Virus record (IMG/VR): IMGVR_UViG_3300032288_001625 | Span: 1 to 35,891 of that record | Length of the DNA stretch: 35,891 nucleotides | Reading direction: 5' to 3' (one strand) | Source: a virus | Shown: positions 1 to 35,891 of the stretch, piece by piece | Position numbering within the stretch: position 1 is the stretch's first letter | Layout of the letters: each line of letters opens with the position of its first letter | The notes under the pieces: model-generated | Seen by the model: the letters and a program-made list of their open reading frames with translations, nothing else | Database searches by the model: none | Told to the model about the DNA's origin: nothing | Program-made: the position numbers and the translations under genes

Positions 1-123
1 CTCGAAGAAGTCGCCGGCAGCCGTCACGAGGCTCGCGGCGTAGGTCGCCGAAGAGCCAGCGAGGATGCCGCCGCTGGTGAGGATGCCCGCGACGCTGGGG
101 GCGTTCGCCGAGTTGCCGTTGAA
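1..123. repeat. Terminal overlap, copy 1 (circular genome)
   Basis: These 123 bases are identical to the last 123 bases of the window (35769-35891). The overlap lies inside the major capsid reading frame, and joining the ends restores that frame exactly. It therefore marks a circular or circularly permuted assembly and is unlikely to be a biological end repeat. The non-redundant genome length is 35,768 bases. Confidence 0.95.
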
Positions 124-888
124 GGCAACCGTCTCGACCGCCTGGGTCAGCGTGTAGGCCAACTCGGTGGCGAGCATCTCAGCGATGCCGACAACCGAGT
201 CCTCGAAGAGCTCCGTGCTCACCTTCGTGGCGGCCGTCACCTTCTTCGCGGTCAGGGTGACCTGCGAGTGAGTGGGGTCACTGTCGGTGATCGCCGTGTT
301 CTCGTTGACCCAGTACGCCGTCGCACCGCCGGTCCGCTTGGGAACCAGCACCACGTCGCTCGGCATGTTGACCGGCGTGGCGTTGGACGCGAACACCGAA
401 TCCTCGTTGACGAGCCGCAGCACCTGATTGCTCAGGATGTCGGGCACGAAAGCCGAGCCGGTCGTGGACGCGGCCGAACCCTGAGCACGGGCCTCGATGC
501 CGTAGTCAGTGCACCACCGCTTGGCCTCGGCGTCACCACGGAGGTGACCCTTGATCCACATGCCCGCCTTGTAAGCCTCTTCCTCGGTCTTGAACGCCCG
601 CAGCTTGCCGGCGTACGGGATCGACTCGATCCGCACCTTCGGCTCGTCGGCACGCACCTCGGGGGCCGGGGTGCAGCGGTCGACCACGGAACGCAGGTTC
701 TTCGCCGACTCGGCGACCGACTTCTCGAAGTCGATCTTCTTGGCGAGCTTGGCGGCGTCGGCCGTCAGCGTCTCGAGCTCGAGGTCACGCTCGGCAATCT
801 TGTCGGCGTCGCCCTCGATGGCACGCACGGCGTCGATCCGGTTGGCGAGGGTAACGGCCTCGTCCTGCAGCTTCTTGAGGTTGTCCAC
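1..888 (-). CDS. Major capsid protein, HK97 fold (N-terminal part, wraps to the other end)
   Basis: This is the shell protein of the icosahedral head. The gene starts at GTG 888, with GGAGAA five bases upstream, runs to base 1 and continues in frame at 35768 down to the stop at 35343. Joined, it encodes 437 residues. The first 70 or so residues are charged and helical, as expected of the delta (scaffolding) domain that HK97-type capsids lose to the prohead protease. From about residue 135 the sequence has the phage_capsid pattern: a GSAASTTGSAFVP entry, an LVNEDSVFA segment, and MPSDVVLVPKRTGG followed by YWVNENTAI. Its position directly after portal and protease genes supports the call. Only the exact cleavage site is uncertain. 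Confidence 0.95.
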   Translation of the reverse strand, partial: MDNLKKLQDEAVTLANRIDAVRAIEGDADKIAERDLELETLTADAAKLAKKIDFEKSVAESAKNLRSVVDRCTPAPEVRADEPKVRIESIPYAGKLRAFKTEEEAYKAGMWIKGHLRGDAEAKRWCTDYGIEARAQGSAASTTGSAFVPDILSNQVLRLVNEDSVFASNATPVNMPSDVVLVPKRTGGATAYWVNENTAITDSDPTHSQVTLTAKKVTAATKVSTELFEDSVVGIAEMLATELAYTLTQAVETVAFNGNSANAPSVAGILTSGGILAGSSATYAASLVTAAGDFFE

Positions 889-933
889 GTGTGTTCTCCG
901 CCGGCGGTATTGCCGATGGAGTCCAACGTCGCA

Positions 934-1104
934 CTACCTCGTGCTTCTCTTGCAGAACCGCACTTCGGAAAGTGTTGTTTTCACAAACGCCACCGCACGG
1001 GCACCGCACCTCGGGCAACGCAAGTACCGCTGCCGCTCGTCACCGCACGGGCGGCTGGAACGACAACGCAACTTCTCGCCGCATGTGCAGCGTGGCTCAG
1101 CCAT
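934..1104 (-). CDS. Small zinc-ribbon protein between protease and capsid genes
   Basis: This 56-residue frame starts at ATG 1104, overlapping the last codons of the protease gene (stop at 1097), and ends at TAG 934. It has cysteines in a CxCG motif at residues 6-9, a single Cys 14, a Cys 20, and an RCPRCG knuckle at 29-34, followed by a basic tail. This looks like a zinc ribbon. Small zinc-finger proteins of the Com or zinc-ribbon type occur in several phage genomes near structural genes, but their roles differ, so no function is assigned. The position in an otherwise gene-free 208-base gap and the stop-start overlap support translation. The protein is inferred from sequence alone and is short. 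Confidence 0.6.
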   Translation of the reverse strand: MAEPRCTCGEKLRCRSSRPCGDERQRYLRCPRCGARAVAFVKTTLSEVRFCKRSTR

Positions 1105-2128
1105 TGCGAAGCCTCAGAGAAGCAGCCAAGGCGGCGGCGACGCCCCGCAGGGCCGAACGCGAGCGATCCGCCTGGGCCGCAGGCGCGGGCGTGGGCTCGG
1201 CCACCGTCTGCGATGCGAGCCACGCTTCGTAGGACCGCTGGGCCACGGTCACGCTGCTGGCAGGGTAGGCCGGCGTGAGCACGACCGACACGTCCACCAG
1301 CGAGGAAACCTCGCGGATCTCACGCACGGCACCCTGCTCGTCACTCGACCACCGCTCGCCAGACTTGGCATCCACCGAGAAGGCGAACGAACTGCCACGC
1401 AGGTCACGACGGCGGACAAGCTCAAGCGTGTCTCGTCCCACCTGTGTATCGGGCGGCGTTACCACGTACCGCAGCCCCTTGTCATCGCTGGAAAGCTCCA
1501 GCGTGCCAGACGAAGAGCGGCCAAGGATGAGGTCGCTGTTGTGGTTCAACAAGGCCACCACGTCCTGTTTGCCACGCTGGCGGTTCAGGATCTTGTCGAA
1601 CGCACCCGGCAGGATGATCTCGCGGAACTGCGAGCCGCCTTCCCGCAGCGGCAGGCTGAACCGGTTGTAGACGGCGGCATAGCCCACGAGCACTTGCGTG
1701 CCGTTGGCCCGCGTCTCAATGGTCAACTCGGCCTCGGGTACTTCCTCAAAGGCGAGGCAGCGGCGTTCAAGTTCCATCGGTCTGCTCCTGTTCTCGTCTT
1801 CGGCGTTCATCTGTCGCACCAGCTTCTCGGCCCACGAGCGGCCTGGGTCGCCGCCCCACAGAGCCCACGCTATACGCCCCGCACTCGGGTAGCCGTCTTG
1901 CTTCGGGCTCCAGCCTTCGCCTTGCTTGTCCACTTCGTGCCGGTCGAAGTACGCCTTCATCCGGCGGGCCGTCTCAGGGCTGATCGTCTGGCCGTTGCTC
2001 AGGTCGCGTGCACGGGCCACGCCAACTTCTGTGCCGCCTCGGCCGTACTCTCTTCGCCACTCTAGCCCTCGCCCTGCCTCCTCTCGCACACCTGACGGCG
2101 GCGTGAAGTCAATGTCCTCATACGCCAT
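1097..2128 (-). CDS. Prohead protease (HK97 gp4-like, S78) with an extra N-terminal domain
   Basis: The C-terminal half (about residues 120-300 of 343) is an HK97-type prohead serine protease, which matures the capsid by removing its delta domain. Visible landmarks are ILPGAFDK near 172-179, the catalytic His in the LLNHNSDL stretch near 196 and the catalytic Ser in RGSSFAF near 246. The first 110 residues are an additional domain with SNGQTISPETARRMKAYF and GYPSAGRIAWALWGGD motifs. I remember this domain from many phage structural or protease proteins, but cannot assign a role. I chose ATG 2128 because it overlaps the portal stop by 11 bases; the open frame continues 20 codons further upstream. 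The last 60 residues are Ala/Arg rich. Confidence 0.9.
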   Translation of the reverse strand: MAYEDIDFTPPSGVREEAGRGLEWRREYGRGGTEVGVARARDLSNGQTISPETARRMKAYFDRHEVDKQGEGWSPKQDGYPSAGRIAWALWGGDPGRSWAEKLVRQMNAEDENRSRPMELERRCLAFEEVPEAELTIETRANGTQVLVGYAAVYNRFSLPLREGGSQFREIILPGAFDKILNRQRGKQDVVALLNHNSDLILGRSSSGTLELSSDDKGLRYVVTPPDTQVGRDTLELVRRRDLRGSSFAFSVDAKSGERWSSDEQGAVREIREVSSLVDVSVVLTPAYPASSVTVAQRSYEAWLASQTVAEPTPAPAAQADRSRSALRGVAAALAASLRLRNG

Positions 2129-3410
2129 CGGCCTGCGACTCCTCCGACTCGTCTTCGGCGTCATCGGCCGGGGTGTCTTCCACCTCAACGGCTGACTCGG
2201 GCATCGGCTCGGGTGCCGGCGGCTCCTGGCCCAGTTTGTCGAGCGTGGTCATGTTGAGTTGAACGAAGTGACGGTCACCGTCAGGCCCGATGGGGTTGAG
2301 GTTCTCGGCCTCGCGGATCTCGTTGATCGTCATCCAGCCATTCTGGAGTGCCGACACATAGAACGCCGCCCGGCTTGTGTGGTCACCACGCAGCAGCCCG
2401 TTGACGTTGTGCTCGGCGAAATACCGCTCATCGTCCACGATGAGGTCACGCGAGATCGCCGCCTCCCACCGCTTGAGATGCGGCAGCAGGCAGTGCTGCA
2501 CAAACTCGGTGCCCTGTACCTCGATGTTGCTGTACGTGCTGCGGGTCAGGTCTTGGATCATGTGCGGCGGCACACGGAACGCTCGGCAGATTTCGATGAC
2601 TTGATATTGCCGCGTCTCAAGGAACTGGGCCGCCTCGTTGCTGCCGCTGAGCTCCTTGGCGGTAACGCCCAAGGGGAGGACGGCCGTACGGAAAGCACGG
2701 TCGCTGCCCCTGTGCATCCGCTCCCAGCTCTCACGCAAACGCTCGGCCGCCTCGACCGGAATCGGGTTGCTGCTCTCCAGCACAATGCCTGGACGCGCGC
2801 CATTCCCAAAGTATGTGGACCCGTGGGCCTCCAACGCCTGGGCCAGCCCGATGGCGTTGCGGAACAGCGTGTACGTGGGGATCGGCCGGATGCCGTCCTC
2901 GGTAGTGAACCGAAGGCAGAAAATCTGCTCCTGCGTGTACAGCGTCTGTTTGCCAGACGGCTCGCGGTACTTGTACCGCACGGTCCCGTTCTCAAGCCGC
3001 TCGGCTTCCATGCGAGACGAGTGCAGCGGCCACAGTTCCGACACGGCACCTCGAGCACCTGGGCGGATCTCGGCGTAGCTCGCACCGTAATGCAGGTACA
3101 TGCCGGTCATCCAATCGCGGAACTCTTGGGCCGTCTGCCACGGGTTGGGCTGCATGTGCAGCAGCCGATACACCGGATGCTGCGGAGCCTTGGCCTTGCC
3201 GCCGTTGGCGAGCCGCTCATAGACGTGCAGCGGCAGAGCCGAGACGGCGTCCGATATCACACGGATGCAGGCCGTGTACGCCGAGCACGCCATCGAGTTG
3301 TCAGCGTTGACCCGAATGCCAGACGGCGTGCGGCTAGACGAGGACTCGGTCCACTCAATGCCACGCAGGTCGAACATCTTGAAATCGGCGACGGCGTTTT
3401 CAGTGGTCAT
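2118..3410 (-). CDS. Portal protein, HK97 family
   Basis: This 430-residue protein forms the dodecameric ring at one capsid vertex, through which DNA enters and leaves and to which the tail attaches. Family features are an N-terminal segment with ACSAYTACIRVISDAVSALP (about 40-60), the HPVYRLLHMQPNP motif (about 77-90), a central FRNAIGLAQALEAHG helix, and YQVIEICRAFRVPPHMI near 275-290, which is highly typical of the phage_portal family. The C-terminus is acidic (about 395-430). The start ATG overlaps the terminase stop by four bases (ATGA), and the protease start lies within the last codons. The length is normal for the family. Confidence 0.95.
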   Translation of the reverse strand: MTTENAVADFKMFDLRGIEWTESSSSRTPSGIRVNADNSMACSAYTACIRVISDAVSALPLHVYERLANGGKAKAPQHPVYRLLHMQPNPWQTAQEFRDWMTGMYLHYGASYAEIRPGARGAVSELWPLHSSRMEAERLENGTVRYKYREPSGKQTLYTQEQIFCLRFTTEDGIRPIPTYTLFRNAIGLAQALEAHGSTYFGNGARPGIVLESSNPIPVEAAERLRESWERMHRGSDRAFRTAVLPLGVTAKELSGSNEAAQFLETRQYQVIEICRAFRVPPHMIQDLTRSTYSNIEVQGTEFVQHCLLPHLKRWEAAISRDLIVDDERYFAEHNVNGLLRGDHTSRAAFYVSALQNGWMTINEIREAENLNPIGPDGDRHFVQLNMTTLDKLGQEPPAPEPMPESAVEVEDTPADDAEDESEESQADGV

Positions 3411-4969
3411 AGGGTGATGATGTCCCAGTTCTGGTTGGGCGTTGTCGATGTGGCATGCACGCCGGCAGCCATCACGAGACTCACAATGCCGTCAATTCGC
3501 TCGTGGCTTCTCTGCTTGCTCGGCTTGATGTTTTGCCCGTCTGTCTGAATGGCCACATTCCCGGCCTGCCAAGTGAGCACCTCGTGCCCGCCGTGGAGCA
3601 GCTTGCCGCCGCAAATCCACGCCTCAACCTGCAGAGACGGGGCCGACATGGCCCCATATCCCTGCCCGTACCCTACGACCGGCAGCCCATCCTCTTGCAG
3701 AAGTTGCTGCGTCAGGTGCGTTGAGTTCCAGCGGTCCACGGCTATCTGCCGGATGGTGTACCGCTTGGCCAGTTCAACGATGTCACGCCTGACCGCCGAG
3801 TAGTCGGTGATGTTGCCCTGCGTGACGTGCAGCAGCCCCTTTCGCTGCCACACGTCATACGGCACCTTGTCACGCTTGACCCGCTGCTGCAGGTTCTCTT
3901 CCGGTATCCAGAAGTGTGGCTGCACCCAGAACGTGCCGTCGTCTAGCGGGAACAGCAGCACGAATGCCGTAGTGTCGAACGTCGTGGCCAGGTCAAGCCC
4001 GGCGAAACAGACGCGGCCGGTGAGATCGACAGGGCACGGCACGTTGCCCTTGGCCCAGTTGTGCATGCCGATCCATCTAGTGTCCTGCTCGGTCCAGCAA
4101 TTCAAGTACAACTGCCGGAAAGTGTTTTCGTATGCAGGCATCTCAAGTGCCCGCTGGCACTCGCTTCGCAAGAAGTCGAGCTTGACCGACACGCCGAGAT
4201 TAGGGTTGGCAGCGGCCCACGTTTTTTCATCCCGCCAATCGGCATCCTGCGGAGCACAGAAGATTGCCGGCAGGAACGATTCGTCTCGCACCGCTCCCGT
4301 CCTGACGGCTTCCGCATATTTCCACACGTCCCAGCACACAGACTTCTTGTCGTGCCCGGCCGTCGTGAGCGCCACTGTTAGCGGGTTGCGTCGCGCCCCC
4401 TGGCTCGACAACATCACCTCCCACATTTCCCGATTGCTCACGTGGAGCTCGTCAAAAATCACAGCGTGGGCGGAAAGCCCGTGCTGAATCCCGGCCTCGG
4501 CAGAAAGTGCCTTGTAAGTGGCGTGCGTTGACTCTCGCACGATGGCGTTTCGGTAGACCTTGAGGTGCTGCCGCAGGACAGGCGACTGCTCGACGGCGAT
4601 CCGTGCGGTGTCAAAGACCAGCCGGGCCTGGTCCCGCGAGGCGGCACACGAATAGACTTCGGCTCCCGGCTCGTCCTCGAGCATGCACCGCAATGCGATG
4701 CCAGCCGCCAGCGTGCTCTTTCCATTTTTGCGAGGAATGGCCAGCAGCGACGTGCGAACCTTCCGCCGGCCGTTCTCTTCTGCAAACAACGCCCTCAGAT
4801 AATCACGCTGCCATGGCTGCAGCAGGAACGGCTTTCCGCCGAGCTCACCCTTGGCGTGCGTCAGGTGCTTCTCAAAGAACCGCACCGCAAGGCACGAAGG
4901 GCACTTGTTGCACGGCCTCTCAGCCGAACATGAGGCGGTCTTCGTCGTCGTTCGACGTTGCTTGCTCAA
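3407..4969 (-). CDS. terL: Terminase large subunit (ATPase and nuclease)
   Basis: This 520-residue motor packages DNA into proheads and cuts it. The ATPase domain has a Walker A-like IPRKNGKST at 78-86 and Walker B AVIFDEL at 169-175, with a likely coupling motif LTTAGHD near 201-207. The C-terminal RNase H-fold nuclease has the first metal-binding Asp in FAGLDLATTFD near 326. The protein resembles the HK97/Terminase_1 group. The N-terminus carries a CxxCxxC cluster (20-26) that could bind a metal. The open frame begins at TTG 4969 and overlaps the small subunit gene by 50 bases. No better start with a clear ribosome-binding site was seen, so the start is less certain than the gene. Confidence 0.95.
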   Translation of the reverse strand: MSKQRRTTTKTASCSAERPCNKCPSCLAVRFFEKHLTHAKGELGGKPFLLQPWQRDYLRALFAEENGRRKVRTSLLAIPRKNGKSTLAAGIALRCMLEDEPGAEVYSCAASRDQARLVFDTARIAVEQSPVLRQHLKVYRNAIVRESTHATYKALSAEAGIQHGLSAHAVIFDELHVSNREMWEVMLSSQGARRNPLTVALTTAGHDKKSVCWDVWKYAEAVRTGAVRDESFLPAIFCAPQDADWRDEKTWAAANPNLGVSVKLDFLRSECQRALEMPAYENTFRQLYLNCWTEQDTRWIGMHNWAKGNVPCPVDLTGRVCFAGLDLATTFDTTAFVLLFPLDDGTFWVQPHFWIPEENLQQRVKRDKVPYDVWQRKGLLHVTQGNITDYSAVRRDIVELAKRYTIRQIAVDRWNSTHLTQQLLQEDGLPVVGYGQGYGAMSAPSLQVEAWICGGKLLHGGHEVLTWQAGNVAIQTDGQNIKPSKQRSHERIDGIVSLVMAAGVHATSTTPNQNWDIITL

Positions 4970-5378
4970 CGGCTGAGACTCTCGCCAAGGCCGACGCCGT
5001 CAAGCCGAACTGCTCCGCGAAACGCAGCATGTGCAGGCGGGCGTCCTTCTTGCGATACCAGGCCGGGTGATTCATCACCCTACCCTTATCGTCCATGAAC
5101 GTGGCACCGTGCTGCTTCAGTTCAGCCTCGGCCTTCACCATGTCCGCAAGAGCGTCGCAGTACGCGGCCAGCGTGTGCTGGTGCCGCATGCTCATCACCT
5201 TAGACGCCTCAAGCATCGGCACGATGCGTTGCCACTCGGCCCGGCCGATCTCGCACAGGTACGAAGGCGGCTCTGGAATGCCCGCAGGGACTTCAATGCC
5301 GCTCTTGTGCGGCCCCCTAACGCGAGCCCCTCGGAGCTTAAGGATCGGCTTAGGCGTAGGCTTCCTGCCCTTACCCAT
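4920..5378 (-). CDS. terS: Terminase small subunit, P27 family
   Basis: This 152-residue protein recognises phage DNA and delivers it to the large subunit. The sequence has the P27 pattern: a basic, Pro-rich N-terminus (KPTPKPILKLRG), then IPEPPSYLCEIGRAEWQRIVPML near 34-56, a QHTLAAYCDALADMVKAEAEL helix, and an NHPAWYRKKDARLHMLRFAEQFGL segment near 104-127. The start codon overlaps the ligase stop (TAATG at 5380-5376), indicating translational coupling to the ligase and Prim-Pol genes upstream. Confidence 0.9.
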   Translation of the reverse strand: MGKGRKPTPKPILKLRGARVRGPHKSGIEVPAGIPEPPSYLCEIGRAEWQRIVPMLEASKVMSMRHQHTLAAYCDALADMVKAEAELKQHGATFMDDKGRVMNHPAWYRKKDARLHMLRFAEQFGLTASALARVSAVEQATSNDDEDRLMFG

Positions 5379-6127
5379 TACGCCACGCGGTGAAACGACG
5401 GGAACCGTGGCACGCCGGCGTCCGTCAGTTGCTGGTACTTGAACGTGAACACGGTGCCAACCGCTGGCGGATCACGCCGCAGCGCGTCCGTCAGCCCTGA
5501 CGATACGCGGAACTCAGTGCCGTCTTGCAGTTGTGCAACCAAGGCACCAACACAGAACGCATTGCGGCCCGTGCCGGATTCATAGCCGACCACCGTGGCC
5601 TCGGCGTCGTGGAACGTCTTCACCTTGAGCAGCGTGCCGCTCCGCCTTCGCTCGTAACGGCTGGCCGGCTGGCGAAGCATGAGCCCCTCGCCGCCGACAG
5701 ACTCAATGCGGGCGAGCTGCTCGAGCATGTGGGCCTGGCCTTCGCACCGCAGCTGCGGCAGCACGAACGCCTGGCCGTCGCTGCCGATGGCGTCACGCAG
5801 TGCGGCCTGTCGCTCCTCAAATCCACCAGCCGCCATCGGGGCATCGAACACTGCGAACCTGACGGCTCGCCAATCATCACCGCCGCCATGCGACCGCACG
5901 ACGCCGACCGTCTGCTGGAAAAGGCCACGCCCGATCCAGAGCTCGCCGTCCAGCGGCTCGCCGGCAGGCAAGGCATCAAGGAACCACTGCGGGGCGTGGA
6001 TCTCCTGCCCAGACCGCGTGGCGAGCGTGCGGCAATCCCACACGGCCCGCACGCCGTCGAGTTTCTCGCTCATCCACCAGCCAGCCGGATCGGAACCGGC
6101 CCACGTCTTCGCAAGCAGCACGGACAT
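5378..6127 (-). CDS. Small ATP-dependent DNA ligase, LigE-like
   Basis: This 249-residue enzyme would seal nicks in duplex DNA using ATP. It has an adenylation domain with the nucleophilic Lys 22 in SEKLDGVRA, LDGELW at 59-64, VFDAP at 93-97, motif IV EGLMLR at 147-152 and motif V LLKVK at 166-170, followed by a short OB domain ending in GVPRFPSFHRVA. The motif spacing and minimal length match the LigE (Lig B-type small ATP ligase) group, whose bacterial members usually carry a signal peptide. Here no signal peptide is present, so the enzyme should act in the cytoplasm. ATG 6127 is chosen because it overlaps the Prim-Pol stop (TGATG). The frame stays open 58 codons upstream, within that gene. 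A role in repairing nicks or joining genome ends is inferred. Confidence 0.9.
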   Translation of the reverse strand: MSVLLAKTWAGSDPAGWWMSEKLDGVRAVWDCRTLATRSGQEIHAPQWFLDALPAGEPLDGELWIGRGLFQQTVGVVRSHGGGDDWRAVRFAVFDAPMAAGGFEERQAALRDAIGSDGQAFVLPQLRCEGQAHMLEQLARIESVGGEGLMLRQPASRYERRRSGTLLKVKTFHDAEATVVGYESGTGRNAFCVGALVAQLQDGTEFRVSSGLTDALRRDPPAVGTVFTFKYQQLTDAGVPRFPSFHRVA

Positions 6128-6633
6128 CACGCATTCTCCAGGCCAAGTTGGGCCAGCGTCACCACGGCAGGAGCAAAGTCCAGTGGCGACTTCGTCCACG
6201 AGTACCACGATCCATCCGGGTGCCTTGATGGTGGCAGCACAGACTGAGCCGGAAGCCCACCGAAACGCACTTCCAAGCTGCCAATCTTTCGCCACCCACA
6301 ATCTGGCAACGCATCGGCAAGGCGAACGATCCTGTGTTCGCCTCGTCCGCTTGTGTAGGTCGGCGTGTCTATGTGCAGCAGTCCGAGTTGCTCCACGATC
6401 CGGCGGCCATCCGCATCGTCGAACTCAACATCGACTAGGCCACCGTGGCCACAGAGCAGGCCGACGTTGTAGCCACCAGACAGCCAACCAGAGACCACAT
6501 CGTGCGACGTTGTCGCCGACTCGTTCCATGCAACGCCGAGCGGACGCTTGCTGCGTCGGCCGACTTTCACGCACGCGGCACCGTGACCAAGAAGGGCAAT
6601 CAGATCAGCATCACAGGCAACAGCGAGCGACAT
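6127..6633 (-). CDS. Stand-alone primase-polymerase (Prim-Pol) domain protein
   Basis: This 168-residue protein matches the N-terminal domain of bifunctional DNA primase/polymerases of the archaeo-eukaryotic primase superfamily. Visible features are GYNVGLLCG near 54-62, the acidic metal-binding strand VDVEFDD at 67-73, a GRGEHRIV motif containing the catalytic-type His 100, and LEVRFGGLPAQSVLPPS near 120-136 followed by HPDGSWYSW, which is highly characteristic. No helicase or C-terminal primase domain follows, so only the core is present. The second metal ligand appears as Glu instead of Asp. GGAG eight bases upstream supports ATG 6633. It is first in an operon with ligase and terminase, which suggests DNA priming or end filling coupled to packaging; that role is inferred. 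Confidence 0.85.
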   Translation of the reverse strand: MSLAVACDADLIALLGHGAACVKVGRRSKRPLGVAWNESATTSHDVVSGWLSGGYNVGLLCGHGGLVDVEFDDADGRRIVEQLGLLHIDTPTYTSGRGEHRIVRLADALPDCGWRKIGSLEVRFGGLPAQSVLPPSRHPDGSWYSWTKSPLDFAPAVVTLAQLGLENA

Positions 6634-6697
6634 GCGAGAGCTCCAAGAGGGTGCCCAATCGTAGGCATCTACTCATCGGATTTGCAATGCCGCCGAC

Positions 6698-6734
6698 GTG
6701 CGTTTTGTGCCTGAAAAAATAGTGCAAAACGCAC
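6698..6734. promoter_or_regulatory. 10-bp inverted repeat downstream of the head-operon promoter
   Basis: Perfect arms GTGCGTTTTG (6698-6707) and CAAAACGCAC (6725-6734) are separated by 17 bases. The dyad lies immediately downstream of the -10 element of the predicted minus-strand promoter, around the expected start point and 5' leader. It could be a repressor operator, an mRNA hairpin or a site for packaging proteins. On the plus strand it is followed by TTTTAT, but no plus-strand gene would need a terminator here. Confidence 0.6.
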
Positions 6735-6735
6735 T

Positions 6736-6764
6736 TTTATAAGGCGAGCAAATGGGGCCGGCAA
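6736..6764 (-). promoter_or_regulatory. Promoter for the Prim-Pol, ligase, terminase and head operon
   Basis: On the minus strand, TTGCCG (6764-6759) is followed after 17 bases by TATAAA (6741-6736), close to the sigma-70 consensus. Transcription would begin near 6729 and read leftwards into Prim-Pol, ligase, both terminase genes, portal, protease and capsid. The stretch 6634-6921 (288 bases) is the largest gap without a gene in this half of the genome; it holds this promoter, the dyad and the hairpins at 6859-6889, and I see no coding frame in it. Confidence 0.55.
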
Positions 6765-6858
6765 CGCACAGAATCACGCAGGACGCCAGCACTTTTCAGG
6801 TGGCCTCCACACCCGACGACGCCTGCGGCTCGCCAGAGGCCAAACGCCATGGCCACCA

Positions 6859-6889
6859 GGGGCCGTTTATTTCGGCCCCGCGTGCGGGG
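6859..6889 (-). terminator. Overlapping GC-rich hairpins after the HNH gene
   Basis: GGGGCCG (6859-6865) and CGGCCCC (6873-6879) form a perfect 7-bp stem with a 7-base A/T loop. A second stem, CCCCGC (6876-6881) with GCGGGG (6884-6889), shares the 6876-6879 bases, so the two hairpins exclude each other. They lie 33 bases past the HNH stop codon and before the next promoter, as expected for a transcript end. No long T tract follows, so this would be a weak or factor-assisted terminator. Confidence 0.45.
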
Positions 6890-6921
6890 CGCAACCGTGG
6901 GGTTTGTATCCGCGCGACCCC

Positions 6922-7263
6922 CTATGATGCCGACCGCCCCCGGTTTGTAGCATTTTGCAACACTTCGCCACGCTCACGCAGCGTCTTGCGTGCATGGCAT
7001 GCCGGGCATCTGCAGGCCCCATTCCCCACGTCATACCGCTCGCCGCCTTGAGCGATTGGAACGATGTGATCGGCGTGGTTCTTCTGGTCGATGCGTCCGC
7101 AGTCAACGCACGCGAACCCGTCCCGCGTGAGCACAGCCTGACGCCAACGCCTGTGTGCCTTGTCGCAGTACCCACGGGCTGCCGCGTTGGGCCTTCCGCT
7201 TTCGTCACGCCTTGCGGCGGTACGCAGACGCAGCGGCCTGTGGGTTGGGATGCGTTGGGGCAT
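6922..7263 (-). CDS. HNH endonuclease
   Basis: This 113-residue protein has a C-terminal HNH fold: CVDC (about 52-55), HADHIVPIAQGG with the conserved Asp-His pair (about 63-74), a central Asn in VGNGACRC, and PACHARKT (about 87-94). The two CxxC-type pairs would hold a structural zinc. The first 25 residues are Arg-rich. HNH nucleases encoded near terminases are known to assist DNA cutting during packaging in many cos-type phages. Here the gene lies one promoter region away from Prim-Pol, ligase and terminase, which fits that role, although free-standing homing activity cannot be excluded. Confidence 0.85.
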   Translation of the reverse strand: MPQRIPTHRPLRLRTAARRDESGRPNAAARGYCDKAHRRWRQAVLTRDGFACVDCGRIDQKNHADHIVPIAQGGERYDVGNGACRCPACHARKTLRERGEVLQNATNRGRSAS

Positions 7264-7266
7264 CGC

Positions 7267-7623
7267 TCAGGACTTGAACATCACGATGCCCGTCGTGCCC
7301 GTGCTGTTCGTGGTGGCCGACACGATCTTCAGGTATTCAACCCCAAACACCTCATCGGGCAGGGAGTAGGCCCGGCCGTCCGTGCTCGAGGGGGCAAGCG
7401 TCAGGTCGGCCACGCTGCCGTCAACCTTGTAGAGACGGCGGAAGGTGCCAGTGCTCGACGGGCTGACCCACATCTGCAGCGAGGTGGCGTTGGTGCTCAT
7501 CGTGCCAAACGACACGACGGCTCCTGCAACGTCACGCATGTCGAGCGTGGTGGCCAGGCTCGTGGCCGTGTGCAGCGTGATGTCAAAGTCGCGGTACTTC
7601 CGCGAGATGGTGGCGTCAGACAT
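7267..7623 (-). CDS. Unknown structural-type protein, beta-rich
   Basis: This 118-residue protein is rich in Thr, Ser, Val and Gly, with many predicted short strands and no charged or catalytic clusters. Such a composition is usual for virion decoration or tail-associated proteins. AGGAG ten bases or so upstream supports ATG 7623. It lies next to the lectin-like protein and a 105-residue protein, and may work with them on the virion surface. No family was recognised. Confidence 0.7.
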   Translation of the reverse strand: MSDATISRKYRDFDITLHTATSLATTLDMRDVAGAVVSFGTMSTNATSLQMWVSPSSTGTFRRLYKVDGSVADLTLAPSSTDGRAYSLPDEVFGVEYLKIVSATTNSTGTTGIVMFKS

Positions 7624-7662
7624 GCGTGGTCTCCTGTGTCTCTAGGCTAGGGGGGCGTGGCG

Positions 7663-7980
7663 CTAGCCTTGCAGTGGATCTGGCGGGAGCAGTGCGAGAG
7701 CGTCGGCCCACGGTATCACCTCAACGCTCGGCAGCAGCACGGCCTGATCGGCTGCGGCCCACATATCGTGAAGCAGACCGCCCGGCATGACCTCGGTGAG
7801 CACGTCGGCACAGAGCATCAGACGGCCATCAGTCAGGACGCGAGGGGCCGGGACGCAGTTCGTCGTACCGTGTGCGGCGTGAAGTTGAGCGAGCCGGCCA
7901 GCCAGTTGCGGCGTGAATACCAAAGCCAACTGCTTAGCGTCGGCGTCACTGATCGGAAGCGTGAGGTCGGCGAGGGTCAT
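7663..7980 (-). CDS. Unknown protein, 105 residues
   Basis: This acidic, Leu/Ala-rich protein has its start overlapping the stop of the lectin-like gene by four bases (ATGA), so the two are translationally coupled. It has a Pro-rich C-terminus and no recognised motif. Possible roles are a chaperone or a partner of the preceding fibre-like protein; this is inference from coupling only. Confidence 0.7.
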   Translation of the reverse strand: MTLADLTLPISDADAKQLALVFTPQLAGRLAQLHAAHGTTNCVPAPRVLTDGRLMLCADVLTEVMPGGLLHDMWAAADQAVLLPSVEVIPWADALALLPPDPLQG

Positions 7981-8819
7981 AGGTTGCGCCCGAGCGTGGT
8001 TTGCAGCGTCTGGAGTGCCGTGTAGTAGGACGAAGCCTGCGAGGCCGTCATCGAAACACCGAGCGAGTAGGCTTGAATCAGGCCTGAAAAATAGGCAGCC
8101 GGAGTTTCTGTGGTGGTGCCCTGCCCGAAAATGATGAGCTTGTTTGTGTCTGCGGCTGTCGTGCCGTTGTCGGTCGCTGTGCTGCTTACGGCAGAGCCGT
8201 TCCGATACAGAGCCGCAACGGTGGCGGACGTTCTTACGGCCACTAAATGCCCCGAGCCAGTTGTCAGCGTTCCCTCTAGCCCGCTGTTGCTACCCACGGT
8301 TCGGTAATACACGCGTGTACCGGCAGAGTAACCAGGGAAAAAAGAATAAGAATTGGCACCGATAAACTGAGAGTTAGTCGCCATTAAGTCGCGCGAATAG
8401 ACGGCGACGTGATTGTTCCACGGCGTCGCCGCAATATCGGACGGCGCGATGCCGGGACGCAGGTACTTCGTGGAGTTGCTGCCGCTGTTAAGCCCGCCGG
8501 TAGATCCCGTTTCGGTGTAGTCGCCAGAGACGAAGTTCAGATTTGTGTCGGTCGTGTTGCCGTACTGCGTTCCACTTCGACTCGGCCCGCGATACAGCGG
8601 AACGAGGCAAGCATTTAGCCCCGTACCGCAAAATAGGTTCAGCCTATAGAACCTGTCTCGGATGCCGGCCGTGTCGATGGCTTTGCAGAACTTATCAACG
8701 GCCGACAGCGTGGTGCCGCTAACGCTTCCACCGTTGGCCACCACGGCCGTCTTCCACGCAGCTGCCTCTGGATGCACTCCACTGGCCTTCGGCCGCAGCA
8801 GCTTCGGATTCATCGCCAT
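7977..8819 (-). CDS. Lectin-like (LamG/concanavalin-type) virion protein
   Basis: This 280-residue protein has a C-terminal half typical of LamG or concanavalin-like jellyroll domains in phage adhesins: YYRTVGSNSG, SGHLVAVRTSATVAALYRNG (a strand with a Gly turn, about 190-210), a KLIIFGQG strand, YFSGLIQAYSLG and a final helix SSYYTALQTLQTTLGR. The N-terminal region resembles other short tail proteins that start MNPKLLRP. It probably binds glycans on the host or decorates the virion. Local base composition is visibly lower in GC than that of its neighbours, as often seen in exchangeable receptor-binding genes. The exact virion location is unknown. Confidence 0.7.
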   Translation of the reverse strand: MAMNPKLLRPKASGVHPEAAAWKTAVVANGGSVSGTTLSAVDKFCKAIDTAGIRDRFYRLNLFCGTGLNACLVPLYRGPSRSGTQYGNTTDTNLNFVSGDYTETGSTGGLNSGSNSTKYLRPGIAPSDIAATPWNNHVAVYSRDLMATNSQFIGANSYSFFPGYSAGTRVYYRTVGSNSGLEGTLTTGSGHLVAVRTSATVAALYRNGSAVSSTATDNGTTAADTNKLIIFGQGTTTETPAAYFSGLIQAYSLGVSMTASQASSYYTALQTLQTTLGRNL

Positions 8820-8822
8820 GCG

Positions 8823-9062
8823 TTAGTTCTCCACCTTGGCTGCCTTGGCCTGCAGGGCGTACAGCAGCTTCGTCTGCTCGGCCACGGCCTGACTGATCTC
8901 TCGCTGCGTCTCGCCAAGCTGCTTCACGAAGGAGCGGTGCTCTTCCACAAGCGGAAGCAGCACGTCGTTCCTGAGTATCCACCCGGCCGCAAGCGCCACG
9001 AGCACAGGGAAGCCCCAACGCTCCATGATGCCGAAGACGGTGTCTTTCGCTGCCTCAGTCAT
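8823..9062 (-). CDS. Small membrane protein with coiled coil, holin candidate
   Basis: This 79-residue protein has one hydrophobic segment (about residues 15-34, WGFPVLVALAAGWIL) followed by a charged helical tail (EEHRSFVKQLGETQREISQ), a layout like BhlA/UviB-type holins and other phage membrane proteins. ATG 9062 is chosen over the longer open frame because it follows the upstream stop with an 8-base overlap. Its place beside another membrane protein, a lipoprotein and a peptidase suggests a lysis role, but no holin family signature is decisive. Confidence 0.65.
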   Translation of the reverse strand: MTEAAKDTVFGIMERWGFPVLVALAAGWILRNDVLLPLVEEHRSFVKQLGETQREISQAVAEQTKLLYALQAKAAKVEN

Positions 9063-9405
9063 GGTGTCGGCTCTCGCGGACGAGTAGTCGCATGGCGGCT
9101 TGGTTCTCTTGCCGCTCCAGCCACCAGCGTATGAGGACTTTGACAACCTCTTGCACCAGTGCACCCAGCACGAGCGTCAGGATGATGCCCATGCCGTACT
9201 GTTGACGCACTTGCCGCTCGATTGCCTTGGCCATGTGATGCCCGACCACGTCGCACTCGGCGGCATCGCACTGCTGCAGCACGGGGATAGGCCACGATGC
9301 AACCGCACGGCGAACGATGCGGCCGACGATCCGCCGGCCAGCGATGGTCCGCTGGAGGGTGGGCACTCGGTCCCAGGCGTACTGCTCGAGCTCGTTGATC
9401 GTCAT
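9055..9405 (-). CDS. Membrane protein of unknown function (lysis region)
   Basis: This 116-residue protein has a basic, soluble N-terminal part (RRIVGRIVRRAV) and one strong transmembrane segment at about 76-92 (GIILTLVLGALVQEVVKVLI), then a charged tail. ATG 9405 overlaps the lipoprotein stop (ATGA). Together with the next gene it could form a holin and regulator pair. No family was recognised. Confidence 0.65.
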   Translation of the reverse strand: MTINELEQYAWDRVPTLQRTIAGRRIVGRIVRRAVASWPIPVLQQCDAAECDVVGHHMAKAIERQVRQQYGMGIILTLVLGALVQEVVKVLIRWWLERQENQAAMRLLVRESRHHD

Positions 9406-9695
9406 GGCTTGCACTTCCCGTCTGGGCACACCACCACGCTCTTTGGCTCACGGCCAGTGCCTCCGCATGCGTTGCAAGTGATGACGATGCGGCCATCAGT
9501 TGGCATGGTTCCAGTTCCGCCGCAGACCTTGCACTTGCCATCGCTGGGCGGTGCAGGCGTCGGGGCAATTTCCTGCCGCATCTGCACGACCATGCGGGCC
9601 GTCTCGGCGGCCAGGTCAGCGGTGAGCCCGTTGTCACCGGGCAGCGTGGCGACGCAGCCGGCCATCACGACGAGAAAGGCGAGCACGAAACGCAT
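9402..9695 (-). CDS. Lipoprotein with DnaJ-like zinc motifs
   Basis: This 97-residue protein begins with a signal sequence and lipobox, MRFVLAFLVVMAGC, predicting lipid attachment at Cys 14 and a location outside the cytoplasm. After a short helical and Pro-rich linker come two CxxCxGxG-type repeats (CKVCGGTG and CNACGGTG) and a final CPDGKC pair, the arrangement used for zinc binding in DnaJ cysteine-rich domains. The start ATG overlaps the peptidase stop (TGATG). A lipoprotein beside lysis genes recalls outer-membrane spanins, but the zinc knuckles are unusual for them. The function remains open. Confidence 0.7.
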   Translation of the reverse strand: MRFVLAFLVVMAGCVATLPGDNGLTADLAAETARMVVQMRQEIAPTPAPPSDGKCKVCGGTGTMPTDGRIVITCNACGGTGREPKSVVVCPDGKCKP

Positions 9696-10618
9696 CACAG
9701 GATCCCCCGGAGCCAATCGTCTGGCATCTGCGTTGGCTTGAAGCCGCTGAACCCGGCGTAGACGTAGGAGTCACGCCCTGCACACATGCGGTCAATCACG
9801 TCCGCATCGGCCCAGAAGGAGCAGTTGCGAACCGCCTCGGGCATGTCGTGCGGATAGTGCCTGCCAACCGTGTTGGAGTCGCCCCAGCTGTTGAAGATCA
9901 GCACGCCGGGACGTTTACCGAATCGCACGCCGCCCCCAAACATGCAGTGCCACCAGACTCCGCCGGCCCGGCAGAATCCATCTTCATCGCGGCTCATCGA
10001 AAAGCCCTGACCAGAACAGAAAACGACGCCAAAGCCATTGCTGATTGCTCGGGCACAATCGTCAAACGACGTGGCCAGCGTAGTCTCTGAGCACCGCCGC
10101 TCTTTGGCGTACGGCTCGAGCACGTCGGGCACGCCGTTGCGGCCCCACTCGCGGTCCCGCTGCTGCTTGCCTTCCTCGCGGATCACCGTGCCGCCGTAGT
10201 CAACGCCATAGTGCAGCGAGCCGAAGTCCCTGATCGCCTTGGCCGCGTGGAAGCCAGTTGACCCGTCGCCGCCAGTGTTGGCACGAATGCCACGGGCCTC
10301 GACACGGGAGAACCCGTACAGGCTCGATTCAATCGTGCGGCCCTTCCACGCCTCTGGCTCTTTTCGCCAGTGGATGTCGCACGCAGCGAGCACGTCTACC
10401 GCCAGGCTGCTTCCCCAGCCGACGCAGCTGCCCACGTTGCCTTGCGAGCCACGCCGCCACTTGCTGTCGCAGGCGAGAAGTGCCGGATACAGCATCACAT
10501 CTTCGCCGGCCGCCCGCAGGTCAGGCCCGGCCGAGGCAAGCGTTGGGTGCGGCAGAGTCGCCACGAACGACTCGGCACCTTCAGGATCGGGCACGTAGCC
10601 CATGCCACGGTCGGCCAT
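9695..10618 (-). CDS. Papain-like cysteine peptidase (C1 fold), lysin candidate
   Basis: This 307-residue protein shows the four active-site positions of papain-like peptidases in the right order: Gln 59 and Cys 65 in SQGNVGSCVGWGSS, His 224 in GVWWHCMFGG, and Asn 243 in LIFNSWGDSN. The His and Asn contexts (WWHC, NSWG) are highly typical of C1 enzymes. No signal peptide or transmembrane segment is present. No lysozyme, amidase or other peptidoglycan hydrolase was found in the genome, and the neighbours are a lipoprotein and two membrane proteins, so it may be the lysin, cutting peptide bonds of the envelope. A virion-maturation or host-takeover protease is the alternative. Confidence 0.8.
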   Translation of the reverse strand: MADRGMGYVPDPEGAESFVATLPHPTLASAGPDLRAAGEDVMLYPALLACDSKWRRGSQGNVGSCVGWGSSLAVDVLAACDIHWRKEPEAWKGRTIESSLYGFSRVEARGIRANTGGDGSTGFHAAKAIRDFGSLHYGVDYGGTVIREEGKQQRDREWGRNGVPDVLEPYAKERRCSETTLATSFDDCARAISNGFGVVFCSGQGFSMSRDEDGFCRAGGVWWHCMFGGGVRFGKRPGVLIFNSWGDSNTVGRHYPHDMPEAVRNCSFWADADVIDRMCAGRDSYVYAGFSGFKPTQMPDDWLRGIL

Positions 10619-10621
10619 GCG

Positions 10622-11227
10622 TCACCCCTTGCCGACGCCGGCCCACGCCACAGCACGACAGAACGCCACGTAGCGGCCACGCACGTCAGCGGTGACCGGA
10701 ACCACGTCCGTGCCCACAGCGGCCCCATAGGCGGCCTCTACGGCCTTCCTGAGCGGCTCGTTGCTTCCAGGCACATGCCCGCCAATCCGACGCCAGCCGA
10801 TGTCGATGGCCAGGGCGGTGAACGCTCGCAGGCTGCGTGTGTCGGTGAACACCACCTCGGTGGTCACGGCATCGCCTGCCGCCACGGTCGCAGCCTTCGT
10901 CCACACCTCGGCCCACAGGGCACGGTCTACGGCCGAGGCACCACGAAGGGCATCGGAAATCGGCTGAACCAGCGTCTGCATCTCGTCACTCGGCGTATCA
11001 ACGGAAACACGGGCCGGGGCGGCTGGCAGCGTGGGCAGCGGAACCTTGCCCCACGCGGCTGCGAGCAGCAGGGCGACGGCCGCCACGCGGCTCAGTAGGC
11101 CGGCTTTTTCTTTTGCGGCTTCCACCGCACGGAACGCCGCTGCTCGGATCTGCGGCCAGTACGGAGCCACCGCGAGAGCAACCGCCAGAGTGACGGCAGC
11201 GGCGCGAAATGCAGTGTCGGCATTCAC
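10622..11227 (-). CDS. Membrane protein with two N-terminal helices
   Basis: This 201-residue protein has two hydrophobic helices near the N-terminus (about 7-24 and 45-61) separated by a short basic loop, followed by a soluble domain of about 130 residues with DTRSLRAFTALAIDIGWRRIGG. The GTG start at 11227 overlaps the upstream stop (GTGA). It precedes the peptidase gene with a 3-base gap and may belong to the lysis cassette. No family was recognised. Confidence 0.7.
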   Translation of the reverse strand: MNADTAFRAAAVTLAVALAVAPYWPQIRAAAFRAVEAAKEKAGLLSRVAAVALLLAAAWGKVPLPTLPAAPARVSVDTPSDEMQTLVQPISDALRGASAVDRALWAEVWTKAATVAAGDAVTTEVVFTDTRSLRAFTALAIDIGWRRIGGHVPGSNEPLRKAVEAAYGAAVGTDVVPVTADVRGRYVAFCRAVAWAGVGKG

Positions 11228-11523
11228 CGTGCGCCCTCGACTTGCAGAAGGCACCACCGCACGAGGGCTTCGCCCTCCTTGGTCTTCAGCAGGTCGCTGA
11301 CGAGCCGCACCAACTGGTCATCGGCCTGGGCCTTCGTCTTGGACGCCAGCCACTCGGCCGCCTCGCCGACGATGATGCTCCGCTTGTACGGGTCGAGCTC
11401 GTTGACAAACCGCTGGCCGTACCCGATGAGCGGCGACCAAGCACTCAGCAGTTGAAGTTGCTGCCAGATGTTGAGGTTTGCCCCGTACTGGGCAAGCTCG
11501 GCTGGGGTGGCTTCGTAATTCAC
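11224..11523 (-). CDS. Unknown small helical protein
   Basis: This 99-residue protein appears mostly helical, with an aromatic N-terminal half (ANLNIWQQLQLLSAWSPLIG) and a charged C-terminal half. The GTG start at 11523 overlaps the upstream stop (GTGA) and is preceded by AGGAGG, a strong ribosome-binding site. It is coupled to the membrane protein downstream. No family was recognised. Confidence 0.7.
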   Translation of the reverse strand: MNYEATPAELAQYGANLNIWQQLQLLSAWSPLIGYGQRFVNELDPYKRSIIVGEAAEWLASKTKAQADDQLVRLVSDLLKTKEGEALVRWCLLQVEGAR

Positions 11524-11786
11524 TTTGCGTCCTCCTCTCCCGATTCTGCCTCGTCATCGTCACCCCCTTGCAGCGGCGTGACGTTCACGGTTTCGTTTAA
11601 CCAGTCCCAGACGCTTCGGTAGCAATCCTCGGCCTCGTCTGCGATGTCTCGCTTGTCCAACCGAAAGGGCTGCTTGAACTGCTCCTCCTCGAGCACTTTG
11701 CCGTTCCCATCGGTCATGTAGGCGTAGGCGTACAACGCCCCGTATTCCACGACGATCCGCCGGTGGACGTGGTCTGTTCCGCTCAC
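11520..11786 (-). CDS. Unknown acidic small protein
   Basis: This 88-residue protein has a beta-rich first half (HRRIVVEYGALYAYAYM), a helical middle and a strongly acidic tail (GGDDDEAESGEEDAK). The GTG start at 11786 is chosen because it overlaps the upstream stop (GTGA) and has GAGG seven bases before it; a GTG one codon earlier is also possible. Acidic tails of this sort occur in DNA-mimic and chaperone proteins, but nothing more can be said. Confidence 0.65.
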   Translation of the reverse strand: MSGTDHVHRRIVVEYGALYAYAYMTDGNGKVLEEEQFKQPFRLDKRDIADEAEDCYRSVWDWLNETVNVTPLQGGDDDEAESGEEDAK

Positions 11787-12145
11787 CACTGCACCTCGCC
11801 AGCCTGGTCCTCAAACGCCTCACGGGCCTCGTCGGTCATCTCGATGCGTTTGAGCGTCACGGGCTGCGACTTGATGACGCGGCGATCCTCGCGGACTTCC
11901 TCAGTCCACGTGGACTGAATCACCTTCTTCGCCTTCTCGATCTCGCCGGGCGTCGGGTCACGCTGCCGCACGGGCTTCGCCCGCAGCCGCCGGTCGTGTC
12001 GGGGTGGCAGATGCCAGACGTGCTTAAGGCGTATTACTTGGTCGCGGCTAATTGTGTACCGCTCGCACAACGCCCGCATGGGCATGTGCGTGAGCCAATC
12101 GGCACGGAATGCGGCGACGCTAATGGTCGCCGTGATGCCCTTCAT
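11783..12145 (-). CDS. Helix-turn-helix DNA-binding protein
   Basis: This 120-residue protein has a helix-turn-helix at about 12-45: MPMRALCERYTISRDQVIRL, followed by a short WHLPPR extension. A basic linker leads to DPTPGEIEKAKKVIQSTWTEEVRE, which also appears in simpler form in the protein at 13978-14286 (DPTPDEIVRMAAAIRAK). The two share the same order of elements and may be distant paralogues. It is probably a transcription regulator. The start overlaps the glycosyltransferase gene by 26 bases. Confidence 0.7.
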   Translation of the reverse strand: MKGITATISVAAFRADWLTHMPMRALCERYTISRDQVIRLKHVWHLPPRHDRRLRAKPVRQRDPTPGEIEKAKKVIQSTWTEEVREDRRVIKSQPVTLKRIEMTDEAREAFEDQAGEVQW

Positions 12146-13028
12146 CGTCGCTCATCCATGCCATGACGCATCGCTGCGACGGGTTCAGGTACAGGTGCTG
12201 GCCCGTGGCGTTGGCGATGCTTCGGTGATACGGCACATGCTCGCAGTCTTTCGCACCGTCGTACGTCCCTTGCAGGAACGCTTCCGTGCGATAGATGCAC
12301 AGGCCGCCGAAGGCAGACGAGACGAGCACGGGCGGCGAGCCAACGGGCGGAAGCCACTGATGCTTCCATCCGCCGAGGCCAGCGGTGTAATCGTCGAAGT
12401 CGCAGTCGGCTTGCCCAACGCCACGCAACGCCCAGGCGTCGTAGTGCGTCCATCCCTTGCCGATCTTCGGCTGACGATCCTCGGCCATGCCGAGCATCGT
12501 GAACTCGTTGAGCGACACGCTTGCCATGCCGTAGGCACCGGGCATCTCAACGAGCCACCCGATGCCGTTGAGCAGCCCGCTGTGCGACCAGCCACCCCAC
12601 TGGTCCCAGTCGATGACGATCACGTAGTCGGCATCGGCGGCACAGTCACGCACCCACCGCTGGCACGCGTCGCGGTACTCGGCCAAGGCGATAGTGCGAC
12701 GGCCGGCGAACTCGGCCCCGTAATGCTCACGGCCCAGCGTTTGTGATGTGAACGTCGCCTGCTTGTACGCTTCGGCGAACGCTTGGAGAACCTCAAGCGT
12801 CTGGTCAGTGCTGTCGTTTTCTTCGATGTGCAGAGCCCATGACTTGCACGACCGCACGAGGTGCTCAAGCCGGCCGAGGTTCTCGGCGAGACGCACGCCA
12901 CAGTTTCGGGCCAGGCCGACAAAGGCCACCTTTGAGTGTGCCAGCCGATCCACGCCTTCAGCGTACCGTTTTTGGTACAGCTCAGCGAACGGCTCCAGCG
13001 GATAGATGAGGTGGTCGGGGATCTTCAT
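12120..13028 (-). CDS. Glycosyltransferase-like protein (GT-A type)
   Basis: This 302-residue protein carries KVAFVGLARNCG near 33-44, an SWALHIEENDSTDQTLEVLQ strand-turn-helix typical of nucleotide-sugar binding GT-A folds, and a VIVIDWDQWGG segment near 137-147 that fits the metal-binding DxD position. It resembles mannosyltransferase-like proteins with the FVxxARN motif. It probably transfers a sugar onto a phage or host acceptor; the acceptor is unknown. ATG 13028 overlaps the upstream stop (ATGA); a GTG at 13037 is an alternative start with its own GGAG. Confidence 0.75.
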   Translation of the reverse strand: MKIPDHLIYPLEPFAELYQKRYAEGVDRLAHSKVAFVGLARNCGVRLAENLGRLEHLVRSCKSWALHIEENDSTDQTLEVLQAFAEAYKQATFTSQTLGREHYGAEFAGRRTIALAEYRDACQRWVRDCAADADYVIVIDWDQWGGWSHSGLLNGIGWLVEMPGAYGMASVSLNEFTMLGMAEDRQPKIGKGWTHYDAWALRGVGQADCDFDDYTAGLGGWKHQWLPPVGSPPVLVSSAFGGLCIYRTEAFLQGTYDGAKDCEHVPYHRSIANATGQHLYLNPSQRCVMAWMSDDEGHHGDH

Positions 13029-13558
13029 TTCTTCCACGCGACTCCGAGGCCGTAGTCATCGGCGATGATGTCGTGCGGTGCGTTGTGCTTCGCCACGAAC
13101 TCGTCAAAGCACCGCTGTAGGTCCGGGTGGGCCGGATGCGTGATGTCGTGAAACACCACGCAGCCGCCGGGCATCACGAGCGGCCAGACGTTCACAAGGT
13201 CGGCCATTCCGCCTTTGTATGAGTGGTCGCCGTCCACAAGCACAAGGTCGAACGCCTCGGCCTTCTCGGGCATCAGAGCCGGAATGGTGTCTCGGCTGTT
13301 GCCGTCAAGAAACGCACGGCGGCCGTCGAAGTTGAAATCGTCCAGCAGCTGCTCGATGTGCTGATGGTTGCCACGTCCGCTTCCGCCGTAGTCGCTGCCC
13401 CAAAGATCCGCCACCCAGACCGAGAGCAAGTCGTCGGCTGCGTTCTCAAGCACGATCCGCAGCGAGTCTCCGTCACGGGTGCCGATCTCAAGGTAGTGCT
13501 GCACCTTGTGCCGCTGGCAATGCTCGGCGAGGTAGCGGTAGAGGCTGGCGTTGCTCAT
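13025..13558 (-). CDS. SAM-dependent methyltransferase, family 24 type
   Basis: This 177-residue protein has the SAM-binding motif HYLEIGTRDGDSL near 21-33 and the FDLVLVDGDHSYKGGMADL segment near 102-120, with PGGCVVFHDI near 129-138, all characteristic of the Methyltransf_24 family, which is often encoded near glycan-modification genes. It is coupled to the glycosyltransferase downstream (ATGA) and to rusA upstream (ATGA). The pair probably builds or caps a sugar modification; the substrate is not visible. Confidence 0.85.
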   Translation of the reverse strand: MSNASLYRYLAEHCQRHKVQHYLEIGTRDGDSLRIVLENAADDLLSVWVADLWGSDYGGSGRGNHQHIEQLLDDFNFDGRRAFLDGNSRDTIPALMPEKAEAFDLVLVDGDHSYKGGMADLVNVWPLVMPGGCVVFHDITHPAHPDLQRCFDEFVAKHNAPHDIIADDYGLGVAWKK

Positions 13559-13956
13559 CGCACCCGCACGGTCGTGCGTGCCTCCGTGCCGTAACTCTTC
13601 TCGACCACCAGGCGAGACACGCACGTGTCATCGCCTATCACGTCCTGCAGGGCGTCGAGCACGGCCTTGCCGATGTTGTCGACATCGGGCCGTGGCAGCA
13701 CCGGGGCTGACGGTTTCAGCCACCCGCTCTTCAGCAAGTGAGATTTCGGGCGGGCGAAGACGGCGTCAACGATCACGCTGAGAGGACCGTCAGCCTTAAC
13801 AACGCCAGCGGCTCGAGCAGCGACTGCCACCGCTTGGCGATAGGCGTGAATTGGGTGGTCGCTTGGGACGTATGCGTGGCCGTGCTTGCCACGCACTGTG
13901 ATGCGCGGACGAGGCTGCGGCACTGGATCGCCGGGTACGCTGAACGTGATGGCCAT
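13555..13956 (-). CDS. rusA: Holliday junction resolvase, RusA family
   Basis: This 133-residue endonuclease resolves four-way DNA junctions arising in recombination or replication. Family marks are PGDPVPQPRPRIT at 8-20, LPRPDVDNIGKAVLDALQDVIGDD at 88-110 with metal-binding Asp 91, Asp 93 and Asp 101, and a final strand with VVEKSYG. The length is normal. It works logically with the RecT-like annealing protein of the same operon and could remove branches before packaging. Confidence 0.9.
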   Translation of the reverse strand: MAITFSVPGDPVPQPRPRITVRGKHGHAYVPSDHPIHAYRQAVAVAARAAGVVKADGPLSVIVDAVFARPKSHLLKSGWLKPSAPVLPRPDVDNIGKAVLDALQDVIGDDTCVSRLVVEKSYGTEARTTVRVR

Positions 13957-13977
13957 GCCCGCAGGATGGCGGGCGTG

Positions 13978-14286
13978 TCAAGCAAGGCCGCGCCGCCTTT
14001 GGAAAGCCACACGCTGCTGAGTCACCTCAAGCGGCTCCGCCGCTAGCTCGGCCAAGTTTTTGGCACGTATGGCCGCAGCCATGCGGACGATCTCATCCGG
14101 CGTAGGGTCAGCCATCGAGAACGCCCGGTGCGTGCGTCCTCGAGCACCGAGCCCGTGACGGCTGGCCAACCTTGTCAGCTGACCAGCCGTCACGCCCAGT
14201 TCTCGTGCCACCTCAGCCCGCGTGACGCTCTCGTCATTCCAGAGCGAGAACAGACGGGCCACGTCGATCTTCACACGCATCGGCAT
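13978..14286 (-). CDS. Small helix-turn-helix protein
   Basis: This 102-residue protein has an N-terminal helix-turn-helix of the GcrA or resolvase type (DVARLFSLWNDESVTRAEVA then RELGVTAGQLTRLASRHGL), followed by a basic region and DPTPDEIVRMAAAI near 58-71. The same DPTP element follows a helix-turn-helix in the protein at 11783-12145. It probably binds DNA as a regulator. Its ATG overlaps the clamp stop (TAATG). Confidence 0.75.
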   Translation of the reverse strand: MPMRVKIDVARLFSLWNDESVTRAEVARELGVTAGQLTRLASRHGLGARGRTHRAFSMADPTPDEIVRMAAAIRAKNLAELAAEPLEVTQQRVAFQRRRGLA

Positions 14287-15395
14287 TAGTCGGCCGCCAG
14301 CGGCATGATCACGCCGGTGTAGGTGTCAGTCCGCATCACAACGGCTGACTCGGCATTCGTCGCCTGGACGCTGACGGTCGGCTCGCCGTCTGCGGGGAGG
14401 CCCGCCAGCCACTCACGCACGAACACCGGGTCGAGCTTAACCGTGCAGGCGTGGCCAGCCTCCACGATCTCGCACGTCACGCTCGACTCACCGGCCTCGG
14501 CCGACTGCCCGTGCAGGTGGATGCCTTCCTTGGCGAACGTGTACTGCACGCCCTTGCTGTTCTCGCTCGTCACGATTGCCGCCGCCCTGGTGGCCGACAG
14601 CAACTCGGTCGCCAGCACCGTGGTCGGCTCCTCGCCTTCTGCTGGGATCACGTCACGCCACTTCGGGAACCGGCCGTCGAGTAGCCGGGCCGTCACGGTC
14701 GTGCCGCCAATTGACGCGAGCAACTCGCTGGCCGTGGCCTCCAGCTGCACGGCATCCTCGCCAGCGGCACCAGCGATGCGGGCCAGAATCTGCATCACCC
14801 GGCTAGGCACCAGCGTCTGCGAGTCATCAACCGCAAGGTCGTGCTCCATCTCGCACGAGCACAGCCGGCGGCCGTCCGTGGCGACAAAGTTCACGACGCC
14901 ATCGGCCACGTCCACGAGAACCGCCCCAAGGGCGTAGCGGCTCGACTCGCTGTCGGCGGCGAAAACCACGCCACGCACCGCACGGCAGAACTGGTCGGCC
15001 GGAAGCCGTGTCACCGGCTTGGCGTCCTGCGGTTCCCACAGCGGGTACTCGGCCGCATCCTCGACGGGCAGCGTCCACGTGCCGTGCCCGCACCGCACGA
15101 CGCACGACGTGCCCTTCGTCTCCAGCGTCACCTCCTCGCCACCGGCAGCGTTGAGGATCGCCATCAGCCGCCCGTGCGGCAGCAGCATCGTCTCGCCGTG
15201 GTAGTCGATGGCGGCGTCGATACGCACCTCAAGGTCCGTGCCAGTGACGAGGCCGTCACCAAGACGCACGTTAGTCAGCACTGGCCTCGGTGCCCTGCTT
15301 GGCACTGCCGGGCTTACGGCGTGCAGAGCACTCTTCAAATCGGCGGCGCTCAATGTGATGCCACCACTCTTGCGACGTTCCTTCGTTGCAACCAT
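14286..15395 (-). CDS. dnaN: DNA polymerase sliding clamp (beta-subunit homologue)
   Basis: This 369-residue protein matches the full-length three-domain bacterial beta clamp, the ring that tethers DNA polymerase III and repair enzymes to DNA. Visible patterns are SAADLKSALHAVSPAVPSR near the N-terminus, VLTNVRL then TDLEVRIDA (domain 1), FCRAVRGVVFAADSESSRYAL and NFVATDGRRL (domain 2, about 137-180), LLDGRFPKWRDVIP (start of domain 3, about 242-255), and a C-terminal VVMRTDTYTGVIMPL, equivalent to the usual MPMRL ending. AAGGA six bases before ATG 15395 supports the start. A phage-encoded clamp is uncommon and suggests recruitment of the host replicase. Confidence 0.9.
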   Translation of the reverse strand: MVATKERRKSGGITLSAADLKSALHAVSPAVPSRAPRPVLTNVRLGDGLVTGTDLEVRIDAAIDYHGETMLLPHGRLMAILNAAGGEEVTLETKGTSCVVRCGHGTWTLPVEDAAEYPLWEPQDAKPVTRLPADQFCRAVRGVVFAADSESSRYALGAVLVDVADGVVNFVATDGRRLCSCEMEHDLAVDDSQTLVPSRVMQILARIAGAAGEDAVQLEATASELLASIGGTTVTARLLDGRFPKWRDVIPAEGEEPTTVLATELLSATRAAAIVTSENSKGVQYTFAKEGIHLHGQSAEAGESSVTCEIVEAGHACTVKLDPVFVREWLAGLPADGEPTVSVQATNAESAVVMRTDTYTGVIMPLAAD

Positions 15396-15504
15396 TGGAA
15401 TTCCTTTTCTTCTGGAGTGAACAACCAACCAAAATGCCTAGCACGAACGTGCAGGCAAGACTGATGTGACCGATGCTGATGAGGGCCAGGTGCTCGAATG
15501 TCAT
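15271..15504 (-). CDS. Possible small membrane protein overlapping the clamp gene
   Basis: This 77-residue frame starts with ATGA overlap at the upstream stop (15504-15501) and contains a clear transmembrane helix at about 11-28 (GHISLACTFVLGILVGC), followed by a basic stretch. Its last 41 codons overlap the clamp gene in another frame, which is long for this genome. The start coupling and helix argue for a real gene; the long overlap argues against it. If real, the LVGC could also serve as a lipobox. Confidence 0.4.
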   Translation of the reverse strand: MTFEHLALISIGHISLACTFVLGILVGCSLQKKRNSNGCNEGTSQEWWHHIERRRFEECSARRKPGSAKQGTEASAD

Positions 15505-15740
15505 AGAGCCGCCCCCGGATCGTCATCGCCAAGCAGCGGCCAGCGACGCGACGCCAACTCGGCCTCAACGACTTCCAGGCACTTGGCGTTGCTGCCGACA
15601 CGGTCGCACAGACCGTCGATGATGAGGCTGGCCCGCTCGAGCAGCACCCGGCTGCGATCATCTACATCGTCATCCCACGCACGACGCAGGCAGGCTTCGG
15701 CAACCGCACGTGGCGAGAGTCGATTGCGACGGCGGCTCAT
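15501..15740 (-). CDS. Unknown small basic/acidic protein
   Basis: This 79-residue protein has an Arg-rich N-terminus (MSRRRNRLSPRAVAEACLRRAW), then an acidic turn and a helical body. ATG 15740 overlaps the stop of the LexA-like gene (ATGA); an open frame extends 26 codons further but within that gene. No family was recognised. Confidence 0.65.
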   Translation of the reverse strand: MSRRRNRLSPRAVAEACLRRAWDDDVDDRSRVLLERASLIIDGLCDRVGSNAKCLEVVEAELASRRWPLLGDDDPGAAL

Positions 15741-15955
15741 GCGGTCACCTCGATTCCACGGGCTTGCCCGGCGTGACGGCGGATGAGACCCTTTCGCTCC
15801 AGGGCGACGAGGTGGCACATTGCACCGTTGACGGACTTGAACCCGAAGTGGTGCATAACCTCGCGGACGGTCGGCCCGGCCATGCGGGAACGCTCACGCA
15901 GGAAGTCGAGGATCTCTAGCTGGCGGTCGGTGGGTGGTAGTTGCGTGGTGCTCAT
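15737..15955 (-). CDS. LexA-like winged-helix DNA-binding protein without peptidase domain
   Basis: This 72-residue protein matches only the N-terminal DNA-binding domain of LexA: PTDRQLEILDFLRERSR, GPTVREVMHHFGFKSVNGAM, and the wing HLVALERKGLIRRHAGQARGIEV. The C-terminal self-cleavage domain is absent, so RecA-triggered inactivation is not expected. It probably acts as a repressor or competitor at LexA-type operators, either of the phage or of the host SOS regulon. GTGA/ATGA overlaps on both sides place it in the early operon. Confidence 0.8.
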   Translation of the reverse strand: MSTTQLPPTDRQLEILDFLRERSRMAGPTVREVMHHFGFKSVNGAMCHLVALERKGLIRRHAGQARGIEVTA

Positions 15956-16428
15956 GTGATGTTCCCCCAGGTGCCGCGAGACATTCCAAGCCGCTGAAGC
16001 AGGTAGCGAACCAGCCGGTACGCCGTGGCCATCTCGATCTTCAGTTGCGACGCCTTGTCAGCGATCAAGTCCCTCGTGCTCTCAAACTCTGACGCTGTTG
16101 TGATTTCCACGACGGCTCGCAGTTCGTCCTCGGTCTTCCTGTCCAAGTTGGCGTCAATGCGGACCCGCTGCCTCGGCTCGCCTGGTGCTGCACGCCGTCC
16201 CGATATGAGCGATGCGATGCGGCTGAGCGTGCGGTACTCGTCTCTGATCCACTTAATCTGCGGATACAGCGAGTCGTGATTCCGCTTCGCGTTGCGGATC
16301 GCGTCGTACAGGACGATCTGATCCATCCCGCTCAGGTCATCGTTCCACAGACGCTTTTCCTCGTCCGTGAACTGGGCCATCGGCCACAGCTGGTTGATCG
16401 CGGTTTTGTTGTCATCCCACGTCCTCAC
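15952..16428 (-). CDS. Unknown protein next to the replication initiator gene
   Basis: This 158-residue protein starts at GTG 16428 with a strong AGGAGG ahead and GTGA overlap to the DUF1376 gene. It is Trp/Asp/Arg rich with an N-terminal INQLWPMAQFTDEEKRLWNDDL segment, a helical LYDAIRNAKRNHDSLYPQIKWIRDEY segment and a charged C-terminal half. The organisation recalls phage replication accessory proteins such as helicase-loading partners, but no family was recognised. Confidence 0.7.
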   Translation of the reverse strand: MRTWDDNKTAINQLWPMAQFTDEEKRLWNDDLSGMDQIVLYDAIRNAKRNHDSLYPQIKWIRDEYRTLSRIASLISGRRAAPGEPRQRVRIDANLDRKTEDELRAVVEITTASEFESTRDLIADKASQLKIEMATAYRLVRYLLQRLGMSRGTWGNIT

Positions 16429-17249
16429 AGGTTCCCTCCTGCCGGTTGACGGCTGCGGGCTCGCGCCTGGTGCTGAACCTTCGGGTCAGCGAACTCGCCG
16501 GCCCTAATCCTCTCGATGAAGTCAAAGAACCTCGTCAGCGGGAGCGGCCGGTCGAAGTACGCCCGGCTCGGCAGGCGGGCCAGTGCCTCGTTGGCACGCT
16601 GAATCCAGCCGGGGCTGGCGGCTAGGTCTGCCCAGCCATCGGGTGCCGTCAGGTGCGGCCACGGCTCAGCCCGCTCGGTGACGTTCCAGACGGCCACGAA
16701 CCGCTGCCACTCGTCTGCCGCCCATCCTGGCTGGCGAAAGTCATCCGGCTCGGCCTGTGTGTGTGTGTGTTTAATTTCTCCTTTAGGAGAAGTTGGTGTT
16801 GGTGTTGGTGTTGGTGTTGGTGTTGGATGGATGTCGTTTGCCCTGCGATTGCCCTGCGTTTGCTCAACGTCTGCTCCACGTTTGCTCTGCGTTTGCTCGT
16901 CGTTTGCTGGAGCAAACGCAGCACGGCCAGCCGCAGCACGCCTTGCCGCGTTTACCCTCTTTTCCTTAAGTGCCACGCACTTTGTGCGGTGCTGTTCAAG
17001 CCGGCCATTCCTCCGCAGGCCGTCGCCGTCCACAGGGAACTTGTCCTGCAGGATCGGCCAGGCGGCCGTCACGCCAGGCGACAGACGCTCCAGCTGCTCG
17101 AGCTCGGCAGGCAGGCCGCCGCGATCCCAGGCCAGCATCAGAAGAGTCAGGTAGTGGCCACGCTCCTCGGCAGTCCAGCCGAACGTGCTCGTCAGGAAGT
17201 CCCTGACGTACAGCGGCATGTACACGTCAACACGCAACTCATCGCTCAT
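16425..17249 (-). CDS. DUF1376 replication-initiator-like protein
   Basis: This 274-residue protein begins with a DUF1376 domain (MPLYVRDFLTSTFGWTAEERGHYLTLLMLAWDRGGLP, split here across the family core), found in phage replication initiator-like proteins such as YdaU. A basic region (about 95-115) and a low-complexity linker with PT repeats (about 141-153) connect it to a C-terminal domain of about 105 residues rich in Trp. It may bind the phage origin and recruit host helicase; that is inferred from the family. AAGGA precedes ATG 17249. Confidence 0.8.
   Translation of the reverse strand: MSDELRVDVYMPLYVRDFLTSTFGWTAEERGHYLTLLMLAWDRGGLPAELEQLERLSPGVTAAWPILQDKFPVDGDGLRRNGRLEQHRTKCVALKEKRVNAARRAAAGRAAFAPANDEQTQSKRGADVEQTQGNRRANDIHPTPTPTPTPTPTSPKGEIKHTHTQAEPDDFRQPGWAADEWQRFVAVWNVTERAEPWPHLTAPDGWADLAASPGWIQRANEALARLPSRAYFDRPLPLTRFFDFIERIRAGEFADPKVQHQARARSRQPAGGNL
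16756..16826. repeat. Microsatellites inside the DUF1376 gene
   Basis: A 15-base TG run (16756-16770) and about 5.7 copies of a TTGGTG hexamer (16793-16826) flank a short palindrome TTCTCCTTTAGGAGAA. The hexamer encodes the PT-repeat linker on the minus strand. Hexamer changes would alter linker length without a frameshift, whereas TG-run changes would break the frame. Confidence 0.85.
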
Positions 17250-17318
17250 ATCGGATTCCTTTCCATTCCGCCCAGCCGCGTCGAAGCGGCGTCGTGCCTA
17301 TCACGAGGGCGGCGCAAG

Positions 17319-18104
17319 TCAGACTGCGGACTTCGTCTTCCGATTGCCCTTTGTGTAGATCAGGTGAATGGCGTCGTATGTCGCCAGCGATCGTCCGTAT
17401 GAAGAGCTATCCCTGTCTCGGCCGAGCTTGAGGTTTGCGTCTGCTGCGCGAAGAACTCCCATGATTGATTTCTTGGACAGACGACTGACAAGGCGATCTT
17501 GATCAAAGTCAGGCTGCTTCTTCAGGAACCAGCACACGCCTTCGATCATGTCGCCCTGAAGAGCGCCGTCCTCGCCAGGCCAGGCCTCGTTAACGACGGC
17601 CAAGGCAATCGCAAGACCTTCGCCGCCGACCCTCTGGAACGACCGTTCAAGAGCCTTGACGGCCCTGATGTACGGCCATTTAGCGCTCTCCTCTCGCAGG
17701 GCCAACTTGAACCCTGCCCTGCGAACCACCTCTGCAATAGCCAGAGATTGCTCGTCGCCTTCCGTCAACTGGGCTCTAAACAAGGCAATCGACGAGACGT
17801 TGGTCCGCTCCCGGTTCTTGAGCCGGAAGACCCTTGCCTCGTGCTCTTGCCCTTCCGAATCAAACACATCGCACGGGACCATCCCAATGCCCAGCTTGCG
17901 AGCAGCAGTCAGCCGCTGCATGCCATCAACGACCCAATATGAACCGTCCTTGCGCTGCCCTACTGTCAACGAGCCAAAAGCATCTTGATCGAGGTTCTTC
18001 GCAATACGATTGACGCGACCAGGGACGATCGTCCTTTGGTACGCGTCAGAAATGTTCAGTTCCTCTACTGCAATCTTCCTGTTCTCTGTCTTAAGCAGCC
18101 GCAT
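17319..18104 (-). CDS. ParB/sulfiredoxin-fold protein
   Basis: This 261-residue protein has an N-terminal ParB-like nuclease domain: a YQRTIVPGRVNRIAKNLD segment near 22-39, then YWVVDGMQRLTAARKLG near 56-72, the conserved G-x-x-R box, and VPCDVF. The remainder (KNRERTNVSSIALFRAQLTEGD and on) is helical. Phage ParB-like proteins of this type are often linked to nuclease or CTP-dependent DNA-binding functions; partitioning is unlikely as no ParA is seen. AAAGGAG six bases before ATG 18104 is a very good ribosome-binding site. Confidence 0.8.
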   Translation of the reverse strand: MRLLKTENRKIAVEELNISDAYQRTIVPGRVNRIAKNLDQDAFGSLTVGQRKDGSYWVVDGMQRLTAARKLGIGMVPCDVFDSEGQEHEARVFRLKNRERTNVSSIALFRAQLTEGDEQSLAIAEVVRRAGFKLALREESAKWPYIRAVKALERSFQRVGGEGLAIALAVVNEAWPGEDGALQGDMIEGVCWFLKKQPDFDQDRLVSRLSKKSIMGVLRAADANLKLGRDRDSSSYGRSLATYDAIHLIYTKGNRKTKSAV

Positions 18105-18168
18105 AGCGGACTCCTTTCATTTTTATTTCCAAATCATCGGCCGCACGTCCACGAGACGCCGCCGTGTG

Positions 18169-18363
18169 TCAACTTGCGTTGCCGCGACCCTGGTACCAAT
18201 CCCGCTTGAACAAATCGAACGAGCCCTGGTTGCCGTCCTTTCGCCAGTTGATGTAGGCGATGACGCACTGCTCAAAGACGGGATCGTGCGTCTTCTGCTG
18301 GGCAGCCTTTCGCTGTCCGATCTCTTGGCGTTCCTTGTCGATCAGCCATTGCGACTTAGCCAT
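18169..18363 (-). CDS. Unknown 64-residue protein
   Basis: This small charged protein contains SQWLIDKERQEIGQRKAAQQ and FEQCVIAYINWRKDGNQGSFDLFKRDWYQG, suggesting helices. ATG 18363 overlaps the stop of the upstream winged-helix gene (TGATG). It lies in the early operon between two DNA-binding protein genes. No family was recognised. Confidence 0.65.
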   Translation of the reverse strand: MAKSQWLIDKERQEIGQRKAAQQKTHDPVFEQCVIAYINWRKDGNQGSFDLFKRDWYQGRGNAS

Positions 18364-18683
18364 CACGCCACCCTCCACACGCTCGCCATCCGCCCGCTCG
18401 CCGTCTTTCGTGTCCCGGCCTCGACCACCAGACCACGCCGTGCAAGCTCAATCCGCCGTGGCCGCTGCGTTGACGGGTTCATCCCAAGCAGCCGCTGCAT
18501 CTCTTCGTCGGTCAGCCCGCCGGGCGTTGCCTGAAGCAGCTCGAGCACACGCCGCTGCATCGCGTTCAGCGTCGCCGGCCCGAGCGAGTCGGCCGCTTTG
18601 GCCGAGGTGATCGAGCCGTTGACGCTCGGGGCTCGCTGCGTAAACAGCGGCATATCGCACTGCGAGTCGATGTAGACGCCCAT
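18363..18683 (-). CDS. Winged-helix DNA-binding protein
   Basis: This 106-residue protein has a disordered first third and a C-terminal winged helix: LNAMQRRVLELLQATPGGLTDEEMQ, then LLGMNPSTQRPRRIELARRG, and a wing LVVEAGTRKTASGRMASVWRV. It resembles generic phage winged-helix regulators. ATG 18683 has AAAGGA seven bases upstream; the longer open frame is rejected. The 160 bases upstream (18684-18843) hold no gene that I can support, only a short GCCCC/GGGGC hairpin. Confidence 0.75.
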   Translation of the reverse strand: MGVYIDSQCDMPLFTQRAPSVNGSITSAKAADSLGPATLNAMQRRVLELLQATPGGLTDEEMQRLLGMNPSTQRPRRIELARRGLVVEAGTRKTASGRMASVWRVA

Positions 18684-18843
18684 CCTTGGTCCTTTCTTCG
18701 TCCGTGTTTCGGCCCCGTGACGTGGGGCACCCGGTCGCTTCACCCTGGGAGGTAGGGCTGCGACTGCCGGCGTTGGTCCGCACTTGGCCGGCGTTACGGG
18801 CGGATGCGGCGTTCAGCCGCGTGGGCAACCGCGTGCCGCTGTT

Positions 18844-19098
18844 TCACCTCCCCATCCGTTCCCATCTCGTCCACCGGTCCTGCTCGGCCTGGATGGCGTC
18901 GCGGTCGGCACGGCTTGTGTTCATCCCGCGATCCACGACGAGCGGCGACGGCGTGTCCAGCACCTTGCCGATGTCGGTTTCAAACAACTGGGCCTCGGCC
19001 TTCTCGTCCGCGATCTCGCGGTCAACGTCATCGAGCATGCGGTTCCACTGCCGCCGCTGCTCGCCTGGGTCATCGCTGAAGTGGACGGGGTAGTTCAT
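18844..19098 (-). CDS. Unknown helical protein coupled to the annealing protein
   Basis: This 84-residue protein is highly charged, with many Asp, Glu and Arg (RRQWNRMLDDVDREIADEKA) and a C-terminal helix. ATG 19098 overlaps the stop of the RecT-like gene (ATGA), so the two are made together. It could be a partner of the annealing protein; no exonuclease motif is visible. Confidence 0.7.
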   Translation of the reverse strand: MNYPVHFSDDPGEQRRQWNRMLDDVDREIADEKAEAQLFETDIGKVLDTPSPLVVDRGMNTSRADRDAIQAEQDRWTRWERMGR

Positions 19099-19922
19099 GC
19101 CGTCACCTCGTGCTCGGCGGCCTCGTGGGGGAACTCCTGGCCGTTGTCGCCGATCAACATCTCGGCCTTGTGGTGCATCAGCGTGACGAGCTCGTCGTGC
19201 TGGGCCTGCGTGAACGTGCCCTCGCTGGTCCGCAGCTGCACAAGCGTCCGCAGCTTGTCGAGGGCGTCGATGGTTCCGGCCTTGCTCACGGCGAGCCGGG
19301 CCTTGCCCATCGGATCCTCGGTGGCGTCTCGCGGGGCGAGCGTCTGCGGCTTCTCCTGGCGCACCACGACGGGCTCCCTGGCGGGGTCTGGCGTCGGTGC
19401 GTCTGTGATCTCGTCTGGATCATAGATGCCAACCGCACCTTCCCAGCCGATGCTCTTGAGCCCGGCCGTGATTGCCCTGCTGCGGAGCATGGCCTTCGGG
19501 TGCTTGGCGTAGTTGTCGTTCGACGCCAGGCCGGCACGCTTGGCGTCGTCGATGGCGAACGTCTCGGTGTGCTCGTCGCCGTTGGGGTGCCGCAGCACTA
19601 GAACCGCCCTCTGCTCCGTGAGTTCCTTGAACTGAGCCCGTCCGCCGCACGTCTTGAACCGGGCCAGCTGTGAATCGGCACGCTCGGTCACGGTGCCCTT
19701 GATCACCTGCAACTTGCGGCAGGCAGCCATGGTGCCCATGCCCAACTCGCGGCCCATCAGCACGATGGCCGCGAACGAAACTCCGTCCTTGATGTGGCTG
19801 GGCAGGAACCCCGTCCTGCGTAGGGCATCGCCCATGCTGACCAGCGAGTCAAAAGACGGCTCAGCCTGCGATGCGGCGGCCAGCGATCCAGCCTGGTGGT
19901 GGGTTGTTAGTGCAGTGCTCAT
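19095..19922 (-). CDS. RecT-like single-strand annealing protein
   Basis: This 275-residue protein has features of the RecT/Bet group, which anneals complementary single strands in phage recombination: SMGDALRRTGFLPSHIK near 29-45, SFAAIVLMGRELGMGTMAACRKLQVIKGTVTERADSQLA near 49-88 (split over a conserved block), FAIDDAKRAGL near 122-132, and KHPKAMLRSRAITAGLKSIGWEGAVGIYDPDEI near 139-171. The last 100 residues are poorly conserved, as usual. GAAAGGA is placed before ATG 19922. No RecE or lambda-type exonuclease was found beside it. Confidence 0.8.
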   Translation of the reverse strand: MSTALTTHHQAGSLAAASQAEPSFDSLVSMGDALRRTGFLPSHIKDGVSFAAIVLMGRELGMGTMAACRKLQVIKGTVTERADSQLARFKTCGGRAQFKELTEQRAVLVLRHPNGDEHTETFAIDDAKRAGLASNDNYAKHPKAMLRSRAITAGLKSIGWEGAVGIYDPDEITDAPTPDPAREPVVVRQEKPQTLAPRDATEDPMGKARLAVSKAGTIDALDKLRTLVQLRTSEGTFTQAQHDELVTLMHHKAEMLIGDNGQEFPHEAAEHEVTA

Positions 19923-19939
19923 CTGTCGCGTCCTTTCGT

Positions 19940-19963
19940 AAGAAAACTTGCTTCACTTTTCTT
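19940..19963. promoter_or_regulatory. Inverted repeat in the leader of the annealing gene
   Basis: AAGAAAA (19940-19946) and TTTTCTT (19957-19963) are perfect complements, separated by 10 bases, starting 18 bases upstream of the ATG at 19922 and close to its ribosome-binding site. It may be an mRNA hairpin that tunes translation or an operator. The surrounding gap 19923-20158 holds no supported gene. Confidence 0.35.
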
Positions 19964-20113
19964 TGAAAATCCCGCTCGGCGTCCTGCGTTGCGGGTGGTT
20001 GTTGCGTCCGTGCTGCTGGGGCTCCGCCCCACTCCTTCCACCGACTAACTCCTTCTTGCGGCGGTCCTGAACGGTTGTCACCCACCCGGATTGGCAAGGA
20101 GAGTAAGCGGGGC

Positions 20114-20133
20114 GGGGGGGGGGGGCAACCCCC
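20114..20133 (-). terminator. Twelve-G run with a 5-bp hairpin, weak terminator candidate
   Basis: A run of twelve G (20114-20125) is followed by CAA and CCCCC, so GGGGG/CCCCC can pair over a 3-base loop. It lies 25 bases past the stop codon of the gene at 20159-20374. No T tract follows. Homopolymers of this length are also prone to sequencing error, so the exact count is uncertain. Confidence 0.3.
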
Positions 20134-20158
20134 GTGCCAAACCGCTCGTGATTTCCGG

Positions 20159-20374
20159 CTAGTGCGTCACGTCCTTGGCCGACACAGCCAGCCATCCGCC
20201 GTCGATCTCGATGCTCATGCGGTCGCCGTCGATGTCCCAAATCCGGCCCTGCCAACGCTTGCCGCCAGACGTGCCGCTGACGTAGTCGCCGATGGCGTAG
20301 ACGCGAGGGCCGGGCGTGTGCTCAGGCATCGCAGCGACGGCGGCGAGGTACTCGTTGATGTGTGCGTCACTCAT
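20159..20374 (-). CDS. Small SH3/KOW-like protein
   Basis: This 71-residue protein ends with a compact beta-barrel pattern, GDYVSGTSGGKRWQGRIWDI followed by GDRMSIEIDGGWLAV, like SH3 or KOW domains that bind nucleic acids or proteins. AAAGGAA precedes the ATG. It is the first gene behind the promoter at 20404-20431 and so would be made early; a regulatory role is inferred. Confidence 0.7.
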   Translation of the reverse strand: MSDAHINEYLAAVAAMPEHTPGPRVYAIGDYVSGTSGGKRWQGRIWDIDGDRMSIEIDGGWLAVSAKDVTH

Positions 20375-20403
20375 GGGGCGATTTCCTTTCGTGTGGGTTG
20401 CGA

Positions 20404-20431
20404 ACTATACCGCTGTACAGTGCGGCGCCAA
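20404..20431 (-). promoter_or_regulatory. Early promoter
   Basis: On the minus strand, TTGGCG (20431-20426) is followed after 16 bases by TATAGT (20409-20404), which is 5/6 of the -10 consensus. Transcription would begin near 20397, just ahead of the small gene at 20374 and the early operon. A CTGTACAG palindrome sits inside the spacer. Confidence 0.6.
20413..20420. promoter_or_regulatory. CTGTACAG operator candidate 1
   Basis: This perfect 8-bp palindrome lies between the -35 and -10 elements of the early promoter, an ideal place for repression. The same word plus TG recurs at 20467-20474, 54 bases away, and TTGTACAG occurs at the integrase promoter (22323-22330). Confidence 0.5.
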
Positions 20432-20466
20432 GGGGGTCGACCAACAAAATGAGGGGACTCGAAACT

Positions 20467-20474
20467 CTGTACAG
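20467..20474. promoter_or_regulatory. CTGTACAG operator candidate 2
   Basis: This is the second copy of the palindrome, also followed by TG, upstream of the early promoter on the transcribed strand. The spacing of 54 bases equals about five helical turns, which would allow cooperative binding of two repressor dimers by looping. The binding protein is not identified; the LexA-like winged helix at 15737-15955 is a candidate. Confidence 0.45.
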
Positions 20475-20511
20475 TGACCAACGGTGCGTGGCATGTGCTG
20501 ACTGCCGGTAG

Positions 20512-20548
20512 CGGTAGTTGGGCTATGGTCTAGCGGTAGTTGGGTCAA
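20512..20548 (-). promoter_or_regulatory. Tandem AACTACCG boxes and TTGACC element
   Basis: Two copies of AACTACCGCTA on the minus strand (core at 20541-20534 and 20519-20512) are 22 bases apart, two helical turns. The first follows TTGACC (20548-20543) by one base, the same arrangement as in two clearer promoters at 21864 and 22229. Here no good -10 element is present (TAGCCC at 20525-20520), so this may be a weak or activated promoter. Confidence 0.5.
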
Positions 20549-20688
20549 CGTGTCAAGGCACCGGCCAGGCCGGCGAGCAACTCGAGCAGGTCGTGGATGG
20601 CACGGGCGGCAGGCGAATCGGTGCCGAGCTCCTGGCCAATGCGGACAAGGACTAGCGATTGCAGGGCTGCGTTCCAGTGGCGGCTCAT
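20545..20688 (-). CDS. Unknown 47-residue protein
   Basis: This short protein is helical with a Leu/Ala-rich end (HDLLELLAGLAGALTR). Its ATG overlaps the methyltransferase stop (ATGA), which supports translation. Its stop codon lies inside the TTGACC element of the following regulatory region. No function can be proposed. Confidence 0.55.
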   Translation of the reverse strand: MSRHWNAALQSLVLVRIGQELGTDSPAARAIHDLLELLAGLAGALTR

Positions 20689-21533
20689 GCCTGCACCTCG
20701 TTGTCCATAGCCACGATGGCCCGGCCGATCACTTCGGCGACCTGGGGCACGACGGCGTTTCCGAGGCATCGCAGTCGGTCCACCCGATTGGGAACCCCAT
20801 GAGCCACTCGACCCACGGCGGGTTCAGTCTGCCACCACCCTCCGCAGGCTTTGGGTACGTTTTGCTCTTTGTCTCCCCTCGTTCCACTGCGTGGTCGAGG
20901 CAGTCCCTCGCTGGCGTGTTCCAGCACGGCCCCTTGTAGTCCCTGGCCGTAGGTGTCGGCCAAAGCCGCACTGCCGTCTCTAGGCTGATCCCAGTTTTTG
21001 ATCTGCGAATCTTTGCAAAATCTGGCCCAGCCGCAGATGCCTTTGGCGTTGGCCACAAGCCAGACACGCTGCCTGACGTGCGGAGCACCAACGTCGGCAG
21101 CGGCGATAATGTGCCATTCGCATACATACCCGACCGAGGCAAGCGCCCGCAGGATTCCGTGGAACGTGCGGCCTCCGTCATGGCTGAGAAGTCCGAGGGG
21201 ATTTTCCGCCACAAAGAACCTTGGGCAGAGATCCGCAACAACTCGGAGGGCTTCGCCCCACATCCATCGCTCATCGCTCGCGCCTTTCTGTTTTCCTGCG
21301 TGGCTCACTGGCTGGCACGGCACGCCGGCACAGATGAGGTCAACACGCCAATCAGCCGGATCGCCGACCGGGAACGTCCGCACATCGCCCCAGCGGGTGA
21401 CGCTGGGCCAGTGCTTTGCCAGCACGCTGCTGGCGTAGGCGTCGATCTCGACCTGCCACCGACACTCCATGCCTGCCCGCTCAAGGCCAAGGTCGAAGCC
21501 GCCAATACCGGCGAAGAGTGATCCGAACGTCAT
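20685..21533 (-). CDS. C5-cytosine DNA methyltransferase
   Basis: This 282-residue enzyme would methylate cytosine at a specific DNA site using SAM. Motifs in order: I SLFAGIGGFDLGLERAG at 5-21, the catalytic Cys 73 in AGVPCQPVS, VI VAENPLGLL near 108-116, VIII VRQRVWLVA near 153-161, and X LGNAVVPQVAEVIG near the C-terminus. The target-recognition region is short. ATG 21533 is preferred because AAGGA lies eight bases upstream; the ATG at 21542 overlaps that site. No partner restriction enzyme was found, so its likely role is to protect phage DNA from host restriction. Confidence 0.9.
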   Translation of the reverse strand: MTFGSLFAGIGGFDLGLERAGMECRWQVEIDAYASSVLAKHWPSVTRWGDVRTFPVGDPADWRVDLICAGVPCQPVSHAGKQKGASDERWMWGEALRVVADLCPRFFVAENPLGLLSHDGGRTFHGILRALASVGYVCEWHIIAAADVGAPHVRQRVWLVANAKGICGWARFCKDSQIKNWDQPRDGSAALADTYGQGLQGAVLEHASEGLPRPRSGTRGDKEQNVPKACGGWWQTEPAVGRVAHGVPNRVDRLRCLGNAVVPQVAEVIGRAIVAMDNEVQA

Positions 21534-21563
21534 CGGTCGCATCCTTGCAACGTGATTGGTGAG

Positions 21564-21788
21564 TCAAGCGATCCGGCCGTCATCGTCGCACTGGACGCCA
21601 GCCTTGCGGGCGAGCTCAATGGCATCGTCATCCGTGACGGCCCAGCGGCGGCCCGAGCCAAGTTGGCCGTAGACATCCGAAACGACGTAGTGCTGACCGT
21701 CCGTGAACTGGATGCACCAAGCCTTCTTGATGCCGACCGTGACCGCGAGCCGCTTGGCGTTTGTCAGGTTGTCGCAGGTGGCATTCAT
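21564..21788 (-). CDS. Unknown 74-residue protein behind its own promoter
   Basis: This small protein has a basic N-terminal helix (NLTNAKRLAVTVGIKKAWCI), a beta segment (QHYVVSDVYGQLGSGRRWAV) and an acidic C-terminus. It is the first gene after the predicted promoter at 21841-21869 and precedes the methyltransferase gene. It may be a regulator, but no motif is decisive. Confidence 0.65.
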   Translation of the reverse strand: MNATCDNLTNAKRLAVTVGIKKAWCIQFTDGQHYVVSDVYGQLGSGRRWAVTDDDAIELARKAGVQCDDDGRIA

Positions 21789-21812
21789 CGTTTCGTCCCC
21801 CGGCTGGCGTTG

Positions 21813-21835
21813 CGTCAGGTCTCATGTGCCTGACG
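21813..21835. promoter_or_regulatory. Inverted repeat at the transcription start
   Basis: CGTCAGG (21813-21819) and CCTGACG (21829-21835) are perfect 7-bp arms separated by nine bases, spanning the expected start point (near 21834) of the promoter at 21841-21869. It may be an operator or a 5' hairpin. Confidence 0.45.
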
Positions 21836-21840
21836 TGTGT

Positions 21841-21869
21841 ACTGTAGGGTATCGGTAGTTAGGCGTCAA
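21841..21869 (-). promoter_or_regulatory. Promoter with AACTACCG box
   Basis: On the minus strand, TTGACG (21869-21864, 5/6) is followed after 17 bases by TACAGT (21846-21841, 4/6). AACTACCG (21860-21853) lies in the spacer, three bases after the -35 element. It would drive the gene at 21564-21788, the methyltransferase and the 47-residue protein. Confidence 0.6.
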
Positions 21870-21915
21870 GGGGATGAATCGGATTTTCTGGGGTGCGTTT
21901 TCTCCGTGGAAAACG

Positions 21916-22200
21916 CTACTTCTGGCCGGGCTTCCGGCGGGCCGCCTTTTTCCGCTTCGCCGCTGGCCGCTTGGCCAAGTGCTTCTTGCCGACTGACCGC
22001 GTGGTCAGGGCGTCTCGAGCCTGCTTGGCGGCCGACGTGGGGATGAGCCAGACACGCTGCCCGATCCGGCGTGCGCCCGGCAGTTTGCCCTCACGGAGCA
22101 GGATCCTGACCCAACCGTCCGTGCAGCCCATGACCTCCACGGCCTCGGAAACCGTGAGGTACTCGCCGCCGTCGATTTTCTGCGGTGCCATCGCAACCAT
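21916..22200 (-). CDS. Excisionase-like MerR/HTH_17 DNA-binding protein
   Basis: This 94-residue protein has a winged helix-turn-helix typical of excisionases and HTH_17 proteins: YLTVSEAVEVMGCTDGWVRILLREGKLPGARRIGQRVWLIP at about 14-54. It is followed by a Lys/Arg-rich tail (KRPAAKRKKAARRKP) that should bind DNA non-specifically. It lies divergent to the integrase, as many recombination directionality factors do, so it may direct excision or regulate the integrase promoter. The start is ATG 22200, which coincides with the predicted transcription start; ATG 22191 is an alternative. Confidence 0.75.
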   Translation of the reverse strand: MVAMAPQKIDGGEYLTVSEAVEVMGCTDGWVRILLREGKLPGARRIGQRVWLIPTSAAKQARDALTTRSVGKKHLAKRPAAKRKKAARRKPGQK

Positions 22201-22206
22201 GCCCAA

Positions 22207-22234
22207 ATACTACAGGGCGGCGGTAGTTGGTCAA
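22207..22234 (-). promoter_or_regulatory. Promoter of the excisionase-like gene (leaderless)
   Basis: On the minus strand, TTGACC (22234-22229) is followed after 16 bases by TAGTAT (22212-22207). AACTACCG (22228-22221) follows the -35 element directly. The expected start point falls on the A of ATG 22200, so the mRNA may lack a leader. Confidence 0.55.
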
Positions 22235-22317
22235 ACCGTCGCCGATTTGCCCAAGCCGCCAGACCGGCCATACATTCGACCGGAGGCCCAGATATCAAGC
22301 GGAGGGCACTTCGGTAC

Positions 22318-22345
22318 TTGGCTTGTACAGATACATTTGTATAGT
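22318..22345 (+). promoter_or_regulatory. Integrase promoter with overlapping dyad
   Basis: On the plus strand, TTGGCT (22318-22323) is followed after 16 bases by TATAGT (22340-22345). ATACA (22331-22335) and TGTAT (22338-22342) form a dyad that overlaps the -10 element, and TTGTACAG (22323-22330) in the spacer resembles the CTGTACAG sites of the early promoter. This suggests repression by a phage regulator. Confidence 0.55.
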
Positions 22346-22366
22346 ATCCGCTCAAGGGAGGTTCCG

Positions 22367-23296
22367 ATGACGATCCGCGATCTATTGGTTGAGCGATACG
22401 CACCGTTGCGTGGGCTGAAGGACCGTAGCGTAGTTATTTTCGGCCAGACCATCGACCGGCTTGAGGAGTTCCTCGGGCGGGTCGCCACGCTGGAGGACTT
22501 CACAGACCTGCAGATGGCCAAATACCTCCGCTGGCGTGCACAGACGCCGTGTCGCAGGCGTTTGCCATCCCCGGCCACAGTGGCCAAGGACAGGGCTCAC
22601 CTCGTCGCTCTGGCCAACCTAGCGGCCCGCAAGCGGCTGATCCCTGAGTTCGTGGATTTCCCCCGGCTCAAGGTTCCCAAGAAGCCGCCACGCGGGTACA
22701 CGGTTGAGGAGATGTCTGCCCTCATCCGGCAGGCCCGCCACCGGATCGGGTACATAGGCACGGTGCCTGCGTCTTGGCTTTGGATGACTATCGTCCGTGC
22801 AGAATGGGAGTCTGGGGAACGGTGCGGCTCGCTGCTGCGGCTGCGGTGGACCGAGGTAGACCTGGCCCGGCGGACGCTCACCCTGTTGGGCGAGAACCGC
22901 AAGGGCGGCGTCGAGACGATTGAACGGGCCATCAGCGAGGAGCTCGCCGCATGGCTTGCGACTCGCGCCCAGCCGACCGGGCTGGTCTGGCCGTGGCTTG
23001 AGCACCGTCGGGAACAGAGTTTCTACACGTCCTTCAGGCAGATGGCCGAGCGGGCCGGCGTCACGCCACGGGGCACGCATGCCATCCGCAAGTCGAGCGG
23101 CTCGTACGTGAAGGCCGGGGGAGGGGATGCCACCGAGCACCTGGGCCACGCCAACCCGAGGACCACCAGGGATCACTACTTCGACACCCGGATCACCGGG
23201 CGGCAGTCAGCCCTCGACTACCTGCCGCCGCTGGATCTGACCGAGCCGCCGCCTCACCAGAAGCCAGCCGGCGACGGCGACAGGCCGGCGGCCTGA
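22367..23296 (+). CDS. int: Tyrosine recombinase / integrase
   Basis: This 309-residue enzyme integrates phage DNA by site-specific recombination and is the only confident plus-strand gene. The N-terminal arm and core-binding region spans about 1-105. The catalytic domain shows Arg 152 in GERCGSLLRLRW, a probable Lys 179, the HAIR box with His 238 and Arg 241, His 261 in LGHAN, and the nucleophile Tyr 271 in RDHYFDTR. GGGAGG lies five bases before ATG 22367. The open frame upstream of this ATG is not used because the promoter lies inside it. The attachment site was not located. Confidence 0.92.
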   Translation: MTIRDLLVERYAPLRGLKDRSVVIFGQTIDRLEEFLGRVATLEDFTDLQMAKYLRWRAQTPCRRRLPSPATVAKDRAHLVALANLAARKRLIPEFVDFPRLKVPKKPPRGYTVEEMSALIRQARHRIGYIGTVPASWLWMTIVRAEWESGERCGSLLRLRWTEVDLARRTLTLLGENRKGGVETIERAISEELAAWLATRAQPTGLVWPWLEHRREQSFYTSFRQMAERAGVTPRGTHAIRKSSGSYVKAGGGDATEHLGHANPRTTRDHYFDTRITGRQSALDYLPPLDLTEPPPHQKPAGDGDRPAA

Positions 23297-23317
23297 ACCG
23301 GGCACGGCGCGGAAGCT

Positions 23318-23342
23318 GCGGCGGGAAAGGATAAAACGCCGC
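23318..23342. terminator. Hairpin between convergent genes
   Basis: GCGGCG (23318-23323) and CGCCGC (23337-23342) can pair over a 13-base purine/A-rich loop in the 69-base gap between the integrase and the convergent tail-side operon. It could slow transcription from both sides. No T tract is present. An attachment site in this gap is possible but not visible. Confidence 0.35.
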
Positions 23343-23365
23343 TGCCATCAACGCGCCGGCCCGGC

Positions 23366-23572
23366 TCAGTCTCCACGAATGTGTGACAGCGACGGCAACT
23401 CGTCCCGCTGGGCAATCGTCACGGCCAGCCTGCCCTTTACACGCGAGAGCTCGGCGAGCAGCCGCATGACGTGGGCCGCGAGCGTGCCGGAAGTGCCGGT
23501 GTAGGCACCCTGGAACTTGCGGGCGTCGAACTCGCACTGCTGCAGGTAGGCGTCAGAGAGGGGCTCAGCCAC
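23366..23572 (-). CDS. Unknown 68-residue helical protein
   Basis: This small protein (AYLQQCEFDARKFQGAYTG, then HVMRLLAELSRVKGRLAV) appears helical. GTG 23572 is chosen: it overlaps the upstream stop by eight bases and has GGGAG seven bases before it. It is the last gene of the minus-strand tail-side operon. No family was recognised. Confidence 0.6.
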   Translation of the reverse strand: MAEPLSDAYLQQCEFDARKFQGAYTGTSGTLAAHVMRLLAELSRVKGRLAVTIAQRDELPSLSHIRGD

Positions 23573-24092
23573 GAGCGTGCTCCCGGTACACCACCAGGGC
23601 AATCGCTGCGTACGCCGCGATGTCCAACAGCGTGTCCTCGACGCCGTCAAACTCAACCTCGCCCCGGCGAAAGAACGACCGCAGCCGCTGCATCTTGTCG
23701 GCCATCCGCAGCACGCAGCCAGCGTAGGCCGGGACGTTGATCACGTCAGCCGAGTTGCGGATGTTGGCCAGAGCGTCTTCGTCTACGCCGTAATCCATTG
23801 TCTTCCGCATATGGAGCGAGCGGAGCTCCTCGAGCACTGCCACGAACGAATCGGTGCCGGGGCGGTACTTGGGCGTTGGCGGATTCCACTCGGCGTAGGT
23901 CTCGCTCAGCACGCCGTCGCCGGCAAGCCTGACGTGTTGCATTTCCTCTGCTTCTGCAACTTCTGGCAGAGGTTCCGTTACAGCCGGCGACACGTAGCCA
24001 CGCATCTTCGGATCATCGGCCGGCGTCGCCGCCATGCGTGCGGAAACTGCTGAACGGATCGCCGCTGTGCTGTCCTCGAGAGTCGTGCTCAT
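23565..24092 (-). CDS. DUF1599-like (nucleotide-modification-associated) protein
   Basis: This 175-residue protein has a disordered N-terminal half and a C-terminal helical domain with KTMDYGVDEDALANIRNSADV, ADKMQRLRSFFRRGE and VEDTLLDIAAYAAIA. The K-x-x-DYG, helical, EDTLLDIAAYA order matches DUF1599, also called a nucleotide modification associated domain and related to all-alpha NTP pyrophosphatases. It may act on unusual nucleotides or clean nucleotide pools. ATG 24092 overlaps the phosphoesterase stop (ATGA). Confidence 0.75.
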   Translation of the reverse strand: MSTTLEDSTAAIRSAVSARMAATPADDPKMRGYVSPAVTEPLPEVAEAEEMQHVRLAGDGVLSETYAEWNPPTPKYRPGTDSFVAVLEELRSLHMRKTMDYGVDEDALANIRNSADVINVPAYAGCVLRMADKMQRLRSFFRRGEVEFDGVEDTLLDIAAYAAIALVVYREHARG

Positions 24093-25162
24093 TCCTTGGC
24101 CTTTCGTAAGTCTCGGTCGCAGAACAATGGATATGCCCGCGTCACCTCGTTGCGGCCGTGGTCGATGATTGCCATCCCCTGGCACGGCCGCTCGGGCGAT
24201 GCGACTCGCTCAGCGTATGGGCTGTGTCCAATCACGCTGCCGTTGGCCACGTAACGTGCACCACGCAACCAGCCCCACGAGTGGTAGTGGCCGAAGATAG
24301 TGAGGTCCGCTTTGCGGCCTGCGTCCCACCGGGCGATTGCTTTACTCGCCGGCAGGGCGAGACCGTAGACGCCACCAGCGAAACGAATGCTGTGGCCGTG
24401 CGTAGTACGCACAAGGAACCCGTCGAGATCCACGTAACCCAGGTGGCCCTCGGCGATCTGCCACCGCACGTTGGCGTTCTTCTCTTCGCGGGCCAGCGTG
24501 AAATACATCAATTGCTCCCACGAGTGCTCGAGCTCCGTGGCGATTCGGTTTTTTTCTGTGCTTCGCCCGTGGTTCCCAGCGTTCGTGCAGACGATCACCT
24601 GCTCAGCGTTCTTCGCAACGTTGTCGATGAGCCCACGCAGACGCTCGGCAATCCACCGAGTGGCGTTCATCGGCGACAGCTGGGCCACCTCCACGCAATC
24701 CGGGTGGATGTGCCCCGTCAGGAAGTCACCGCCCAACCAAATCAGAACCCGGCGGATGTCAGCCTGGTTCCGTTCGTGGTGCAGGCAATCAAGGAACCGC
24801 TCCTCAAGCTCGGCCATCCGCTGCTCGCACACGTCTAGTGAATAGTCATTCTCGCCGTTGACCGTCTCGGGCAGCACCCGCTCCTCGCAGTGCACGTCCG
24901 ACAGCATGAGAATCGCAGTGGCGTCGTGCTTGGTGCGTTTCCGGCCCTTGACAGTTTTGGTCAAGGCCACCGGCTTGACACCACGCAGCGACGCCAAGGC
25001 GTCCGCACGCTCACGCTCGCGGTCGATCTGCTGCAACGCCGCCTTGTACTTCGACCGCAGCCCGGCAGCCTCCGACCGCAACCGTGCCAACTCCGCATCG
25101 GCTGCAAGTTGCTGGGCCGCGTCGATCTCATTGGCCACCGAGTCCGCTAGCTTTTCAGCCAT
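24089..25162 (-). CDS. Metallophosphoesterase with N-terminal coiled coil
   Basis: This 357-residue protein has a coiled coil (about 1-60) and a calcineurin-like phosphoesterase domain: metal-binding D-x-H in MLSDVHCEE (Asp 89, His 91), the GGDF motif (144-147, Asp 146), the GNH motif in NAGNHGR (196-198), a THGHS motif near 254-258, and the final FGHYH (290-294). Such enzymes cleave phosphodiesters in nucleotides or DNA (for example Mre11/SbcD nucleases). The substrate is not visible. It is coupled to the DUF1599-like gene, which suggests a joint nucleic acid or nucleotide role. Confidence 0.88.
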   Translation of the reverse strand: MAEKLADSVANEIDAAQQLAADAELARLRSEAAGLRSKYKAALQQIDRERERADALASLRGVKPVALTKTVKGRKRTKHDATAILMLSDVHCEERVLPETVNGENDYSLDVCEQRMAELEERFLDCLHHERNQADIRRVLIWLGGDFLTGHIHPDCVEVAQLSPMNATRWIAERLRGLIDNVAKNAEQVIVCTNAGNHGRSTEKNRIATELEHSWEQLMYFTLAREEKNANVRWQIAEGHLGYVDLDGFLVRTTHGHSIRFAGGVYGLALPASKAIARWDAGRKADLTIFGHYHSWGWLRGARYVANGSVIGHSPYAERVASPERPCQGMAIIDHGRNEVTRAYPLFCDRDLRKAKE

Positions 25163-25383
25163 CGTGCAAGCACCTTTTCGGAGGGCATTTGCCAGCCATT
25201 TGCCTTGCCGGCTTGGATCGCGAGCCGGGCCACGACGTATGGCTTCGGCCCAAGCGTCCCGGTCTTGTACCGCTCACGCAGTTCCTCGAGCTCGGCGACG
25301 GCTGCCTTTGGCAGACGAGCGAGCCACGGCAGGTGGTCATGCACGCCAGACTCGACAGCCGATAGCAGCGTCACCTTGGCCAT
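25147..25383 (-). CDS. Unknown 78-residue protein
   Basis: This small protein has WLARLPKAAVAELEELRERYKTGTLGPKPYVVARLAIQAG and MPSEKVLARWL, probably three helices that may bind DNA. ATG 25383 has AAAGGAG five bases upstream, a strong site; GTG 25389 is less likely. No known family was recognised. Confidence 0.65.
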   Translation of the reverse strand: MAKVTLLSAVESGVHDHLPWLARLPKAAVAELEELRERYKTGTLGPKPYVVARLAIQAGKANGWQMPSEKVLARWLKS

Positions 25384-25385
25384 GC

Positions 25386-25667
25386 TCACTCCTTTGGCGT
25401 CATCGTGTAGAGCATCGCAAGCACACGCCGCTGCACCTTTGCCAACTCAGTGACCGCTTCCTCGCTGATGCTCGGCCCTAGCGTGGCATGGGCGATCTCG
25501 TGCAGGATGGTCTCGATGCGGGACCACCCACGGGCACGCTCGTCGATGAGGATCCGTGGCCGTGCGGCGTTGTCAAAGAACGTCCATCCGGCAGCGTCGC
25601 CTTTGAGCTGGGTGAATCGCAGCAGCCACCGCTTGCCGTCGATCTTGACGTGGTGATCGTCTGGCAT
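25386..25667 (-). CDS. Small zinc metallopeptidase-like protein (HExxH)
   Basis: This 93-residue protein has a beta-rich first half (KRWLLRFTQL, WTFFDNAARPRILID) and a helix with TILHEIAHATLGPSISEEAV, containing the zinc-binding HEIAH motif (near 56-60) and a downstream Glu that could be the third ligand. The layout resembles SprT or ImmA-type minimal metallopeptidases. In phages such small HExxH proteins are of unknown use; anti-repressor cleavage is one possibility. Confidence 0.75.
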   Translation of the reverse strand: MPDDHHVKIDGKRWLLRFTQLKGDAAGWTFFDNAARPRILIDERARGWSRIETILHEIAHATLGPSISEEAVTELAKVQRRVLAMLYTMTPKE

Positions 25668-25670
25668 CGC

Positions 25671-25817
25671 TCACCCTCTCGCCGCCATCCACAAACCGAC
25701 GTTAGCGGCACTGTACCCGAGGTATGCGAGCGCGAGGCCAGCCTTGCCGTGCCACCACAGGTCGCCGGCCACCCACAGGTAGATGACGCCCGTGAGGGCG
25801 ATGAGCCACGGAGCCAC
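25671..25817 (-). CDS. Small two-helix membrane protein
   Basis: This 48-residue frame starts at GTG 25817, with AAAGGAA about nine bases upstream, and ends at TGA 25671 just before the next ATG. It encodes two hydrophobic helices (PWLIALTGVIYLWVAGDLWW and LALAYLGYSAANVGLWMAA) joined by a short charged turn. Size, ribosome-binding site and fit into an otherwise empty gap support it. A holin-like or membrane-modifying role is possible but not shown. Confidence 0.65.
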   Translation of the reverse strand: MAPWLIALTGVIYLWVAGDLWWHGKAGLALAYLGYSAANVGLWMAARG

Positions 25818-25854
25818 GGGCGGTTTCCTTTCGCACGCCACCCTAGCTGGGGCG

Positions 25855-26172
25855 TCAACTCGTCTGGCCTGGCGGCAGGCCGAGCTTCTCGCCCAGCCGA
25901 TTCAAGGCAGCCTGCCGCTTAGAGCAGCCGCAGTCCTTCACGCCAACGGCCGATGCCACCGCCTGCACCCGTTCCTTGGTGATGCCCACGGCGTCGAGCC
26001 CGGCGGCCACCATGTCGCCGAGGCCCGGCTTCGCTCGCGGGTAGGCCGGGTGCGTCTCGTCCACCACCAGGCGGTCGCCGTCCTCGCTAACGATGCACGG
26101 CCGCACCTGCTCGAGCGTGTAGCCCCGCTGGCGGCACCGGGCCTCAAGATGGGCGAGGCGGCAGCGGATCAT
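25855..26172 (-). CDS. Unknown phage protein with CxC motif
   Basis: This 105-residue protein has a basic N-terminal segment (MIRCRLAHLEARCRQRGYTL), a beta segment (RPCIVSEDGDRLVVDETHPAYP) and a C-terminal DCGCSKRQAALNRLGEKLG. The DCGC-K/R-ALN ending recurs in phage proteins of this type, to my knowledge without known role. ATG 26172 overlaps the upstream stop (ATGA). Confidence 0.7.
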   Translation of the reverse strand: MIRCRLAHLEARCRQRGYTLEQVRPCIVSEDGDRLVVDETHPAYPRAKPGLGDMVAAGLDAVGITKERVQAVASAVGVKDCGCSKRQAALNRLGEKLGLPPGQTS

Positions 26173-26744
26173 GGCAGCGGGTTGCAGACGGGAATCCACG
26201 CACTGCCGCTGTCGCCGACGCCGCCCGCGAAGGCAACCCTCACGGCAGTCAGGTTTGAGTTAACTTCTGTCGAGACTAAACCACAGCAGCCGCCTACGGT
26301 GATTTCTCCAAAACTTATGAACGCCCCGGCCCCACATCCAGGCGGATTGACTGTTTCACTCGCCTGCGTATCAACCCACCCATCACCGTCTGCAACACTG
26401 TATGCACCGTTAGCGTCTGGACCTTCAATGCTGCCGATAATGTCCGCACAACTCAAGCCGCAGCACGGCTCAATAGTCATGCTGACAAGCACAAGCGGGT
26501 CTCCGTTTGGGTCAACGCCAGGCGACTCGTTGATAGTTGCGGTCCATCCCGCATCTGCTAATCGCCCCTGGATCGTTTCCCACACTGGCTTAAAACAGTT
26601 GTCCCAATCCTCTTGATAGGCGCCAGCAATATTTGTGTTGGCGTACAACGTCACGCAGCACTGTTTGCAGCAGCACTCCTGCTCGGTCCCGATCTTCCCA
26701 TCACGCATGACGGGCTGGCCGTCCTGAAACGTGATGAGCGTCAT
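26169..26744 (-). CDS. Cysteine-rich protein, tail-tip candidate
   Basis: This 191-residue protein carries an unusual CCCKQCC cluster near residues 24-30, and further pairs in EPCCGLSC, GCGAG and GGCCGL, amid a beta-rich sequence. The Cys pairs may bind metal or form disulfides. It lies downstream of the tape measure in the tail operon, where tail-tip or fibre proteins normally occur. GC content appears lower than that of nearby genes. No family was recognised. Confidence 0.65.
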   Translation of the reverse strand: MTLITFQDGQPVMRDGKIGTEQECCCKQCCVTLYANTNIAGAYQEDWDNCFKPVWETIQGRLADAGWTATINESPGVDPNGDPLVLVSMTIEPCCGLSCADIIGSIEGPDANGAYSVADGDGWVDTQASETVNPPGCGAGAFISFGEITVGGCCGLVSTEVNSNLTAVRVAFAGGVGDSGSAWIPVCNPLP

Positions 26745-27226
26745 GCGGCAGCCGTCGAGCAGGTGGTGATCGAGTACCACTGCACATAGCCACCAGTGGA
26801 CGTGGTGTGGCCGAACAGCTGGATCTCGCCAGCCTGGAACCCGCCGAGCGTGGCGAGGTTGGCGTTAAGCAAATGCCACGTCGCTTCGCTCGTGGGCGTC
26901 GGTTTCCCGATTAGGCACTGCACAGGAGTTGGTGCATACAGCGGCAGGAAGGCGTTGTACGCTGCGGCCGTGCTAGAAGTGCTCGTTCCTGAAGGCGCCC
27001 CAAAGTTCACGACTTGTGTGGTGCCAGTAGCCCACAAGCCTGTGAAGGTCGCAAACTTTATGACAGGCGACGCGACACCACCGCCAAGTCGCTCAAACCG
27101 CAGCGGCTCAGCACCACGGTCGCCTTGCTCAACTTTTCGCACGACCTTGGCAATACGCTCAGCGGCTGGGCGAGTGAACGTCACTCGCTCAGTCTTGGCG
27201 GCCTTGCCATCTGGACGCTGGGCCAT
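26741..27226 (-). CDS. Tail-associated protein of unknown family
   Basis: This 161-residue protein has a basic N-terminal region (TFTRPAAERIAKVVRKVE) and a beta-rich remainder with Ser/Thr/Gly repeats (GTTQVVNFGAPSGTSTSSTAA). The pattern resembles short tail or fibre proteins. It is coupled to the Cys-rich protein downstream (ATGA). Its function is inferred from its location only. Confidence 0.65.
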   Translation of the reverse strand: MAQRPDGKAAKTERVTFTRPAAERIAKVVRKVEQGDRGAEPLRFERLGGGVASPVIKFATFTGLWATGTTQVVNFGAPSGTSTSSTAAAYNAFLPLYAPTPVQCLIGKPTPTSEATWHLLNANLATLGGFQAGEIQLFGHTTSTGGYVQWYSITTCSTAAA

Positions 27227-27227
27227 T

Positions 27228-27728
27228 TTAGAAACACCCGAACGCAGTCACGCCAGACACAAGCGACACGCCGCCGCCAGATCCGACGTACGGGTTGAGT
27301 TCTTTCCCGTGCAACTTTCCGGCCACAAGAACGCGCACTGATGTCCCTTTTGTGGCCTGCAGATACCACGCATGGGAAAAGCTCGTCGCGGTTGCAGGCA
27401 CCGAAGAAAACACCACGGTGGCAACGCTACTCGATACAGTCAGAGGCAAAGAAAAGTCCGAAACGTACGCCGGCTGGCAGACGCCATTGAACCCGTAGTA
27501 ACGCTCACCGCGTACGGTTTGCCAGGTGCTGGAAATCGTGCCGCTGCTGCAAGAGATTTCCTGATCCTCCTCCCAAACGCGGTACGCACTTGCGGAATAC
27601 GTTGCGGCTGTGTCGCTGCATTCAAGTGCAAACGACGCCTTGGCCGTGCTCTTGCCGTCCCATTCCACATCAAACTTGGCTGGCTTAAATGACAGACGGC
27701 CAGACGATGCGCCTTGATTGAATGACAT
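27228..27728 (-). CDS. Beta-rich tail protein, unknown
   Basis: This 166-residue protein is rich in Ser, Thr, Val and Tyr with no catalytic motif; it includes WQTVRGERYYGFNGVCQPAY and a hydrophobic C-terminal end. It is probably a virion component near the tail tip. ATG 27728, with AGGAA upstream, is used; the open frame begins ten codons earlier inside the previous gene. Confidence 0.65.
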   Translation of the reverse strand: MSFNQGASSGRLSFKPAKFDVEWDGKSTAKASFALECSDTAATYSASAYRVWEEDQEISCSSGTISSTWQTVRGERYYGFNGVCQPAYVSDFSLPLTVSSSVATVVFSSVPATATSFSHAWYLQATKGTSVRVLVAGKLHGKELNPYVGSGGGVSLVSGVTAFGCF

Positions 27729-27738
27729 TTGTAATTTC

Positions 27739-28605
27739 CTAGAACGGCGGCGAGCCAAAGTATCGTGAAAAGTTTGCTTCTGGATACACGCGGCGAGTCA
27801 AAATGTCTGGCTCTTCATTGTCTGCCTTGAGTCCACCTGCTGCAGTCAACGCACGCGGAGATCCGGACGCGACTTTTTCTCCGGTCTCAGGGTCTTTCAC
27901 CCAAGCCCGCTTGCGTTCGCCATTCTCAAGGTAATTCCAGCCGACATTGGGCAGCAGCAGGTTGTGCGTGCTGGCACGGTAGATAAGCTCGACGCTGATC
28001 TGCCAATACCTGATCTCTGTGTCATTCACGACCTCTGTGGCCTGCTGGCCGCTGATGCCGGCACAAAACCATGAGTGCTTGGCTCCCCCCAGGTATGCCG
28101 AGGAGTTCACGCTGTTTGTTACGGCCGCAGCTTCGGCCAGCGGGAACTCGGCACGGTTGCCTGAGATTGTTGCCCGCACCTCTGCCTCAAGCGTTGTAAG
28201 CCCTTCAAGAAAATCCTTTGCCGTGTTTTGAAGAGGCTTCTTGCTGGCATTTCCGTTGCCGCTGTAGTAGACGAGTGCCGGAACTTGAGAGCCGCCTGTG
28301 GAAAACGTCCACACGTCTGGCCGCGCGAGCGGATTAGGATCTGGGTTTTCTTGCTGTGGAACGTCGTACCTGTAAGTGATCTCAACGTGATGGCGGTCTG
28401 TCTCTGTGACAGATGCATCAAGCATCCGCAGATATGGGTACTCTGGATGCTGTGCACCGTGCAGGATGCCGATGGCGTTGATGGCCGTCTGTGTTGCTGT
28501 CGGCTCATCCACCGTGACGGTATACTTGATCTCGGCAGTCGGGCTTTCGCCGAACTTGTGCGAGAACGTGCGCGGGATTACTTCGCGGTAGGAGATGACT
28601 GCCAT
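27739..28605 (-). CDS. Putative distal or minor tail protein
   Basis: This 288-residue protein follows the tape-measure gene directly, the usual place for distal tail or baseplate hub proteins. It is beta-rich (TAEIKYTVTVDEPTATQ, HHVEITYRYDVPQ) with a central Ser/Asn-rich stretch (NSVNSSAYLGG) and a polar C-terminus ending SRYFGSPPF. GGAGGT five bases before ATG 28605 is a strong ribosome-binding site; the ATG also overlaps the tape-measure stop. No exact family was recognised. Confidence 0.7.
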   Translation of the reverse strand: MAVISYREVIPRTFSHKFGESPTAEIKYTVTVDEPTATQTAINAIGILHGAQHPEYPYLRMLDASVTETDRHHVEITYRYDVPQQENPDPNPLARPDVWTFSTGGSQVPALVYYSGNGNASKKPLQNTAKDFLEGLTTLEAEVRATISGNRAEFPLAEAAAVTNSVNSSAYLGGAKHSWFCAGISGQQATEVVNDTEIRYWQISVELIYRASTHNLLLPNVGWNYLENGERKRAWVKDPETGEKVASGSPRALTAAGGLKADNEEPDILTRRVYPEANFSRYFGSPPF

Positions 28606-30803
28606 CACGCACCTCCAAGAATGTCAACCGGCCGAGCACCGACGTTCGCCAACTCGCGGCGTATCTGCTCGAGCTTGTTGAGTTGCTCGCGTCGCTGCTC
28701 AACGGCAGGATCTTCACGACCCATTGCCAGGTTCATGTACTGGGCCATTCCTTCCTGCGAGCGGATGTCGTTCACCTGCAGAGCCTGGCGTGCCGGCCGG
28801 CTCAACTCGGCCGCGATCTCTTGGCGGATCTGCACGCCTTCGGCAGCAAGGTTGCGCAACGCCTGCCGGGCTTCGCCGCCGTCAATGAGTTTGGCGTCGA
28901 ACGCCTTGCGTACGGCCTTGAACTGATCCGCAATGGTCGTGGCAGGCTTGAGCAGCTTCTCGTCAATGCCGAGAGCTTCCAGTTGCCGCTGCCGATCTTG
29001 TGCCTTAGCCTCTGCCGTCGCAGCCTGAGCGAGACGCAGACGCTCCTTCGCGGCAGACATGGCTGCGGCATCGCCGGCCTTTCGAGCGTTCTGCAACGCC
29101 TCTTCGGCGCCCCTCTGCTCGTTGGCAATGTCCAGCAGATCGCGGTTCAACTGCACACGGGAAGACTCGGCAGCGGTAAGCCCTTGCGTGGCGAGCTCGG
29201 CCACACGTTTGCGGGACTCTTCGGCGGCCTTGCGTGCCGATTCCGCCGATGCCTTGGCCGCATCGGCCTTGGCTTTCTCGGCCTCTGTCAGACGCTGGAC
29301 AGTGGCAATCAACGCCTGCGAGTTCTGGTCGACAACCAGCAACGCCTGCCCTTGGTTCAGCACTTCGTCCGTGATCTCGTTGGCGTACTGGCGGATTCCA
29401 TCAAACCGATTGAGCACGTCAGCCGGCACCTTGTCGAGCCCGCCAAGTTCCTTGGCCAGCGAGACAATTGCCGACCGGGCTTCGCTCAACGCACCCTGAG
29501 CGAACTCGTTGACGCTGATTTCTTCTGGCACCTTCAGAGCCTTCTTCACCTCTTCGCCAAGGTTGAAAGCGGCCACGCCAGCGGCATCGGTCTCCACGCG
29601 GAAACGATTCATTGCCGCCTCGGCATCGGCAATCGCGGCCGCCGAGTCAGTGCTGGCAGAATCGCTGGCAATGGCCCACTCAAGGGCGGCTCCCGCAGCG
29701 AGGCCGAGACCGACAACCAGAAGGCCGATGCCGGTGGACGCAAGCAGGCCACGGATGGCGACGCCCAGGCCAACCGTTGCGGTCGCCGCGACACCAGCGG
29801 CAGCACTGTACCCGAGGGCTGCACGGGCAGACGCCGTGAAGGCCGTGGCCAGCCCCGTGATCGCACCGGCAATCGCCTGCCGGTTGATGAAGGCCAGGTA
29901 GCCGCCAATGGCCGGCAGGAGGTTCTGGGCCAGAGGCAGAGACACGCGGCCAACAAACGCCAGAGCGTTACCAACGTCCTCGAGCAAAACGCCGAGCGTG
30001 CGTGCGGCTTCCGGCACGTTTATGCTCTGCACGAACTTGATGAAATTGTCCGTGCCCTGCGTCAGGGCCGGCTGCAACTGTGTCAGGATGCGGCCCGCAA
30101 GCTCCTGCATGGCCTGGCCTGCGAGCCCGAACGAGTCACCAATGGCGTCGATCTTGTCCTGGTTGATGCCGTCGACGCCGTTGCGGAAGCCACCCAAGAA
30201 CGTCTGGGCTGTCTTTAGGTTTTCTGGCAACTCACGAAACGTCGGCAGGAGCAAGGCACCGCTCTTACCAAAGATGGCGACTGCAGCCGCTGCACGCTGG
30301 GCCGGGTTCTCGATAGCGTTGATGGCCGTGGCAATCGCCTGAAACTGCTGCGTGCTCGTCTGGGTGGCAAGGTCATCCACCGAAAGACCAAGTGCCGACA
30401 GCGCCTTCGTGGCCTCCTTGCTCCCACCAGCGGCCTTGCTAATCGTGACCTGAGCCCGCGTGAACGCCTTGGCGAGTTCTTCGCTAGACGCACCAGACAA
30501 ATCAGCCGCCACCTGCAAAGTCCGCAGCTCTTGGTATGAAACGCCCAGGCTGGCGGCCAACTGCCGCGTGTTGTCGATGGCGTTGAGAGCCCCGCTCGTG
30601 AACGCCTGAAACGTGTTCGCAATCGAAGAGATGCCGCTGATAAAAGCCCGCGAAATCTCCAGCGTCTTGAGCGTCGAAACATCACGGGCCGTCTGCTTGG
30701 CGGCGTAGCCCAGCTTCTGCAATTCCACGACGCCGGCGTTGATGCCTTGGGCCATGCCCACGGCAGATGCCGACAACTGAAATCCAATGCCAAGGGTTGC
30801 CAT
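28605..30803 (-). CDS. Tail tape-measure protein
   Basis: This 732-residue protein sets tail length and is ejected with DNA. It is largely helical, starting GIGFQLSASAVGMAQGINAG, with an LGVSYQELRTLQVAADLSGAS segment near 88-108 found in tape measures, a central stretch of hydrophobic helices (about 310-375, including LLVVGLGLAAGAALEWA) that could insert in a membrane, and long Ala/Glu/Lys/Arg coiled coils (about 490-640). By the known ratio of about 0.15 nm per residue, the tail should be about 110 nm. Confidence 0.92.
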   Translation of the reverse strand: MATLGIGFQLSASAVGMAQGINAGVVELQKLGYAAKQTARDVSTLKTLEISRAFISGISSIANTFQAFTSGALNAIDNTRQLAASLGVSYQELRTLQVAADLSGASSEELAKAFTRAQVTISKAAGGSKEATKALSALGLSVDDLATQTSTQQFQAIATAINAIENPAQRAAAAVAIFGKSGALLLPTFRELPENLKTAQTFLGGFRNGVDGINQDKIDAIGDSFGLAGQAMQELAGRILTQLQPALTQGTDNFIKFVQSINVPEAARTLGVLLEDVGNALAFVGRVSLPLAQNLLPAIGGYLAFINRQAIAGAITGLATAFTASARAALGYSAAAGVAATATVGLGVAIRGLLASTGIGLLVVGLGLAAGAALEWAIASDSASTDSAAAIADAEAAMNRFRVETDAAGVAAFNLGEEVKKALKVPEEISVNEFAQGALSEARSAIVSLAKELGGLDKVPADVLNRFDGIRQYANEITDEVLNQGQALLVVDQNSQALIATVQRLTEAEKAKADAAKASAESARKAAEESRKRVAELATQGLTAAESSRVQLNRDLLDIANEQRGAEEALQNARKAGDAAAMSAAKERLRLAQAATAEAKAQDRQRQLEALGIDEKLLKPATTIADQFKAVRKAFDAKLIDGGEARQALRNLAAEGVQIRQEIAAELSRPARQALQVNDIRSQEGMAQYMNLAMGREDPAVEQRREQLNKLEQIRRELANVGARPVDILGGA

Positions 30804-30806
30804 GTT

Positions 30807-31115
30807 TCACTTCTGGCCGAGGTCGGCCGCCATCTGCTTGAGCGTCTCTGCGATCTGCGTCGGGTGCTGCGGGGCGTTGCCTTCGATTGGGATGAAGTCT
30901 TGAGCGTCTGGGACTTTGTTTTTGCAGTAAGGGGCCAGCACCGAACTCGCCAGCATTCCCGTCTGCAGCCACGGGTTGTCGAGCGGGCGAAACCATCGGC
31001 TGTATGCGATCCAGTACGAGAACTCGCGTGAGTCCATCGCGTCGATCTCAGCCACGGTTTTCTTGAGGTGCGAAGCCAGGTCGAACTTGAAACGCAAGCT
31101 CGGCCTGGCGTTCAT
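30807..31115 (-). CDS. Tail assembly chaperone, second (T-like) gene
   Basis: This 102-residue protein contains VAEIDAMDSREFSYWIAYSRWFRPLDNPW near 21-49, typical of the GpT-like minor tail proteins encoded just before the tape measure. Its ATG overlaps the stop of the preceding gene by four bases (ATGA) in the -1 frame. In many phages the two genes are joined by a programmed frameshift; a G5 run precedes the overlap here. Confidence 0.8.
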   Translation of the reverse strand: MNARPSLRFKFDLASHLKKTVAEIDAMDSREFSYWIAYSRWFRPLDNPWLQTGMLASSVLAPYCKNKVPDAQDFIPIEGNAPQHPTQIAETLKQMAADLGQK

Positions 31116-31465
31116 TCCCCCGCCAGTTTCTCAATCTCCTCCTCGGTCAATGCGTTGTGCTTCAGGGCCGCCTTCCACAATCCGTGAATCTGATCGACGC
31201 TCTTGCGGCGCAGGGCGGCTACGCCCTCGTCACCAGGGAACAGCAGTTCCCCCTTGTCATCGCACAGGCAGCGAGCGAGCAACTCTGAGCGGAAGTCTGG
31301 GATGACGGGCACGGCCTTGGACTGTGCCTCGAGCAGCTTGACCTCGTAGCTGTCACGGTCGCCCACGGTCATCAGCCGAATGCAGACCTCGCCGCCCCAC
31401 GCCGGCACCTTGATGATCTTGGCGTCGCTGGCCTGTTCAATCTGGTCTCGCGTCAACGCTGGCAT
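31112..31465 (-). CDS. Tail assembly chaperone, first (G-like) gene
   Basis: This 117-residue protein includes WGGEVCIRLMTVGDRDSYEVKLLEA near 24-48, LLARCLCDDKGELLFPGDEG near 62-81 and a SVDQIHGLWKAALKHNALTEEEIEKL ending, the usual pattern of phage tail assembly chaperones. It helps load tail tube subunits around the tape measure. It lies between the tail tube genes and the T-like gene, as in siphophages. Confidence 0.85.
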   Translation of the reverse strand: MPALTRDQIEQASDAKIIKVPAWGGEVCIRLMTVGDRDSYEVKLLEAQSKAVPVIPDFRSELLARCLCDDKGELLFPGDEGVAALRRKSVDQIHGLWKAALKHNALTEEEIEKLAGE

Positions 31466-31468
31466 GGT

Positions 31469-31789
31469 TCACCCGTCGAGGATTTTGAACGTCACGGTGT
31501 AACGGGTAACGCCGTTCAGCTCAGGCGTGACGCTCAAGCCCTCATAGATTGCCGTGCAAGTCAAGTTTGCACCGCCGCCTGCTATGGTCAGCGTGCCGCG
31601 TGATCCGTAGCTGGCCGTGGTAACGCCTGTGGAGCTCATGCACGTGAGCGACACAGTCCCAACGTCATCAGTCCACGTAGACGAGCGGCCTTTCGGAAGG
31701 CTGCCGCCGTAAGACCACGACAGGTCCGAGATTTCGGCGAACGTAGTCGCGCCGAAACTGGCGGAGATCCCAGTGCTGTACGTGGCCAC
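31469..31789 (-). CDS. Tail tube-like protein, copy 2
   Basis: This 106-residue protein is beta-rich (ASFGATTFAEISDLSWSYGG, GTVSLTCMSS, RYTVTFKILDG) with the same architecture as the protein at 31805-32182: a strand-rich small barrel as in tail tube proteins. Both lie where the major tail protein is expected. They may be two tube or tube-decoration subunits, or products of an old duplication. Confidence 0.7.
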   Translation of the reverse strand: MATYSTGISASFGATTFAEISDLSWSYGGSLPKGRSSTWTDDVGTVSLTCMSSTGVTTASYGSRGTLTIAGGGANLTCTAIYEGLSVTPELNGVTRYTVTFKILDG

Positions 31790-31804
31790 GGAACCCTCCG
31801 TGGC

Positions 31805-32182
31805 TCAAGCCAACTGGAACTCGGCAGAGCCCCGGATCGCGTCATTCACAGCGAGCGTGACCGAGGACGAATTGCACGTCGCGGTCGCCGACACGCTGAT
31901 GCCGCCGGTGATGGCCAGCGTGCCCGTCGTGTTCTGGGCGATGACGCTGGTGCCGATGTACTCGATGCTGACCGACTTGCCGGTGTCACCACCCTGCGTG
32001 CCGACCAGCGGCCGGCTCAGCGTCTTCACGCTCTCGCCAGTGGTCTGGCCGAGGTGCGAGATGTCGATGTTGTCGGCCCCGCCGCCCGTCGCACCAATCG
32101 TGTAGGTGATGCTTGTGACGGTGTAATTCACACCGGCAAAAGAAAACGTCGTGCCGGAACCAGCGTGCGGGGTCGTGGCCAT
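31805..32182 (-). CDS. Major tail tube-like protein, copy 1
   Basis: This 125-residue protein is beta-rich, with TFSFAGVNYTVTSITYTIG near 12-30, IDISHLGQTTGESVKTLSRPL near 39-59, and VSIEYIGTSVIAQ. The IDISHLGQTTG-like segment is common in small siphophage major tail proteins. It polymerises into the tail tube in such phages. The position between DUF3168 and assembly chaperone genes fits. Confidence 0.8.
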   Translation of the reverse strand: MATTPHAGSGTTFSFAGVNYTVTSITYTIGATGGGADNIDISHLGQTTGESVKTLSRPLVGTQGGDTGKSVSIEYIGTSVIAQNTTGTLAITGGISVSATATCNSSSVTLAVNDAIRGSAEFQLA

Positions 32183-32185
32183 TCG

Positions 32186-32596
32186 TCAGCTCTCCTGCCA
32201 GCGGATGTCGTAGGTCTGCGTGATCTGATACGCCGGTGGCATCTCGGCACCACCGAGTGAAACGAAGTCGTCGCTCTCGTTCTCAAGCGACACCTGATCC
32301 ACTACCGTATTTTCCGACTGCCCCCCATAGCCATCCAGAACGACCCGCATGGCGTCGGCCACCTCGCGGGTCTGGTCATACGTCACGCCGTAAATCTGAT
32401 ACTCCAGCGTGACGCGGGGCATGCCCATCGGGCTGCCTAGCGTCTGCTCACGCTGGATGCCGGTACGCCGCCACGTGACGAACGGCAGCGATGCGGAAGA
32501 CGGGGCGAGCACCGGGTAGATGCGGGTACTGACAAGCGTGGTGACTGCGGTGCTGCCGACCAAGGCGGTACGCAGGACGGCTTCTGGCGATTTCAT
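32186..32596 (-). CDS. Tail completion protein (DUF3168 type)
   Basis: This 136-residue protein shows AVLRTALVGSTAVTTLVSTRIYPVLAPSSASLPFVTWRRTG at its N-terminus, then RVTLEYQIYGVTYDQTREVADAMRVVLDGY, the classic DUF3168 pattern (length and strand order). DUF3168 proteins are HK97 gp9 or lambda gpU-like and cap the tail end that joins the head. It overlaps the next gene upstream by four bases. Confidence 0.85.
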   Translation of the reverse strand: MKSPEAVLRTALVGSTAVTTLVSTRIYPVLAPSSASLPFVTWRRTGIQREQTLGSPMGMPRVTLEYQIYGVTYDQTREVADAMRVVLDGYGGQSENTVVDQVSLENESDDFVSLGGAEMPPAYQITQTYDIRWQES

Positions 32597-33408
32597 AGGC
32601 CGAAGTCTCCGTATTTCTTCTGGGTTGCGCGGATCGCTGCCGTCAGTGCCTTCCGCATCTCCACGTCCAAGATGCTCTGCATCTGGCTCTTGGTGGACTG
32701 AAACGCCCGCGTCAGCGGCCGGCGAGCAGGTGTTCCACGGACGGTGCCGGTGGCGATGAAGTCGACTGGGTACTGCCCGCGTCCTGTGAAGTACCTTCGC
32801 TTGCCCTTGCGCTGGCCTGCCCCGCCGTCCCTACTAAAGCCGGAAGACATGATTCGCCGGCTGGCTCCGCTTATTCTTTTCACGCTTTCGGCGGACGTGC
32901 GAATACGGCCGCCAAAAATCACCCGCTTACGTTTGACTCGTGCGGTTTTGATGCCTGGGGTTTTCGACTTGGTGCCGTATTCGACCATGTGCGAGTGATA
33001 GCCACGGTTTGGTCCCTTAAGAACTCCGCCGCCCTCAAAGGCTGGAGCCGCGCCACGCTGGCTCTTGCTGTTCACCGGCCGCCGAAAGCCGACAATGATG
33101 ACGCCAACTGGCAGGTTGGCCTTGTTGTTCGTGTACTTCCGCTCAACCTTGCTGACGCTGGCCAGCAGGTTGCCTGTCACCTCGCCAAGAGCGGCGACGT
33201 TCTTTCGCAACGCCTCCTGCCCAGGCTTTGCCGCCTTACGAAGGGCACGCAGCTGGTACTTCGTGCTGATGTCTCGCGGCAACTTCTTGAGCTCGGCGAC
33301 GATGTCCGCGAGCGGCTCGACTGCCAACAAGGCTTTCGCCTTCTTGCCTTTGCCGAGCGCCAGCTTTATGAGCGGCTTGTCGGTGCCGCCAGCGAAGACG
33401 TTCGCCAT
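32593..33408 (-). CDS. HK97 gp10-like head-tail joining or tail completion protein
   Basis: This 271-residue protein is highly basic with family marks of the HK97-gp10-like group: IVAELKKLPRDISTKYQLRALRKAAKPGQEALRKNV near 38-72, VGVIIVGFRRP, YHSHMVEYGTKSK near 138-150, and a C-terminal TPARRPLTRAFQSTK. It is longer than usual (110-190), with an Arg/Lys-rich insertion in the middle. ATG 33408 overlaps the adaptor stop (TAATG). Confidence 0.82.
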   Translation of the reverse strand: MANVFAGGTDKPLIKLALGKGKKAKALLAVEPLADIVAELKKLPRDISTKYQLRALRKAAKPGQEALRKNVAALGEVTGNLLASVSKVERKYTNNKANLPVGVIIVGFRRPVNSKSQRGAAPAFEGGGVLKGPNRGYHSHMVEYGTKSKTPGIKTARVKRKRVIFGGRIRTSAESVKRISGASRRIMSSGFSRDGGAGQRKGKRRYFTGRGQYPVDFIATGTVRGTPARRPLTRAFQSTKSQMQSILDVEMRKALTAAIRATQKKYGDFGL

Positions 33409-33728
33409 TACGGGATCGTCTCCTGACAGATGATCTCGTGCTCGCTGCGGTTGCCTCGCTCGAGCAGGCTGACGATTTCCAGCGTGCGATTCCGCCAAGC
33501 GAATCGCATGTTCTGCGTGAGCCCAGGCAGATAACGCATCCGCACACGGTGCGTGACGCCAATCTCCTGCTGCCCAAGGCCGAGCGACTCACGGGCCGAG
33601 ACGCCTTCGACGCTCGCCCACACGGCCGACGAGTTACTCCACGACAGGACCGTCTCGCCGAGCGTGTTTGTCGTGCCGCTGGCGATCTGCACCGTGACAC
33701 GTTCGCGGAGCGACCCAATGTCGATCAT
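33408..33728 (-). CDS. Head closure / head-tail adaptor protein
   Basis: This 106-residue protein matches the phage head-tail joining family (SPP1 gp16-like): MIDIGSLRERVTVQIASGT, VLSWSNSSAVWASVEGVSARES, THRVRMRYLPGLTQNMRFAWRNRTLEIVS. It plugs or seals the portal and connects the tail. ATG 33728 overlaps the connector stop (ATGA). Confidence 0.88.
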   Translation of the reverse strand: MIDIGSLRERVTVQIASGTTNTLGETVLSWSNSSAVWASVEGVSARESLGLGQQEIGVTHRVRMRYLPGLTQNMRFAWRNRTLEIVSLLERGNRSEHEIICQETIP

Positions 33729-34336
33729 CGATATGAGCCCCACCGCTGCGAATCAAGCAGAGACTGCACGCCGTACTCAATCTCCTTGGAAATGGTCCCA
33801 GTAAGCACGGCACCACGAATCTCGTACCAGTGGCCAACCAGCATCAAGATGGCGTGCCGGATCGCCGCCGGGACGCTTGTGCCGCTCGCCCCGTAGCCGG
33901 CCCACCACGTCACGCTGATGGCGTTGTCATCCTGCCGGTGCGGCGTCCACGTGCTGCCATAGATGGGCAGGATGGCCCCCGGCGTGGCGTTCCTGTCCAC
34001 CCGATACTCGGCCGTACTGTACGTGCTGGTCGGCCCGGCTTCCTGTGTGAAGGTCACCGTGACGGCCGTGGCCGTTCCGCTCGCCACCATCGGCGGCCGT
34101 GGCAACTCGACCGGCTCAATCCCGCTGTCAGGGAACTTGTCGAACCGCATCACCCACTGGGTGTGCACCAGCGTGCGGTCAAGGTACTGCTCGCACCACT
34201 CACGGGCCGCCGTAATGAGCGTGCCGATGTACGCGTCATCGTCGCTCGTGTCTACCCGCAGATGGGCCTTGGCCTCGGCGAGCGTGACGGGCTCAACGGC
34301 TGGGGCGGTCTGGCGAGTCAGGCTTCGGTACTGCAC
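33725..34336 (-). CDS. Head-tail connector (HK97 gp6-like)
   Basis: This 203-residue protein has the typical gp6 N-terminus: PVTLAEAKAHLRVDTSDDDAYIGTLITAAREWCEQYLDRTLV near 14-55, forming the helices that bind the portal, and a C-terminal AAIRHAILMLVGHWYEIRGAV helix. GTG 34336 is chosen with GAGG eight bases upstream; the longer frame up to 34501 reads through the previous gene with a sequence unlike the family. Confidence 0.85.
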   Translation of the reverse strand: MQYRSLTRQTAPAVEPVTLAEAKAHLRVDTSDDDAYIGTLITAAREWCEQYLDRTLVHTQWVMRFDKFPDSGIEPVELPRPPMVASGTATAVTVTFTQEAGPTSTYSTAEYRVDRNATPGAILPIYGSTWTPHRQDDNAISVTWWAGYGASGTSVPAAIRHAILMLVGHWYEIRGAVLTGTISKEIEYGVQSLLDSQRWGSYR

Positions 34337-34532
34337 GTGGGCGTCCTCGTTTGCGTGGCGTTGCGTCGGCCGTCTCGGCCTGGTGGTCAATGGCGGCCGT
34401 CTCGAGCTCCTGCTGCCGGTCCTCGACTGCGACCCGCTGAGCGAGCAGCTGGGTGGCGAGCCCGCCGGGGATCTCCACCACCTGGCCTCTGCGGTAGCCA
34501 CGCCACGAGCGGGTGAACTTCAGTTTCTTCAT
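34293..34532 (-). CDS. Small basic phage protein
   Basis: This 79-residue protein has MKKLKFTRSWRGYRRGQVVEIPGGLATQLLAQRVAV, a pattern seen in small proteins between capsid and connector genes, and an Arg/Pro-rich tail (PRKRGRPRAVPKP) that resembles an AT-hook. It could bind DNA or the portal. It overlaps the connector gene by 44 bases and is coupled to the glycosyltransferase-like gene (ATGA). Confidence 0.7.
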   Translation of the reverse strand: MKKLKFTRSWRGYRRGQVVEIPGGLATQLLAQRVAVEDRQQELETAAIDHQAETADATPRKRGRPRAVPKPDSPDRPSR

Positions 34533-35263
34533 TGCGGCACGCTCCATGCAGATTCCGGGCGTTTCAGCGTGTTCGTGAACTCCGTGGCCCACTGGAAAAC
34601 AGGCGTGCCGAGATTCTTGCCGGGCCACGTCACCACGTACTCGCCGTGGCCGAGCACGACGCGTGGCGAGACGAAAACCTTGTTCCCGCTTTCGCGCCAG
34701 TTTTTCCAGAAGTAGATGTCATCGTCGACGCGGCCTTCGTGCCACGATCCATCCGGGCCGGGCTTGCTCCAGAACCACGGTTTCATGCACCGCTTCAGGG
34801 CGGCCGTGCTGAGGACCGTGAGCCCGAAGTGTGCCGTGTCCACTTCCTGCACAGGCTCGGCAAACCACGCCGAGTCCACCTTGGTGCTGCCGTCTGGCGG
34901 CGGATTGTCCAGCGTACCCTTCAGCGTGAGCATCGGGCGGCCGTCTTCCCTCTTCGTCTGCAGCCCTGTGATGGCATCGCACTGAAACGTCATTGCCAGG
35001 GCGAAGAGGTGTTCCACGTCTTCCTTGCTGAAAAAACTGTCATAATCGATGAGAAGCAAATACTCGGCCTTGTCGATGAACTGCTCCATTACCCTGGTAT
35101 TCACCTGCGACCAGAACGCACCAGTGCCCATTGTGGGGCGAATCCCCAGCGGCATGAGTGCCTGAGCCCAAGTGAAATGGTTGGCCGTAAAGCTCAACCT
35201 AGGCATCGACAGGATGGCTTCCACACGGATGTCAACCTCCGTGCCACCGACCTTGACCAGCAT
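34529..35263 (-). CDS. Glycosyltransferase-like protein (GT-A type) in the connector block
   Basis: This 244-residue protein has FIDKAEYLLLIDYDSFFS near 63-80, with a D-x-D at the expected metal and sugar-nucleotide position, CDAITGLQTKREDGRP near 95-110, HFGLTVLSTAALKRC, and GRVDDDIYFWKNWRESGN near 175-192, which recalls the acidic acceptor site of GT-A enzymes. It may glycosylate virion proteins, as the gene sits between capsid and connector genes. GAGG five bases before ATG 35263 supports this start. Confidence 0.75.
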   Translation of the reverse strand: MLVKVGGTEVDIRVEAILSMPRLSFTANHFTWAQALMPLGIRPTMGTGAFWSQVNTRVMEQFIDKAEYLLLIDYDSFFSKEDVEHLFALAMTFQCDAITGLQTKREDGRPMLTLKGTLDNPPPDGSTKVDSAWFAEPVQEVDTAHFGLTVLSTAALKRCMKPWFWSKPGPDGSWHEGRVDDDIYFWKNWRESGNKVFVSPRVVLGHGEYVVTWPGKNLGTPVFQWATEFTNTLKRPESAWSVPQ

Positions 35264-35282
35264 GGGCACCTCACAAACGAGA

Positions 35283-35311
35283 GCGGGCCGCCCCGATTTG
35301 GAGCGGCCCGC
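35283..35311 (-). terminator. Strong hairpin after the capsid gene
   Basis: GCGGGCCGC (35283-35291) and GCGGCCCGC (35303-35311) are perfect 9-bp arms; with a GT wobble and two more pairs the stem reaches about 12 bp with a short loop. It lies 32 bases past the capsid stop, followed on the minus strand by TCTCGTTTG. It probably ends or attenuates the head operon, leaving less transcript for the tail genes. Confidence 0.7.
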
Positions 35312-35342
35312 CCAGTCTGCACATCACGTCAAGCCGTCAGGC

Positions 35343-35891
35343 TCACGCACCCACGAGGGCGATGACCGGGCCAGCGACCGTGTCGCTGCCAAGCTCGCTC
35401 CACGAGATGGCGCACCGCATGGTGGCCCGCACGACCACCTGATCGCTCAGGAACGCCACCTGATCGCTGGACGCGATCTCCAGGCCACGACGCACACCGA
35501 AGTGAGCGGCGTTGCGGAGGTTGGCGTACAGGGCCATGACCTTGCCGGTCTGGTCGCCCGAGCCCACCATTTGATGGGAGAGCAACACCGGGCTGCCCAA
35601 GAACGTCAGGCCGAGCCCCTGCGACAGACCAACCGACCCGCCCTGGGCGAGGTCGAGAGCCTGGAGGCAGGTGGCGAACGCATAGGGGGACACGATCCAC
35701 GCCGCACCCTGCCGACTGTGGCTCGGCATCTTGGCCATCATCTCGAGGATGTTGGCCTTGGTGACCTCCTCGAAGAAGTCGCCGGCAGCCGTCACGAGGC
35801 TCGCGGCGTAGGTCGCCGAAGAGCCAGCGAGGATGCCGCCGCTGGTGAGGATGCCCGCGACGCTGGGGGCGTTCGCCGAGTTGCCGTTGAA
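35343..35891 (-). CDS. Major capsid protein, HK97 fold (C-terminal part)
   Basis: This is the remainder of the capsid gene that begins at 888 and wraps through the circle junction. It encodes the A- and P-domain segments, including ANILEMMAKMPSHSRQGAAWIVSP, LLSHQMVGSG and the DQVAFLSDQVVVRATMRCAI strand near the C-terminus, all usual in HK97-type capsids. The open frame runs off the window end; bases 35769-35891 repeat bases 1-123. Confidence 0.95.
   Translation of the reverse strand, partial: FNGNSANAPSVAGILTSGGILAGSSATYAASLVTAAGDFFEEVTKANILEMMAKMPSHSRQGAAWIVSPYAFATCLQALDLAQGGSVGLSQGLGLTFLGSPVLLSHQMVGSGDQTGKVMALYANLRNAAHFGVRRGLEIASSDQVAFLSDQVVVRATMRCAISWSELGSDTVAGPVIALVGA
35769..35891. repeat. 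Terminal overlap, copy 2 (circular genome)
   Basis: This stretch is identical to bases 1-123. It belongs to the same capsid codons and should be removed when the genome is closed. Confidence 0.95.

Follow-up and report, generated by a model that had tools for sequence, protein, structure and literature searches.

A papain-like cysteine protease in a conserved phage module: a candidate lysis enzyme in phages of Planctomycetota

Genome and gene neighbourhood

The window, i.e. the whole stretch of DNA analysed here (IMG/VR record IMGVR_UViG_3300032288_001625; 35,891 nucleotides), has ends that are identical over 123 bp (1–123 = 35769–35891), and its capsid gene is continuous across the junction. 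It is therefore a circular genome in complete form (35,768 bp), whose IMG/VR record was opened inside the capsid gene. Pfam searches returned terminase, portal, S78 prohead protease, capsid, head-tail genes, a clamp, RusA and an integrase-type match, among others.

The gene of a predicted papain-like cysteine protease lies in a same-strand run extending from position 11523 down to 8823, in which start and stop codons overlap or are 3 nt apart, and after which HNH and terminase genes come on the same strand (Table 1). The plus strand at the coordinates of the protease gene is interrupted by stops when translated. The initial annotation had placed the protease beside a lipoprotein and two small membrane proteins, and all three were located directly downstream; the membrane-anchored protein directly upstream was absent from it. 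The gene of this upstream protein shares a GTGA overlap with the gene preceding it and stops 3 nt before the protease start. Holin and spanin families gave no significant match among the window proteins in Pfam or PHROGs; the neighbours of the protease fit by size and order and, going by shape, the lipoprotein may form a spanin pair with the coiled-coil membrane protein.

Two further regions were recorded. Directly after the lysis-like genes, positions 7977–8819 encode a LamG-like protein with a conserved N-terminus (MAMNPKLLRPKASG), the remainder of which diverges widely among close relatives (about 240–520 aa), which suggests that a receptor-binding or surface protein has been swapped here. 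Positions 12120–13624 encode a glycosyltransferase-like protein (weak match), common to many relatives, and then a methyltransferase of the TylF/Methyltransf_24 type.

Table 1 Features of the protease module and of the packaging genes downstream of it
Feature	Position	Strand	Description
Conserved 99-aa protein of unknown function	11224..11523	minus	translationally coupled, upstream of module
Upstream partner	10622..11227	minus	two hydrophobic N-terminal segments, Pro-rich linker, ~100-aa C-terminal domain (helical by inspection)
Papain-like (predicted C1-fold) cysteine protease gene	9695..10618	minus	307 aa, ATG start; Gln59, Cys65, His224, Asn243
Small lipoprotein (MRFVLAFLVVMAGC)	9402..9695	minus	DnaJ-like CxxCxGTG...CxxCGGTG motif; start within protease stop codon (TGATG)
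Small membrane protein	9055..9405	minus	C-terminal transmembrane segment; ATGA overlap with lipoprotein gene
Small protein with one transmembrane segment	8823..9062	minus	coiled-coil-like tail; resembles a holin or an inner-membrane spanin in shape alone
Terminase small and large subunits	3407..5378	minus	packaging module, downstream of protease module

Conservation of the gene and its active site

Open reading frame length by itself was rejected as proof of the gene and is worthless as evidence here, because Markov shuffles of the 63% GC window sequence yield frames as long as that of the protease. Relatives were instead collected from IMG/VR stretches: a first scan gave 47, a profile-like scan 134, and a broader query at least 571. 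All 203 aligned family domains have Cys65, His224 and the oxyanion Gln, and 196/203 have Asn243; pairwise dN/dS between the protease and close relatives was 0.09–0.18 (purifying selection). Since relatives are numerous, the catalytic residues are kept and dN/dS is low, the gene was regarded as real and its active site as being under selection. The Gln-Cys-His-Asn set, previously noted in GSC, WWHC and NSWG contexts, is complete in the 307-aa frame (SQGNVGSC65, WWH224C, N243SWG), and the check proposed at that time, for loss of Cys65 or His224 in relatives, revealed no such loss among the aligned members. Separately, the catalytic Asn is replaced by Gln (QSWG) in two Planctomycetota copies (L167 and L168).

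Fold and family assignment

Single-protein queries gave no match in Pfam, PHROGs, PDB (phmmer) or INPHARED phages. A profile of 23 diverse members found xylellain (PDB 3ois; E 8e-4), and its Cys, His and Asn fall in the same alignment columns. The AlphaFold2 model from a 23-sequence alignment (pLDDT 88, pTM 0.89) superseded an earlier, poor one from a shallow alignment (pLDDT 41). Its top structural match using Foldseek and VIA-align was xylellain (Z 22.4, 2.9 Å, 239 residues), followed by cathepsins and papain (Z 17 to 20). In the model, the catalytic Cys65 begins a long helix (65–83) and Gln, Cys, His and Asn are in papain order. The window protein is thus modelled with a papain (C1) fold, which settles in favour of C1 the structural comparison with NlpC/P60 that had been suggested initially; NlpC/P60 (PF00877) and CHAP (PF05257) had zero matches anywhere in the window genome.

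The Peptidase_C1 family (PF00112) was not matched by the window protein, and two of the 23 family members matched it, short of the cut-off score (best E 0.038). Because this curated model was not reached, the protein was filed as papain-like and not as a PF00112 member. No cell-wall-binding domain was found in the window protease and no peptidoglycan-binding domain in its family.

The module across lineages

Lineages were compared as 18 sequence clusters at 55% identity. The product of the gene 5′ of the protease is usually exported or anchored and has an apparently helical C-terminal domain of ~100 residues, and some of these partners are lipoproteins with a PKD-like domain. They form two groups, homologous within each (HMM-HMM probability 58–100% for most pairs), and the partner in the window was linked by HMM-HMM comparison to upstream genes of other lineages. 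Between the groups, a single comparison (E 0.002, probability 13%) is suggestive of homology. Common ancestry of all upstream partners was not upheld, as this link is weak and the partner in L099 had no HMM-HMM match.

On the 3′ side of the protease, 82/84 window-clade loci (module loci alone counted) encode an exported protein with a Cys motif. Four other clusters have, in 10 loci, an exported thioredoxin-like domain that starts about 300–600 nt past the protease; no second thioredoxin-like domain was found elsewhere in those 10 loci. Several clusters have a protease with an N-terminal hydrophobic anchor, others one that lacks it. Window-clade proteases have neither a signal peptide nor an N-terminal membrane anchor, and a weakly hydrophobic N-terminal transmembrane segment of the SAR type is absent from the window protein, several related lineages having a hydrophobic segment.

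Relatives and likely host

The sole relative in the plasmid collection was a hypothetical protein of pPLIM01 (NC_014149.1) from Planctopirus limnophila, for which no paper was found in the literature. This 37-kb replicon, catalogued as a plasmid, is a phage-plasmid: besides a full set of siphophage-type structural genes, it encodes ParB, CsrA, a sigma factor and two integrases. In the 84,980 species genomes that were scanned, two relatives of the protease turned up, both in Planctomycetota, and a strong match was obtained in 13/392 sampled Planctomycetota genomes; restriction of the family to this phylum was judged within that sample and the one scan. Three loci (L160, L169 and L172) were assigned to prophages because terminase, portal or head genes lie close to the protease gene. 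The module adjoins TerL/portal in the window, in pPLIM01 and in the L160 prophage, and a minor-tail gene lies beside it in L169. The protease module is widespread in phages and, where the host is known, this is a member of Planctomycetota. The host of the window phage was probably a budding bacterium from this phylum too, as judged by sequence relatives of roughly 25–40% identity. The terminase was discarded as a host marker, its best matches (about 45%) being uninformative ones to phages of gut Firmicutes. A related virus record of 99 kb contains an open frame of about 4,845 codons (L258:3611-18148).

Search for ordinary lysins

HMM searches for NlpC/P60, M15_3, SLT, phage lysozyme, CHAP and M23 gave no match in the window, pPLIM01 or ten related phage records, and Amidase_2 was absent from eight of those related records; positive-control genomes gave matches in these searches. 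Among the Pfam matches listed for window or pPLIM01 proteins there was likewise no lysin family. Seven lysin families were searched by name, and the G395/G400 family tables give the best 25 matches, outside which weaker lysin matches may lie. The earlier statement that lysozyme, amidase and transglycosylase are missing was borne out on the complete genome, and no recognisable alternative endolysin gene emerged in it, so that the underlying observation (gene, residues, neighbours and missing usual lysins) was confirmed. As some tail genes lack annotation, an unrecognised lysin could hide in the window.

Association with wall proteins

Whether protein or peptidoglycan bears the load in the planctomycete wall has been debated since the 1980s (PMC4432640, PMC3422733, PMC8567305). 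Cell walls prepared from Planctomycetales contain cysteine-rich YTV proteins, and most members of this order reportedly lack the genes for making peptidoglycan (PMC8567305); peptidoglycan components were biochemically demonstrated in P. limnophila and three others (PMC4432640). YTV (PF07639) was found in 42/392 Planctomycetota genomes, including all 13 protease-positive ones (Fisher p 4e-14 over 392 genomes that are not independent). To control for prophage content, the comparison was repeated among the 59 genomes that carry a PF04860 portal gene; here the protease was present in 5/18 YTV-positive vs 0/41 YTV-negative genomes (p 0.0017, each genome counted as independent). This pattern is a co-occurrence and not a cause, because the genomes are non-independent and YTV itself marks one order.

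C1 enzymes cleave ordinary peptide bonds, and we know of no established murein hydrolases among them. Three points make wall protein a serious candidate for the substrate: papain-type enzymes cut such bonds, redox motifs are found in the neighbouring proteins, and the walls of the likely hosts contain cysteine-rich proteins. The target may be a wall protein rather than peptidoglycan; cleavage of stem peptides is the conventional alternative.

Proposed function and alternatives

Because a papain-like protease stands at the lysin's expected place and no ordinary lysin was found, host lysis by these phages may work through protein cleavage. On balance, we consider it somewhat probable that the window encodes an active papain-like cysteine protease which takes the place of the endolysin in a planctomycete-infecting phage. 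This reading is plausible in view of the fold, the catalytic residues, purifying selection, conservation of the module, the missing usual lysins and the Planctomycetota prophage setting of distant relatives. Tight translational coupling with membrane proteins and the mix of anchored and soluble forms across lineages also speak for a lysis role; endolysins of both kinds are known, as are a SAR endolysin and its releasin in Mu (PMC9239132). Of the original proposal that the papain-like peptidase is the lysin, the C1 fold, the catalytic set in relatives, the cassette-like setting and the lack of a recognisable competitor stood, and the lysin role itself keeps the conditional form given here. Against lysis counts that the protease has no cell-wall-binding domain, that no murein hydrolases are known to be established among C1 enzymes, that holin and spanins were assigned by shape alone, and that one cultured planctomycete reportedly releases phage without lysis (PMC10945688). 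A description of how phages open planctomycete cells was not found in the literature.

The course of events that we infer for timing, export, lysis, substrate and partner roles would be as follows. The protease would be made in the cytoplasm late in infection, together with the products of the coupled membrane and lipoprotein genes. In the window clade, the soluble enzyme would get to the envelope after a membrane lesion or permeabilisation, and in related lineages it would be exported directly through its own N-terminal anchor. There it would cleave a load-bearing envelope component, upon which the cell would burst. The upstream anchored protein may serve as envelope partner or regulator of the protease, and the downstream Cys-motif lipoprotein or thioredoxin may keep the catalytic Cys or substrate disulfides reduced. 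A more specific form, redox-assisted proteolytic lysis, in which the protease, the exported thioredoxin or Cys-motif lipoprotein and the anchored partner dissolve the disulfide-rich YTV wall of Planctomycetales and not peptidoglycan, is put forward tentatively and as doubtful. To our knowledge, no earlier phage lysis system is aimed at a bacterial protein wall, and this one, if true, would be the first.

The membrane anchors of several relatives, their pairing with lipoproteins and their occurrence in prophages and on pPLIM01 would also suit a protease that acts on the envelope of a lysogen or early in infection and remodels host surface proteins without lysis, e.g. to exclude other phages. 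We regard this as fairly unlikely, as the gene sits within a co-oriented packaging block and is coupled to the surrounding genes, window-clade proteases lack an export signal, and the carrier phages have no other recognisable lysin. The position of the gene among head and tail genes, together with the L169 copy, which precedes a minor-tail-family gene and a 990-aa gene, could point to a virion or virion-maturation protease, either tail-associated for entry or processing structural proteins. However, a separate S78 prohead protease is encoded in the window genome and a ClpP-type counterpart in pPLIM01, many relatives carry an N-terminal membrane anchor, and the partners are lipoproteins and membrane proteins, which makes such a role distinctly unlikely. 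A cytoplasmic protease for host takeover or counter-defence would fit the window clade, devoid of signal peptide and membrane anchor, but is very improbable given the anchored relatives, the conserved pairing with exported partners and the packaging genes in the same-strand block.

If the protease is the lysis enzyme, its meaning goes beyond a single odd lysin, as the module is a widespread one of phages. The lysis enzyme that phages have evolved shows directly what keeps a cell together; one that is a protease and that is, in our sample, restricted to genomes with cysteine-rich wall proteins would make the question of the planctomycete wall testable. It would also supply planctomycete genetics with a lysis tool.

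Comparison with known systems

Xylellain, a C1A papain-like protease of Xylella fastidiosa, shares the fold and the order and type of catalytic residues with the window protein, but is 16% identical and belongs to a bacterium, where it has no phage gene module of this kind. Proteins of uncultured phages annotated as Peptidase_C1 in BFVD likewise have a papain fold in a phage setting; they differ by identities of 14–17% and have no assigned function, one of them bearing a peptidoglycan-binding name. The SAR and cytoplasmic endolysin cassettes of lambda, P1 and Mu resemble the module in combining an enzyme with small membrane proteins and lipoproteins, with an N-terminal anchor that varies by phage (for Mu, PMC9239132). 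Their enzyme is a glycosidase, amidase or transglycosylase, whereas a predicted papain-like protease takes this place here, and the present module additionally has an exported partner and a thioredoxin or Cys-motif protein. Closest in arrangement is the pPLIM01 protein encoded at 1184–2218, which is 27% identical over most of its length, has the same Gln-Cys-His-Asn set and lies in the same gene order as in the window (protease, small exported Cys protein, HNH, TerL, portal); unlike the window protein, this homologue, annotated as a hypothetical protein, has an N-terminal membrane anchor, and its upstream partner carries a PKD-like domain.
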